Source: an uncultured Erysipelotrichaceae bacterium
GTDB lineage: Bacteria; Bacillota_I; Bacilli_A; Erysipelotrichales; Erysipelotrichaceae
NCBI GenBank assembly: GCA_947036815.1
Contig: CAMQRS010000005.1
Span: 1-55,540, forward strand
Direction: 5' to 3'
DNA length: 55,540 bases
Of the stretch, positions 1-55,540 are shown piece by piece (positions within the stretch are counted from its first letter, which is position 1; each line of letters starts with the position of its first letter). The notes beneath the pieces were generated by a model. It was not told where the DNA came from, made no database searches, and worked only from the letters and a program-made list of their open reading frames with translations. Position numbers and translations under genes: made by a program.

Positions 1-15
1 TCAAAATAAAAAGAT

Positions 16-35
16 GTTGGTGATTTCTCACCAAC
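16..35. terminator. Hairpin, terminator-like on the minus strand
   Basis: Perfect 8-bp stem GTTGGTGA/TCACCAAC with a 4-nt loop. Read on the minus strand it runs into a U-rich tail (complement of bases 1-15); on the plus strand no U tract follows. No minus-strand gene ends here, so its role is unclear. It may be part of a bidirectional end of the unit left of the window. Confidence 0.4.
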
Positions 36-63
36 ACCAGAAATTGTAGAACCCATATATGTT

Positions 64-95
64 AAGGACTTGATGAAACAAGTCCTTTTTTATTT
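64..95 (+). terminator. Rho-independent terminator of an upstream gene
   Basis: Nine-bp stem AAGGACTTG/CAAGTCCTT (64-72 with 79-87), loop ATGAAA, followed by TTTTATTT. It ends a plus-strand transcript that enters from outside the window, so purD must have its own promoter. Confidence 0.8.
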
Positions 96-209
96 GGAAT
101 CCACAGGGTATAGAGGAAACGAACAAGACATGAGTTGGATATGCGAAAGGATAGGAATGAAAGAAAATTTATTAAAACTAGAAAAATGTAAACTTTGTTA
201 CTAGTTTTA

Positions 210-238
210 TTGTATTGAATGAGTAAATAAAGTAAAAT
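210..238 (+). promoter_or_regulatory. Putative purDB promoter
   Basis: TTGTAT (210-215), 17 nt, TAAAAT (233-238). Transcription would start near 245, giving a leader of about 20 nt that carries an AGGAGG ribosome site (254-259) and leaves no room for a riboswitch. Called by eye only. Confidence 0.5.
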
Positions 239-264
239 AGTACTGTTAAAAATAGGAGGACTTT

Positions 265-1503
265 ATGAAAGTACTAGTTGTTGGTAAAGGTGGAAGAGAG
301 CATGCAATTGCATACGCTTCATATCATAGTGAAAGTGTAAGTAAAGTATATGCAGCTCCTGGAAGTTATGGAATGAGAGAACTGGCTGAATGTGTAGACA
401 TCGCAGCTAATGATATTGATGGATTAGTTTCATTTGCGAAACAGCATGACATAGATTTAACTATCGTGGGACCTGAAGATGTATTAGCAATAGGGATTGT
501 AGATGCATTTGAAAAAGAAGGCTTAAAAATATTTGGACCTACCAAAGCAGCAGCTAAAGTAGAATCAAGTAAAGATTTTGCGAAAAAAATGATGGCTAAA
601 TACAATATACCTACAGCAGCATATGCAACATTCAATACTTTTGAAGCAGCAAAAGCATATGTAGAAGAACAAGGTGCTCCTATTGTAATAAAAGAAGATG
701 GATTAAAAGCAGGTAAAGGAGTTACTGTAGCTTCAACAATTGAAGAAGCAATGGAAGCATTAACGATTGCCTTTGACATTGAAAACAATTCAGTAGTAAT
801 TGAAGAATGTTTATTTGGTTTTGAATTCTCATTGATGAGTTTCGTATGTGACGATATTGTCGTACCTATGGAAATTGCACAAGATCATAAATGTGCATAT
901 GATGGAGATACAGGTCCAAATACTGGGGGAATGGGTGTGTATTCACCAGTCAAAATGATTACACCAGCAATTATTGAAGAAGCAATGGAAAAAGTAATGA
1001 AACCAATGGCTAAAGCAATGATTGAAGAGGGAGTTCCTTTTACAGGATTCTTATATGGTGGATTAATGCTTACTGATACTGGTGTTAAAACAATTGAATT
1101 CAATGCCCGTTTTGGAGATCCTGAAGCAGAAGTTATTTTACCTAGATTAGAAAGTGATTTTGCACAAACAATAATCAAAGTAATGAATCATGAAGAAGTA
1201 AGTTTGAAATGGAATGATAAAGTAGCATTAGGTGTGGTTATGGCGAGTGAAAACTATCCTGCCTCATCAACTAAAGGGGCAATTATTAAAGGATTAGACG
1301 ATGTAGAAGGAAATGTATTCCACATGGGAACTGCATTCGTTGATAATGAAATAGTAACTGATGGTGGTCGTGTATTGATTGTAGTTAGTGAAGCTGATAC
1401 GATAGAAGAAGCATATGAAAAAGCATACGCAGACATTAAAAAAGTAAATTGTGATAAATTATTTTATCGTAATGATATTGGTAAGAAAGACATGAAGGGG
1501 TAA
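265..1503 (+). CDS. purD: Phosphoribosylamine-glycine ligase (GAR synthetase)
   Basis: ATP-grasp enzyme of cytoplasmic de novo purine synthesis: phosphoribosylamine + glycine + ATP to glycinamide ribonucleotide. The 412-aa length fits bacterial PurD. It opens with [15 protein letters not shown], the typical nucleotide-fold start, and contains [14 protein letters not shown], the ATP-grasp stretch [12 protein letters not shown], the TGGMGVYSP loop and [18 protein letters not shown] near residue 290. The start has an AGGAGG site 5 nt upstream. purB follows after 4 nt, so the two form an operon separate from the main pur operon some 30 kb downstream. The family assignment is certain. Confidence 0.97.
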
Positions 1504-1507
1504 AACA

Positions 1508-2803
1508 ATGTTAAATCGTTATTCAAGAGAAGAGATGCGTAATATTTGGAGTGAACAATCTAAATTTGAAGCATGGTTAAAAGTAGAAATATTAGCTTGT
1601 GAGGCTTGGAGTAGTTTAGGAGAGATACCAAAAGCAGACGTTGATAAATTATGGGCAAATGCATCATTTGATATCGATCGTATTTATGAAATTGAACAAG
1701 AAACTAGACATGATGTAGTAGCATTTACTCGTGCAGTAAGTGAAACATTAGGTGAAGAAAAGAAATGGATTCACTATGGATTAACAAGTACAGATGTAGT
1801 AGATACTGCGTATGGATATTTATATAAACAAGCAAATGTTATTTTATTAAAAGACTTAGAAACGTTTATTGAAACATTAAGAACACAAGCAATTAAATAT
1901 AAAGATGTTCCTTGTATGGGAAGAACACATGGAGTACACGCTGAAATTACTGCGTTTGGATTAAAATTTGCATTATGGTATGCAGAAATGCAACGTAACT
2001 TAACGCGTTTCAAAGCGGCATCTCAAGGGGTTGAAGCTGGTAAAATTAGTGGAGCAGTAGGAACATTTGCGAATACACCTCCCGAAGTACAGGACTATGT
2101 ATGTGAAAAATTAGGAATTGAATCTAGTTTAATTTCTACACAAACATTACAAAGAGATCGTCATGCAGAATACTATGCAATATTAGCATTAATTGCGACT
2201 TCATTAGAAAAAATGGCAACAGAAGTAAGACACTTACAAAGAACAGAAGTTCGTGAAGCGGAAGAGTTCTTCCGTAAAGGACAAAAGGGAAGTAGTGCAA
2301 TGCCTCATAAACGTAATCCTATCGGAAGTGAAAACATTTGTGGATGTGCAAGAGTTATTCGTGGACATATGTTAACAGCGTTTGAAGATGTACCATTATG
2401 GCATGAAAGAGATATTTCTCACTCTGCTGCAGAGCGTTTAATTGCTCCAGATGCAACAGCTTTATTAGATTACATGTTAGTAAGATTCAATAATATCTTA
2501 GCTAACTTAACAGTATTTGAAGACAATATGTTAGCTAATATTAATAAAACGTATGGGGTTATCTTTTCACAACGTTTCATGTTGAAACTAGTGGAAAAAG
2601 GTTGGTCAAGAGAACAAGCGTACGATACAGTACAACCAAATGCGATTAAATCATGGGAAGAAAAAATTGAATTTAAAGAGTTAATGATGTCAGATCTAAA
2701 AGTGACAGCAACGTTAACAAATGAAGAAATTGAAGATTGTTTCGATCCTACATATCAAATTAGAAATGTAGATGTTATTTTCAAAAGAGTAGGTTTACTA
2801 TAA
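1508..2803 (+). CDS. purB: Adenylosuccinate lyase
   Basis: Fumarase/aspartase-superfamily lyase that acts twice: SAICAR to AICAR plus fumarate in IMP synthesis, and adenylosuccinate to AMP plus fumarate. The 431-aa length is normal. The diagnostic signature [17 protein letters not shown] lies near residue 260, its serine being the mobile catalytic residue; GRTHGVHAE near residue 138 and [10 protein letters not shown] near residue 91 are the other conserved active-site strands. It is translated right behind purD (4-nt gap, GAAGGGG site inside the purD end) and closed by a strong hairpin at 2808-2844. Confidence 0.97.
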
Positions 2804-2807
2804 AATA

Positions 2808-2844
2808 AAAAGATGCAGGTTGAACATTTCAACCTGCATCTTTT
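2808..2844. terminator. Bidirectional terminator between purB and the AraC gene
   Basis: Perfect 17-bp inverted repeat (2808-2824 with 2828-2844, 3-nt loop CAT) flanked by A4 on the left and T4 on the right. It can therefore end both purB (plus) and the convergent regulator gene (minus). Confidence 0.85.
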
Positions 2845-2849
2845 ACTTT

Positions 2850-3701
2850 CTAGTCATTAATTTTATTGTGTTTCTCCATGATTTTTCGATATTGATTGGG
2901 TGTCATATTCATTTCTTTTTTGAATATTTGAGAGAAATAAGATTGTGATGAGAATCCGGAAATTTCTGCCACTTTAGAAACAGAATAATTTGTAGTTTCT
3001 AATAATTTTTTAGCTTCGTGTATACGTCTTTCAATTAAGTAATTGATGGGTGATAATCCCTTGTATTTTTTGAATACATGAACAATATAATATTTATTTA
3101 AGTACGTAAGGTTACTTAACTTTTGAAGTGTAATATCTTCAGAAAAATGCTCGTTTATGTATTGTTCAATGAAGCGACACTCTTTGTTTACTTTTGTTGT
3201 TGGCTTAATTAAAATATTGTTTTTTGTACGACGTACAATATTTAAAATTAGTATTTCTAAAAGATTTTGAGATATAATTCCAAAGTTCTCATCTTCATTT
3301 TTAATCTCTTCTACAAGTGTACGTAAATAAAATAAAACTTCGTGTTTATAATTGTAGTAGTTATGAATACTGTAATCATAAAAACCAGTTCCATCGTCAC
3401 TTAAAAATTGTAATCCACTAATTCCCAAAACAATGTATTCTAGCGGTGTATCAGGATTACTAATTTCAGTATGAGAAACATTAGGGTTTACAACAATAAG
3501 GTCATCTTCCTTTACAGGGAATTGTTCGTTTTCTACTAAAAAACTTCCTTTTCCTCTAATTACATAAAATAGTTCTGTAAAATGATGAGTATGTTTGATA
3601 CTATGCCAATCAACATCATATTTTGCTTGTGTTATATATAACAGTTGAACATTCATTTTTTCTAATTTCTGATCTTTTATATCGTAGCGCTTATTACTCA
3701 T
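2850..3701 (-). CDS. AraC/XylS-family transcriptional regulator
   Basis: Predicted sugar-responsive DNA-binding regulator of 283 aa. The N-terminal half is cupin-like (HHFTELFYVIRGKGSFLVEN, then the pattern VVNPNVSHTE), the usual effector domain. The C-terminal ~100 residues hold the two helix-turn-helix units: DITLQKLSNLTYLNKYYIVHV, then VSKVAEISGFSSQSYFSQIF with the classic ending MTPNQYRK. Start: the ATG at 3701 has TTTGGAGG at good spacing, whereas the open frame continues 27 codons upstream without a ribosome site. It is divergent from the GH112 phosphorylase gene, so local control of the sugar island is the natural inference. Effector unknown. Confidence 0.92.
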   Translation of the reverse strand: MSNKRYDIKDQKLEKMNVQLLYITQAKYDVDWHSIKHTHHFTELFYVIRGKGSFLVENEQFPVKEDDLIVVNPNVSHTEISNPDTPLEYIVLGISGLQFLSDDGTGFYDYSIHNYYNYKHEVLFYLRTLVEEIKNEDENFGIISQNLLEILILNIVRRTKNNILIKPTTKVNKECRFIEQYINEHFSEDITLQKLSNLTYLNKYYIVHVFKKYKGLSPINYLIERRIHEAKKLLETTNYSVSKVAEISGFSSQSYFSQIFKKEMNMTPNQYRKIMEKHNKIND

Positions 3702-3777
3702 AAAAACCTCCAAAGTTCCATTGAAATTCATGGAAAATATATTTAATAATTCTATTATATTGTAAAAAACAGAAATG

Positions 3778-3795
3778 AGCAATATATATAAAAAA
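3778..3795 (+). repeat. 18-bp direct repeat, copy 1 (AraC/lnpA intergenic)
   Basis: AGCAATATATATAAAAAA. The identical 18-mer recurs at 6203-6220 in front of the binding-protein gene. This copy lies about 77 bp upstream of the AraC start codon and about 98 bp upstream of the lnpA -35 box, followed by a (TA)n tract to about 3817. Candidate shared regulator site. Low complexity makes chance identity possible. Confidence 0.45.
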
Positions 3796-3892
3796 ACTTT
3801 TATATATATATATATACTATGTTTTATTACACTTATTTTTGATATCTTTTATATATGTTGTTTTCTACTTGGTCTCCTATAAAATAGTAATA

Positions 3893-3921
3893 TTGACAGT
3901 CTAATTTTGAATTTGTATTAT
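3893..3921 (+). promoter_or_regulatory. lnpA promoter
   Basis: TTGACA (3893-3898), exactly 17 nt, TATTAT (3916-3921). The start site would be near 3928, which rules out the in-frame ATG at 3920 and supports initiation at 3956. Confidence 0.75.
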
Positions 3922-3955
3922 GGAGTCATATGAGAACAGAAAAAGGAGAATTGAC

Positions 3956-6121
3956 ATGGAAAAAAAACGTGGACGTGTAACCGTTCCAACAGATGCCGAT
4001 GTTATTGAAGATACATTACGTATCATAGAAACTTGGGGTGCAGATGCCATTCGTGATTGTGATGGAACAGTAATGCCGGAGCAGTTTAAAGATTTAGATG
4101 TGAAAAAGTATGCAACTTATTACACAACTCGTAAAGATAATGAATGGGCAATAAAAAATCCTGATGAAATACAACAAATGTATTTAATGAGTGAATTTAT
4201 CTGTGCAAATAGCGAAACGGTTCGAATTAAAATTATGGAACATTATTATAAAGATCAATTAAAGCCAAATACCATTCACGACATTAAGCGTTGGTGGGAA
4301 GTTATGGATCGTACTACTGGCGAAGTAGTTAGTTGCGATGCATGGTCATATGATGAAGAAACATGTGAAGTAATCATAGAAAATGCTATTTTATTTCATA
4401 GCTACACAGTAAGCTTTTTAGCGTTTGTTGTATGGGATCCAGTACATATGTATAATTCTCTAACAAATGGTTGGGAAGGAGAAGAACATCAAATGACATA
4501 TGATGTTCGTTTACCTAAAACACAAGAGTATGTATTGAAAAAATTAGAGCGTTGGATGAAAGAACATCCAGAAACTGATGTAATTCGGTATACGACATTC
4601 TTCCATCAGTTTACATTGATGTTTGATGAATACGCACGTGAAAAATTTGTTGATTGGTTTGGGTATAGTGCAAGTGTAAGTCCATATATTCTTAAAAAAT
4701 TTGAAGCAGAGGTGGGATATACATTCCGTCCTGAATTTATCATTAATCAAGGATATCATAATACAACATTCTGTGTGCCAACAAAAGAATATAAAGATTT
4801 TATTGATTTTCAACAACGTGAAGTTGCTGAGTTAATAAAAAAATTCGTAACGTTAACACACGAAGGTGGAAAAGAAGTCATGATGTTTTTAGGTGACCAC
4901 TGGATTGGAACAGAGCCGTTTGGAAAATACTTTAAGGACTTGAATATTGATTCAGTAGTTGGTTCAGTTGGTAATGGAACAACACTACGTTTAATTTCCG
5001 ATATTCCAGGAGTTAAATATACAGAGGGAAGATTCTTACCATACTTTTTCCCTGATACTTTTTATGAAGGTGGAAACCCAATTAAAGAAGCGAAGGAAAA
5101 CTGGGTTACGGCAAGGAGAGCAATCTTGCGTAAACCTGTAGATCGTATTGGTTATGGAGGGTATTTAAAACTAGCATTACAATTCCCTGATTTTATTGAT
5201 TATGTAACTTCGGTTTGTGGTGAATTTAGAGAACTTTATGATAATGTTAATGGGTTACAACCGTTGGTGATGCCATTCAAAGTAACAGTATTAAATTGCT
5301 GGGGTGAAGTACGTAGTTGGGGAAGTCATATGAGTGCTCATGCCCTATCATACAAAGAATACTATTCTTATTCAGGTGTTTTAGAATCATTAAGTGGAAT
5401 GCCTTTTGATGTTAATTTTATGAGTTTTGATGATATATTAAATGATTCAAGTTGTTTAGATGATGCTGGAGTAATTATTAATGTTGGAGAAGCATATGAT
5501 GCATTTAGTGGTGGAGAATATTGGAGTGATCCACGAATTGTTTGTGCCCTTCGTAAGTTCATCTATGAAGGTGGAGGATTTATTGGAATTGGAGAACCAA
5601 GTGCCTACCAAAAAGAAGGTAAGTATTTCCAATTATATGATGTTTTAGGAGTGGATAAAGAATTGGGATTCTCATTATCAACGGATAAATATAACTGGGA
5701 TGAAAAACCTCACTTTATAAGTGAACAATTATCTCAAGATGCTAGTTTTGGTGAAGAAATGAAAAATATTTATGCATTGCGAAATACGCAGGTAGTACGA
5801 TTAACAAATAAAACTGTAAATGCTGCAGTGAATACGTATGGTAAAGGACATAGTGTTTATTTATCAGGATTACCGTTCAGTTTCGAGAATTCACGTTTAC
5901 TATACCGCAGTTTATATTATGCAGCAGGTAAGCAAGATGAAATTAAAAAATGGTATGCTGACAACTATAATGTAGAAGTAAATGTATACCCTAGTACGAA
6001 TAGTTTCTGTGTTGTAAATAATACATATATGCCACAAGAATCTATTGTATACAAAGGGGATGGAACAGAATTCAAGGTGATATTAAAAGAATCTGAAATA
6101 AAATGGTTCAATATTTCTTAA
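3956..6121 (+). CDS. lnpA: GH112 phosphorylase (1,3-beta-galactosyl-N-acetylhexosamine phosphorylase family)
   Basis: Inverting phosphorylase of glycoside hydrolase family 112. It splits galacto-N-biose/lacto-N-biose (mucin or milk-glycan disaccharides) with phosphate to alpha-galactose 1-phosphate and GalNAc/GlcNAc; some members prefer galactosyl-1,4-rhamnose. The 721-aa length is typical. No signal peptide, so it acts in the cytoplasm on imported disaccharide. GDHWIGTEPFG places Asp314 where the family's catalytic acid (Asp313 in the bifidobacterial enzyme) is expected. An N-terminal TIM barrel is followed by a glutaminase-like central domain (GEVRSWGSHMSAHAL, GGGFIGIGEPSAYQ). The ATG at 3956 has AAGGAGA and fits the promoter. 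The exact disaccharide cannot be read from sequence. The ABC importer follows downstream. Confidence 0.93.
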   Translation: MEKKRGRVTVPTDADVIEDTLRIIETWGADAIRDCDGTVMPEQFKDLDVKKYATYYTTRKDNEWAIKNPDEIQQMYLMSEFICANSETVRIKIMEHYYKDQLKPNTIHDIKRWWEVMDRTTGEVVSCDAWSYDEETCEVIIENAILFHSYTVSFLAFVVWDPVHMYNSLTNGWEGEEHQMTYDVRLPKTQEYVLKKLERWMKEHPETDVIRYTTFFHQFTLMFDEYAREKFVDWFGYSASVSPYILKKFEAEVGYTFRPEFIINQGYHNTTFCVPTKEYKDFIDFQQREVAELIKKFVTLTHEGGKEVMMFLGDHWIGTEPFGKYFKDLNIDSVVGSVGNGTTLRLISDIPGVKYTEGRFLPYFFPDTFYEGGNPIKEAKENWVTARRAILRKPVDRIGYGGYLKLALQFPDFIDYVTSVCGEFRELYDNVNGLQPLVMPFKVTVLNCWGEVRSWGSHMSAHALSYKEYYSYSGVLESLSGMPFDVNFMSFDDILNDSSCLDDAGVIINVGEAYDAFSGGEYWSDPRIVCALRKFIYEGGGFIGIGEPSAYQKEGKYFQLYDVLGVDKELGFSLSTDKYNWDEKPHFISEQLSQDASFGEEMKNIYALRNTQVVRLTNKTVNAAVNTYGKGHSVYLSGLPFSFENSRLLYRSLYYAAGKQDEIKKWYADNYNVEVNVYPSTNSFCVVNNTYMPQESIVYKGDGTEFKVILKESEIKWFNIS

Positions 6122-6202
6122 GAATGTAAATTTATGGTAATTCAATGAAATCAAAAATAATTTTTATTTCATAAGTATAAGATATTGTGTAAATATAATA
6201 TT

Positions 6203-6220
6203 AGCAATATATATAAAAAA
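6203..6220 (+). repeat. 18-bp direct repeat, copy 2 (before ABC importer)
   Basis: Exact copy of 3778-3795, about 100 bp upstream of the binding-protein start codon and just after a TATAAT (6194-6199). Its presence before both sugar-island units suggests co-regulation, probably by the AraC protein (inference). Confidence 0.45.
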
Positions 6221-6239
6221 TAAGACAAGATATGTATTG

Positions 6240-6253
6240 TGTAAGCGCTAGCA
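6240..6253 (+). promoter_or_regulatory. cre-like site (CcpA) before the sugar ABC operon
   Basis: TGTAAGCGCTAGCA matches the Gram-positive catabolite-responsive element pattern TGWAARCGYTWNCW at every position. It overlaps a weak possible promoter (TTGTGT 6237-6242, 17 nt, TAAGAT 6260-6265), where bound CcpA would repress. This implies glucose repression of the importer. Confidence 0.7.
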
Positions 6254-6302
6254 TTTGGATAAGATATGAGGGTAGAGATACTAACGAGGAGGAATAAAGA
6301 CT

Positions 6303-7676
6303 ATGAAAAAGTTATTATCAGTTTGTATGGTCGGACTAATGACACTATCATTAGCTGCATGCGGTAGCGGTGACAGTGGGTCAGATGAAAAAGTTTTAAA
6401 AATTTCAGGATTAGATGGGGGATACGGAACTAAGGGATGGGAAGAGGTTGTAAAAGTATTTGAAGAACAAAATGATGTTAAAGTAGAGTTAACATTAGAA
6501 AAAAATATTTCTGAAACGTTACGTCCAGTATTAACTTCAGGACAAGATGTACCGGATTTAGTATACTTATCATTAGGGGCAGAAGGTAGATTAACAGATA
6601 CAATGGTAGCTGAAAAACAAATAGCTGATATTTCTGATGTATTAGAAATGACAGTACCTGGAGAAGACGTAACAGTAGAAGAAAAAATTCTTCCAGGATT
6701 TACTGAAGCATTAACTTCAAGTCCTTATGGAGATGGTAATATGTACTTAGCACCTATTAACTATGGACCATGTGGATTATTCTTTAATGCAGGTTTATTC
6801 GAAGAAAAAGGTTGGGAAGTACCAACGACTTGGGATGAAATGTGGGAATTAGGAGACAAAGCAAAAGCAGAAGGAATCGCGTTATTCACGTATCCAACAA
6901 CTGGTTACTTTGATGCATTCTTCTCAGCATTATTAAATGTTACCGCAGGATCAGAAACATATACTGAATTAATGAACTATGACACAGAAGCTTGGGAAAG
7001 CGATGAAGTTAAACAAGCGTTTGAAATCGTTTCTAAATTAGCAACATATACAGAAGAAAATACAGTAGCTAATGCGAACAAAGAATCATTTACTAAAAAC
7101 CAACAATTAATTTTAGATAATGAAGCTTTATTTATTCCAAATGGAACTTGGTTACCAGGTGAAATGGCAGATGCTCCAAAAGTTGAAGGATTCGAATGGG
7201 GATTCACTGCATTACCTAAAGTAGGAGCTGAAGGAGATGCTTACTCAACAGCGTTTGTTGAACAAGTGTATATTCCTAGCGATGCAGAAAACCAAGAGTT
7301 AGCTAAAGAATTTATTGCATTTATGTATAGTGATGAAGCAGCTAGTTTATTCTACAAATATGGTGCTCCAAAAACGGATGCAGATAATAATATAATTGAA
7401 GATGAATACAATCCTGGAGCAGTTATGCCTATTACTACTGCATCAACAAAAATTATGAGTGAAGGCGATGCTAATATCTTATTCTACTCTGTATACGATA
7501 ATGGAGCAAAATCTAACCCAGTTGGATTTGTGTTCAAAGATACAGTTGAAGGTGTTGATTTAACAAGTGCTGAAGGAATTTTATATGGAACTGTTAACGA
7601 AGTTGTTAATGGAACTAAAACTGTTGCAGAATGGCATGCAAGTGTTATTGAAGCGGTAAAAAAATATAACGATTAA
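6303..7676 (+). CDS. ABC transporter sugar-binding lipoprotein
   Basis: Extracellular solute-binding protein of the carbohydrate (family 1) type, 457 aa. A lipoprotein signal peptide MKKLLSVCMVGLMTLSLAAC ends at Cys20, the predicted acylation site, so the protein is tethered outside the membrane. KISGLDGGYGTKGWEEVVKVF begins the mature ligand-binding fold; GWEVPTTWDEMWELGDKA and NGTWLPGEM are typical of sugar-binding members. It is first in the importer operon with a GAGGAGG site. Gene order with the GH112 enzyme makes galacto-/lacto-N-biose or a related disaccharide the likely ligand (inference). Confidence 0.93.
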   Translation: MKKLLSVCMVGLMTLSLAACGSGDSGSDEKVLKISGLDGGYGTKGWEEVVKVFEEQNDVKVELTLEKNISETLRPVLTSGQDVPDLVYLSLGAEGRLTDTMVAEKQIADISDVLEMTVPGEDVTVEEKILPGFTEALTSSPYGDGNMYLAPINYGPCGLFFNAGLFEEKGWEVPTTWDEMWELGDKAKAEGIALFTYPTTGYFDAFFSALLNVTAGSETYTELMNYDTEAWESDEVKQAFEIVSKLATYTEENTVANANKESFTKNQQLILDNEALFIPNGTWLPGEMADAPKVEGFEWGFTALPKVGAEGDAYSTAFVEQVYIPSDAENQELAKEFIAFMYSDEAASLFYKYGAPKTDADNNIIEDEYNPGAVMPITTASTKIMSEGDANILFYSVYDNGAKSNPVGFVFKDTVEGVDLTSAEGILYGTVNEVVNGTKTVAEWHASVIEAVKKYND

Positions 7677-7710
7677 TTAAATATAAGTTATAATTAAATA
7701 TGTATTATTG

Positions 7711-7736
7711 ATAGCGGTGTTATACACCGCTATTTT
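7711..7736 (+). terminator. Intercistronic hairpin after the binding-protein gene
   Basis: Ten-bp perfect stem ATAGCGGTGT/ACACCGCTAT with a 3-nt loop and only a short TTT tail. Such hairpins usually let the binding protein be made in excess over the permeases by partial termination or mRNA protection. Confidence 0.6.
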
Positions 7737-7758
7737 AGAGAAAAAAAGGGGTCAAGTT

Positions 7759-8652
7759 ATGAACAAAAAGAAAGAAAAAAGAAGGTTTATTGCTGTTTGT
7801 TTAGCTCCTGCAATCATTTTATTTACAGTTTTTATGATTATTCCAACGCTTAATGTATTTTGGATGTCAACTTTAAAATGGGGTGGGTTATCTGCAAATA
7901 AAGAGTTTGTAGGTCTAAATAATTTTAAAATTCTTTTTGAAGACATGAATTTCATTCAGGCACTTCAAAATACAATCTTCTTAATTGTAGTAGTAACGAT
8001 AGTTACAATGGTATTTTCGATATTGTTTGCAAGTATACTTGTAAGAGAAAAAGTTAAAGGACAAAACTTTTTTAGAATAATATTCTATATTCCTAATATT
8101 TTATCTGTAGTAGTAATTGCATCAATATTCACTGCTATTTACGATCCTTCAACAAATGGGCTTTTAAATAGTATAGAATCACTATTTCGTCCCGAGACAT
8201 GGGAAACGACAAAATATTTAGGAGATCCAAATATTATGTTATACGCTATATCGGGAGCGATGATATGGCAGGCAATAGGATACTACATGGTAATGTATAT
8301 GGCTAGTATGAGTTCTATTCCTGAGCATCTATATGAGGCTGCATCTCTTGAAGGAGCAGGGAAAATCAAACAATTCTTTTCTATCACATTACCACTTATT
8401 TGGTCGAATATAAGAACTACATTAACATTCTTTATTATTAGTTGTATCAATTTAAGTTTCCTTTTTGTTAAAGTATTTGGTTCAGGTCCAGGTGGCGTAA
8501 GTGAAACAGTACTTAGTTACATGTATAAACAAGCATATTCAAATGCATCTTATGGTTATGGTATGGCCATTGGTGTAATTATCTTCTTATTCTCTTTTGT
8601 TTTAAGTGCACTTGTAAGTAAAGCAACAGAGAGAGAACCGTTAGAATTTTAG
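7759..8652 (+). CDS. Sugar ABC transporter permease 1 (MalF/UgpA type)
   Basis: Inner-membrane component of the importer, 297 aa with about six hydrophobic segments; the first is FIAVCLAPAIILFTVFMII. The cytoplasmic coupling loop EAASLEGAGKIKQFFSITLPL near residue 212 is the EAA motif that docks on the ATPase. The ATG at 7759 is chosen because AAAAGGGG precedes it; an upstream in-frame start at 7708 lies inside the intercistronic hairpin. Permease 2 follows after 11 nt. Confidence 0.93.
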   Translation: MNKKKEKRRFIAVCLAPAIILFTVFMIIPTLNVFWMSTLKWGGLSANKEFVGLNNFKILFEDMNFIQALQNTIFLIVVVTIVTMVFSILFASILVREKVKGQNFFRIIFYIPNILSVVVIASIFTAIYDPSTNGLLNSIESLFRPETWETTKYLGDPNIMLYAISGAMIWQAIGYYMVMYMASMSSIPEHLYEAASLEGAGKIKQFFSITLPLIWSNIRTTLTFFIISCINLSFLFVKVFGSGPGGVSETVLSYMYKQAYSNASYGYGMAIGVIIFLFSFVLSALVSKATEREPLEF

Positions 8653-8663
8653 GGGGAAAGCAA

Positions 8664-9545
8664 GTGAAAAACAAAAAAAGTATGAGTGCAGAACGTCTGT
8701 ATAAAATCTTCATTTATGTCGCATTAATAACGCTTGCGATTTCAATTATCGTTCCCGTGGTTTGGGTGTTTATGGCATCAGTAAAACATAATTCAGAATT
8801 CTATGGAAGTCCGTGGACGATTCCAGCAAGTATTCAGTTTAGCAACTTTGTGAATGCGTTTGAAAAAGCTAATATGGGACAATATTTCATAAATTCAGTG
8901 ATTGCAACAGGATTAGGATTGATTATATTATTGGTTGTGGCATTGCCTGCATCTTACGTATTAGCAAGATTTGAATTTAGAGGAAGAAAATTCATGAATA
9001 CAGCTATGATGGCTGGGTTATTCATTAACGTAAATTATATTGTTGTACCTATCTTCTTAATGTTACTAGGTTGGGATGATTTTATATATAATTTATTTGG
9101 AGATGGATTCTTTTTAGATAATATATTTGTGTTAGCGTTGGTGTATGCAGCGACAGCAATTCCATTTACTGTTTATCTGTTAAGTGGATACTTTAGAACT
9201 CTGCCTAAGGCATATGAAGAAGCAGCATTGATTGATGGTTGTGGATATTTTAAAACAATGTTCAAAGTCATGATTCCAATGGCAAAACCAAGTATCGTTA
9301 CAGTTATTTTATTTAACTTCTTGGCTTTTTGGAATGAGTATATAATTGCGTTGACATTAATGCCGGGGACATCTAAAACATTACCAGTAGGATTAATGAA
9401 TTTAATGCAAGCAGCACGTGGAAAAGCGGAGTATGGAATGATGTATGCAGGATTAGTAATTGTAATGTTGCCTACCTTAATTTTGTATATAATGGTACAG
9501 AAAAAATTAACACAAGGGATGACCCTTGGTGGATTAAAGGATTAA
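8664..9545 (+). CDS. Sugar ABC transporter permease 2 (MalG/UgpE type)
   Basis: Second membrane-spanning subunit, 293 aa, GTG start with AGGGGGAAA upstream. The N-terminal helix is FIYVALITLAISIIVPVVWVFM; the EAA coupling loop reads YEEAALIDGCGYFKTMFKVMIP near residue 190. LPVGLMNLMQAARGKAEYGMMYAGLVI near the end is characteristic of carbohydrate permeases of this class. It pairs with permease 1 and the ATPase at 9732. Confidence 0.93.
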   Translation: MKNKKSMSAERLYKIFIYVALITLAISIIVPVVWVFMASVKHNSEFYGSPWTIPASIQFSNFVNAFEKANMGQYFINSVIATGLGLIILLVVALPASYVLARFEFRGRKFMNTAMMAGLFINVNYIVVPIFLMLLGWDDFIYNLFGDGFFLDNIFVLALVYAATAIPFTVYLLSGYFRTLPKAYEEAALIDGCGYFKTMFKVMIPMAKPSIVTVILFNFLAFWNEYIIALTLMPGTSKTLPVGLMNLMQAARGKAEYGMMYAGLVIVMLPTLILYIMVQKKLTQGMTLGGLKD

Positions 9546-9555
9546 GGGTGCAATG

Positions 9556-9723
9556 ATGAAAGATAAATTACAAAATTTAAGCTTAATACTAATTTTCATT
9601 ATATCAATTATCCTCGTCTTTGTAGGACAAAAAAATATAGGGTATGCAGGATTAGGAGCGCAGTTATTAGGTTTAGCTGGTTTGATAAGTATATTATATA
9701 CTTATAACAAACGATTTAAGTAG
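9556..9723 (+). CDS. Small two-helix membrane protein of sugar ABC operons (DUF6903-like)
   Basis: A 55-aa protein (56 aa if the preceding ATG at 9553 is used) with two hydrophobic segments: LSLILIFIISIILVFVG, then GYAGLGAQLLGLAGLISILY, separated by a short QKNI turn and ending in basic YNKRFK. It sits between permease 2 (10-nt gap) and the ATPase (8-nt gap), so it belongs to the transporter operon. The GQKNIG...LGLAGL...YNK pattern resembles small proteins I know as DUF6903 from Firmicute carbohydrate operons; that name is from memory and should be checked. Function unknown; an accessory role to the permeases is inference. Confidence 0.75.
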   Translation: MKDKLQNLSLILIFIISIILVFVGQKNIGYAGLGAQLLGLAGLISILYTYNKRFK

Positions 9724-9731
9724 GAGGACAT

Positions 9732-10823
9732 ATGGCAAATTTAACTTTAAAAAATATTGATAAGGTATATGATAATAATGTACAAGCAGTTTTCGATTTT
9801 AATTTAGATATCAAAGATAAAGAATTTATCGTTTTTGTAGGTCCAAGTGGATGTGGGAAAAGTACGACGTTACGTATGATAGCTGGATTAGAAGATATCA
9901 CTAAAGGAGAATTATACATTGATGATAAATTAGTGAATGATATTGCTCCTAAAGATCGTGATATTGCAATGGTGTTTCAGTCGTATGCACTATATCCACA
10001 CATGAGTGTGTATGATAATATGGCGTTTGGATTGAAAATTAAAAAGACTCCAAAAGAAGAAATTGATAAACGTGTTAAAGAAGCTGCACGTGTATTAGAG
10101 ATAGAGCAATACTTAGATCGTAAGCCAAAAGCGTTATCAGGTGGTCAAAGACAGCGTGTAGCACTTGGTAGAGCTATTGTAAGGAATGCTAAGGTATTCT
10201 TGATGGATGAACCTTTAAGTAATTTAGATGCGAAACTACGTGTGCAAATGCGTTCTGAGATCATCAAATTACATGAACGTATTGGAGCAACTACTGTATA
10301 TGTAACACATGATCAAACGGAAGCTATGACTATGGCTTCTCGAATTGTGGTTATGAAAGATGGGTATATCCAACAAATGGGAACACCTTCTGAAATTTAC
10401 AATAACCCTGCAAATATCTTTGTTGCTAGCTTTGTAGGTGCACCAGCAACCAATTTCATTCGTGGTATATACGCAAATAAACAATTTATCATTAATGATA
10501 AAAAAATCGACTTACCAGATATGTATGTAGAAGATTTAAAAGCATATGAAGGAAAAGAACTTGTTTTGGGAATACGACCAGAAGATATACATGGAGAAGG
10601 GATTGTAGCCGATACATATCCAACAGCTCATTTTACATTCAAAGTAGATGTGAGTGAATTACTAGGACATGAATATATTTTACATGGTAGTGTCGATGGA
10701 CAAAAGTTAATCGCAAAAGTAGCTGCGCGCTTAGGTGTGAAATCTCATGATGATGTTGACATCACCTTTGATTTAAGTAAAGTTCATTTTTTTGATAGCG
10801 AAACAGAATTGAAAATTATTTAA
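9732..10823 (+). CDS. Sugar ABC transporter ATPase (MsmK/UgpC/MalK type)
   Basis: Cytoplasmic ATPase that powers the importer, 363 aa. Walker A GPSGCGKST near residue 38, Q-loop MVFQSYALYPHMSVYDNM, signature LSGGQRQRVALGRAIVR, Walker B VFLMDEPLSNLDA and H-loop YVTHDQTEAMTMA are intact. The C-terminal ~120 residues form the regulatory OB-type domain of the MalK group (LVLGIRPEDIH). AGGAGG precedes the start. It lies in the same operon as the other subunits, so the importer is complete in the window. Confidence 0.95.
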   Translation: MANLTLKNIDKVYDNNVQAVFDFNLDIKDKEFIVFVGPSGCGKSTTLRMIAGLEDITKGELYIDDKLVNDIAPKDRDIAMVFQSYALYPHMSVYDNMAFGLKIKKTPKEEIDKRVKEAARVLEIEQYLDRKPKALSGGQRQRVALGRAIVRNAKVFLMDEPLSNLDAKLRVQMRSEIIKLHERIGATTVYVTHDQTEAMTMASRIVVMKDGYIQQMGTPSEIYNNPANIFVASFVGAPATNFIRGIYANKQFIINDKKIDLPDMYVEDLKAYEGKELVLGIRPEDIHGEGIVADTYPTAHFTFKVDVSELLGHEYILHGSVDGQKLIAKVAARLGVKSHDDVDITFDLSKVHFFDSETELKII

Positions 10824-10835
10824 TCAGTATTGATA

Positions 10836-10894
10836 AAAGTATCCTTTTTCTCTAGCTTTCTAGTCTAGTGAAAGAGGGGACTTTTTTATTTTTT
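10836..10894 (+). terminator. Terminator of the sugar ABC operon
   Basis: Imperfect long stem: AAAGT at 10836-10840 pairs with ACTTT at 10880-10884, CTAG-containing inner arms pair with small mismatches, and TTTTTTATTTTTT follows. Confidence 0.7.
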
Positions 10895-11108
10895 ATAGAA
10901 TAAGAAATTTTCCAACTAATTTGTATAAAAAATATTAGTGTTTTTAATGGCAAAACCAACAAATATAAATCAGTTGGTGACTACAGATTATCTAGGGTTT
11001 AAATGTTTACAAACTGATGAATACCGATAATATTTGCTTAGATGTTAGGTGGGAAATAAATGATAGCGTGTTCCTTTACTATATAATTAATAATTTGATA
11101 AAATAATT
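10895..11108. other. AT-rich non-coding stretch before feoA
   Basis: Between the sugar-operon terminator and the feo promoter. I see no gene with a ribosome site, no repeat and no recognisable mobile-element remnant. A 27-codon ATG frame at 10947-11030 lacks a ribosome site and is not called. Confidence 0.5.
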
Positions 11109-11144
11109 ATTGACACAAATGTTACCTCATGGTAACATTTGTGT
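11109..11144 (+). promoter_or_regulatory. feo promoter with a perfect inverted-repeat operator
   Basis: TTGACA (11109-11114), 18 nt, TAACAT (11133-11138). Overlying it is a perfect inverted repeat with 14-bp arms, ACACAAATGTTACC (11113-11126) and its complement (11131-11144), around a 4-nt TCAT centre. A symmetric site covering the spacer and the -10 box is the layout of a repressor operator. The likely ligand protein is a metalloregulator; the DtxR-type gene at 20694-21056 is the only candidate in the window. Confidence 0.65.
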
Positions 11145-11147
11145 GTG

Positions 11148-11161
11148 TTAGATAGGTCTAA
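11148..11161 (+). promoter_or_regulatory. TTAGA-N4-TCTAA palindrome in the feo leader
   Basis: Small perfect palindrome TTAGATAGGTCTAA just downstream of the -10 box. It is reminiscent of the TTAGG...CCTAA half-sites of DtxR/IdeR operators but does not match them fully. A possible second metalloregulator site. Confidence 0.35.
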
Positions 11162-11191
11162 CTCTATGAATCTGACAGCGGGAGGTAAGTT

Positions 11192-11410
11192 ATGACATTA
11201 GCGCAAGGAAGTATTGGTAATTCTTATATTGTAGAATCAATATCTAATCAAGATGATGAATTAACAGATTTCTTGTTCACATTAGGTTGTTATGCAGGAG
11301 AACGTATTTCTCTTATTTCACAAATTAGTGGAAATTTAGTAATCTCAATACGAGATGGAAGATATAATATAGATAAAAATTTAGCAGAACTTATTCAAGT
11401 AATTGAGTAA
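11192..11410 (+). CDS. feoA: Ferrous iron transport protein A
   Basis: Small SH3-like cytoplasmic partner of FeoB, 72 aa, usual size for the family. It carries LAQGSIGNSYIVESI at the start and TLGCYAGERISLISQISGNLVISI, matching the FeoA pattern of a Leu/Gly turn followed by beta strands. The ATG has GGGAGG upstream. feoB starts 73 nt downstream after a weak hairpin, so both are on one transcript. Confidence 0.9.
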   Translation: MTLAQGSIGNSYIVESISNQDDELTDFLFTLGCYAGERISLISQISGNLVISIRDGRYNIDKNLAELIQVIE

Positions 11411-11415
11411 TAAGC

Positions 11416-11441
11416 AACTGTTCGTAGGAACGGTTTTATTT
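11416..11441 (+). terminator. Weak hairpin between feoA and feoB
   Basis: Eight-bp stem AACTGTTC/GAACGGTT with one G-U pair, loop GTAG, then TTATTTT. Probably a partial terminator or attenuator setting the feoA:feoB ratio. Confidence 0.5.
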
Positions 11442-11483
11442 TGAAATTAAAGTTAGTTGTATATAACTTAAAAAGGGGAGTTT

Positions 11484-13487
11484 ATGAAAAATAAAGAAAT
11501 TAGAATTGCATTAACTGGGAATCCCAATAGTGGGAAAACTACACTGTATAATGCATTAACAGGAAAAAATGAGAGAGCAGGTAACTGGGCAGGAGTGACT
11601 GTAGATAAAAGAGAGAGCGCATTGAAAAATACCTATGCAGCAGGTAACAAGGTAATTGCAATTGATTTACCAGGGGCCTATTCGATGTCACCATTTACTT
11701 CTGAAGAAAGTATCACAAGTGACTATGTAAAAAATGCTGAAATAGATGTGTTAGTAAATATTATTGATGCAACAAATCTTAGTCGCAGTATGTTTTTCAC
11801 AACACAATTACTCGAACTAGGAATTCCCGTGGTAATCGCTTTAAATAAAAGTGATATAAATAGTAAAAAAGAAACAATTATTGATATCGAAAAATTATCA
11901 AAACAAATGAATTGTCCAGTAGTAAGTACGATTTCTACTTCAGGAACGGGACTACAAGAATTAGTAAAGAACGCAATCGCTGTTGTAGGGATCACTCAAA
12001 AAGCTCCGTATACACAAGCAAAGATTAACTTAGCGGATAAACAAGAAGTAGTCGTAGCAGATCGTCAACGATTTAGCTTTGTAAATTCAATAGTTTCCAC
12101 TGTAGAAACAAGAAAAGTACTGACAAGTGATAAAAATTCACAAGACAAGCTGGATTCAGTATTGGCTCATAAATGGTTAGGTATTCCTATTTTTGCAGTA
12201 GTGATGTGGGGTGTATTTTCAATTTCACAAACGTACTTAGGTCCATATATCGCAGACTATTTAGTAGGATATATTGAAAGTTTTGGAGCCTATGTAGGAA
12301 CTTTAGTTGAAGGAGCTTCTCCCTTCTTACAATCATTATTGATTGATGGAATTATTGGTGGAGTAGGAGCTGTGGTAGGTTTCTTACCACTAGTTATGGT
12401 AATGTATTTCCTAATTGCCTTATTAGAAGATTGTGGATATATGGCAAGAGTTGCTGTAGTGATGGATCGCTTCTTTAAGAAAGTAGGACTATCAGGGAAA
12501 TCAATTATCCCAATGATTATTGGAACAGGATGTGCCATTCCAGGAATTATGGCGTCTCGTACAATTAAAAATGAGCGAGAAAGAAGAACAACAGCAATGT
12601 TGACACCATTCATGCCTTGTGGTGCTAAACTTCCAGTGATCGCCTTATTTGCAGGAGTGTTCTTTGAAGATGCATCATGGGTAGGAACCTCTATGTATTT
12701 CCTAGGAATTGCATTGATTATTCTAGGTGCTTTGTTAACACAAAAAATAACAGGTACTAAATATAGAAAATCATTCTTTATTATGGAATTACCTGAATAT
12801 AAAATGCCAAGCATTAAAGCTGCAACATTATCAATGTTAGATAGAGCGAAATCATTCATTATTAAAGCAGGGACAATTATCTTACTTTGTAATGCCATCA
12901 TTCAAATTATGCAAAGCTTTAACTGGCAACTAGAATTGGTTGCAGAAGGAGCAGAACAGTCTTCAATACTAGCATCAATTGCTTCACCATTTGCCTTATT
13001 ATTTGTTCCATTAGGGTTCGGTGTATGGCAATTAGCAGCAGCAGCAATCACTGGATTTATCGCGAAAGAAAATGTAGTTGGTACGTTAGCGGTTGTGTAT
13101 GGAATTACGAATTTCATTGATACAGAAGAAAAAGTATTAGTTGGAGGATCAAGTGATGTAGCATCAGTAATGGGATTGAGTGCAGTTGCAGCACTAGCAT
13201 ATTTAATCTTCAACTTATTTACCCCACCCTGCTTTGCCGCAATTGGAGCTATGAATTCAGAAATGCAAAGTAAAAAATGGTTAATCGGAGGAGTAAGTCT
13301 ACAATTGGGTGTTGGATATGTAGCAGCCTTCATTGTTTATCAAGTGGGAACACTGTTTACTACTGGAACATTAGGTGATGGATTCTTCTTTGGATTAGTT
13401 ATTGTTGTAGTACTGTTAAGCATTGTTGGATATTTAATCCACAAAGGAAATAAAAGCATTAAAGATACATCATTAAATAAATATTAA
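11484..13487 (+). CDS. feoB: Ferrous iron transporter FeoB
   Basis: Polytopic membrane Fe(II) transporter with an N-terminal cytosolic G domain, 667 aa. G1 GNPNSGKT is at residues 12-19, G3 DLPGAYSMSPF follows, and G4 NKSD is near residue 120. The membrane part begins around residue 230 and contains GIIGGVGAVVGFLPLVMVMYF and the conserved GTGCAIPGIMASRTIKNERERR and PFMPCGAKLPV stretches carrying the cysteines implicated in metal transfer. AAAGGGG precedes the start. A Cys-rich membrane peptide gene follows after 21 nt. Confidence 0.96.
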   Translation: MKNKEIRIALTGNPNSGKTTLYNALTGKNERAGNWAGVTVDKRESALKNTYAAGNKVIAIDLPGAYSMSPFTSEESITSDYVKNAEIDVLVNIIDATNLSRSMFFTTQLLELGIPVVIALNKSDINSKKETIIDIEKLSKQMNCPVVSTISTSGTGLQELVKNAIAVVGITQKAPYTQAKINLADKQEVVVADRQRFSFVNSIVSTVETRKVLTSDKNSQDKLDSVLAHKWLGIPIFAVVMWGVFSISQTYLGPYIADYLVGYIESFGAYVGTLVEGASPFLQSLLIDGIIGGVGAVVGFLPLVMVMYFLIALLEDCGYMARVAVVMDRFFKKVGLSGKSIIPMIIGTGCAIPGIMASRTIKNERERRTTAMLTPFMPCGAKLPVIALFAGVFFEDASWVGTSMYFLGIALIILGALLTQKITGTKYRKSFFIMELPEYKMPSIKAATLSMLDRAKSFIIKAGTIILLCNAIIQIMQSFNWQLELVAEGAEQSSILASIASPFALLFVPLGFGVWQLAAAAITGFIAKENVVGTLAVVYGITNFIDTEEKVLVGGSSDVASVMGLSAVAALAYLIFNLFTPPCFAAIGAMNSEMQSKKWLIGGVSLQLGVGYVAAFIVYQVGTLFTTGTLGDGFFFGLVIVVVLLSIVGYLIHKGNKSIKDTSLNKY

Positions 13488-13508
13488 TATATATGAGGAG
13501 GTACACAG

Positions 13509-13667
13509 ATGGAAAATATAATATTGTTTGGAATTATAGCAACGATCATGATATTAGCATTTGCTTATATCGTGCGTGCAAAACGTCGTGGAGTCAAATG
13601 TGTAGGATGTTCCTCAGCAAGTGCATGTGCTAAGGCACGTAACTCTTGTGGCTCTTGTCATAAGTAG
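13509..13667 (+). CDS. FeoB-associated Cys-rich membrane protein
   Basis: A 52-aa protein with one N-terminal transmembrane helix (IILFGIIATIMILAFAYIV), a basic stop RAKRRG and a tail with six cysteines in two clusters (CVGC, then CAKARNSCGSC). Size, layout and position directly behind feoB match the FeoB_associated family (Pfam PF12669 from memory), thought to assist Fe(II) uptake. A GAGGAGG site precedes the ATG. The cysteines could handle Fe(II) or redox chemistry at the cytoplasmic face (inference). Confidence 0.9.
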   Translation: MENIILFGIIATIMILAFAYIVRAKRRGVKCVGCSSASACAKARNSCGSCHK

Positions 13668-13720
13668 AGGTATTCATCCTTCTTTTATAAACAGTTTGAA
13701 TGCAAATTATTGAATATATG

Positions 13721-13764
13721 AAAAGGAGAGTTCTGTACTGGCGTGCAATTCTCCTTTTTAATTA
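13721..13764 (+). terminator. Terminator of the feo operon
   Basis: Stem AAAAGGAGA (13721-13729) with TCTCCTTTT (13750-13758), a 20-nt loop and a TTA-rich tail. Confidence 0.65.
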
Positions 13765-13977
13765 AAAAGAGTAACACTAGAGTGATACTACTTGCATAAT
13801 AAGTACAAGTGATTGGCTATTGTGATACACTAGGGTAAAGTCATATTTAAGTATAGAAGGTAGTAAACTAGAGAGAGACTAGTTATGATTCACATGTGCT
13901 AGTTGATAAAATGATGTACAGATGAATCTTTTAATTAAAGCTAATCTAGCATCATAAAGAAAGAAGGATAGGGATAT
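13765..13977. other. Leader region before the ZIP gene with CTAG-rich repeats
   Basis: No gene seen. It contains a small inverted repeat AACTAG-N7-CTAGTT (13866-13884) and several further CTAG-bearing words (13787, 13831, 13899, 13945). These could be operator elements of the metal-transporter gene, but no known consensus is matched. GAAGGATAGGG upstream of 13978 serves as ribosome site. Confidence 0.35.
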
Positions 13978-14826
13978 ATGGAAAATTATATGATTGCGTT
14001 TTTAATGACGCTAATAGCAGGGCTATGTACAGCAATTGGAGGAGCGATAGCAGTATTGTCTAAGAGTGATAATAAAACATTTCTATCAGTGAGTCTGGGA
14101 TTTTCAGCAGGAGTTATGGTATATGTTTCAATGATGGAAATCATGCCAAAAGCACAAACTGCACTAGCTGTTGAATATGGAGATAAAATGGCGGCAATCA
14201 TTAGCGTCGTAGCATTCTTTATGGGGATGTTCATTATTGCAGGTATTGATAAACTGATACCTCATGAAGAGAATCCACATGAAATAAAACATTGTGATGG
14301 TATCGCAACAAGTGATGATGAAAATGAAGAACATATATGCGAAGCGATGTCACCTGAGGGATCGAATCGTAGTAGTCGATTAATGAGAATGGGGGTATTC
14401 ACTGCAATTGCCATTGGAATTCATAACTTTCCTGAAGGACTGGCAACATTTGTGGCAGCATTACAATCACCAGAAGTAGCAATACCTGTAGTTGTAGCAA
14501 TTGCGATTCACAATGTACCTGAGGGAATTGCAGTAGCAGTTCCTGTATATCATGCGACAGGGTCTAAGAAAAAAGCCTTTATGTATTCATTTATGTCAGG
14601 TTTATCAGAACCCATCGGGGCATTAGTAGGTTGGTTGTTATTGATGCCAATTATGAGTGATGCTGTATTTGGGATTATCTTTGCAGTAGTTGCAGGAATT
14701 ATGGTCTTTATTTCGTTTGATCAATTATTGCCAAATGCAAGGGAATATGGAGAACATCATCATTCTATCTATGGATTAGTCATGGGAATGATGGTGATGG
14801 CAATTAGCTTATTACTGTTTATGTAA
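13978..14826 (+). CDS. ZIP-family divalent metal transporter (ZupT-like)
   Basis: Membrane importer for Zn(II) and possibly Fe/Mn, 282 aa with about eight hydrophobic segments. The two ZIP signatures HNFPEG (residues 149-154) and HNVPEG (178-183) form the intramembrane binuclear metal site. The cytoplasmic loop at residues ~95-125 is rich in His, Asp and Glu, typical of metal-sensing loops. Single-gene unit between two terminators. Metal preference cannot be told from sequence; closeness to feo and a ferredoxin-like neighbourhood does not decide it. Confidence 0.93.
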   Translation: MENYMIAFLMTLIAGLCTAIGGAIAVLSKSDNKTFLSVSLGFSAGVMVYVSMMEIMPKAQTALAVEYGDKMAAIISVVAFFMGMFIIAGIDKLIPHEENPHEIKHCDGIATSDDENEEHICEAMSPEGSNRSSRLMRMGVFTAIAIGIHNFPEGLATFVAALQSPEVAIPVVVAIAIHNVPEGIAVAVPVYHATGSKKKAFMYSFMSGLSEPIGALVGWLLLMPIMSDAVFGIIFAVVAGIMVFISFDQLLPNAREYGEHHHSIYGLVMGMMVMAISLLLFM

Positions 14827-14856
14827 AGAGTGCTACTAAGTAGCGCTCTTTTGTTT
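14826..14856 (+). terminator. Terminator after the ZIP gene
   Basis: Ten-bp stem AAGAGTGCTA/TAGCGCTCTT (one T-G pair), loop CTAAG, tail TTGTTTT. It overlaps the stop codon. Confidence 0.75.
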
Positions 14857-15017
14857 TATATAGCAATTACATATAGCAAGACATTGCACTATTCTATAGT
14901 AAATACTGGAAACTGAATCATAATATCATATTCTATAGTATCAATAAAAAAGTTGTTTTTTTCTTGCTTAATAGCTAAAAAAAAGGTAAACTATAACAAT
15001 TGAAAGAGAGTGATAAT

Positions 15018-16118
15018 ATGGCATTAACAGCAGGAATTGTAGGATTACCAAACGTTGGAAAATCAACATTATTTAACGCAATAACAAAATCACAAGTGGA
15101 AGCAGCAAACTATCCATTTGCGACAATAGAACCAAATGTAGGAGTTGTAGAAGTAGCCGATAAACGAGTAGATGAATTAGTGAAAATTGTAGGTACAAAA
15201 AAGGCAATTTATACAACATTCGAATTTACAGATATTGCCGGATTAGTCAAAGGGGCAAGTAAAGGGGAAGGTTTAGGAAATAAATTCTTAAGTAACATTC
15301 GTTTAACGGATGCTATTTGTCATGTTGTTCGTTGTTTTGATGATGAAGACATTACTCATGTAGATGGATCAGTAGATCCAATTCGTGATATTGAAACTAT
15401 TAATTTAGAACTTGTCATCGCAGATGAACAAAGTGTAGATAAAAGTTTAAGTAAAGTGGATCGTAGAGTAAAACTTAAAGAAAAAGATGCGCTTCTTGAA
15501 GGACAAGTATTAGCTAAAATTAAAGAAGCATTAAAAGTTGGGAAACCAGCGAGAAGTGTGGACTTAGATGCAACTGAACTAGAACTAGTAAAAGGATTTC
15601 AATTATTAACGTTGAAACCAATGATCTATGTTGCAAACATGGGGGAAGATGAAATCAGTGATCCTGAAAGTAATCCTTACTTTATCCAAGTAAAAGAATT
15701 AGCAGCTAGCGAAAACAATGATGTAGTCGCTGTATGTGCAAAAATAGAAGAAGAGTTAAGTGCTTTAGATGCAGAAGACAAAGCAATTTTCTTAGAAGAA
15801 TTAGGTATTAACGAAAGTGGTTTAGACCAAGTGGTCAGAGCAAGTTACCATATGTTAGATTTATGTACCTACTTTACAGCAGGAGTGCAAGAAGTACGCG
15901 CATGGACATTCAGAAAAGGAATGAAAGCACCAGCTTGTGCAGGAGTTATTCATACAGATTTTGAAAAAGGATTCATTCGTGCAGAAGTATTTGCATATGA
16001 TGATATCTTTGCTTTAGGTAGTGAATCAGCAGTAAAAGAAGCTGGAAAATTAAGATTAGAAGGAAAAGAATACGTAGCTAAAGATGGAGATGTAATGCAC
16101 TTTAGATTCAACGTTTAA
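15018..16118 (+). CDS. ychF: Redox-regulated ATPase/GTPase YchF
   Basis: OBG-family P-loop ATPase that associates with ribosomes, 366 aa. G1 GLPNVGKST at residues 9-17, switch YPFATIEPNVGVVEV, G3 DIAGLVKGASKGEGLGNKFL, and the family's altered NKxD-like VANMGEDE near residue 206. The C-terminal TGS domain is visible (YFTAGVQEVRAWTFRKG). An ATG 18 nt upstream (15000) is in frame but has no ribosome site and would add six non-conserved residues; 15018 is preceded by AAAGAGAG. Standalone gene. Confidence 0.95.
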   Translation: MALTAGIVGLPNVGKSTLFNAITKSQVEAANYPFATIEPNVGVVEVADKRVDELVKIVGTKKAIYTTFEFTDIAGLVKGASKGEGLGNKFLSNIRLTDAICHVVRCFDDEDITHVDGSVDPIRDIETINLELVIADEQSVDKSLSKVDRRVKLKEKDALLEGQVLAKIKEALKVGKPARSVDLDATELELVKGFQLLTLKPMIYVANMGEDEISDPESNPYFIQVKELAASENNDVVAVCAKIEEELSALDAEDKAIFLEELGINESGLDQVVRASYHMLDLCTYFTAGVQEVRAWTFRKGMKAPACAGVIHTDFEKGFIRAEVFAYDDIFALGSESAVKEAGKLRLEGKEYVAKDGDVMHFRFNV

Positions 16119-16143
16119 GAACTACCTAGGTAGTTCTTTTTTT
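16117..16143 (+). terminator. Terminator after ychF
   Basis: Palindromic AGAACTACCTAGGTAGTTCT stem, then TTTTTTT. Confidence 0.85.
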
Positions 16144-16239
16144 GTATATGACTTTTGTAATAAACGAGGAATGGGAGTACATAAAGATTGATGAAATAAG
16201 TATTAAATGGTAATCTATAATAGAAAGTAGAGGGACGTT

Positions 16240-17613
16240 ATGAATCATATAAAACATAAAGAAGTAGTATCACCTGCATACGAATCAATACCGTATACAA
16301 TCTTAAGTGATGCCACTATGGAAGAAAGAAAAAACAATATTATCAGTAGAATGAAAGCAGAAAACTTAGATGTGTTAGTTATCTATGCTGATGTGGAACA
16401 TAGTTTTAATTTTGAATACTTATGTGGATTTATTCCTCGTTTTGAAGAAGCAGCATTAGTCCTTCATGCCAATGGAGAAAGTTATTTAATGCTTGGAAAT
16501 GAAGTCATGGGAATAGGGAAGTTTAGTAGATTACCTTCTACCTTATTATTGACACAACATTTTTCTTTACCGAATCAGCCGATGGATGCATACGAACCGT
16601 TACACAAGATGTTTGAACACGCAAAAATACATTCAGGATTAAACAAAGTAGGAGTTGTTGGTTGGAAAAACTTATACCAAATCAGCAGTCATTGCTTTGA
16701 ACTTCCTCACTATGTGATTGAGGCGTTACGCACATTTGATGTAGATCTAGTAAATGCTACAAATGTATTTATTGATCCAATGGATGGAGTACGTAACATT
16801 AATAATGTTGATGAAATTCGTCATTATGAATATGGACAAGTGCTAGCTGCTAATAATATGTTGAAAGCAATGAATGCTGTAGCTGTTGGAAAAACAGAAG
16901 TAGAAATGGCATCTATGTTAGAATCAGAAGGACAAAAAAATAATATTGTTACTATCTTTGCGACAGGAACACGTTTTGAAAAAGCAAATGTATTCCCAAC
17001 TACCAAAAAACTAACGTTAGGTGATAAGATTTCAATGAGTGTAGGATATAAAGGTGGATTATCAAGTAGAGCAGCCTACCTAGTAGAAAATAAAGAACAA
17101 CTACCAATGGAAGTAAAAGAATACCTTAATGACTTAGTAATTCCTTACTTTAATGCAATTACACAGTGGTTAAAAACCATTCATGTAGGAATGAATGGTA
17201 GTGATTTATATGATTTTGTGGAAGAAATTCTACCAAAAGCAACATACAACTGGTCATTAAACCCAGGACATTTATGTGCAGATGAAGAATGGTTAAATAG
17301 TCCTGTTTATCAAGGATCTAAATGTAATTTAAAAAGTGGAATGCTACTACAAGTAGATATTATTCCAGGAATTGCACCATATGCAGGATCATCTTGTGAA
17401 AATGGTATCTTATTAGCAGATGCAACGCTAAGAGAAACTATTCAAAATGAAGATAAAGTAATGTATGATCGTTTTATGGCTCGTAGAGCATTTATAGAAG
17501 AACAATTAGGAGTAGAGTTACATGCAGATGTAATGCCATTATCAAATATGGTAGCATACATGAGACCTTACTTATTGAATAAAACACATGCGATGTGTAT
17601 TGAAAAAAATTAA
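16240..17613 (+). CDS. M24-family peptidase homologue with degraded metal site
   Basis: A 457-aa protein with the creatinase-type N-terminal domain (residues ~20-185, DVLVIYADVEHSFNFEYLCGF) and a pita-bread C-terminal domain of the Xaa-Pro aminopeptidase superfamily. The canonical metal ligands are two Asp, one His and two Glu. Here His344 (NPGH) and Glu387 (CENGILL) remain, but the D-x10-D strand is replaced (SVGYKGGLSSRAAY, residues 267-280, no Asp) and the first Glu is Asp373. A metallo-aminopeptidase activity is therefore doubtful. It stands alone between two terminators; start has AGAGGGA. Function unknown. Confidence 0.8.
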   Translation: MNHIKHKEVVSPAYESIPYTILSDATMEERKNNIISRMKAENLDVLVIYADVEHSFNFEYLCGFIPRFEEAALVLHANGESYLMLGNEVMGIGKFSRLPSTLLLTQHFSLPNQPMDAYEPLHKMFEHAKIHSGLNKVGVVGWKNLYQISSHCFELPHYVIEALRTFDVDLVNATNVFIDPMDGVRNINNVDEIRHYEYGQVLAANNMLKAMNAVAVGKTEVEMASMLESEGQKNNIVTIFATGTRFEKANVFPTTKKLTLGDKISMSVGYKGGLSSRAAYLVENKEQLPMEVKEYLNDLVIPYFNAITQWLKTIHVGMNGSDLYDFVEEILPKATYNWSLNPGHLCADEEWLNSPVYQGSKCNLKSGMLLQVDIIPGIAPYAGSSCENGILLADATLRETIQNEDKVMYDRFMARRAFIEEQLGVELHADVMPLSNMVAYMRPYLLNKTHAMCIEKN

Positions 17614-17620
17614 TGTATTG

Positions 17621-17653
17621 AAAAGGTTGCCGAAAAAGGCACCTTTTTTTTGT
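17621..17653 (+). terminator. Terminator after the M24 homologue
   Basis: Stem AAAAGGTTGCC with GGCACCTTTT (one bulge), A-rich loop, tail of eight T. Confidence 0.8.
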
Positions 17654-17788
17654 TTACTGTGGTGTAATTTAATATAGGATAGAGAGGGAATCAAATTCGA
17701 TAATGCAATGTATCTTCAACAATCCTTTGTTTTCATTTCTCATTTATCTATTCTTATAGTATAATAAATAAGCAAAGTAGGTGGTTAA

Positions 17789-19633
17789 ATGATAGATATT
17801 ATCGTAGTAGGTGGAGGACATGCCGGAGTAGAGGCAGCCTTAGCATGTGCTAGACTAAACAAAAAAACAGTATTATATACATTAAGTATAGAAAATATCG
17901 CAAAGATGCCGTGTAACCCAAGTGTTGGTGGACCAGCAAAAGGGATTGTGGTTAGAGAAATAGATGCACTTGGTGGAGAAATGGCGAAGGCAGCAGATGC
18001 TACCGCAATTCAATTTAAAATGTTGAACACAAACAAAGGACCAGGAGTCCAATGTTTACGTGTACAAAGTGATAAACTAGAGTATGCAAAATATATGCAA
18101 CAACAAGTGTTGAATACACCGAATCTTGAAGTAAGAGAAATGATGATAGATAAGATAATTGCTCAAGATAATAAAATTACAGGAGTACTACAACATGATG
18201 GAGAAATCGCACATGCAAAAGTAGTGATACTGACAAGTGGTACTTACATGAGTGGTAAAATCCTAATCGGACATGAAGCAATTGATAGTGGTCCAGACCA
18301 TGAACCAACAACCAATTTATTATCGCAATCATTAAGAGATTTAGGATTGGAAACATTTAGATTAAAAACAGGAACACCTGCAAGGGTGAAAACAGATACG
18401 ATTGACTTCAGTAAAACGGAATTACAACCGGGAACAGATAAATTTGTATCATTTTCTTATGAAACAAAAGAAATTATGCCACTTGAGGAACAAGCTGTTT
18501 GTTACTTAACATACACAAGTCCGTTAACTCATGAAATCATTAATTCAAATTTAAAAGAGAGTGCAATGTACTCTGGATTAGTCGAGGGAGTAGGTCCAAG
18601 ATACTGTCCAAGTATTGAAGATAAACTGGTACGCTTTCATGATAAAGAACGTCATCAGTTATTTTTAGAACCTGAATCATTAAGTTTAAATACAACGTAT
18701 GTACAAGGATTTTCAACAAGTATGCCTTATCATATCCAAGATAAAATGATTTGCTCTTTACCAGGACTAGAAAATGCAGAAATTGAAGTATATGCGTATG
18801 CGATTGAATATGATGCGATTAATCCACTGCAAATGAAAGTGACACTAGAAAATAAACTAGTGGAAAACTTATATACGGCAGGACAAATCAATGGAACAAG
18901 TGGATATGAAGAAGCAGCAGGACAAGGATTACTTGCTGCTATTAATGCCTGTTTAAAATTAGATGGAAAAGAACCTTTCATACTAAGAAGAGATGAAGCT
19001 TACTTAGGTGTGTTAATTGATGATTTATGTAGTAAAGGAACATTAGAGCCATATCGATTATTGACAAGTCGTAGTGAATATCGATTACTATTAAGACATG
19101 ATAATGCAGATGAAAGACTAAGTGAACACGGTCATCATATTGGATTGTTGAGTGATGCAAGATATGAAATGTATACAACAAAACAAGAAAACATTCAGCT
19201 GATGAAAGAAAAACTAAAAGAAATTAGGTTTACTCCCAAAAGTGAAATAAATGATTATATTCAGACCATTGGATATGGTGTACTAAGTGAAGGAATTTCT
19301 GGACTTGAATTATTAAAGAGACCAAGAGTAACATTGAAAGAGATGGAACCCTATTTAGGATTTAGTATTGATCGAGAAGTGGGACAAGCCATTGAAATAA
19401 ATGTTAAATATGAAGGATATATCGTTAAGGCATTAAAAGAAGCAGACAAGTTAAAAAGTATGGATGCATTAAAGATTCCTAGTCATATTAATTATGATGA
19501 AATTAATAACTTATCACTAGAAGCACACCAGAAACTAAAACAAGTACAACCTGTTACCTTAGGTCAAGCAAGTAGAATTAGTGGGGTAAACCCAGCAGAT
19601 ATCGCTGTATTGGCAATGGTAATTAAAGGCTAA
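17789..19633 (+). CDS. mnmG: tRNA uridine-5-carboxymethylaminomethyl modification enzyme MnmG (GidA)
   Basis: FAD-dependent partner of MnmE that installs the cmnm5 group at wobble U34 of several tRNAs. Full length at 614 aa. FAD site GGGHAG (residues 8-13) in the Rossmann opening, CNPSVGGPAKG near residue 47, LKTGTPARV near 190, and QINGTSGYEEAAGQGLLAA near 370 carrying the folate/FAD contacts. The C-terminal helical domain that contacts MnmE and tRNA is complete. AGGTGG ribosome site; a TATAAT lies at 17760-17765. mnmE and rsmG, the common neighbours, are not here. Confidence 0.96.
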   Translation: MIDIIVVGGGHAGVEAALACARLNKKTVLYTLSIENIAKMPCNPSVGGPAKGIVVREIDALGGEMAKAADATAIQFKMLNTNKGPGVQCLRVQSDKLEYAKYMQQQVLNTPNLEVREMMIDKIIAQDNKITGVLQHDGEIAHAKVVILTSGTYMSGKILIGHEAIDSGPDHEPTTNLLSQSLRDLGLETFRLKTGTPARVKTDTIDFSKTELQPGTDKFVSFSYETKEIMPLEEQAVCYLTYTSPLTHEIINSNLKESAMYSGLVEGVGPRYCPSIEDKLVRFHDKERHQLFLEPESLSLNTTYVQGFSTSMPYHIQDKMICSLPGLENAEIEVYAYAIEYDAINPLQMKVTLENKLVENLYTAGQINGTSGYEEAAGQGLLAAINACLKLDGKEPFILRRDEAYLGVLIDDLCSKGTLEPYRLLTSRSEYRLLLRHDNADERLSEHGHHIGLLSDARYEMYTTKQENIQLMKEKLKEIRFTPKSEINDYIQTIGYGVLSEGISGLELLKRPRVTLKEMEPYLGFSIDREVGQAIEINVKYEGYIVKALKEADKLKSMDALKIPSHINYDEINNLSLEAHQKLKQVQPVTLGQASRISGVNPADIAVLAMVIKG

Positions 19634-19643
19634 GGAGAAGCTA

Positions 19644-19955
19644 ATGGAAACTAAAATATTGAAAGTAAGTGGCGTATTAAATATAGAACAAGTATTAAGG
19701 CGTATTTCAAACATCGGATTAAGCATCAGCTATTCAATAGAAAAGAAAGATAATTTAACTAGTATCTTAGTTGAAAAATATTTTATGCGTAATAACAATG
19801 TTGCGTGTTGTAGTATTAGCGTATATTCAAATTCAGTAGTCGATCATGATATCATTGTGATGTCAGGTGCATCAGCAGAAGGTTTGTTGAACATTACATG
19901 GGGAGCAGATAAAAATTTTATAACCTCTGTTTGTGAGGCTATCGAAAGTAATTAA
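19644..19955 (+). CDS. Small protein of unknown function behind mnmG
   Basis: I do not recognise this 103-aa protein. It appears soluble, with alternating beta-type and helical stretches, two adjacent cysteines in VACCSISVYSNS and a C-terminal helix (NFITSVCEAIESN). AAGGAG precedes the ATG and the gap to mnmG is 10 nt, so it is probably co-transcribed. No signal peptide or membrane segment. A helper or ACT-like sensor role cannot be decided from sequence. Confidence 0.7.
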   Translation: METKILKVSGVLNIEQVLRRISNIGLSISYSIEKKDNLTSILVEKYFMRNNNVACCSISVYSNSVVDHDIIVMSGASAEGLLNITWGADKNFITSVCEAIESN

Positions 19956-20029
19956 TTTAGCTAGGCACTATCATAGTGCTCATTCACATTTAAGTGTATA
20001 CTATAGTTAACAATAGGAGGATTTATAAT

Positions 20030-20668
20030 ATGGACATGAAAGCGCTATATCCATTAAGTTATGGATTGTATGCAGTAGGAGTTAAGGATGATGAAAGAGA
20101 TTGTGGTTGTATTATTAATACTACGTTTCAAATTAATTCAGTAGGTCCTATGATTGCGATTAGTATGAATAAAGAAAACTATACGCATGAATTATTAGAA
20201 AGAAAGAAAAAATTTAGTATTTCTGTGTTATCAGAACAAGTCGATGCCAATGTAATCCCTAGTTTAGGGTTTATTAGTAGTAAAGACAATAATAAATGGG
20301 AAAACATTGAAGTGATGCAATATCATGAGTTACCTGTGGTTAAACAGGGAGCTATTTCTCACTTATACTGTGAAGTAGTATCTACATTAGATGCTGATAC
20401 GCACACAATCTTCTTATCAAAAGTGGTAGATTCACAAGTAAACAACAATGAAAAAGCAATGACTTATGAGTACTATCATAATGTGGTAAAAGGGAAGGCT
20501 CCTAAAAAAGCACCTACCTATCAAGAAGAAGTAGTAGTTGCAGATATACCTAAATGGGTATGTTCGGTCTGTGGATATGTATATGATGGTAGTGATTTCG
20601 AACAGGAAGCTGAGGATTATACTTGTCCATTATGTTTTGTACCAAAATCACACTTTGAATTAAAATAA
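20030..20668 (+). CDS. Flavin reductase domain-rubredoxin fusion (high-molecular-weight rubredoxin type)
   Basis: A 212-aa cytoplasmic electron carrier. Residues 1-160 form an FMN-binding split-barrel domain like flavin reductases ([27 protein letters not shown]). Residues ~170-212 are a rubredoxin with both knuckles, CSVCGY and CPLC, for a single Fe atom. Homologous two-domain proteins relay electrons from NADH to diiron flavoproteins that reduce O2 or NO; that role here is inference. The ATG at 20030 has AGGAGG at 8 nt; an in-frame ATG 36 nt upstream lies before the ribosome site and is rejected. Confidence 0.88.
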
Positions 20669-20702
20669 AAAAAAGCTCGCTAGTGATAGCGGGCTATTTT
20701 TC
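20667..20702. terminator. Bidirectional terminator
   Basis: AGCTCGCTA (20674-20682) pairs with TAGCGGGCT (20687-20695), loop GTGA, A-run on the left and T-run on the right. It separates the rubredoxin fusion (plus) from the convergent DtxR-type gene (minus), overlapping the last codons of the latter. Confidence 0.75.
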
Positions 20703-21056
20703 TAATAATTTAATCATTTGATTAAATGTTTCATCACTAATGATGTGTTCAATTTTACATGCATCAGTTTCAGCATTCACATCTGAAACATTTAATATTT
20801 CTTTTAAAAACTTAGTAATTGTTAGATGGCGATTTAAGATGCCTTTAGCCATATCAATACCGGCTTGAGTTAATCGAATATCTCCATAAGATTCTTGCGT
20901 TAATAAATTCTTTTCTTTTAATACATTAACTGCTTTATTTACACTTGGTTTAGAAACTTCAAGACGTTTAGATACGTCAATAGAGCGAACCTTACCTTGT
21001 AGATGCAAGATATAGATACATTCTAAGTAATCTTCTAATGATTCTCCTAATTGCAT
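20694..21056 (-). CDS. DtxR/MntR-family metal-dependent transcriptional regulator
   Basis: A 120-aa repressor with an N-terminal winged helix (RSIDVSKRLEVSKPSVNKAVNVL) and a short metal-binding/dimerisation domain; the SH3-like C-terminal domain of full-length DtxR is absent. Potential metal ligands are visible: Asp9 and Glu12 in LEDYLECIY as in MntR, the His of NRHL, and the strand DACKIEH with Cys, Glu and His as in iron-type DtxR. The Cys favours Fe(II) over Mn(II) (inference). Plausible regulator of the feo operon 10 kb away. AAGGTG ribosome site. Confidence 0.92.
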   Translation of the reverse strand: MQLGESLEDYLECIYILHLQGKVRSIDVSKRLEVSKPSVNKAVNVLKEKNLLTQESYGDIRLTQAGIDMAKGILNRHLTITKFLKEILNVSDVNAETDACKIEHIISDETFNQMIKLLEK

Positions 21057-21082
21057 ATTATCACCTTCTTTCTATTAGTATA

Positions 21083-21439
21083 TCATACGTTTAATAGTTT
21101 TTGGTATTCAACTTCTTTGAACCCAACAAAAACATGAGTATCATCAACAAAGATAGGACGTTTTACTAACATTCCATCACTAGCAAGTAACTCGTATTGT
21201 TCATCTTCACTCATTGTGGCTAACTTATCTTTTAATTGTAATTCTTTGTATTTTAATCCACTCGTATTAAAAAAACGCTTTAATGGAAGATTGCTTTGCA
21301 CGTGTAAGTTACGAAGTTCAGTTGCATTTAATCGATCTTCTTTAATATCTCTTAATGTGAAAGTAATCTCGTTGCCTTCTAAGTATTTTTTAGCTTTTAT
21401 GCAAGTACTGCATTTTGGATAACATATAAATTGGTTCAT
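21083..21439 (-). CDS. ArsC/Spx-family thioredoxin-fold protein
   Basis: A 118-aa protein of the arsenate reductase-like family, which includes Spx and MgsR regulators and YffB. CSTCIKAKKYLE gives a CxxC redox pair near the N-terminus; DIKEDRLNATEL and MLVKRPIFVDD (the RP motif) are typical. Without a fused alpha subunit-binding signature that I can read, a reductase and a Spx-like RNA polymerase regulator are both possible. Of three successive start codons (GTG, ATG, ATG) the last, at 21439, has the best spacing from AGAGG. It is transcribed 26 nt ahead of the DtxR-type gene, so likely in one unit. Confidence 0.85.
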   Translation of the reverse strand: MNQFICYPKCSTCIKAKKYLEGNEITFTLRDIKEDRLNATELRNLHVQSNLPLKRFFNTSGLKYKELQLKDKLATMSEDEQYELLASDGMLVKRPIFVDDTHVFVGFKEVEYQKLLNV

Positions 21440-21479
21440 CATCACACCTCTATCTATATCTTATCGTATTTCATAAGAA

Positions 21480-21497
21480 AAGCATACATATATGCTT
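21480..21497. promoter_or_regulatory. Small inverted repeat in the divergent region
   Basis: AAGCATA-CATA-TATGCTT, a perfect 7-bp inverted repeat between the ArsC/Spx-like gene and the divergent small gene. Possible operator for either; no known consensus recognised. Confidence 0.3.
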
Positions 21498-21561
21498 ATA
21501 AAATATTGTCGTTTTATGTCGAACGATTAACAATTGTAATATATATATAAGGAGTATACTG

Positions 21562-21570
21562 TGATATAAT
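21562..21570 (+). promoter_or_regulatory. Extended -10 promoter of the 55-aa gene
   Basis: TGATATAAT is a perfect extended -10 element (TGnTATAAT, hexamer 21565-21570). Only seven bases separate it from the ATG at 21578, so the transcript would begin at or next to the start codon. A convincing -35 box is not seen and is not required by extended -10 promoters. Confidence 0.65.
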
Positions 21571-21577
21571 ACACACT

Positions 21578-21745
21578 ATGAAGATAAAATACGACGAAAT
21601 GCAAAAATTGAGAGAGCTATTGGAAGTGAAACCTGGAAGTTATTTGGAAGAAGTCATATTAGAGTGGGTAGCCGATGAAGGAATTGATAAAGTATTAGCA
21701 GAGTGTGTACAAATGAAACAGAATCTAAAAAGAAGAAAGGTGTGA
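21578..21745 (+). CDS. Small protein (55 aa), probably from a leaderless mRNA
   Basis: Unrecognised, charged, soluble peptide of 55 aa: MKIKYDEMQKLRELLEVK, a Pro-Gly turn, a second helix (SYLEEVILEWVADEGIDKVL) and a basic tail ending KRRKV. Predominantly helical; the two-helix layout could suit a dimeric or partner-binding small protein. There is no ribosome site at normal distance, and the extended -10 box is so close that translation would start at the 5' end of the mRNA. It ends before a strong terminator at 21788. Coding nature is supported by the promoter, terminator and codon usage similar to neighbours, not by homology. Confidence 0.6.
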   Translation: MKIKYDEMQKLRELLEVKPGSYLEEVILEWVADEGIDKVLAECVQMKQNLKRRKV

Positions 21746-21787
21746 AAGCATTTGTGTATATTCAATACTAAACAATCATTGCATAAT

Positions 21788-21831
21788 AAAAGGACAGAAC
21801 TCAATATTTCATTGTGTTCTGTCCTTTTTAG
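21788..21831. terminator. Bidirectional terminator
   Basis: Thirteen-bp perfect stem AAAAGGACAGAAC (21788-21800) with its complement (21816-21828), T-rich on both exits. It closes the 55-aa gene (plus) and the yigZ-addB-addA-PAP2 unit (minus). Confidence 0.85.
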
Positions 21832-21850
21832 TAACGATAACTTAACTGTA

Positions 21851-22444
21851 CTATGCATGTACTTTCTTTGTATAATAGATAAGTAAGTGTAAATAGGAGA
21901 GTGATATAAAGATACCTGCTAGTACATCACTAGTATAATGAACTCCTAAATATATTCTAGAAAAACAGACAACTGCAATAACAAAGATACCTGCTGTATA
22001 AATCAAAGGTTTATAGCGAACGTTTGATTGACTTACGATATAAATAAGGTATCCATAAAAGGCAGTCGATGCCATAGCGTGACCACTAGGAAATGAATAT
22101 CCACTTATTTCAATTGCGGGTGCATAAGGACGCGCTCTTTGAATGAAACTTTTTAAGGATAAATTTAGCATAGTGTTCAGTGCTATATTTATTAGCATCA
22201 TATATTTAATTCGTTGTTTCATTACGTTAGACAACAATAAGATAATAAGGATAATCGCCATATAGTAACCACCGAATCCACTAGCGAATTTTATAAACGT
22301 AACGACTGTGTTATTCCTATGTTCATAAAAATATTCATAAATAACAGAATCATAGCTACAGTTAAAATAAGCGTAACTCACATAAATGAGAAGCGCAACT
22401 ACAATACAGAATATACTTATATAAAGATGTTTGTTTACTTTCAT
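21851..22444 (-). CDS. PAP2-family membrane phosphatase
   Basis: Integral membrane lipid phosphatase, 197 aa, about six hydrophobic segments. The three catalytic motifs are present: QRARPYAP (KxxxxxxRP-type C1), YSFPSGHAMAS (C2, PSGH) and SRIYLGVHYTSDVLAG (C3, SRxxxxxHxxxD). Members dephosphorylate undecaprenyl pyrophosphate or phosphatidic-type lipids at the outer face. Undecaprenyl recycling is most likely in a Firmicute, but substrate is inference. It follows addA by 26 nt on the minus strand and is the last gene of that unit. Confidence 0.9.
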   Translation of the reverse strand: MKVNKHLYISIFCIVVALLIYVSYAYFNCSYDSVIYEYFYEHRNNTVVTFIKFASGFGGYYMAIILIILLLSNVMKQRIKYMMLINIALNTMLNLSLKSFIQRARPYAPAIEISGYSFPSGHAMASTAFYGYLIYIVSQSNVRYKPLIYTAGIFVIAVVCFSRIYLGVHYTSDVLAGIFISLSYLHLLIYYTKKVHA

Positions 22445-22470
22445 TTAATCACCTTTCTTAGTATGGGTTA

Positions 22471-25400
22471 CTAATGAATTTTTATCATACGTTGTAGCGA
22501 AAAACTATAAATATATGTTTCAATCAGATGCATCGGATACATTACTAATAATGCTTCATAATACGTATCAATTTGGCTTTGGTAACGTGCAATCAAGATA
22601 TCATTATCCACGTTTCGATCTGATTTAAAGTCGATTAAGACAAGTGAAGAATCACTGATAGAAACGAAATCCATATATCCATGGATTATTTGATTGTCTT
22701 TTTGTGTCATAAAACTCAATTCATGGAATACTTCTTTTGTTAAACAGTTTATAAAAATTTGATTTTGGTATAACGCTAATAAGGCTTGTGAATCTTTACT
22801 AGATAGTACAATGTGATGGGCATTTGCATATTGTTCAATTGTACTTGCACTCACAGAGTTTGGTAGTACTTCCACCATTCTATGCAGGTTGTTTCCACGT
22901 TCTAAATAGGTATCTTCGTTTAATACGAAGCTGCTTGGTTTCATTGAAACAACTTCTTTTTCACTTGGTGCGACACTTGTTAAGTGATCGCATTTTTTAT
23001 TATAACTTTGGATGGTATGCATCTTAGCATCTACTTTATCAAGTGCTATGTTTTCCCATAAAGCATCGATTTGGTAGATGTTAAATAAGTCTGGCATAGG
23101 GGTATGGAAGGCTTGTGTTATCCATTTAGTATAGCCACTGTTGTTGTATAATTGTGTCGCATTTAGCGGGTGGTTATCAATTGTTTTTGCACAATCTACA
23201 ATATACATTTCATTTTGGGCACGAGTAGTAGCAACGTATAAGATACGCATTTCTTCTTCTAATGCATTTTTAGTAATCTTATGATTAATAGCGATGCGCT
23301 CTATTGTAGGATATAAAATACGATTACGCTGATTCATATAATGAAGTCCAATATGAAGGTTTGCATCATAGTTGATCAGACCACTCGTATCCATTATTCG
23401 AATAGATTCTCTTGAATATAGGAATACCACAGGGAATTGAAGTCCTTTGGATTGGTGAATACTCATTACTCTAACTACATCGTCTTGAAGTCCAATAGGA
23501 ATGGCTTCCCCTACTTTAGTATCCTTGTTTTTCTCCAACATTTCTAAAAACAAAGGCAATGTTAGAGCTTGTTTACTTTGTTGAAGATAAGTAAGTTCTA
23601 ATAGTTTATCAAGATTTGATTTTTCTTGTGCACTAGTGTAGCTGAAGTAATACTGATTGAAGTGATATATCTTTTCTAGTAAATCACTCATTTGAATTTG
23701 AGTTAATGTTTGTTTTAAACTAGTAAAAGAATCAATTCGACCTATTTGTTTAAAATAAGTATAAAAGCTATCGTCTCCTTTGTTTAGTTTTGCCAACGCT
23801 AAATCATTATTCGTGAAGGCAAAGAAAGGAGATAGTAATAATGCGCACATACATAAATCATCGTGTGGATTCTCAAGCGCCTTTAAGAAATTAGATACAA
23901 AGGTAATGGCACGAGAATGATAAAATCCATCCTTCATATTGATGAAGTAGGGAATAGCGTAGTCATCAAATGCTTTTTTTAATGAAAAGGCTTTGTCATT
24001 TTGTCTAGTCAATACAACGAAATCTTTGAAGTCATAGCCTTTTTCACTTTTTAGACGTAACATTTGATTTACAATATAAGAAGATTTTAATTCATCTTTA
24101 CTTAATTTATCAAAGCGATCTTCATTTATGCTTTTATCATTAATTAAATGCAATTCTATGGCACAGTTATCTTGTGCTTGTGAAGGTAATCCAGTTTGGG
24201 TAGCATCATGTTCGTTAAATGCTTTTGAAAATCCATCCACATTCATGAGTGCAGTATATAAGTAATTATTGAAGTCAACAATACTTTTCTTAGATCTATA
24301 ATTGCTACTTAAAAAGATTACTTCATCATGTACTTGCTTGTTTTTCATTAATGATTTCATGATAGCGGGAGTGGCATGTCTAAATCCATAAATAGATTGT
24401 TTGATATCACCTACTCTAAATACATTATTTACTTTGCATATTAGGTTTACTAATTCTGCTTGTACATCATTACTATCTTGAAATTCATCGACCATAATTT
24501 CATAAAAGTGTTGTTGATACTTTTTGGCTATATAAGAATCACTAGCTTGTAAGATACGTAGGGCAAATTGTTCCATATCATCGAAATCAATACCACGTAT
24601 CATCTCTTTTTTTTCATTGTATTGAGTGATCACTTCCAACACGATGTCGCACAATAAGCATAGGATAGGATGGTTGTTATTTGTATAAGATATGAATTGT
24701 TGTTCATCAAATAGAATACTATGTAAACTACTTTCAATAGCTTCTATTTCTTTTTTAAGGATGTCTGATTCATCGATATCTTTTATCTTTTTAATTAGAA
24801 TAATACTTTGTTTAAAAAAGATATCTTTATACATCATATACTCATGATTTATTAAGTGTGCTCTACCAGTTTGTAACGATCCTATTTTTTCTACAATGAA
24901 AGGAAGTTGTTCACCATCGTCTATTTGTTTTCTTATTTCTAACTTGTTTAGAATTAAATCATTTTGAACTAATAAATAATCAAAAAAGTAAGTTTTAATG
25001 TCACTTGAATAATCATGAATGCAAGTGAGCGTACTACCTTTACAGGCTTCTAAAAACTGAGTAGGCTTACTTTTTGAATTAGCCAAATAGAATAACTTAA
25101 GAATACTTTGTTTTAATGGCTTATTGTCATCTGCTCGAGGAGAAAACAGTCGTAATACATCTAACATTAATGGATGATCTTTGTATTTGATTAAGCTTGA
25201 ATTCATACTTTCTTCTAGTAGTTGCGATTTTGTTGCATCATCAAGGATGTTGGTCGTACGTTTTTTATCGATGCCTATCATATAATAATAGTTTTCAATG
25301 ATACGTAGACAAAACCCATGAATTGTAGAAATATAAGCTTTAGACATATTTGCTAGTTGTTGATTCAGGTACTTTCTTTCTTCTTCCTCATCACTTGATT

Positions 25401-25629
25401 GAATGGCATCTTGTAGAGAAACAGCAAGTCTTTTTTTCATTTCATTTGCGGCAGCTTCCGTAAAGGTCATCGCTAAAATAGTATCGATAGGTACTTTCTT
25501 ATCTTTTACTAAATGTAGTAATCTAGCAATTAAGACAGTAGTTTTACCACTACCAGCACTTGCACTTACCAGAATGTTTTTATCTAAAGTGTAAATAGCT
25601 TTTTCTTGTTGTTCACTCCATTTAGGCAT
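22471..25629 (-). CDS. addA: ATP-dependent helicase/nuclease subunit A (AddA/RexA)
   Basis: Motor and 3'-strand nuclease of the AddAB double-strand-break resection complex, which loads RecA at Chi. 1052 aa, compact against about 1230 in Bacillus. UvrD-like helicase: Walker A SAGSGKTT at residues 24-31, motif II MVDEFQDSN, motif III-IV RVGDIKQSIYGFRHATP, motif V VMSIHQSKGLQFPVVF, motif VI LYVATTRAQ. The RecB-type nuclease core DFKSDRN is near residue 1000. The ATG at 25629 is preceded by AAGGAGGAAG inside addB, and the two frames overlap by 8 nt, implying coupled translation. Confidence 0.96.
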   Translation of the reverse strand: MPKWSEQQEKAIYTLDKNILVSASAGSGKTTVLIARLLHLVKDKKVPIDTILAMTFTEAAANEMKKRLAVSLQDAIQSSDEEEERKYLNQQLANMSKAYISTIHGFCLRIIENYYYMIGIDKKRTTNILDDATKSQLLEESMNSSLIKYKDHPLMLDVLRLFSPRADDNKPLKQSILKLFYLANSKSKPTQFLEACKGSTLTCIHDYSSDIKTYFFDYLLVQNDLILNKLEIRKQIDDGEQLPFIVEKIGSLQTGRAHLINHEYMMYKDIFFKQSIILIKKIKDIDESDILKKEIEAIESSLHSILFDEQQFISYTNNNHPILCLLCDIVLEVITQYNEKKEMIRGIDFDDMEQFALRILQASDSYIAKKYQQHFYEIMVDEFQDSNDVQAELVNLICKVNNVFRVGDIKQSIYGFRHATPAIMKSLMKNKQVHDEVIFLSSNYRSKKSIVDFNNYLYTALMNVDGFSKAFNEHDATQTGLPSQAQDNCAIELHLINDKSINEDRFDKLSKDELKSSYIVNQMLRLKSEKGYDFKDFVVLTRQNDKAFSLKKAFDDYAIPYFINMKDGFYHSRAITFVSNFLKALENPHDDLCMCALLLSPFFAFTNNDLALAKLNKGDDSFYTYFKQIGRIDSFTSLKQTLTQIQMSDLLEKIYHFNQYYFSYTSAQEKSNLDKLLELTYLQQSKQALTLPLFLEMLEKNKDTKVGEAIPIGLQDDVVRVMSIHQSKGLQFPVVFLYSRESIRIMDTSGLINYDANLHIGLHYMNQRNRILYPTIERIAINHKITKNALEEEMRILYVATTRAQNEMYIVDCAKTIDNHPLNATQLYNNSGYTKWITQAFHTPMPDLFNIYQIDALWENIALDKVDAKMHTIQSYNKKCDHLTSVAPSEKEVVSMKPSSFVLNEDTYLERGNNLHRMVEVLPNSVSASTIEQYANAHHIVLSSKDSQALLALYQNQIFINCLTKEVFHELSFMTQKDNQIIHGYMDFVSISDSSLVLIDFKSDRNVDNDILIARYQSQIDTYYEALLVMYPMHLIETYIYSFSLQRMIKIH

Positions 25630-28255
25630 TCTTTCTTCCTCCTTTAAGGTATAGTTCTTCACTTACTTCAATCATTTCTTTCTTATTTTTTGGTTGATTG
25701 TTGTGTAGACATAAACTTGCGTATGGACAATAAGTGCAGGCATGCTCCACGCTTACACAATCAATTTTAGCATCTAAAATATCATTCGTTAATTGTCGAT
25801 ATATTTCTAGTACATATGATTTTAAATGATCATAGTCATAGATAGTCTTAGCACTTAAGCCGTGAGCTTTAGTAGTACTCATTCCTTTGATATAAGTCCC
25901 ACTTTCATCTAAGACTTCTACATGTTCACTACAAATCCAACCATCTAGTTTCTTTGTTTTATGAAAGGCATCAATTTTATCGTCTTCTTTATAAAATTGA
26001 TAACCCAAAGGACGTTTCTTCAGTTTGGCATATTCCATCTTTGTATTTGCATGATGTAAAGAATAATAGAAAGCACCAAGGGGTTTCTTAGATAATACTT
26101 CTTCCATCACTACTAAGTAAGTCATTAATTGTAGTTGAATGGCACTAAATACATCGTCTTCTTTTAATGTTTTAGGACTACTCTTGTAATCCATGATACG
26201 AAAGAAGTCTTCATTATAATCAATACGATCAATATACCCATATAAATGTAACTGCAACTGATCAAAAGTAACATCGTAATTAAATTTATATTCATTGAGA
26301 TGTTCTTTTAGTACGTTATTTGCTTCATGGGTATCCAATACTTTTAAGTTAGTTGTGATGGTATCCATTAATCGCAAGGCTAATTGTGTTAAATATACTT
26401 CCTTATTAGGGAAGACAGTAATTAATTCATCTATCTTAGTTTGAAGTATTTCTTTAATTGCTTCTTTATTTGTATGGGTATACTCGTTTTGATACTCGTT
26501 TAATAAGTGTTCCATCATATAGTGAATCAGTGTTCCTGCTTTTGTTTCATCAAAAGAAGTGTTTACTTTCTCTCTCAATTTTAAACCATACTTTAAAAAG
26601 TATGAGTATGGACATTTTGCATACGTTTCTAAACTAGAAATTGAACCATTCAGTATATTATCTTGATAGAATAACTGTTTCGCATAGGACTTATCAAGGG
26701 TATATTCTTTTTTGTATTCGTGATTTGTTTCTAATACAGCAATACTGATAGGCTTCGTATGTAAGATGTTGTCTAGTTCTAGTGATGTTTCTTTTCCTTT
26801 TCCATCAAACGTTGATAACGGATAGAAACAAACTAAATGAGTACTAGTGTGTAGTTGTTTTTCTAAATTATGAAGATGTAGCATGTATCTGTTTTCTAAT
26901 GTTAGAGGTGGGATACAACGATAGTAATCTTCTTTAAAGATAGAATTAAACGTGCTCATAGCGGGATAGTTACTTTGTGTACAACCTAACACAAAGTGAT
27001 AGTTATAATGAAAGGCTGCATCTTTTAAACTTGTGATTTGTATCCCTTCTCCTTTGGGAAAAGAACTACTTTTGTTAGATAAGATATCTGATAGTATACG
27101 TAATTCATCTTTGTTGTTTAAGTGTCTAATACTGTGACGCATCTCTTGTCTGATGTGAAGCATCATTGCACGATCTTCTGATGTTTTAAATTCATGGTGT
27201 TCTAGTAAATAGCTATCGATGACGTTTAGTAATTCTTCTATGTTGTCACAATGGATAAGGGAAGATAACATCGGTAGTGCTTGTTTTCTTGCTTCCTGGG
27301 CTTTTTCTTCTAAGGTACATAAGCGTTTATAATCATATTTATCAATGATATCACTACTTATTTGACTGTTTCTTACATGAGTAAATTCTTGCTCAATTCC
27401 CAATTCAAAGGTTTGCATATAGTGAACTAACTCACTTGTATGAGTTGTTTTAATTGCTTGGTGTTTGAATAGTTCAATTAAGTTATTTTGAGTAGGTTGA
27501 ATGGCGTACTCTAATAAATGAATAAACTTTTGCAAGATAAAAGGAATATATGTATCGTTTTGAATATGCGTGGGTATTTTATAAAAATTAAAGATGCTTT
27601 TTATAAAAGGGATATAGTCATTAGATAGTATCGATATTTTGGCATCCTTAACGTCGATATCATTTTTTATGATGTATTGAGCTAGTGCTTCTACTTCTTT
27701 TCTTTTATTTAATACAGAGTAATATTCTATCTTTGAAGTATTTGAAGTATATGGTATTTTTATGGCTCCCATATCATATAATTTATCATGTACTAGTGTT
27801 TCGTAAGAAGTTGTATAGGTATCTACAATATATAACTGCTTATTCGTGGTAAATGTATCTAGGTTGCTTTTAAAGGTATCAATCGCTAAAGGGATATCAT
27901 AGACATGCGTGATGATAAAAGCTAGTTCTTCCTCAATTTCATCATTGCATGGCAATTGATCGTAATGAATATCATATTGTTTCATGTTCGATACAAACTG
28001 TTTTAGTTCATCAATGAATGTAAGAGAAGTAAGTGAATGGGTTTGGTAATGGACCTTATCTTTTATACTTAATAATCTAGTATAGTATTCATACGTAGTA
28101 GTATCAGTAAAAGAAGGGTTGAACAACGTTTCTATGCTTTGAATACATACATCAATCACTGCTTGTTCATGTAATAATAATTGCTTGCGTATTTGATGAT
28201 GTATCGGGGTAGGTGCAATAATGATTGCATGATTCTTTATCTCTTTTAGTAACAT
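25622..28255 (-). CDS. addB: ATP-dependent nuclease subunit B (AddB/RexB)
   Basis: Partner of AddA that cuts the 5' strand and recognises Chi. 877 aa, distinctly shorter than the ~1160 of Bacillus AddB. The first residues (LLKEIKNHAIIIAPTPIHHQ) lack a Walker A motif, as in streptococcal RexB. The nuclease motif is FRIMDYKSSPKTL. The iron-sulfur staple is intact: a Cys in YAKCPYSYFLKYG upstream and Cys840, 843 and 849 (CTYCPYASLC) after the nuclease. Ten nt separate it from yigZ, and it overlaps addA. Confidence 0.93.
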   Translation of the reverse strand: MLLKEIKNHAIIIAPTPIHHQIRKQLLLHEQAVIDVCIQSIETLFNPSFTDTTTYEYYTRLLSIKDKVHYQTHSLTSLTFIDELKQFVSNMKQYDIHYDQLPCNDEIEEELAFIITHVYDIPLAIDTFKSNLDTFTTNKQLYIVDTYTTSYETLVHDKLYDMGAIKIPYTSNTSKIEYYSVLNKRKEVEALAQYIIKNDIDVKDAKISILSNDYIPFIKSIFNFYKIPTHIQNDTYIPFILQKFIHLLEYAIQPTQNNLIELFKHQAIKTTHTSELVHYMQTFELGIEQEFTHVRNSQISSDIIDKYDYKRLCTLEEKAQEARKQALPMLSSLIHCDNIEELLNVIDSYLLEHHEFKTSEDRAMMLHIRQEMRHSIRHLNNKDELRILSDILSNKSSSFPKGEGIQITSLKDAAFHYNYHFVLGCTQSNYPAMSTFNSIFKEDYYRCIPPLTLENRYMLHLHNLEKQLHTSTHLVCFYPLSTFDGKGKETSLELDNILHTKPISIAVLETNHEYKKEYTLDKSYAKQLFYQDNILNGSISSLETYAKCPYSYFLKYGLKLREKVNTSFDETKAGTLIHYMMEHLLNEYQNEYTHTNKEAIKEILQTKIDELITVFPNKEVYLTQLALRLMDTITTNLKVLDTHEANNVLKEHLNEYKFNYDVTFDQLQLHLYGYIDRIDYNEDFFRIMDYKSSPKTLKEDDVFSAIQLQLMTYLVVMEEVLSKKPLGAFYYSLHHANTKMEYAKLKKRPLGYQFYKEDDKIDAFHKTKKLDGWICSEHVEVLDESGTYIKGMSTTKAHGLSAKTIYDYDHLKSYVLEIYRQLTNDILDAKIDCVSVEHACTYCPYASLCLHNNQPKNKKEMIEVSEELYLKGGRKNA

Positions 28256-28265
28256 AGTGACTCCT

Positions 28266-28880
28266 TTATGGTGTGATTGTTTCTTCTATATTCTGATTTC
28301 TTATGAAGATGGGACTGTATTTAGCACTACTCATTTTAATGATATCCTCACTACAATCATGTAAGGTATGATACACATAAGTCACTTCTACATCATATGA
28401 TTTATCAAGCACACAAATATTGTGAGAGTGGAAATAATAATCTATTTGATTAATAAAATCATATGTAAATGTAAGGCGATAGACGCTTGTATATAATGAT
28501 TTAGTAATGATCGTGTGTTGTAGTGCGAGTGATACGGATTTAGAATAGGCACGAATGAGACCACCGGCACCAAGTTTGATACCACCAAAATAACGTACAC
28601 AAATAGCAAGGGTGTCTTGCATATCGTTTTTGCGTAAGCTTTCTAGCATGGGTAAGCCAGCCGTTCCACTTGGTTCACCATCGTCATTACTTCGTTGTAT
28701 TTCTTTATTATCGCCTATGATAAAGGCATAACAATGATGATTTGCGCTAGGGTGCATCTTCTTAATTTGTTGAATATAAAGCTTTGCATCTTCTTCTTTG
28801 AATATGCGAAATAAGTATGTAGTAAATTTAGATTTCTCTATTTCAATCATGTGTTCACTATCATTTTTTATACGATACAT
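28266..28880 (-). CDS. yigZ: YigZ/IMPACT-family protein
   Basis: A 204-aa cytoplasmic protein of the UPF0029/IMPACT family, whose members have a ribosomal-S5-like fold. The signature HHCYAFIIGDNKEIQRSNDDGEPSG is partly visible around residue 47 (the DDGEPSGTAGLPML stretch), followed by VRYFGGIKLGAGGLIRAYS near residue 92. Biochemical role is not established. First gene of the minus-strand yigZ-addB-addA-PAP2 unit. Confidence 0.93.
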   Translation of the reverse strand: MYRIKNDSEHMIEIEKSKFTTYLFRIFKEEDAKLYIQQIKKMHPSANHHCYAFIIGDNKEIQRSNDDGEPSGTAGLPMLESLRKNDMQDTLAICVRYFGGIKLGAGGLIRAYSKSVSLALQHTIITKSLYTSVYRLTFTYDFINQIDYYFHSHNICVLDKSYDVEVTYVYHTLHDCSEDIIKMSSAKYSPIFIRNQNIEETITP

Positions 28881-28981
28881 AAAATCACTTCCTTCGCTTA
28901 ATTATACCATTCATAAAAAAAATGTGTTAGAATAATATGAGTGTCAAAGTATATTAATGATGCAACCTAGGAGGGCAACCA

Positions 28982-29830
28982 ATGAAAATAGCAATTGTAT
29001 GTGACAGTGGAAGTGGTCTTGATTATAAAACTGCTACAGAGCAAGGAATTTATTTCTTGCCATTACAAATAATAGATGAAGACAAAACTTACTTAGATGG
29101 ATATGATTCAACGGTAGAAGATATATATACATTATTGGTGCAAGGGAAAATGCTTAAAACATCGTTACCACCTCTTGGATTAATTCAAGAAACATTCCAT
29201 AAAATTAAAGAAGACGGGTATGATCATGTAATAGCGGTTATGTTGACGGAAGGGTTGTCATCGACCATGCATTCTATCCGTTTATCAGGGGATCAAACTG
29301 GTATTACTGTGACATGTGTTGATTCATTTACAACAGCACATATCCAAAAATATATTGCACAAAGTGCGAAACGTTTAGTAGATGAAGGGTTCACATTAGA
29401 GGAAATTATTGATAAAATAAACGATGCTATTGAGCATAGTAATACGTTAATTATTCCAAATGATTTAGATCACTTAAAGCGTGGAGGAAGATTAACTCCA
29501 TTGGCAGCAGCATTAGGTGGAATGTTGAAGATTAAACCTATCTTGCAATTAAATAAAGCAAGTGAAGGAAAAATAGATACACATGCAAAAGTAAGAACAA
29601 TGAGCAAAGCTATGCAAATTGCAGTTTCTACTTTTGAAGATGCAGGAATTGATGAAAGTTATGAATTAGTAGTTCTTCATACGAATGCACCAGATACAGC
29701 AAAACAATTAGAAGCATTATATTTTAATAAGTATCCAATAACTACTCATGTGACAGGATTAATTGGACCAATACTTGCAGTTCATACAGGATTAGGATGT
29801 GTGGGATTACAGTATATAAAAAAAATATAG
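28982..29830 (+). CDS. DegV-family fatty-acid-binding protein 1
   Basis: A 282-aa two-domain protein that presents bound fatty acid to the kinase FakA in the Firmicute exogenous fatty-acid pathway. Opening MKIAIVCDSGSGLD, ligand-site strands KTSLPPLGLIQETF and GLSSTMHSIR, and the conserved NDLDHLKRGGRLTPLAAALG with KIKPILQLN near residue 160. TAGGAGGG ribosome site. A second degV follows after 11 nt; fakA is not in the window. The bound lipid species cannot be read from sequence. Confidence 0.93.
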   Translation: MKIAIVCDSGSGLDYKTATEQGIYFLPLQIIDEDKTYLDGYDSTVEDIYTLLVQGKMLKTSLPPLGLIQETFHKIKEDGYDHVIAVMLTEGLSSTMHSIRLSGDQTGITVTCVDSFTTAHIQKYIAQSAKRLVDEGFTLEEIIDKINDAIEHSNTLIIPNDLDHLKRGGRLTPLAAALGGMLKIKPILQLNKASEGKIDTHAKVRTMSKAMQIAVSTFEDAGIDESYELVVLHTNAPDTAKQLEALYFNKYPITTHVTGLIGPILAVHTGLGCVGLQYIKKI

Positions 29831-29841
29831 GAGATGAAAAT

Positions 29842-30699
29842 ATGAAGACAGCATTTATTAGCGATACTGGTGTGGGATTAACACCGGATGAAATGATGGA
29901 ATATGGGATTTATACGATACCCCTACAAATTATTATGGATGATAAAACGTTGTTAGAAGGAGAAGATATTTCTGTTAAGGAAATTTATGAAATCTTATCC
30001 ACGGGAAAACTATTAAAAACATCACTAGGTTCTATGCAACGTACTCAAGAAGTGTTTTTAAAATTAAAAGAAGAAGGATATACGAATGTATTTGCAGTTC
30101 CTATTGCCAGTGGCTTATCGGGTACTTTAAATATGATGCGTGTATGTGCAGAAGAAGTAGGTTTAGTATTTGATTATTTTGATTGTCATGTCGCTGCGTT
30201 TGCACAACGACGAATGATTTTATGTGCGAAGGCAATGGATGAAGATAATAAGAGTATTAAGGAAATAAAGAAAGTATTGAATCAAATTTGTGAGAGCACG
30301 AATACAATCCTTGTTCCTAGTGATTTAAATCACTTACAACGCTCTGGTAGGTTAACACCGCTGGCTGCTAAATTAGGTAGTCTGTTGAAGATTAAACCAA
30401 TTCTTGTGATAAATAAAACAACGCAAGGTCGCTTAGATGTATTTAGTAAGGTACGCACCATGAAAAAAGTCATGCAAGTGATTTTGGATGATATGTTAGC
30501 TAATGTACCAGATCAAGGTAAGGACTATGTGATTGGTTGTGTAGATGCAGACAATGCACAAGTGAGAGAAGAATTCTTGAATTTATTTAAGGCTCACTTC
30601 CCATATGCAAAATTTGAAGTTGATGCATTGATAGGTTCGATTGGAGTGCATACAGGTATTGGATGTATTGGTGTGCAGTATTATAAAGAAAAGTTCTAA
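29842..30699 (+). CDS. DegV-family fatty-acid-binding protein 2
   Basis: Tandem paralogue of the preceding gene, 285 aa. MKTAFISDTGVGLTPDEM, KTSLGSMQRTQEVF, IASGLSGTLNMMRV, then SDLNHLQRSGRLTPLAAKLG and KIKPILVINK align with gene 1 throughout. Side chains around the ligand tunnel differ (GLSG here, GLSS in copy 1; SMQR against PLGL), so the two may prefer different acyl chains. The ATG at 29842 has TAGGAGA; an upstream in-frame ATG lies inside the first gene. Confidence 0.93.
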   Translation: MKTAFISDTGVGLTPDEMMEYGIYTIPLQIIMDDKTLLEGEDISVKEIYEILSTGKLLKTSLGSMQRTQEVFLKLKEEGYTNVFAVPIASGLSGTLNMMRVCAEEVGLVFDYFDCHVAAFAQRRMILCAKAMDEDNKSIKEIKKVLNQICESTNTILVPSDLNHLQRSGRLTPLAAKLGSLLKIKPILVINKTTQGRLDVFSKVRTMKKVMQVILDDMLANVPDQGKDYVIGCVDADNAQVREEFLNLFKAHFPYAKFEVDALIGSIGVHTGIGCIGVQYYKEKF

Positions 30700-30743
30700 C
30701 ACTAACTAGTAGGGAATATGAATGATATATAGTTAGAGACGTA

Positions 30744-30779
30744 AGATATGTTACCTAAATGGTAGCATATCTTTTTTTT
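30744..30779 (+). terminator. Terminator after degV2
   Basis: Twelve-bp stem AGATATGTTACC/GGTAGCATATCT (one mismatch, T-G), loop TAAAT, then TTTTTTT. Confidence 0.85.
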
Positions 30780-30958
30780 AATGAGCGAGGATTCCGATTT
30801 ATGAATCCTATGTTATTTATTCTCTCAAAAGATAAATGCAATTTGATATCCCATTAATAAATAACTTTACAATATATCGAAAAGACTGTTTACCTAACTA
30901 CCGCAACCGCTTTCAAACGATAGGTGATGATATAGATTGAAATTGTCTGATATTTGTA
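30780..30958. other. Non-coding stretch upstream of the pur promoter
   Basis: No gene or repeat recognised. On the minus strand TTGAAAGCGGTTGCGG (30902-30917) is a partial cre-like word with two mismatches, which I do not call as a site. Confidence 0.4.
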
Positions 30959-30987
30959 TTGAAATTAGTAGGTTTTTTTAGTATCAT
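30959..30987 (+). promoter_or_regulatory. Promoter of the purELCMNHF operon
   Basis: TTGAAA (30959-30964), exactly 17 nt, TATCAT (30982-30987). The start would fall near 30994, just upstream of the riboswitch, giving an mRNA leader of about 245 nt before purE. Confidence 0.65.
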
Positions 30988-30997
30988 TAAGATGCAT

Positions 30998-31110
30998 AAA
31001 AAAGCGCTTGTATATACCTCAAATTATGGTTGAGAAGTTTCTACCCGGTACCAATATCGGACTACAAGTATGATGAACGTGGTGTATAGTACGCGCTTTT
31101 TTTATTTTTT
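30998..31110 (+). promoter_or_regulatory. Riboswitch expression platform with terminal A/U helix
   Basis: AAAAAAGCGC at the predicted mRNA 5' end (30998-31007) is perfectly complementary to GCGCTTTTTT (31093-31102), and TATACC (31013-31018) can pair with GGTGTA (31081-31086). This helix would enclose the aptamer and compete with P1. A further ATTTTTT follows, so transcription can stop here. I see no strong local hairpin ahead of the U run; which fold is the ON state must be computed. Confidence 0.6.
31007..31068 (+). promoter_or_regulatory. Purine riboswitch aptamer, guanine type, short P3
   Basis: P1 CTTGTA (31007-31012) with TACAAG (31063-31068); P2 CTCAA with TTGAG and loop ATTATGG; the invariant J2/3 AAGTTTCTACC (31035-31045); P3 around CCGGT/ATCGG; J3/1 GAC then TA. 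The specificity base corresponds to C74 of the xpt aptamer (31062), which predicts guanine/hypoxanthine, and the U47/U51 equivalents are retained. P3 plus L3 are three nt shorter than in xpt, and the L3 sequence is not the usual CCGTAAA. It controls the purine operon, as expected for this class. Confidence 0.85.
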
Positions 31111-31176
31111 GTGGGGGGTAATATACAATGTTTTTAACACCAGCTATGTTTTCTTCGACAAATGAATGTTTTAAAT

Positions 31177-31214
31177 AATACGTAGTGAAGTACGAGGTAC
31201 TTTCGCTACGTATT
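31177..31214 (+). promoter_or_regulatory. Second hairpin in the purE leader
   Basis: AATACGTAG (31177-31185) and GAAGTAC pair with GTACTTTC and CTACGTATT (ends 31214) with one small irregularity, loop GAG, then TTATATTT. It lies 10 nt before the AAGGAGG site (31224-31230), so it could attenuate transcription or affect purE translation. Confidence 0.65.
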
Positions 31215-31239
31215 TTATATTTCAAGGAGGAACAGTGAA

Positions 31240-31734
31240 ATGAGTTTAGTTAGTATCGTAATGGGAAGTAAAAGCGATTTAGAAGTAATGCAAAATTGCA
31301 CAGAGATGTTAAGAGAATTCGGTATTTCTTATGAGGTTCGTATCTTGAGTGCACATAGAACACCTGAAGAAGCACATGAATATGCGACTACGCTAATTAG
31401 CAGAGGAACAAAAGTTGTGATTGCAGCAGCAGGAGCAGCAGCTCATTTAGCTGGTGTAGTTGCAGGAAACACTACGTTACCAGTCATTGGAGTACCTATC
31501 CAAACAAGTGCGTTAGGTGGAATGGATTCATTATTATCAACCGTGCAAATGCCAAAAGGAATTCCAGTAGCAACAACTGCCATCGGAAAAGCCGGAGCTG
31601 CAAATGCCGGGATACTAGCAGCGCAAATCATTGGAACTTTCGATGAAACAATTGCAGCTAAATTAGTACAATTTAAAATAGACATGGCAAAGAAAGTATT
31701 GGAAGACACATACATAGAAACATATGAGGGATAA
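31240..31734 (+). CDS. purE: N5-carboxyaminoimidazole ribonucleotide mutase
   Basis: Class I PurE, 164 aa: converts N5-CAIR to CAIR. Signature stretches VSIVMGSKSDLEVM, ILSAHRTPEEAHEY (catalytic His) and AAGAAAHLAGVVAGNT, then GGMDSLLSTVQMPKGIPVATTAIG. purK, its usual partner, is not in this window, so N5-CAIR must be made by a gene elsewhere or the enzyme may be the class II type that uses CO2; the sequence alone does not exclude this. First gene of the operon, overlapped by the purL leader region. Confidence 0.96.
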   Translation: MSLVSIVMGSKSDLEVMQNCTEMLREFGISYEVRILSAHRTPEEAHEYATTLISRGTKVVIAAAGAAAHLAGVVAGNTTLPVIGVPIQTSALGGMDSLLSTVQMPKGIPVATTAIGKAGAANAGILAAQIIGTFDETIAAKLVQFKIDMAKKVLEDTYIETYEG

Positions 31735-31735
31735 T

Positions 31736-34700
31736 ATGAACACTAGAATTTACGTAACTAAAAAAAGCGAATACCGTGTAGAATCAACATCTTTACTGCA
31801 TTCATTTACACATAACTTAGGAATCGATAGCGTAACAAATGTATCATTAACTAATGTGTATGACATCTTCAATGGAGATGAAATGGATGTAGAACTACTG
31901 AAAACAAAAGTATTGTCAGAAGTAGTAACAGACGAAGTAAGTACTTCTATAGACTTAGAAGGAAAAACATATATAGCATACGAAAGCTTACCTGGACAAT
32001 TTGATCAAAGAAGTGATGCTGCTCAAGATTGTTTAATGTTGTTAAACAATAAAGCAGGAGTCGTTGTTAAAAGTGGAAGAATTGTTGTATTAGAAGGTAC
32101 AATCAGCGAAACTGAATTAGTGAAAATTGAAAAATACTTAATTAATCCAGTAGAAATGCGCAAGAAAGATTTAAGCGTATTAGAATATAATGAAGACATT
32201 GAAATTGAAGCAGTTGAAACATTAACTGGATTCATTAATTTAGATGAAGCAGCAATTATTGCATACCGTGAACAAGAAGGACTAGCAATGACTACCAAAG
32301 ACTTATTGTTTATTCAATCTTACTTTAAGAACGATGAACAAAGAGATCCAACAATTACAGAAATTAAAGTGTTAGATACATATTGGTCAGATCACTGTCG
32401 TCATACTACGTTTGAAACTGTATTAACAAATGTAGTTATTGAAGAAGGTAAATTTAGTGAACAAATTCAAAAAGCATATGATTTATTCCTAGACTTACAT
32501 AATAAAGCAAATAAAAAAGAAAAACCTATTACCTTAATGAACATGGCTACTATTGGTGGTAAGTTCTTACGTAAAGAAGGTTACTTAGATGATATGGAAA
32601 TCTCGGATGAAATCAATGCATGTAGTATTGAAATCAAAGTAGATGTAGATGGTGAATTAGTTGATTACTTATTAATGTTTAAAAACGAAACTCACAATCA
32701 CCCTACAGAAATTGAACCTTTTGGGGGGGCTAGTACATGTATTGGGGGAGCTATTCGTGACCCGTTATCAGGAAGAAGTTATGTATATCAAGCAATGCGT
32801 ATCAGTGGTGCTGCGGATATTACTAAACCAATGTCTGAAACACTACCTAATAAATTAGCACAAAGCGTTATTTCTAAATCAGCTGCCAATGGATACTCTT
32901 CATATGGTAACCAAATTGGATTAGCAACTACGTATGTAAAAGAAGTATATCATGAAGGATATGTAGCAAAACGTATGGAAGTAGGAGCAGTAGTAGGTGC
33001 TGCACCAAAAGCAAATGTAATTCGTAAACAACCAGTAGCTGGAGATATCATCGTATTATTAGGTGGATCAACAGGACGTGATGGAGTTGGTGGAGCAACG
33101 GGTTCAAGTAAAGAACACAATGAAACATCGCTAACAAAATGTAGTAGTGAAGTACAAAAAGGGAATGCCCCAATGGAACGTAGACTACAACGTTTATTTA
33201 GAAATCCAGCATGTACAAAATTAATTAAAAAAGCAAATGACTTTGGAGCAGGTGGAGTATCTGTTGCAATTGGTGAATTAGCAGATGGAATTTATGTGGA
33301 TTTAGATAAAGTACCAACTAAATATGCAGGATTAAACGGAACTGAATTAGCTATTTCTGAATCACAAGAACGTATGGCTTGCGTGATTGAAGAAAAAGAT
33401 TACGAAACATTTAAACAATGTGCCTATGATGAAAACTTAGATACAACAATTGTAGCAAAAGTAACGCAAGAAGCACGTTTAGTATTGTCATTTAAAGGAC
33501 AAAAAATTGTGGATGTGGCACGCTCATTCCTAGATACAAACGGAACGCGTAGTGAACAAGCAGTAACAATTAAAGATTATACAAGTGAAGTTGCGAACCC
33601 ATTTGTTGCAAAAACAAATGACTTCTTAGAAAACTTAGCAAGTGATAATGTTTCAAGTCAAAGAGGATTAGTAGAAATCTTTGATGCAACAATTGGAAAA
33701 ACAACTGTATTAATGCCATTCGGTGGAAAATACCAACTGAGTGAAAGTGATGCAAGTGTTCAAAAATTACCAGTGTTTGGAACAACAAATACAACAAGTG
33801 TAATGGCTTATGGATACCACCCAGAGTTAAGTGTATACTCACCATACTTGGGAGGTAGTTATTCAGTAGTAGAAGCCTTAGCTAAATTAGTAGCAGTAGG
33901 TGCAAGTTATAAACAAGCACGTTTAACATGCCAAGAATACTTTGAAAGATTAAACCAAGACAATGACAAGTGGGGGAAACCAACACAAGCATTATTAGGA
34001 AACTTAGAAGCACAAATCGCATTTAAAACACCATCAATCGGTGGAAAAGATTCAATGTCAGGAACATATAAAGATGTACATGTACCACCAACATTAATCA
34101 CATTTGCGATTACAACAGAACATGTAGATAATATTATTTCAAGTGAATTCAAAGCGGAGAACAATTTTGTATACTACGTAAAACATGTAGCAAATGCAGA
34201 CCAAACACCTAATTATGAAGCATGTATGAATAACTTTGATGCAGTGAAAAAACACGTAGATGCAAAAGAAATTATTTCAGCAAGTGCAGTTAAATTTGGT
34301 GGAGTAAGTGAAATCTTAGCGAAAATGAGCTTTGGAAACAAAGTGGGAGTTCAAATAGAAACAAATGAAGACCTATATAGTATTAGCTTAGGTAGTTTAG
34401 TTGTAGAATCAAATGTTGAATTAAATGAAGATAACTTTATTTTCTTAGGTAACACATGTGAAGAAGCAACAATTACAATTAATGGTACACAAGTAAGTAT
34501 TGAAACTGCATTAGTAGCAAACGAGAAACGTTACTTAGCGAACTATCCAACACATACAGATGAAGAAGGAACTACGATTTCAACTCCAGTATATGAAGAT
34601 AAAACAGAAGTGAAAGCAAATACAACTGTAGAAGAAGTAAAAGTATTGATTCCAGTTTTCCCGGGAAATAACTGTGAATATGATTGTGCCCAAGCCTTTA

Positions 34701-35431
34701 CTAAAGCTGGTGCAACAGCAGAAATTTATGTATTCAATAACTTAAATGTTGAATCTACTAGAAACTCAATTGATCAATTAAGTGAAAAAATAAAACAATC
34801 TCAAATTCTTATGATTCCTGGAGGATTCTCTAGTGGAGATGAACCAGATGGAAGTGGTAAGTTTATTGCGAATGTATTAATGAATGAAAAAGTAAATGAA
34901 GCAGTGCAACATTTATTAGCGAACGATGGATTAATCCTAGGAATTTGTAATGGATTCCAAGCATTGATTAAAGCGGGATTATTACCATATGGTGATATTA
35001 GTCAATTAGATGCACATGCGCCAACGTTATTTAGAAATAATATTAACCGTCATATCTCACATATTAGTGCGACACGTATTACTTCAAATAAATCACCATG
35101 GATGAAAGGCTTTGATGTCAACGATGTACATCAAATCGCAATGTCACATGGAGAAGGTAAATTTGTGGTAAGTGACGAAATGGCAAAACAACTATTTGAA
35201 AATGGTCAAGTTGCTACTCAATATGTAGACTTAGAAGGTAATGCAACTATGAATGGTGTATACAATATCAATGGTTCATCATTTGCGATTGAAGGTATTA
35301 CAAGTGCAGATGGAAGAATCTTAGGTAAAATGGGACATTCAGAACGTTATGAAGAAGGATTGTTTAAAAACATCTATGGTGAAAAATTACAAGATATATT
35401 CACAAACGGTGTAAATTACTTTAAAAAATAG
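31736..35431 (+). CDS. purL: Phosphoribosylformylglycinamidine synthase, single-chain
   Basis: Large-type FGAM synthase, 1231 aa, joining in one chain what Bacillus makes as PurS, PurL and PurQ. The N-terminal PurS-like part is followed by two ATP-binding halves (YWSDHCRHTTFET near residue 218; MFKNETHNHPTEIEPFGGA; GGSTGRDGVGGATGSS; GGKDSMSGTY). The last ~270 residues are the glutaminase, with VFPGNNCEYDCAQAF, the nucleophile region GICNGFQALIKAGLLP and a C-terminal His/Glu (SHGEGKF). Start at 31736 has GAGGG; purE ends one base before it. Confidence 0.96.
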   Translation: MNTRIYVTKKSEYRVESTSLLHSFTHNLGIDSVTNVSLTNVYDIFNGDEMDVELLKTKVLSEVVTDEVSTSIDLEGKTYIAYESLPGQFDQRSDAAQDCLMLLNNKAGVVVKSGRIVVLEGTISETELVKIEKYLINPVEMRKKDLSVLEYNEDIEIEAVETLTGFINLDEAAIIAYREQEGLAMTTKDLLFIQSYFKNDEQRDPTITEIKVLDTYWSDHCRHTTFETVLTNVVIEEGKFSEQIQKAYDLFLDLHNKANKKEKPITLMNMATIGGKFLRKEGYLDDMEISDEINACSIEIKVDVDGELVDYLLMFKNETHNHPTEIEPFGGASTCIGGAIRDPLSGRSYVYQAMRISGAADITKPMSETLPNKLAQSVISKSAANGYSSYGNQIGLATTYVKEVYHEGYVAKRMEVGAVVGAAPKANVIRKQPVAGDIIVLLGGSTGRDGVGGATGSSKEHNETSLTKCSSEVQKGNAPMERRLQRLFRNPACTKLIKKANDFGAGGVSVAIGELADGIYVDLDKVPTKYAGLNGTELAISESQERMACVIEEKDYETFKQCAYDENLDTTIVAKVTQEARLVLSFKGQKIVDVARSFLDTNGTRSEQAVTIKDYTSEVANPFVAKTNDFLENLASDNVSSQRGLVEIFDATIGKTTVLMPFGGKYQLSESDASVQKLPVFGTTNTTSVMAYGYHPELSVYSPYLGGSYSVVEALAKLVAVGASYKQARLTCQEYFERLNQDNDKWGKPTQALLGNLEAQIAFKTPSIGGKDSMSGTYKDVHVPPTLITFAITTEHVDNIISSEFKAENNFVYYVKHVANADQTPNYEACMNNFDAVKKHVDAKEIISASAVKFGGVSEILAKMSFGNKVGVQIETNEDLYSISLGSLVVESNVELNEDNFIFLGNTCEEATITINGTQVSIETALVANEKRYLANYPTHTDEEGTTISTPVYEDKTEVKANTTVEEVKVLIPVFPGNNCEYDCAQAFTKAGATAEIYVFNNLNVESTRNSIDQLSEKIKQSQILMIPGGFSSGDEPDGSGKFIANVLMNEKVNEAVQHLLANDGLILGICNGFQALIKAGLLPYGDISQLDAHAPTLFRNNINRHISHISATRITSNKSPWMKGFDVNDVHQIAMSHGEGKFVVSDEMAKQLFENGQVATQYVDLEGNATMNGVYNINGSSFAIEGITSADGRILGKMGHSERYEEGLFKNIYGEKLQDIFTNGVNYFKK

Positions 35432-35443
35432 AAAGAGGAAATC

Positions 35444-36148
35444 ATGATGAAATTACTATACGAAGGAAAAGCAAAACAAGTATACGCTACAGACGTAGCA
35501 GACGAATACATCATTCATAATAAAGATGACGCAACGGCTGGGAATGGTGAAAAACATTCTGAGTTTGCAGGAAAAGGTGTATTAAACAACACAATTTCAT
35601 GTATCATTTTCAATATGTTAGAAGAAGCAGGAATTAAAACTCACTTAATTGAAAAATTAAATGAAACAGACGTAAGAGTTAAAAAACTTCAAATCTTTGA
35701 ATTAGAAGTAATTATTCGTAATATTACGGCAGGATCTTTCTGTAAACGTCTAGGTGCAAAAGAAGGTATGGTATTAGCTGAACCAACATTTGAAACGAGT
35801 TATAAAAATGATGACTTTGGTGATCCATTAATTAATGATGATCATGCAGTAGCATTAGGTTTAGCAACAAGAGAAGAATTAGCATTCATTAAAGAAAAAA
35901 CATTATTAATCAACAAATTATTAAAAGAGTTCTTCTTAACTATGAACTTAAAATTAGTTGACTTTAAAATCGAATTTGGAAAAACAGCAGATGGAGAAAT
36001 CTTATTGGCTGATGAAATTTCACCTGATTCATGTCGTCTATGGGATGTAGAAACAAACCAAAAATATGACAAAGATGTATTCAGACAAGATATTGGGGAT
36101 TTAGTAGAAACATACAAAGCAGTATTAGCACGTATGGAAAGCAAATAA
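35444..36148 (+). CDS. purC: SAICAR synthetase
   Basis: Ligates aspartate to CAIR using ATP, 234 aa. LLYEGKAKQVYAT at the start, KDDATAGNGEKH, IEKLNETDVRVKKLQIFELEVIIRN, and LADEISPDSCRLWD near residue 180 are all PurC hallmarks. Two adjacent ATGs (35444 and 35447) share one AGAGG site; the second has slightly better spacing. Twelve nt after purL. Confidence 0.96.
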   Translation: MMKLLYEGKAKQVYATDVADEYIIHNKDDATAGNGEKHSEFAGKGVLNNTISCIIFNMLEEAGIKTHLIEKLNETDVRVKKLQIFELEVIIRNITAGSFCKRLGAKEGMVLAEPTFETSYKNDDFGDPLINDDHAVALGLATREELAFIKEKTLLINKLLKEFFLTMNLKLVDFKIEFGKTADGEILLADEISPDSCRLWDVETNQKYDKDVFRQDIGDLVETYKAVLARMESK

Positions 36149-36167
36149 ACTAAGAGGGAACTAACAA

Positions 36168-37199
36168 ATGAGCGATAAATATAGAGAAGCTGGTGTAGAT
36201 TTAGAAGCTGGATACGAATCAGTTAGATTAATTAAATCACATGTAGCACGTACAAAAATCAAAGGAGCAGTAGATTCTATTGGTGCCTTTGGAGGAATGT
36301 TTGATTTAAGTACACTAGGACTAAAAGAACCAGTATTAGTATCTGGAACTGATGGTGTAGGAACTAAATTAATGTTGGCATTTGATGTGGACAAACATGA
36401 CACGATTGGAATTGATGCAGTAGCAATGTGTGTAAATGATGTATTAGTACAAGGAGCAATGCCTATCTTCTTCTTAGATTATTTAGCAGTTGGTAAAAAC
36501 GAACCTAAAAAAATCGAACAATTAGTTAAAGGAGTTGCTGATGGTTGTGTACAATCAGAATGTGCTTTAATTGGTGGAGAAACTGCAGAGATGCCAGATA
36601 TGTATAGTGCTAATCACTACGATATCGCTGGATTCTGTGTAGGAGCAGTAGAAAAAAGTAAATTATTAGATGGACAAGACATTGAAGCGGGGCAAGTATT
36701 AATTGCGTTACCAAGTAGTGGATGTCACTCGAATGGATTCTCATTAATTCGTAAAGTATTAATTAAAGATGCACAATTAGATACTACAAAATATTACGAT
36801 GCGTTTGGAAAAACATTAGGAGAAGAATTATTAACTCCTACTAAAATATATGTAAAAATGATCAAACACTTACTTACAAACGATGTCGCAATTAAAGGGA
36901 TGTCACATATTACGGGTGGAGGTTTCTATGAAAACTTACCTCGTATGTTAAAAGAGGGACAAGGGGTTTCAATTGATACTAAATCATTCCCACGTCCTGC
37001 AATCTTTGATCTTATTATGAACACTGGAAATATTGCTAAAGAAGAAATGTACAACGTATTTAATATGGGTGCAGGATTTGTTATGGCAGTAGAAAAAGAA
37101 GAAGTTCAAACTGTAATCTCTTTATTAAAAGATATTGATGAAGCTGCTTACGTAATTGGTGAAGTTACCAATAGTGGAAGTGTTGATTTAACATGGTAA
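36168..37199 (+). CDS. purM: Phosphoribosylformylglycinamidine cyclo-ligase (AIR synthetase)
   Basis: ATP-dependent closure of the imidazole ring, 343 aa. YREAGVDLEAGYESVRLIK opens the protein, VSGTDGVGTKLMLAF and CVNDVLVQGAMPIFFLDY carry the nucleotide site, GGETAEMPDMYSANHYDIAGF and HITGGGFYENLPRML follow. It shares the PurL fold. The stop overlaps the purN start by 7 nt. Confidence 0.97.
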   Translation: MSDKYREAGVDLEAGYESVRLIKSHVARTKIKGAVDSIGAFGGMFDLSTLGLKEPVLVSGTDGVGTKLMLAFDVDKHDTIGIDAVAMCVNDVLVQGAMPIFFLDYLAVGKNEPKKIEQLVKGVADGCVQSECALIGGETAEMPDMYSANHYDIAGFCVGAVEKSKLLDGQDIEAGQVLIALPSSGCHSNGFSLIRKVLIKDAQLDTTKYYDAFGKTLGEELLTPTKIYVKMIKHLLTNDVAIKGMSHITGGGFYENLPRMLKEGQGVSIDTKSFPRPAIFDLIMNTGNIAKEEMYNVFNMGAGFVMAVEKEEVQTVISLLKDIDEAAYVIGEVTNSGSVDLTW

Positions 37200-37756
37200 A
37201 CGTAGCTATATTTGCGAGTGGAAGTGGAAGTAACTTTGAACAAATAGTAAAAAGTGAATTGAAATATGCAAATATAAAGCTATTAGTTGTAGATAAAGAA
37301 AATGCATATGCGATTACTCGTGCAACACAATTAGATATTCCTTATGTATATGTGAACCCAAAAGCATTTGCCAATAAAGCAGCATATGAAGCTCAAGTTA
37401 TTGAGTATTTAAATGCATATGAAATTGAACTTATTGCATTGGCTGGATACATGCGTTATATAGGAGAAACATTATTGGTTGCATATCCAAATAGAATTAT
37501 GAATTTGCACCCAGCTTACTTACCTGCGTTTCCAGGAGGACACTCTATTTTAGATGCCTTTGAAGCAAAAGTAAGTGAAACAGGAGTAACCATCCATTAT
37601 GTAGATGGTGGTGTTGATACAGGACCTATTATTCATCAAGAGAAGATAATAATGGATCCTAACTGGGATTTAGAAACATTAGAACAACATGTCCATGCCC
37701 TAGAGTACAAGATGTACCCTAGTGTGCTGGATCAAGTTTGTAAGGAGATCAAATAA
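37193..37756 (+). CDS. purN: Phosphoribosylglycinamide formyltransferase
   Basis: 10-formyl-THF-dependent GAR transformylase, 187 aa. VNVAIFASGSGSNFEQIVK forms the phosphate-binding start, LAGYMRYIG and RIMNLHPAYLPAFPGGHSI (catalytic Asn and His) are present, with VDTGPIIHQEKI near the end and a catalytic Asp in this region. Overlaps purM and abuts purH directly (stop 37754-37756, next ATG 37757). Confidence 0.96.
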   Translation: MVNVAIFASGSGSNFEQIVKSELKYANIKLLVVDKENAYAITRATQLDIPYVYVNPKAFANKAAYEAQVIEYLNAYEIELIALAGYMRYIGETLLVAYPNRIMNLHPAYLPAFPGGHSILDAFEAKVSETGVTIHYVDGGVDTGPIIHQEKIIMDPNWDLETLEQHVHALEYKMYPSVLDQVCKEIK

Positions 37757-39289
37757 ATGAAAAGAGCACTAATTAGCGTATCAGATAAAACTGGATTAAT
37801 TCCTTTTGTTGAAAGTATTGTTGCCTTAGGGTATGAAATCATTTCTACAGGTGGAACTAAAAAAGCACTAGAAGATGCCGGAATCAAAACAATAGGAATT
37901 AGCGAAATTACAGATTTCCCTGAAATTATGGATGGACGTGTTAAAACATTACATCCCAACGTTCATGGCGCATTACTATGCGTTCGTGATAATGAAAGTC
38001 ATGTGAAACAATTAAAAGAGTTGAATATTGATTATATTGATATGGTAGTAGTAAACTTGTATCCATTCAAACAAACATTATTGAAAGATGGTGTAAGTCA
38101 TGAAGAAATCATTGAAAACATTGATATCGGTGGACCTTCGATGCTTCGTAGTGCTTCTAAGAACTATCAAAGTATTCCAGTGCTAGTAGATGCTAGTGAC
38201 TATGATATCGTCGTAGAAGAACTAAAAACAGGAAGTACAAGCTTAGAAACAAGAACTCGTTTAGCTGCTAAAGTATTTAGACATACAGCGAGTTATGATG
38301 CAATTATTGCTCAATATTTAACAGAACAAGTGGGGGATATATATCCTGAAACGTATACCGTTACGTATGATAAAGTACAAGACTTACGTTATGGAGAAAA
38401 TCCACATCAAAGTGCTGCATTCTATCAAACATATAATCCAAGTTATAGTATTGCGAATGCAAAACAATTACATGGAAAAGAACTGTCATACAATAATATT
38501 CAAGATGCGAATGCATGTATTGAAGTATTAAAAGAGTTTGAGAATCCTTGTGCAGTTGGAATGAAGCATATGAATCCATGTGGAGTGGGAATCGGAAACG
38601 ATGTAGAACAAGCATGGGATAAAGCGTATGAAGCAGACCCTATGTCAATATTTGGAGGTATTGTTTCATTCAATGGTGAAGTTAGTGCTACCTTAGCAAC
38701 TAAGCTATCAACTATTTTCTTAGAAATTATTATTGCTCCTTCATATACAGATGAAGCATTTGAAATATTAAGTAAAAAGAAAAACATTCGTTTACTTCAA
38801 TTAGATACTAGTTTAGTAGTAAATAATAAATTAAAAGTAACGAATGTGAATGATGGATTACTAGTACAAGATATGGACATTAAACAAATTCATGTTGATG
38901 ACTTTACTTGTGCAACAAAAAGAAAACCAAGTACAGAAGAAATGGAACAATTACTGATGGCTTGGAAAATTGTGAAGCATGTAAAATCAAATGCGATCGT
39001 ATTAGTAAAAGATAGTATGAGCGTAGGAGTAGGTGCTGGACAAATGAATCGTGTTGGTGCAGCTAAGATTGCGATTGAACAAGCACAAGCCAATGGAAAA
39101 TGCGTGGGTAGTGTAATGGGTAGTGATGCATTCTTCCCGATGGCAGACACTGTAGAATCAGCGATTCAAGCAGGAGTAGTTGCGATTATACAACCAGGTG
39201 GATCAATCAAAGACCAATTATCAATTGATGTATGTGATGAACATAACATAGCGATGATATTTACAGGAACAAGACATTTTAAACATTAA
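37757..39289 (+). CDS. purH: Bifunctional AICAR transformylase/IMP cyclohydrolase
   Basis: Last two steps to IMP, 510 aa. The N-terminal cyclohydrolase (RALISVSDKTGLIPFVESI, ISTGGTKKALEDAGI, VKTLHPNVHGALL) is followed by the transformylase half with YGENPHQSAAFY, GKELSYNNIQDANAC, the catalytic Lys-His (MKHMNPCGVGIG) and VGAGQMNRVGAAKIAIEQA. SD sits within purN (AAGGAG). A hairpin separates it from purF. Confidence 0.97.
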   Translation: MKRALISVSDKTGLIPFVESIVALGYEIISTGGTKKALEDAGIKTIGISEITDFPEIMDGRVKTLHPNVHGALLCVRDNESHVKQLKELNIDYIDMVVVNLYPFKQTLLKDGVSHEEIIENIDIGGPSMLRSASKNYQSIPVLVDASDYDIVVEELKTGSTSLETRTRLAAKVFRHTASYDAIIAQYLTEQVGDIYPETYTVTYDKVQDLRYGENPHQSAAFYQTYNPSYSIANAKQLHGKELSYNNIQDANACIEVLKEFENPCAVGMKHMNPCGVGIGNDVEQAWDKAYEADPMSIFGGIVSFNGEVSATLATKLSTIFLEIIIAPSYTDEAFEILSKKKNIRLLQLDTSLVVNNKLKVTNVNDGLLVQDMDIKQIHVDDFTCATKRKPSTEEMEQLLMAWKIVKHVKSNAIVLVKDSMSVGVGAGQMNRVGAAKIAIEQAQANGKCVGSVMGSDAFFPMADTVESAIQAGVVAIIQPGGSIKDQLSIDVCDEHNIAMIFTGTRHFKH

Positions 39290-39294
39290 TAAAC

Positions 39295-39317
39295 ATAGCG
39301 TTGAATTTCAACGCTAT
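39295..39317 (+). terminator. Hairpin between purH and purF
   Basis: Eleven-bp inverted repeat ATAGCGTTGAA/TTCAACGCTAT (39295-39305 with 39307-39317) right after the purH stop, tail TGTACTTT. Probably an incomplete terminator or mRNA-stability element that lowers purF output relative to the rest of the operon. Confidence 0.55.
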
Positions 39318-39337
39318 TGTACTTTAGGAGGAAATTT

Positions 39338-40747
39338 ATGAGTGGATTTTTTGGAGTAGCGAATAAAGAGAATTGTGTATTGGATTTATTTTTTGGAGTC
39401 GATTATCATTCTCATCTAGGAACACGTAGAGGAGGAATGGCAGTATATGATAACGGTGTATTTTCAAGAGCTATTCATAATATTGAAAACACACCATTCC
39501 GTACTAAATTTGATAAAGATTTAGATAAATTCTCAGGAAAATATGGAATTGGATGTATCTCAGATAATGAGCCACAACCATTGTTACTGAAGTCTCATTT
39601 AGGAGCATTTGCGATTACTACAGTCGGTCGAATCAATAACTCAGATGAACTAAGAGATGCTTGTTTTGAAAAAGGAATGTTTCACTTTGCAGTTATGAGT
39701 GATGGAGAAATTAATGCGACAGAATTAGTAGCAGCATTAATTAATCAAAAAGATAGTTTTACTGAAGGTTTAAAATTCGTTCAAGACGTAGTAGAAGGTA
39801 GTATGAGTGTACTTATCTTAACTCCTGAAGGAATCTATTGTGCAAGAGATAAAATGGGTAGAACACCAATTATTATTGGTGAAAAAAACGGAGGATTCTG
39901 TGCTACCTTTGAAAGTAGTGCATTCTTAAACATGGGGTATCATCATTATCGTGATCTTGGTCCCTCAGAAATAGTATTTATGAATGATGTATCTATTGAG
40001 GTAAAGCAAAAACCTACAAAAGAGATGAAAATATGTGCATTCCTTTGGGTGTACTATGGGTATCCAACATCAACTTACGAAGGAATCAATGTTGAATGTA
40101 TGCGTAATCGTTGTGGAGAAATTTTATCAAGAAGAGATGAAAATGCAACGGTGGACTTAGTAGCTGGTGTACCAGATTCTGGAATTGCACATGCGGTAGG
40201 ATATGCAAATGCAACTGGAATACCATTTGCTAGACCATTCATTAAATATACACCGACATGGCCTAGATCATTTATGCCATCAAGTCAGAGTCAACGTAGT
40301 GTGATTGCGAAGATGAAATTAATCCCAGTACAAGAATTAATTAAAGATAAAAGCTTATTGTTAATTGATGATTCTATTGTACGTGGAACACAACTTGGGG
40401 AAACAACAGACTTCCTATATGATAGTGGAGCGAAAGAAGTTCATGTTCGCCCTGCTTGTCCTCCAATAATGTTTGGATGTAAATACTTAAACTTCTCACG
40501 TTCAAGTTCAGAGATGGATTTAATCACGAGACGTACCATTCAAAAATTAGAAGGAAATAGAGTGAGCGAAGAAACGCTAAAAGAATATACGAATCCAGAC
40601 AGTGAAAAATATGCAAATATGTGTGAGGAAATTAGAAGACGCTCTAACTTTACTTCATTAAGATACCACCGTTTAGATGATATGATTGAATCTATCGGTA
40701 TGGATAAATGCAAATTGTGTACCTACTGTTGGGATAAATCAGAATAA
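39338..40747 (+). CDS. purF: PurF-like amidophosphoribosyltransferase lacking the glutaminase site
   Basis: A 469-aa homologue of the enzyme that makes phosphoribosylamine from PRPP. The transferase half is intact: PRPP loop LLIDDSIVRGTQ (residues 341-352) and flexible-loop region PRSFMPSSQSQRS. Cys233, Cys381, Cys458 and Cys461 sit where the four 4Fe-4S ligands of Bacillus PurF are expected. The class II glutaminase half is degenerate: the N-terminus is MSGFFGV, with Ser in place of the essential Cys, IGHxRY(A/S)T is replaced by IGCISDNEPQ, and the HNGNL strand by TTVGRIN. Ammonia-dependent activity is the inference. The ATG at 39338 has AGGAGG; the upstream frame is unsupported. Confidence 0.88.
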   Translation: MSGFFGVANKENCVLDLFFGVDYHSHLGTRRGGMAVYDNGVFSRAIHNIENTPFRTKFDKDLDKFSGKYGIGCISDNEPQPLLLKSHLGAFAITTVGRINNSDELRDACFEKGMFHFAVMSDGEINATELVAALINQKDSFTEGLKFVQDVVEGSMSVLILTPEGIYCARDKMGRTPIIIGEKNGGFCATFESSAFLNMGYHHYRDLGPSEIVFMNDVSIEVKQKPTKEMKICAFLWVYYGYPTSTYEGINVECMRNRCGEILSRRDENATVDLVAGVPDSGIAHAVGYANATGIPFARPFIKYTPTWPRSFMPSSQSQRSVIAKMKLIPVQELIKDKSLLLIDDSIVRGTQLGETTDFLYDSGAKEVHVRPACPPIMFGCKYLNFSRSSSEMDLITRRTIQKLEGNRVSEETLKEYTNPDSEKYANMCEEIRRRSNFTSLRYHRLDDMIESIGMDKCKLCTYCWDKSE

Positions 40748-40755
40748 TATTATAA

Positions 40756-40784
40756 AAAACACCCACAAATTTTGTGGGTGTTTT
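40756..40784. terminator. Terminator of the pur operon (bidirectional shape)
   Basis: AAAACACCCACAAA (40756-40769) pairs with TTTGTGGGTGTTTT (40771-40784). Confidence 0.85.
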
Positions 40785-40893
40785 AAATGTAAGGGATATC
40801 ATTTCGAAAACTGTCAAATATATTTGGATTGATGTTTATTTTTAAAATAAGTAGGAGTATAATGAGTGAAAAGAAATAAAAGGGGTAGAAATT

Positions 40894-42129
40894 ATGGATT
40901 ATGGATTTTTATTAGATGTCGCTCTAATTCTTATATTTACGAAAGTGTTTGGATTATTTACTAAAAGAGTGGAGATGCCACAAGTTGTAGGAGCTTTATT
41001 AGCAGGACTAGTATTGGGACCTATGGGATTAAATGTATTACAAGAAACAGAATTCTTACATCAATTAAGTGAGATAGGAGTTATTATCTTAATGTTTGGT
41101 GCAGGATTAGAAACAGATATTAATGAATTAAAAAGTAGTGGTAAGTCTTGTTTAGTCATTGCTGCATTTGGAGTAGTGTTACCTTTAATAGTAGGTTATT
41201 TTATCGCATCATACTTTAATACAGATCCATCAGCGATGTTGGAAAATATATTTATTGGGGTTGTATTGACTGCAACATCAGTAAGTATCACAGTAGAAAC
41301 ATTAAAGGAAATGGGAAAATTATCAACAAGAAGCGGGAATGCTATATTAGGTGCTGCACTTATTGATGATATTATCGGAATTGTAGCATTAACGATGGTA
41401 ACATCATTCTCAGATTCAAATGTAGATATTGTAGTTGTAATGTTTAAAATAGTAGCGTTCTTCGCGCTTAGTTTATTAATAGGATTCTTCTTACACAAGT
41501 TTATAGATAAAATTATGTTATCAAATAATAGTCATTTACAAAGATATCCAGTATTAGCATTCGCATTCTGTTTATTATATGCATATATTGCAGAAGTAGT
41601 GTTCGGAGTAGCGAATATAACAGGTGCATTTATTGCAGGTTTAATTATAGCGAACACAGTTCAATCATATTATGTGATGAGACGTGTTAATATTGTAGGG
41701 TATATGATATTCGGTCCTATCTTTTTTGCGAGTATTGGATTGCAAGCAGTAATACCGGATATGAGCGGTGATATCATTGCCTTTACTGTATTAATTACAC
41801 TAGCAGCAATATTTACGAAAATTATAGGATGTGGGATTGGTGCTAAATTATGCGGTCATCCGAATCAAAGTGCATTACGTGTTGGGGTAGGAATGGTTTC
41901 CCGTGGAGAAGTAGCATTGATTGTAGCTACTAAAGGGATTGCGTTAGGAATATTATCAACAACATTCTTTACACCTATCATCATCATGGTTGTGGTAACC
42001 ACAGTGATTACGCCAATCATGCTTAAGATTGTCTATAAAGATAAAGATCACAAAACGGTGTATGAAGACAACAAAATGGGAGAACAACTTTCAGTTTCGA
42101 AACGAATAATACCACGTACAGATAAATAA
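40894..42129 (+). CDS. CPA2-family cation/proton antiporter
   Basis: Integral membrane Na+(K+)/H+ exchanger of the KefB/NapA type, 411 aa with about 12 hydrophobic segments. VEMPQVVGALLAGLVLGPMGL near residue 28 is the family opening, ILMFGAGLETDINELKSSG the first helix pair, and AILGAALIDDIIGIVALTMV (two adjacent Asp in the ion-binding core, near residue 155) the signature. VGMVSRGEVALIVATKG lies near residue 335. No RCK/TrkA-N domain is attached. Single gene between terminators; TATAAT at 40858-40863. The ion is not determined by sequence. Confidence 0.9.
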   Translation: MDYGFLLDVALILIFTKVFGLFTKRVEMPQVVGALLAGLVLGPMGLNVLQETEFLHQLSEIGVIILMFGAGLETDINELKSSGKSCLVIAAFGVVLPLIVGYFIASYFNTDPSAMLENIFIGVVLTATSVSITVETLKEMGKLSTRSGNAILGAALIDDIIGIVALTMVTSFSDSNVDIVVVMFKIVAFFALSLLIGFFLHKFIDKIMLSNNSHLQRYPVLAFAFCLLYAYIAEVVFGVANITGAFIAGLIIANTVQSYYVMRRVNIVGYMIFGPIFFASIGLQAVIPDMSGDIIAFTVLITLAAIFTKIIGCGIGAKLCGHPNQSALRVGVGMVSRGEVALIVATKGIALGILSTTFFTPIIIMVVVTTVITPIMLKIVYKDKDHKTVYEDNKMGEQLSVSKRIIPRTDK

Positions 42130-42130
42130 T

Positions 42131-42163
42131 AAGAAAGCGTGATTTATTAATCACGTTTTCTTT
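42131..42163 (+). terminator. Terminator after the antiporter
   Basis: CGTGATT (42138-42144) pairs with AATCACG (42149-42155), loop TATT; outer AAGAAA/TTTCTT arms extend it. Confidence 0.8.
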
Positions 42164-42200
42164 ATAAGACTTAGGAAAATAGGGTATGCTAATGTAGAAA

Positions 42201-42230
42201 TCGATTTATGTGAAACTTACATGAAATCGA
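42201..42230 (+). promoter_or_regulatory. Inverted repeat upstream of the upp-atp promoter
   Basis: TCGATTTATGT pairs with ACATGAAATCGA (one unpaired G) around a 7-nt centre. It sits 20 bp upstream of the -35 box, where an activator or repressor could bind; no known consensus recognised. Confidence 0.4.
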
Positions 42231-42249
42231 ATAAATTTAGCGATATTTA

Positions 42250-42277
42250 TTGAAGTCCGCTTAGAATGTAGTATAAT
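42250..42277 (+). promoter_or_regulatory. Promoter of the upp-atp operon
   Basis: TTGAAG (42250-42255), 16 nt, TATAAT (42272-42277). Start near 42284, short leader to the AAGGAG before upp. Confidence 0.7.
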
Positions 42278-42313
42278 AAAATAGTTTATAAAAGATAAAA
42301 TAAGGAGAACATT

Positions 42314-42934
42314 ATGTTAAAAGTTTTAGAGCATCCGTTGATAACTCACAAGTTAACACAAATGCGTAAAAAGGATACAAAAACAAAAGATTTCAGAGAA
42401 AATTTAGATGAAATTGGTGGATTAATGGCTTATGAAATTACGAGAGATATTACGACAGTAGATGTAACGATTGAAACACCTATTTGTGAATACGTAACTC
42501 AAGAAATAGCGAAAGATATTATATTAGTACCTATTTTACGTGCTGGTTTAGGAATGGTAAATGGAATTGCTAGTTTAATACCAACTGTGAAAATTGCACA
42601 CGTTGGATTATATCGTGATGAAGAAACTTTACAACCACATGTATATTTTGAAAAATATCCAGTGACGATTGCGGAATCAACTGCAATTATTGTAGATCCT
42701 ATGTTGGCTACTGGTGGTAGTGCAATTGAAGCTATCAACATGGTAAAAAAACAAGGTGCTACAGACATTCGTTTAGTATGTTTAGTAGGTGCACCTGAAG
42801 GTGTTGCAGCTGTAGAAGCGGCACATCCAGAAGTTGATATTTACTTAGCATCATTAGATGAAAAATTAAATGAACATGGATATATTGTACCAGGTTTAGG
42901 AGATGCAGGAGATCGTATCTTTGGAACTAAATAG
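42314..42934 (+). CDS. upp: Uracil phosphoribosyltransferase
   Basis: Pyrimidine salvage: uracil + PRPP to UMP, 206 aa. [20 protein letters not shown] opens it, [13 protein letters not shown] binds uracil/PRPP, and [17 protein letters not shown] is the PRPP loop, followed by [16 protein letters not shown] at the C-terminus. It leads the operon; its stop TAG shares its G with the GTG start of the next gene, so expression of salvage and ATP synthase is linked. upp next to atp genes is a known Gram-positive arrangement. Confidence 0.97.
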
Positions 42935-43122
42935 TGGATTATAAAATAGTTCAACGTTTTATTTCAAGAATGAGTGCAGGATGTATTGTAGCAATCATAC
43001 TAGGTAACTACGTAGATGATAAGTTACAAACAAGTCCTCTCTTTGTATTTGCCCTATTAGCATATGTTGTTATTGGAAGTTTAGTATTACTAGTCAAAGA
43101 GGCAGGTAAAAACGGTGGATAA
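42934..43122 (+). CDS. atpZ: Small AtpZ-like ATP synthase assembly protein
   Basis: A 62-aa membrane protein with two hydrophobic segments (MSAGCIVAIILGNYVDD and FVFALLAYVVIGSLVLLV) matching the AtpZ/F0F1-assembly small-protein family, implicated with AtpI in Mg2+/Ca2+ supply or c-ring assembly. It starts with GTG that overlaps the upp stop codon by one base. The annotation rests on topology and position rather than strong motifs. Confidence 0.75.
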   Translation: MDYKIVQRFISRMSAGCIVAIILGNYVDDKLQTSPLFVFALLAYVVIGSLVLLVKEAGKNGG

Positions 43123-43477
43123 TATAATGTATCAAAAAATAGCGAAGCTAGCATGTTTATTTTTAAGCGTTGTTAGTGTAATCACGTACATCATGAGTGC
43201 TGACTTTATGATGGCGATGGGAGTAGTAGTCGGTGGAATTACTAATATCTTAGGATTTATATACATTATTGTAATGGTAAATTCTTTAGACTTTAGAAAA
43301 AATGTAACTGCCATTGTGGTAGCACATTATATAGTTCGGTATTTAATCTATATTGGGATATTTACAGTGTCTCATTTCGTAGGTTTAAATATATTAACCA
43401 TGTTAATTGGTTTTTTATGTATAAACTTTGGAATCATTGTTTATACGAAACTCGATGAAAGGAGGAAAATCAATTGA
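43115..43477 (+). CDS. atpI: ATP synthase protein I
   Basis: A 120-aa membrane protein with about four hydrophobic segments, in the AtpI position at the head of the atp operon. AtpI proteins aid c-ring assembly and cation supply. The GTG at 43115 overlaps atpZ by 8 nt; the ATG at 43127 (116 aa) is also possible because GGTGG lies upstream of it. Sequence of AtpI is poorly conserved, so the name rests mainly on gene order. Confidence 0.75.
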   Translation: MDNIMYQKIAKLACLFLSVVSVITYIMSADFMMAMGVVVGGITNILGFIYIIVMVNSLDFRKNVTAIVVAHYIVRYLIYIGIFTVSHFVGLNILTMLIGFLCINFGIIVYTKLDERRKIN

Positions 43478-44178
43478 GCGTAGATGGGTTATTGTTTACC
43501 TTTGGATCATATGAATGGTTCTTACATCAAAGTATCATTATATGGCTAGTGTTGTGTGTGATTGTTACTAGTTTCTTATGCTATGCAGGAAGTAAACTAA
43601 AAAAAGCAGATCCAACCAAAGCACCAAGCGGATTGGTGTTAGTTGTTGAAACTGTCGCTGAATTTAGCATGAATGTGATTGGCGTAAACTTGAAAAGTAA
43701 AACCTGGAATTATTTACCATTTATGGGAACATTAATGTTCATGATGGTATTATCAAATTTGATGGGATTACTTGGGCTTCAAACCCCAACAAGTAATATG
43801 TCAGTTATATTAACACTTGTAGTATGCATGATTGTGATGATTCATGGAACAGACTTAAAGTTACATGGAGTAAAAGGTAAAATCAAGAGTTGGTGCGATC
43901 CAGTACCAGCATTATTACCGTTAAATATTATTGGAGATTTAGCATTTCCTATCTCTTTAACATTCCGTTTATTCGGAAACATGCTTGGAGGAACAATATT
44001 AGTAATGTTACTATATTTATTTGTTTCAAGCTTATTACCATGGGGGGCTGTATTCTTTGCAGTGACACCATTTATACATCTGTATTTTGATGTATTTGCA
44101 GCATTTATGCAGACGTATATCTTCTTTACGTTAGCCAGCTTCTTTTTATCAGAAGGTGCGGACGTAGAAGAGAATTAA
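43474..44178 (+). CDS. atpB: ATP synthase F0 subunit a
   Basis: Stator channel subunit, 234 aa, with about five to six membrane helices. The essential Arg that faces the c-ring is Arg165 in LTFRLFGNMLGG. WNYLPFMGTLMFMMVLSNLMGL is the conserved mid-part; the C-terminus LQTYIFF-like segment (MQTYIFFTLASFFL) forms the last helix. TTG start with GGAGG eight bases upstream, overlapping atpI by 4 nt, so translation is coupled. Confidence 0.95.
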   Translation: MSVDGLLFTFGSYEWFLHQSIIIWLVLCVIVTSFLCYAGSKLKKADPTKAPSGLVLVVETVAEFSMNVIGVNLKSKTWNYLPFMGTLMFMMVLSNLMGLLGLQTPTSNMSVILTLVVCMIVMIHGTDLKLHGVKGKIKSWCDPVPALLPLNIIGDLAFPISLTFRLFGNMLGGTILVMLLYLFVSSLLPWGAVFFAVTPFIHLYFDVFAAFMQTYIFFTLASFFLSEGADVEEN

Positions 44179-44211
44179 GAAAATTATAGTTAATTAAATT
44201 TAAAAAAATAA

Positions 44212-44469
<258 letters not shown>

Positions 44470-44498
44470 AAATAGTTAGAAAATAGGAGGAATAAACT

Positions 44499-45005
44499 AT
44501 GAATGTAGTAATTGATAATTATTTAAGATTAAGTTATCAAGATATGATCATGGTGTTGATATCTACTTTTCTGATTGTTTTCATTGCGAAAAAATACTTT
44601 TGGAATATTTTAAAAGATTATTTAGCACAAAGAGCTACGCATATTCAAACTCAATTAGATGATAGTAAAACTAAACTAAAAGAGAGTGAAGCTTTAAAGT
44701 TTCAATATGAAACTAAGCTAGCGGAAGCAAAAAGTGAAGCAAAAACAATGATTGAAAACGCATCTTCACATGCAAAAAATGAAGCTAATTCTATTTTAGA
44801 TAGTGCTAAAACACAAGCACAAGCGATGAAAGAAAAAGCAGAAAAAGAAATTGAACACGAAAAAACAAAAGTGAAAGATGAAATGAAACAACAAATTAGT
44901 GAAATAGCATTTATGGCTGCACAAAAAGTTGTAGAAAAAGAATTAGATGTATCAACACACAAGAAATATGTGGAAGACTTTATAAATAAGGTCGGTGATG
45001 AATAA
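44499..45005 (+). CDS. atpF: ATP synthase F0 subunit b
   Basis: Peripheral stalk, 168 aa. One N-terminal membrane helix (IMVLISTFLIVFIAKKYFW) then a long charged coiled-coil (residues ~40-140, e.g. ESEALKFQYETKLAEAKSEA, AQAMKEKAEKEIEHEKTKV). AGGAGG site. The stop shares one base with the atpH start. Confidence 0.95.
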   Translation: MNVVIDNYLRLSYQDMIMVLISTFLIVFIAKKYFWNILKDYLAQRATHIQTQLDDSKTKLKESEALKFQYETKLAEAKSEAKTMIENASSHAKNEANSILDSAKTQAQAMKEKAEKEIEHEKTKVKDEMKQQISEIAFMAAQKVVEKELDVSTHKKYVEDFINKVGDE

Positions 45006-45544
45006 TGGCAAGTATTGTAGCTAAAAACTATAGTGAAGCTTTATTTGAACTAGCGCAAGAAGAAAATAAATTAGAATTAATGAAAGAAGAATTAATGCAA
45101 ATTGATCAAGTGATCAAAGCGCATCCAGAATTACAAAAAGTACTTAGACATCCAAGTATTGAGAAAAAAGACAAAAAAGAAATGTTGTTGAATATTTTTC
45201 AAGAAATGGATATTCATGTATCTAGTTTTATTCGTTTATTAATTGATAAAAACCGTTTTATGAATTTCAGTGATATTGTAAGGGAATTTGAAAACCAATA
45301 CAATGAAGCTAATAATATTCAAATTGCCTATGTATATAGTGCAACTACCTTAGATGGTGATGAATTAACACGCTTACAAGCAATGCTTGAAACGAAAACG
45401 AAGAAAACGATTCAATTAGTATGCAAAATAGAAGAAACGTTAATTGCAGGAGTTAAAGTAAAAATCAATGATGATATTTATGATAATTCAATCGCAACTA
45501 AATTAAACAAGATGAAAGAAGCAGTCATTAAGTCTGCAGTATAA
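45005..45544 (+). CDS. atpH: ATP synthase F1 subunit delta
   Basis: Connects the peripheral stalk to the top of F1, 179 aa. VAKNYSEALFELAQEENKLE at the start and LRHPSIEKKDKKEMLLNIF are typical; LIAGVKVKINDDIYDNSIATKL near the C-terminus is the most conserved stretch of the family. Translation coupled to atpF (TAATG). Confidence 0.95.
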   Translation: MASIVAKNYSEALFELAQEENKLELMKEELMQIDQVIKAHPELQKVLRHPSIEKKDKKEMLLNIFQEMDIHVSSFIRLLIDKNRFMNFSDIVREFENQYNEANNIQIAYVYSATTLDGDELTRLQAMLETKTKKTIQLVCKIEETLIAGVKVKINDDIYDNSIATKLNKMKEAVIKSAV

Positions 45545-45563
45545 AAGAAGCGAGGTGTACTAG

Positions 45564-47069
45564 GTGAAATTAAGACCTGAAGAAATAAGTAAAGTAATTA
45601 AGGATCAAATCCGTAAATATGACGACGAATTAGAAGTTAGTGAAAGTGGAACAGTTATCACTATTGGTGATGGTATTTCATTAATTCATGGACTTGAAAA
45701 AGCAATGGCAGGAGAGCTATTGTTATTCCCAGGTGATGTTTATGGAATGGTATTTAACTTAGAAGAAGAACATGTAGGAGCCGTTTTAATGGGAAGTGAT
45801 TCTAACATTAAAGAAGGGGACATCGTAAAACGTACAGGACGCATTGTTGAAGTACCTGTAGGGGATGCGTTATTAGGAAGAGTAGTAAATGCATTAGGTC
45901 AAGCAATTGATGGTGGAGAAGAAATCAAATCTGATAAATTCAGAAATGTTGAACGTGTAGCTCCAGGAGTTATGACTCGTAAGAGTGTTCATCAACCATT
46001 ACAAACTGGATTGAAATGTATCGATTCAATGATTCCTATTGGTAAAGGTCAACGTGAGTTAATTATCGGAGATAGAGAAACTGGTAAAACAGCAATTGCT
46101 ATTGATACGATATTAAATCAAAAAGGACAAAATGTGAAATGTATCTATGTAGCCATCGGGCAAAAAGCAAGTACAGTAGCACAAATTGTTGAAAAATTAA
46201 GAGCAAATGATGCCCTTTCTTATACTACTATCGTAAGTAGTACAGCAAGTGATGCAGCACCACTTCAATACATTGCTCCATATGCAGGATGTGCAATCGG
46301 GGAAGAATGGATGGAAAACGGTGAAGATGTATTAATTGTTTATGATGACTTAAGTAAACATGCAGTAGCATACCGTACAATGTCATTATTATTAAAACGT
46401 CCACCAGGACGTGAAGCATACCCAGGAGATGTATTCTACTTACATTCAAGATTATTAGAAAGAGCTGCAAAACTATCAGACAAATATGGTGCTGGAAGTA
46501 TTACCGCTTTACCTATTATTGAAACACAAGCAGGAGATATTTCAGCATATATTCCTACCAACGTAATTTCGATTACAGATGGACAAATATTCCTTCAAAC
46601 AGAATTATTTAATGCAGGTATTAGACCAGCAGTAGATGGAGGATTATCAGTAAGTCGTGTTGGTGGTAGTGCACAAACAAAAGCAATGAAACAAGTAGCA
46701 GGTTCATTAAAATTAGAATTAGCTCAATATACAGAATTACAAGCATTTGCACAATTTGGTAGTGATTTAGATCCTATTACTAAAGCAACTTTAGATCATG
46801 GAGCAAGACTTAGAGAATTGTTGAAACAAGGACAATACTCTCCGTTAAATGTTACTGAACAAGTGTTATCTTTATTTGCAGCACAACAAGGGTATTTAAA
46901 AAATGTTGAAGTCGATCAAGTAAAAGAATACGAGAAACAAATGCATATGTATATGCAACAAAATCATGCTGATATCGTAACGGTATTACATGAAACAAAT
47001 ATTATTTCTGACGAAACTAAAGAACAATTAAAAGCAGCATTAGATGCTTTTAAAAAAGTGTTTCTATAG
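45564..47069 (+). CDS. atpA: ATP synthase F1 subunit alpha
   Basis: Non-catalytic hexamer subunit, 501 aa. [20 protein letters not shown] forms the barrel domain, [13 protein letters not shown] is Walker A (near residue 169), [16 protein letters not shown] Walker B, and [18 protein letters not shown] the signature near residue 353. GTG start preceded by CGAGGTG. Length and motifs are complete. Confidence 0.97.
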
Positions 47070-47077
47070 TATAAATC

Positions 47078-49335
<2,258 letters not shown>

Positions 49336-49338
49336 TTT

Positions 49339-49728
49339 ATGATGGACGTGAAAATCATCACACCTAGTGGACTATACGCAGAATGTAGCGCTACACAAAT
49401 TAATGCGTGTAGTGTAGAAGGTGAATTTGGTTTACTATCGAACCATATGCCAATGGTTGCAATGCTAGACGTATCTCGTTTAGAAATAGTTAATCAAGGT
49501 GAGAAAAAAGAATACGCAATCTCTGGAGGAATGTTACATTTTATAAATAATAAAGTGAATATCCTAACAGATGCTATTGAAGGTAATGAAGAAATAGATC
49601 TTGAACGTGCTGCTAAAGCAAAAGAAAGAGCTGAAAAAAGATTACAAAGTGTAGACGTAGATTCTAGAAGAGCTGAAATCGCACTTAAAAGAGCAATTAA
49701 TCGTATGAAAGTGAAGAAAGCCTTATAA
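49339..49728 (+). CDS. atpC: ATP synthase F1 subunit epsilon
   Basis: Rotor subunit that can inhibit hydrolysis, 129 aa. N-terminal beta-sandwich (VKIITPSGLYAECSATQINA, GEFGLLSNHMPMVAML) and the C-terminal two-helix tail (ERAAKAKERAEKRLQS...RAEIALKRAINRMKV). Two successive ATGs (49339, 49342). The stop TAA overlaps the ATG of a tiny membrane peptide. Confidence 0.95.
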   Translation: MMDVKIITPSGLYAECSATQINACSVEGEFGLLSNHMPMVAMLDVSRLEIVNQGEKKEYAISGGMLHFINNKVNILTDAIEGNEEIDLERAAKAKERAEKRLQSVDVDSRRAEIALKRAINRMKVKKAL

Positions 49729-49802
49729 TGATGAAATACATTAGAGTTGCATTCATTTTAGTTATTGTACTTATGCTAACAATGAGTATATTCTTAGTAT
49801 AG
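49728..49802 (+). CDS. 24-aa membrane peptide coupled to atpC
   Basis: Begins at TAATG, overlapping the atpC stop codon, and encodes a single hydrophobic helix (VAFILVIVLMLTMSIFLV) after a short basic start MMKYIR. A second ATG follows three bases on. The stop-start overlap is the same coupling device used between atpF and atpH, which is the main reason to call it. Function unknown; might sit beside F0 (inference). Too short for a homology-based call by eye. Confidence 0.45.
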   Translation: MMKYIRVAFILVIVLMLTMSIFLV

Positions 49803-49850
49803 AAACAATGACTAGATAAACACTAACATAAGCTTACAAATCATAATATA

Positions 49851-49897
49851 AAAACACGAGACATATTGGTAGTGAACCATATGTTTTGTGTTTTTTT
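49851..49897 (+). terminator. Terminator of the atp operon
   Basis: AAAACAC pairs with GTGTTTT and inner ACATAT...ATATGT arms, followed by TTTTTTT. Confidence 0.8.
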
Positions 49898-49986
49898 ATA
49901 TTGTGGATAATTTAGGGATTATGATAAGCATAAAAAAATAGTGCTTATTAGTGAATTAAATGATTTTCTTATTGTAAATTATACGT

Positions 49987-50038
49987 TATAATTTATTTCA
50001 ATAAAAATGTGACCATAACACGTGCATACACGTGTTAT
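49987..50038 (+). promoter_or_regulatory. -10 box and perfect inverted repeat before the sigma-factor gene
   Basis: TATAAT at 49987-49992 with no good -35 box. Downstream, ATAACACGTG (50015-50024) and its exact complement (50029-50038) flank CATA: a 24-bp perfect palindrome in the leader, 4 nt before the GAGGGGG ribosome site (50043). It could be an operator or an mRNA hairpin that limits sigma-factor synthesis. Confidence 0.5.
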
Positions 50039-50057
50039 AAGTGAGGGGGTTATTGTT

Positions 50058-50546
50058 ATGATTGAGAATGAAGATTCTAAATTAGAAGTTGTATATGATT
50101 TATATGCAAACATGCTATATAGAATTTCATATTCCATACTAATGTCAAAAGAAGATGCAGAAGATGCAGTTGCTGAAACATTTATTGTATATATAAAAAG
50201 AAACCCAGTACATATTGAAAGTGAACATACAAAGGCTTGGCTAATACGAGTTGTGATTAATAAAAGTAGGGATATTCGACGCAAGAGAATCATCCGTAGC
50301 TATATCTCTTTAAGTGATACGAAAGAGTATGCAAAAGAAGTAGATCATAGTGATACTTTACTTGATCTTGTGCATCAACTATCTGATAAATATAAGATAG
50401 TTATCCTTTTATATTATTATGAAGAATATAGTGTGCAAGAAATTTCAACTATCTTAAAAATTAGTATATCCAATGTTAAAATGCGTTTATTAAGAGCACG
50501 CAAAGTCTTAAAACAACTGATAGAAAAGGAGAGAAATGATGATTAA
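50058..50546 (+). CDS. ECF-type RNA polymerase sigma factor
   Basis: A 162-aa sigma-70-family factor with only regions 2 and 4. Region 2: VYDLYANMLYRISYSILM with EDAEDAVAETFIVYIK and WLIRVVINKSRDIRRK. Region 4: LSDKYKIVILLYYYEEYSVQEI, then the recognition helix ISISNVKMRLLRARKVLKQL. The ATG at 50058 follows GAGGGGG; the longer frame upstream runs through the palindrome. It overlaps the next gene, a one-helix membrane protein, the classic arrangement of a sigma/anti-sigma pair. Its target promoter motif is not identified. Confidence 0.92.
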   Translation: MIENEDSKLEVVYDLYANMLYRISYSILMSKEDAEDAVAETFIVYIKRNPVHIESEHTKAWLIRVVINKSRDIRRKRIIRSYISLSDTKEYAKEVDHSDTLLDLVHQLSDKYKIVILLYYYEEYSVQEISTILKISISNVKMRLLRARKVLKQLIEKERNDD

Positions 50547-51024
50547 TCAAAAACATAAAGAGGCATACCAACAAATCAAATTGGATGAACAATTTAAAGA
50601 TAGAGTCATGGCGCTTAATCATACACAAAGCTTCTTTTCTATGAGAGTAAAAGCGAGTGTTGCTTTATGTAGTTTGATGCTTATTTGTGGGTTGGCTTAT
50701 TCACTAGTAAATCATGAACATTATTCAATTGATGTGATTGATATGCCAATGGTTCCCAGAGCAATGTCAGTTGGTAATACATTACAACTCTCATTGAATA
50801 TCATTACAGACAGTGAGATAAAGGTATCAGTGAGTACGGGATATTTGGAACAAGATTCAAATATCTATGAAGTATATGAATGTGAAGAAGAGTGCATACT
50901 AGTATGGACGATAGAGGATACAATAACGTCACGTTGTTATTTATATGTGGAAACTAGTGAAAACGTGGAACGATATATAATAACACAGGATAGCACCAGT
51001 CAATGGAACATAGAAAGAGGTTAA
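50539..51024 (+). CDS. Single-pass membrane protein, presumptive anti-sigma factor
   Basis: A 161-aa protein with ~40 cytoplasmic residues (NQKHKEAYQQIKLDEQFKDR), one membrane helix (VKASVALCSLMLICGLAYSLV) and a ~100-residue outer domain with several cysteines (YECEEECILVW). It overlaps the sigma-factor gene by 8 nt. Order, coupling and topology fit a membrane anti-sigma factor that releases the sigma factor on an outside signal; no zinc-binding anti-sigma motif is seen, so this is inference. The second of two ATGs is chosen from AGGAG spacing. Confidence 0.65.
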   Translation: MINQKHKEAYQQIKLDEQFKDRVMALNHTQSFFSMRVKASVALCSLMLICGLAYSLVNHEHYSIDVIDMPMVPRAMSVGNTLQLSLNIITDSEIKVSVSTGYLEQDSNIYEVYECEEECILVWTIEDTITSRCYLYVETSENVERYIITQDSTSQWNIERG

Positions 51025-51026
51025 TG

Positions 51027-51536
51027 ATGAAAAAAATCATAGTTGGATTATTAAGTTTAATATTATCAGTTACAGTAGTAGGATGTTCGAATTCAGATAG
51101 TAAAGTAGAAGGTCCAGAAGGAACTCTTTCAGAAATCGTAGAAGAAATATATGCAGCAAAAGATACAGAATTCATGTTACAAACAAATGAAGTAGATATG
51201 AGTGATGAAAATATATTCAAATCATATACTGGATTATCAAGTACAGACGGTGTAAAAGAAGCGGTTGCATCTGAAACAATGATGGGATCACAAGCATATT
51301 CATTAGTGTTAGTTAGAGTAAATGATGCAAGTGATGCGAATGATGTTTCTGAAGAAATGAAAGAAAACATTGATCAAAGAAAATGGATTTGTGTAGAAGC
51401 AGATGATTTACAAGTAGTAAGTGCAAACGATGTAGTCATGTTGATAATGATGTCTACAGAATTTAAAGATACAATCACTTCACAAGAAATAGTAGATGCT
51501 TTTTCTGATATAAGTGGTGGATTAGACAACGAATAA
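51027..51536 (+). CDS. Lipoprotein, DUF4358-like
   Basis: Exported lipoprotein of 169 aa. Signal peptide MKKIIVGLLSLILSVTVVGC ends at Cys20. The mature part is acidic and has a beta/alpha pattern (EIVEEIYAAKD; YSLVLVRVNDASDANDVSEEM). It resembles DUF4358 proteins that I associate with MBOAT/DHHW loci in Firmicutes; that is from memory. It overlaps the preceding stop and follows AGAGG. Function unknown; an accessory on the outer face is likely. Confidence 0.75.
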   Translation: MKKIIVGLLSLILSVTVVGCSNSDSKVEGPEGTLSEIVEEIYAAKDTEFMLQTNEVDMSDENIFKSYTGLSSTDGVKEAVASETMMGSQAYSLVLVRVNDASDANDVSEEMKENIDQRKWICVEADDLQVVSANDVVMLIMMSTEFKDTITSQEIVDAFSDISGGLDNE

Positions 51537-51545
51537 ATAATGAAA

Positions 51546-51572
51546 AACAGCCTAGAGATAGGCTGTTACTTT
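51546..51572 (+). terminator. Hairpin between the lipoprotein and MBOAT genes
   Basis: Perfect 9-bp stem AACAGCCTA/TAGGCTGTT, loop GAGA, tail ACTTTT. A partial terminator that could lower MBOAT expression relative to the sigma operon. Confidence 0.6.
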
Positions 51573-51584
51573 TAGAGGTGAAAT

Positions 51585-52970
51585 ATGTTATTTTCTAGTA
51601 TCACGTTTTTATATTACTTTTTACCAATCGTAATGATTGTATATTTTGTAGTGCCAAACATGTATAGAAATGTGGTACTGCTAATTTTTAGTTTACTCTT
51701 TTATGCGTGGGGAGAACCAATCTATATACTCTTAATGATATTCACTATCGTTGAATCCTATCTAATAGGAAGATGTATTGAGCATAGTGAGTGTCATAGA
51801 AAGAAAAAGATGTACTTAGGAATTGGAGTTATTCTTGGGATATCACTGTTACTGTATTTTAAATATAGTGACTTTATTATATTGAACATAAATGAAATTG
51901 CTAATACGGAAATAGACTTATTGAAATTAAGTCTTCCTATTGGGATTAGTTTCTTTACGTTTCAAACCATAAGTTACGTGATTGACGTATATCGTAGGGA
52001 TGTAAGTGCATCAAATAATATCATAAATTATGCTACTTATGTTTGTATGTTTCCACAATTAATTGCGGGACCGATTGTTCGATATGCGGATATAAATGAT
52101 GAATTAACGTATCGAGAATTAAGTACATCGAATGTGTATGATGGGATTGCACGCTTTCTAGTAGGACTATCTAAAAAAGTATTGATCGCAAACTTATTGG
52201 GCGAATTATGCCAGATATTTTTAACGAGTGATCCAAGCGTACTATTTTACTGGATGTATGCGATTAGTTTCTCGTTGCATATCTATTTTGATTTTTCTGC
52301 GTATAGTGATATGGCAATCGGATTAGGAAAAATATTTGGGTTTACATTTTTAGAAAACTTCAACTATCCATTTATCTCAAAAAGTATTACAGAGTTTTGG
52401 AGAAGATGGCATATTTCACTTGGGAATTGGTTTAGGGACTATGTGTATATCCCGTTAGGTGGAAATCGCAAAGGACTACGCAGAACGATTATTAATATAT
52501 TTATTGTATGGATGCTAACAGGATTATGGCATGGCTCAAACTATACATTTATTGTATGGGGACTATTGTTTGCGATTCTATTGCTGATAGAAAAATTATT
52601 TCTACTGACATACTTGAAAAAGATGAAGGGTTTCGCACATGTATATACATTGTTCTTTGTGGGTATCAGTTTTATGATATTTGATGCTCCTAGCGTATCA
52701 ATAGCGATAGAGCGAATCTTTGGTTTGTTTGCGTTTACTAGTCTACCCTTAGTGAATGATCAATCTATGTATTATCTGAATAGCTACTTTATCATCATTG
52801 GGTTTGCGATTTTTAGTGCTACGCCAATTCCTACTAATTTTATGAAGAAGTTGAGACAATACAGATGGAGTGCTCCGTTTGAAGTAGTTGGACTCATCTT
52901 ACTCCTATTTGTGGTAACTGCCTTTTTAGTAGATGGATCTTATAATCCATTTTTATACTTTAGGTTTTAA
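51585..52970 (+). CDS. MBOAT-family O-acyltransferase (AlgI-like)
   Basis: Polytopic membrane acyltransferase, 461 aa with about ten hydrophobic segments. The MBOAT core reads AGPIVRYADI, FSAYSDMAIGLGKIFGF, ITEFWRRWHISLGNWFRDYVY (near residue 268) and LTGLWHGSNYTFIVWG, whose His316 is the expected catalytic histidine. AlgI/DltB-like members pass acetyl or other acyl groups across the membrane to a partner protein. The DHHW/AlgX-like protein next door is the likely acceptor or transferase. AGAGGTG start. Confidence 0.93.
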   Translation: MLFSSITFLYYFLPIVMIVYFVVPNMYRNVVLLIFSLLFYAWGEPIYILLMIFTIVESYLIGRCIEHSECHRKKKMYLGIGVILGISLLLYFKYSDFIILNINEIANTEIDLLKLSLPIGISFFTFQTISYVIDVYRRDVSASNNIINYATYVCMFPQLIAGPIVRYADINDELTYRELSTSNVYDGIARFLVGLSKKVLIANLLGELCQIFLTSDPSVLFYWMYAISFSLHIYFDFSAYSDMAIGLGKIFGFTFLENFNYPFISKSITEFWRRWHISLGNWFRDYVYIPLGGNRKGLRRTIINIFIVWMLTGLWHGSNYTFIVWGLLFAILLLIEKLFLLTYLKKMKGFAHVYTLFFVGISFMIFDAPSVSIAIERIFGLFAFTSLPLVNDQSMYYLNSYFIIIGFAIFSATPIPTNFMKKLRQYRWSAPFEVVGLILLLFVVTAFLVDGSYNPFLYFRF

Positions 52971-52981
52971 GAGGTAATAAA

Positions 52982-54076
52982 ATGAAAGATAAACATAAAA
53001 AGTATGCGTTGAGCATACTACTTACTATTTGGTTCATCATTGCCGTGTTGTGCTGGATGGTTCCAACTAAGGATATATCCAATAGTGAGAGAAGAACATT
53101 AGCAAGTATGCCTGAATGGAGTGTGTCTAATGTGATGTCAGCTCAATTTATGGAACAGTTTGAAGAATATGCAATGGATCAATTCATTGAACGAGATGCC
53201 TTTAGAAAGCTTAAATCAATGACAAGCTTATACCTGTTACAACTAAATGATGTGAATGATTTATTGTATCAAGACGGGCATATTAATAAAATTAATTACC
53301 CACTTAATGAAGATTCGATTGAACATGCAACGAATAAATTTAATTATATTTATGATTCTTATTTAAAAGATAGTGATGTGAATATATACAGTTCTATTAT
53401 TTATGATAAGGGATATCACTTAAGTGAGGGAAGTTTATCAATAGATTATGAACACTTAAGTAACTTAGTACAACAAGAGATGGAGTATGCAAACTATATT
53501 GAGATAAATGATTTACTGTCATTAACTGATTTCTATGCTAGTGATACGCATTGGAAACAAGAAAACTTAATAGATGTGGCAAATACTTTGTTGAAAGAGA
53601 TGCATACATTTGAAGGAATAGTATCCTATAGTGAACAGATAGCACTAAAAGACTTTGAGGGTGTATATCAAGGGCAATCAGGATTGTCGCTTGGGAATGA
53701 TACACTTACGTTTCTAACGAATCAGATACTGGAAGATAGTATTGTTCAAGATTCACTTGATCCAACATTGGGCGCTGTTTACGATATAAGTGCAGTTGTA
53801 GAAAGAGATCCTTATGAACTGTATGTAGGAGGAGCTACCCCGTTAATATCTATCACCAATGAATTGGCAACAAATACGAAAGAATTAGTCATATTTAGAG
53901 ATTCCTTTGCGAGTAGTTTAGCTCCTTTACTTGTTCATTCGTATTCAAAAATAACGTTGATTGATATCCGATACATGAGTAGTGAGAATCTTAGTGAGTA
54001 CATTACATTCAGCAATCAAGATGTATTGTTTATGTATAGTTCATTGTTGTTGAATGATAGTTATACATTGAAATAA
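52982..54076 (+). CDS. DHHW-family/AlgX-like secreted acyltransferase partner
   Basis: A 364-aa protein anchored by an N-terminal helix (SILLTIWFIIAVLCWMV), with the rest outside. The N-terminal SERRTLASMPEWS block is typical of the DHHW family; the catalytic candidates of the SGNH-like fold are Asp188/His190 in SDTHWK and Ser308 in FRDSFAS. Homologues such as AlgX/AlgJ add acetyl groups to an exported polysaccharide. GAGG ribosome site, 11 nt after the MBOAT gene. The acceptor glycan is unknown. Confidence 0.9.
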   Translation: MKDKHKKYALSILLTIWFIIAVLCWMVPTKDISNSERRTLASMPEWSVSNVMSAQFMEQFEEYAMDQFIERDAFRKLKSMTSLYLLQLNDVNDLLYQDGHINKINYPLNEDSIEHATNKFNYIYDSYLKDSDVNIYSSIIYDKGYHLSEGSLSIDYEHLSNLVQQEMEYANYIEINDLLSLTDFYASDTHWKQENLIDVANTLLKEMHTFEGIVSYSEQIALKDFEGVYQGQSGLSLGNDTLTFLTNQILEDSIVQDSLDPTLGAVYDISAVVERDPYELYVGGATPLISITNELATNTKELVIFRDSFASSLAPLLVHSYSKITLIDIRYMSSENLSEYITFSNQDVLFMYSSLLLNDSYTLK

Positions 54077-54230
54077 AAGAGTCTGCAGATTAATGAAATA
54101 AATAGGAAGTAAAGTTGATTGTATGGAAATAAGTTTGATATATAATTGAATGCATATAATAAAAAAGCGATATGTATATGATACAGTCCTAGTCAAGTAG
54201 ACACAGAAAATAATTGAAATTTGTATACTG
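54077..54230. other. Non-coding spacer with a possible IS end relic
   Basis: No gene seen. At 54191-54233 the words CAAGTAGACACAG and TATACTGCACC resemble pieces of IS3-family ends (AGTTAGACA and TGTACTGCACC types), but there is no transposase remnant, so this is a weak impression. Confidence 0.25.
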
Positions 54231-54263
54231 CACCACATTCAATATAAAGGATGTGGTGTTTTT
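54231..54263 (+). terminator. Terminator downstream of the MBOAT-DHHW unit
   Basis: Stem CACCACATTC (54231-54240) with GGATGTGGTG (54249-54258), loop AATATAAA, tail TTTTT. Confidence 0.75.
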
Positions 54264-54341
54264 ATGTGGTATTTAATTAACTTATAATTTGATACTTTTA
54301 TATAGTGTGTGGAAAAATATGTAGGTATATAGTAATGGTAT

Positions 54342-54369
54342 TTGACAAAAGCATTGTATATGTTAAAAT
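54342..54369 (+). promoter_or_regulatory. Strong promoter with long leader before the last gene
   Basis: TTGACA (54342-54347), 16 nt, TGT-TAAAAT with extended -10 (hexamer 54364-54369). The gene begins at 54572, so the leader would be about 195 nt. The leader (54376-54571) holds an AAGGAG at 54455 followed by very short frames only; I could not match it to a riboswitch class. Confidence 0.7.
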
Positions 54370-54571
54370 CAAATTAATAGATAAGAACTTGAATGATTGA
54401 ACTAAATAAAAGTAGGTATTCAAAATAATTGTTAGGAAAATAATGCTTTTCATTAAGGAGTAAGTGATATTTGGTGAGGTTCGCTTATGTGGATGGAGAA
54501 TTTGAATTCAACTGAATAGAGACAATTAAGTAGATAAAAACAGGTAGGATAGCCTAGAGGGGTATTTTCAA

Positions 54572-55204
54572 ATGAATAAAAAAACAAGACTATGGATAAT
54601 AATACATATCATCTTAACAGTAATGGTATTAGGTCAGATGCTTATGATATATTCAAGTACACCAGAGTTGAAATGGGTGGCGATTGTAGTAGCTATAGTA
54701 TGTGTGTGTATTATAACGATTCACATAATAAGAATATGTAAGAAAAGTAAGCAGATAGAGAACTTGAAATCAGTTGAGCAGAAGCAAGTCTTTAGTAAGC
54801 AAATTATTGTTTTTGATATTTGTATGGGGATCATAATTCTATATTTTGGAATTACGTATAATGGACCTGAGTACCCATTTGAAAAGTATAATGCAGCTGA
54901 TATAAAAACAATGTATATTTCAGAGGCGGAAGATGGTGAAGAATACTTATTAACAGATGAAGAGGTGACAAGTGTTATTGCATTACTTCAAGAACTTAAT
55001 GTGCGAAATAAAACAGATATTAGTGGAAGCTTTGGAGCTCCCTTCACACAAATAAACTTTACGTATTCAGAAAATGGACTGACTTGGGAGACTATTGTTT
55101 TAAATAGTCACTATGTGATGTATGACAATGACGTATATACAACATATTCATTCGATGCGATAGACTATGGACATGAACTTATTGATAGACGTGAAGAAAA
55201 TTAA
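54572..55204 (+). CDS. Membrane protein of unknown function
   Basis: I do not recognise this 210-aa protein. It has two N-terminal membrane helices (LWIIIHIILTVMVLGQMLMIY; WVAIVVAIVCVCIITIHII), a charged loop with KKSKQIENLK, a third helix (IIVFDICMGIIILYFGI) and a ~110-residue domain outside or inside the cell (MYISEAEDGEEYLLTDEEV; FSYSE-like strands). AGAGGGG lies upstream of the ATG. Promoter and ribosome site are convincing, homology is not claimed. Confidence 0.75.
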   Translation: MNKKTRLWIIIHIILTVMVLGQMLMIYSSTPELKWVAIVVAIVCVCIITIHIIRICKKSKQIENLKSVEQKQVFSKQIIVFDICMGIIILYFGITYNGPEYPFEKYNAADIKTMYISEAEDGEEYLLTDEEVTSVIALLQELNVRNKTDISGSFGAPFTQINFTYSENGLTWETIVLNSHYVMYDNDVYTTYSFDAIDYGHELIDRREEN

Positions 55205-55249
55205 GTTTAAATAAAGACAATGGAGGCTTATGGGGCAGTTATAAGATAG

Positions 55250-55330
55250 ATGGCTATTATCGCAGCGGCAGTAGGTGTATTTAGCATCACGTTTAGCACG
55301 CTAATGATAATAAGAAAAAGTAAAGAATAA
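55250..55330 (+). pseudogene. Short hydrophobic peptide, possibly a broken holin-like toxin gene
   Basis: A 26-aa frame with one hydrophobic helix (AIIAAAVGVFSITFSTLMII) and a basic RKSKE tail. Nine in-frame codons (MEAYGAVIR, 55220-55246) and a TAG stand directly before its ATG; read through, the pair resembles small holin-like toxins of Gram-positives. The in-frame stop suggests a decayed gene or coincidence. Confidence 0.25.
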
Positions 55331-55418
55331 TAAATATTTAAAGGAACACATTTTATGAGTTCAAGAATTGTAGGTGCTGGTGAAAAATTGATGGCACTTT
55401 TTATGTGGATAAGAGTAT

Positions 55419-55445
55419 AAAAAAAATCAATCTTTCGATTGATTT
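55419..55445 (-). terminator. Minus-strand terminator of the tRNA unit
   Basis: Perfect stem AAATCAATC/GATTGATTT (55424-55445, loop TTTC). On the minus strand it is followed by a run of T (complement of the A run at 55419-55426), so it ends the transcript carrying tRNA-Gly. Confidence 0.8.
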
Positions 55446-55486
55446 CTATGTTATGTTCAAACTTGAAATTTGAATTAATTTTATAA

Positions 55487-55540
55487 TGGAGCGGGTGATC
55501 AGAATCGAACTGACGTAATCAGCTTGGAAGGCTGGGGTTC
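55487..55540 (-). tRNA. tRNA-Gly (anticodon TCC), 5' end cut by window edge
   Basis: The complement reads, 5' to 3', the anticodon arm CCAGCCTTCCAAGCTG (anticodon TCC at 55526-55528), a variable stretch, the T arm with GTTCGATTC, the acceptor strand CACCCGC, discriminator T and an encoded CCA (55487-55489). About 54 of ~74 nt lie inside the window; the D arm and 5' acceptor strand are outside. It reads glycine GGA/GGG codons. Confidence 0.93.

Follow-up and report, generated by a model that had tools for sequence, protein, structure and literature searches.

A probable self-activating ECF sigma operon for an MBOAT-DHHW acyltransferase pair in gut Firmicutes

The window, that is, the whole stretch of 55,540 nucleotides that was analyzed, carries five consecutive genes on the + strand encoding an ECF sigma factor, a presumed anti-sigma factor, a DUF4358-like lipoprotein, an MBOAT acyltransferase and a DHHW transferase. 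The unit is flanked by two terminators, that of the atp operon (49851-49897) and a predicted intrinsic terminator on the + strand (54230-54259) that closes it. The first-pass annotation had described these as five consecutive, co-directional genes, and their positions, strand and order were confirmed. No sigma-70-like promoter was found on the + strand between 50482 and 53961.

The first gene (50058-50546, + strand) encodes a protein of 162 residues with the small size and domain composition of an ECF sigma factor, sigma2 and sigma4 without sigma3. The Pfam matches to Sigma70_r4_2 (3.6e-14) and Sigma70_r2 (1.1e-7) were both above cut-off, and the NCBIfam sigma70-ECF model TIGR02937 scored 66.7 bits against a cut-off of 42.9. 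The best start is the ATG at 50058, preceded by GAGGGGG at 50043, which makes a longer GTG frame unnecessary. The layout of this ribosome-binding site and start codon (50043-50060, + strand) is shared by relatives, and the predicted leader is short, about 15 nt.

The reading frame of the second gene (50536-51024, + strand; 162 residues) overlaps that of the sigma factor by 11 bp, and a partner in this position is conserved in all cassettes. The Pfam search assigned the window protein to no family, and it is presumed to be an anti-sigma factor from its position and topology alone. The AlphaFold2 model (mean pLDDT 76.7, about 92 in the ectodomain) has two short N-terminal helices, a single membrane helix (residues 35-58, DNA 50638-50709) and an all-beta outer domain (DNA 50779-51021). 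The cytoplasmic domain of class I anti-sigma factors, including the zinc (ZAS) type, spans about 100 residues and often carries Hx3Cx2C (PMC7406223), whereas only about 34 residues, with two short helices and no Hx3Cx2C, precede the membrane helix here. The modeled N-terminal helices would be consistent with class II (CnrY-like) proteins, in which two short helices bind sigma4 and sigma2.

The third gene (51027-51536, + strand) encodes a lipoprotein with a VVGC lipobox (Cys20) and an invariant K119-W120-x-C122. Its match to DUF4358 (PF14270) is divergent, 23.2 bits against a curated cut-off of 25. However, DUF4358 was matched at E<=0.01 in 23 of 46 relatives, and proteins in the equivalent position reached E-values down to 2e-27. 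The AlphaFold2 model (pLDDT 89, pTM 0.81) matched nothing in the PDB at E<=0.001. A role as sensor or acceptor-guide had been suggested earlier. Because the lipoprotein accompanies MBOAT-DHHW in most loci that have no sigma factor (of 71 loci evaluable upstream, 17 have one), a place in the acylation machinery is more probable for it than a sensor role within the signalling pair.

The fourth gene (51585-52970, + strand) encodes an MBOAT protein of 461 residues (PF03062, 2.9e-28; 99.6 bits against a cut-off of 27). His276 and His316 are invariant across 10 aligned MBOAT proteins, and the C-terminal F-x-Y-x-x-F motif of MBOAT-SGNH systems, FLYFRF with Tyr458 in the window, is present in all 69 relatives. 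The fifth gene (52982-54076, + strand) encodes a DHHW (SGNH) transferase of 364 residues (PF14286, 4.6e-9; 36.4 bits against a cut-off of 25) with a profile match of 8.8e-46 to PatB1 of Bacillus cereus. The PatB1 family is defined by K-D-S in block I, DxRY in block II and D-H-H-W in block V; the window protein has RDS (306-308), DIRY (328-331) and DTHW (188-191), so that the catalytic Ser308, Asp188, His190 and Arg330 are kept. The pair carries all sequence features of a polysaccharide O-acyltransferase, and judged from these motifs it is likely to transfer an acyl group to a glycan outside the membrane, that is, an exported one.

It is possible that the pair instead transfers another group, such as D-alanine or a longer acyl chain, or that it modifies an exopolysaccharide or protein and not a wall glycan. 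Sequence does not reveal the acceptor, and the MBOAT protein matches both DltB structures (5.8e-32) and the DltB profile TIGR04091 (NCBIfam; 3.3e-46). However, the latter score, 158 bits, is far below the equivalog cut-off of 375 and the partner is a DHHW protein rather than DltD, so the protein was not taken to be DltB. Moreover, no dlt-like neighbours were seen among the window ORFs, as judged by reading the ORFs and not by a family scan of each. This alternative is considered unlikely, but it deserves real weight. Of the earlier proposal that the pair O-acetylates exported polysaccharide, the O-acyltransferase part is supported by the intact motifs, with acetyl as the presumed acyl group.

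Fifteen further loci, in Erysipelotrichaceae and Clostridia, have the same gene order together with a homologous sigma factor. An independent search with a sigma profile added 11 more cassettes, bringing the order to 27 loci including the window, and the 12 best-scoring sigma factors of that search all have the lipoprotein gene downstream. The cassette sigma factors form one clade (support 99/98). Flanking genes differ, as between the window and G057, and since the order recurs across genera in different surroundings it is beyond chance. Most related lipoprotein-MBOAT-DHHW operons have no sigma pair, which indicates that the chemistry does not require it.

A predicted ECF promoter, TGTGACC-N16-CGT(GTT) with an A-rich tract upstream, lies at 50008-50033 (+ strand), directly upstream of the sigma gene, and recurs at the equivalent site in all 15 other homologous-sigma loci. 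In 1.15 Mb the motif occurs 16 times against about 2 expected, each time upstream of a cassette sigma gene; the spacing and the CGT are invariant and the spacer sequence is variable. Among 80 loci compared it was found solely where the sigma factor is present. The cassette with its matching control sequence is thus a recurrent feature of many gut Firmicutes. A conserved motif in this position would fit autoregulation by the sigma factor, and the sigma pair and the acyltransferase genes form one conserved unit that is probably self-activating.

The possibility of a wider regulon, with other sites sharing the motif, was also considered. The exact motif occurs once in the window's own genome, at the cassette. 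With up to 2 mismatches there were 45 matches against 94 for the reversed control, hence no enrichment, and none had exactly one mismatch; a wider regulon in this genome was therefore rejected. In 11 of 14 other genomes a stricter form of the motif matched the cassette once, and one of these 11 has one extra site. The stricter -10 had no match in 3 of the 14, yet the core motif is present at the cassette in these three, with CGTTTA or CGTTAC. Given the uniqueness of its motif, the sigma factor looks dedicated to its own operon, probably its single target in the window's genome.

Taken as a whole, the locus is with good probability a self-contained, self-amplifying envelope-response operon in which the sigma pair drives the lipoprotein and MBOAT-DHHW. 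The anti-sigma factor would hold the sigma factor at the membrane until an outside cue acts on the beta ectodomain. The freed sigma factor would then initiate at the TGTGACC-N16-CGT that precedes its own gene, yielding more sigma factor, anti-sigma factor, DUF4358 lipoprotein and the MBOAT-DHHW pair. The MBOAT protein, using its conserved His, would take up an acyl group, most probably the acetyl of acetyl-CoA, and load it on Tyr458, a relay known for PatA/PatB (PMC12148441). Ser308 of the DHHW protein would receive it and pass it to a hydroxyl of an exported glycan by the mechanism known, along with the block motifs, for PatB1 (PMC9487903). The lipoprotein is probably accessory to the acyltransferase on the outer face of the membrane.

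A more speculative version, which we regard as rather improbable, is a homeostatic loop in which the ectodomain, the lipoprotein or both read how far the polymer modified by MBOAT-DHHW is acylated and the single-target sigma factor holds acylation of the surface to a set point, the lipoprotein with its invariant KWxC being a third, catalytic or acceptor-presenting subunit.

A hairpin on the + strand at 51546-51567 (folding z-score -3.1), in the 48 bp between the lipoprotein and MBOAT genes, may be a weak terminator or attenuator, or a processing site; the five genes therefore need not be expressed equally. Terminator-like hairpins occur in the equivalent gap of 21 of 48 relatives and in none of the shuffles. 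If transcription stopped here, the sigma factor would mainly control itself, the anti-sigma factor and the lipoprotein, and MBOAT-DHHW would be expressed independently; MBOAT-DHHW does occur in many loci that have no sigma factor. However, the hairpin is followed by a poor T-tract, ACTTTTAG, the gap has no sigma-70-like promoter on the + strand, and the sigma clade remains linked to the whole gene set. Reduced-level read-through fits better than a full stop, and independent expression is quite improbable.

Since the circuit resembles sigV-rsiV-oatA of Bacillus subtilis, with sigma factor, anti-sigma factor and O-acyltransferase in a self-activated operon (PMC5014341), the cassette might be its true equivalent, the anti-sigma factor being a lysozyme receptor and the product lysozyme-resistant peptidoglycan. 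However, DUF4163 and DUF3298, the lysozyme-receptor domains of RsiV, were absent from all 16 anti-sigma factors searched, so a receptor of the RsiV type was rejected by domain. Furthermore, the ectodomain, of about 80 residues, had no PDB fold match at E<=0.001 (weak PknH-like matches in the fold searches were not used), and the SGNH partner resembles PatB1, whose reported substrate is secondary cell wall polysaccharide (PMC9487903), and not OatA. This reading is very improbable. The coupling of acylation to its own signalling pair, as first proposed, is retained as a conserved unit; the lysozyme or host-peptide cue stays hypothetical. Chance adjacency of the ECF pair and the acyltransferase operon, although the majority of related operons have no sigma factor, is scarcely credible given the order in 27 loci including the window, the single sigma clade and the common promoter motif.

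The cassette works like sigV-rsiV-oatA (PMC5014341) and is built from different parts. Both combine an ECF sigma factor and a membrane anti-sigma factor with a surface O-acyltransferase under autoregulation in a single operon, autoregulation of the cassette being predicted. In the cassette, however, MBOAT plus DHHW replaces OatA, the ectodomain is unrelated to that of RsiV and there is an additional lipoprotein. SigV also drives dlt (PMC5014341), whereas for the cassette sigma factor the motif search points to a single target. With PatA1/PatB1 of Bacillus cereus, which O-acetylates secondary cell wall polysaccharide (PMC9487903), the cassette shares the RDS, DxRY and DxHW blocks and an MBOAT partner with a C-terminal Tyr motif; it differs in having its own ECF pair and a DUF4358 lipoprotein encoded upstream. 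Neither csaB nor S-layer genes were seen in the window. The conserved MBOAT His and the F-x-Y-x-x-F relay to an SGNH transferase are shared with Gram-negative PatA/PatB (PMC12148441), but here the partner is of the DHHW family, the host is of Gram-positive type, and a regulator and lipoprotein are linked. Loci such as L045, L046 and L054, which are DUF4358-MBOAT-DHHW operons lacking sigma, share with the cassette the acyltransferase core and the DUF4358 protein that precedes it; the cassette adds the ECF pair and TGTGACC-N16-CGT.

In the open literature searched, an ECF sigma factor, an anti-sigma factor and MBOAT were not found together in any paper and DUF4358 was mentioned in a single one, a proteomics survey; surface acylation by a regulated MBOAT-DHHW pair in gut Firmicutes therefore appears to be undescribed there. 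The cassette gives DUF4358 a first functional context, and its invariant promoter provides a direct handle by which regulator, target and chemistry can be tested together.

The five genes claimed by the first-pass annotation were recovered as window ORFs in the proposed order and position, all on the plus strand: an ECF sigma factor (50058-50546), a presumed anti-sigma factor (50536-51024), a DUF4358-like lipoprotein (51027-51536), an MBOAT (51585-52970) and a DHHW protein (52982-54076). The preferred sigma start is the ATG at 50058, preceded by GAGGGGG. In Pfam the sigma is of ECF type and, like MBOAT and DHHW, exceeds its cut-off; the lipoprotein, a divergent DUF4358, falls slightly short of its own, and no family was assigned to the 50536-51024 protein. 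A terminator at 49851-49897 sets the cassette apart from the atp operon and another, at 54230-54259, marks its 3' end. ORF 54572-55204, which beyond this terminator has a good sigma-70-like promoter of its own (54342-54369), lies outside. A 24-codon ORF encoding one hydrophobic helix (MMKYIRVAFILVIVLMLTMSIFLV) occupies 49729-49803, immediately after atpC. On the minus strand at 55487-55540 is an apparent tRNA-Gly gene, cut by the window end, which is presumably why ARAGORN reported no tRNA there.

A survey of conserved order, proposed in the same annotation, found the full order in other genomes. Across 60 relatives, the gene ahead of MBOAT-DHHW usually encodes a small lipoprotein or a protein anchored in the membrane, identified as DUF4358 in all four upstream examples scanned; G057, a genome from another family, has the complete order with upstream neighbours unlike those of the window. 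A lipoprotein-family search of about 85,000 species genomes gave 80 loci, with MBOAT downstream in 72 and DHHW next in 65 of these 72. Sigma and a membrane protein lie upstream in 17 of the 71 loci with sufficient upstream sequence. Because this search began from the lipoprotein, a second was run from the sigma factor on 295 genomes of another order, and 30 loci were fetched. The 12 top-ranking sigmas, all scoring 173 bits or more, and two lower-scoring ones have the lipoprotein gene downstream, 14 in total; the other 16 loci do not. Three of the 14 (L134, L149, L130) were already known, leaving 11 new, and since some loci are near-identical (L134/L136, L117/L118) the independent cases number fewer than 27. 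The anti-sigma is scarce in the window's own order (strong match in 2/316 genomes).

The window sigma and 15 of the 17 sigmas from upstream-sigma loci form one clade (support 99/98), separate from the order's other ECFs. Those of loci L114 and L125 are unrelated to the clade. These sigma genes (L114:3149-3739, L125:737-1297) sit at the same spot ahead of lipoprotein-MBOAT-DHHW, which suggests repeated recruitment of a sigma pair; upstream of the L114 gene the sequence reads TGTAACC-N16-CGA. Seven sigma-70 family proteins are encoded in the window's genome, and none besides the cassette sigma resembles an ECF; the other weak match (C27) has a sigH-nusG type neighbourhood, as judged from reading its ORFs.

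TGTGACC-N16-CGTGTT is common to the window and G057 upstream of sigma. The exact form TGTGACC-N16-CGT (50008-50033 in the window) occurs 16 times in 1.15 Mb, made up of the window and the fetched loci, where about 2 are expected by composition, and all 16 copies are upstream of a cassette sigma. In 22 aligned sites both elements are invariant through selection of the sites; the shared features not selected for are an upstream A-tract, T and A preferences ahead of the -10, and a ribosome-binding site that follows it by about 10 nt. Where a cassette lacks this exact form, a close variant takes its place (TGTGACT in L238, L240 and L244; CGTTACC in L236). The motif occurs once in the window's genome, where one-mismatch copies were absent and two-mismatch copies were not above the reversed control; a stricter form gave one match, at the cassette, in 11 of 14 cassette genomes, with an extra site in G328. 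The positioned motif, its uniqueness and the lack of another ECF-like sigma point to a factor that would be dedicated to its own operon and self-activating.

In other genomes the same motif is found at ECF sigmas without a nearby acyltransferase (L243, L247, L249, L250), so the specificity is common to related ECFs, and cross-talk is possible where both kinds occur. Anti-sigmas of about 460-475 aa accompany three of the four. In the window, the predicted promoter is overlapped by a 12-pair inverted repeat (CATAACACGTG/CACGTGTTATA) at 50013-50040, which was not seen in other cassettes.

The anti-sigma was modelled with two short N-terminal helices, a membrane helix (35-58) and a compact beta ectodomain (82-161), with no significant fold match in the PDB. 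By the class descriptions in PMC7406223, the short cytoplasmic part of the model would be closer to class II (CnrY-like) than to class I. The lipoprotein model is confidently alpha/beta, again without a significant match in a fold search, and has invariant Cys20 and K119-W120-x-C122. Since the lipoprotein also accompanies MBOAT-DHHW in sigma-less loci, it more likely belongs with the enzyme than acts as the sensor. Five loci (L117, L118, L147, L162, L166) have a tandem pair of DUF4358-like lipoproteins; in the second, a long linker of low complexity, rich in E/P/A/T, looks as though it could span the wall. The DUF4358 gene of other MBOAT-DHHW loci is preceded by one for a membrane-anchored protein (L045:11425-12204, matching GDSL lipase, PF13472; similar in L047, L048, L053 and L062).

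A hairpin (51546-51567) lies in the window's lipoprotein-MBOAT gap. Terminator-like hairpins were found in 21 of 48 such gaps of at least 30 nt in relatives (L108, L124, L126, L128, L147, L159, L170 and others) and in none of the shuffled gaps. Expression probably differs inside the operon, the lipoprotein being made in excess through partial termination; the main rival reading of the hairpin is a hard stop between lipoprotein and MBOAT.

The MBOAT alignment showed conserved His276 and His316. Its C-terminal FLYFRF conforms to F-x-Y-x-x-F, a motif present in 69/69 relatives; in PatA the Tyr of this motif undergoes auto-acetylation (PMC12148441). RDS, DIRY and DTHW of the DHHW protein correspond to blocks of PatB1 (profile match 8.8e-46), which O-acetylates the secondary cell wall polysaccharide of Bacillus cereus (PMC9487903). 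By sequence, the two are members of the PatA/PatB1 type. The intact catalytic motifs favour transfer of an acyl group, most likely acetyl, to an exported glycan. The genome, 97% complete, gave no MBOAT other than that of the cassette, and hence no DltB; one AT3 protein is encoded elsewhere.

In sigV-rsiV-oatA, sigma, anti-sigma and O-acyltransferase share one autoregulated operon (PMC5014341). The possibility that the cassette is a member of that system was ruled out by its different receptor domains and acyltransferase. The lysozyme cue suggested earlier is likewise disfavoured by the receptor domains, whereas the operon logic is alike: as read from its sequence, the cassette would work in the same manner, with sigma, anti-sigma and O-acyltransferase together. 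The sigma would drive transcription from TGTGACC-N16-CGT, the anti-sigma would inhibit it, and the intact catalytic motifs suggest an acyl path that would run from acetyl-CoA through MBOAT Tyr458 and DHHW Ser308 to the glycan.
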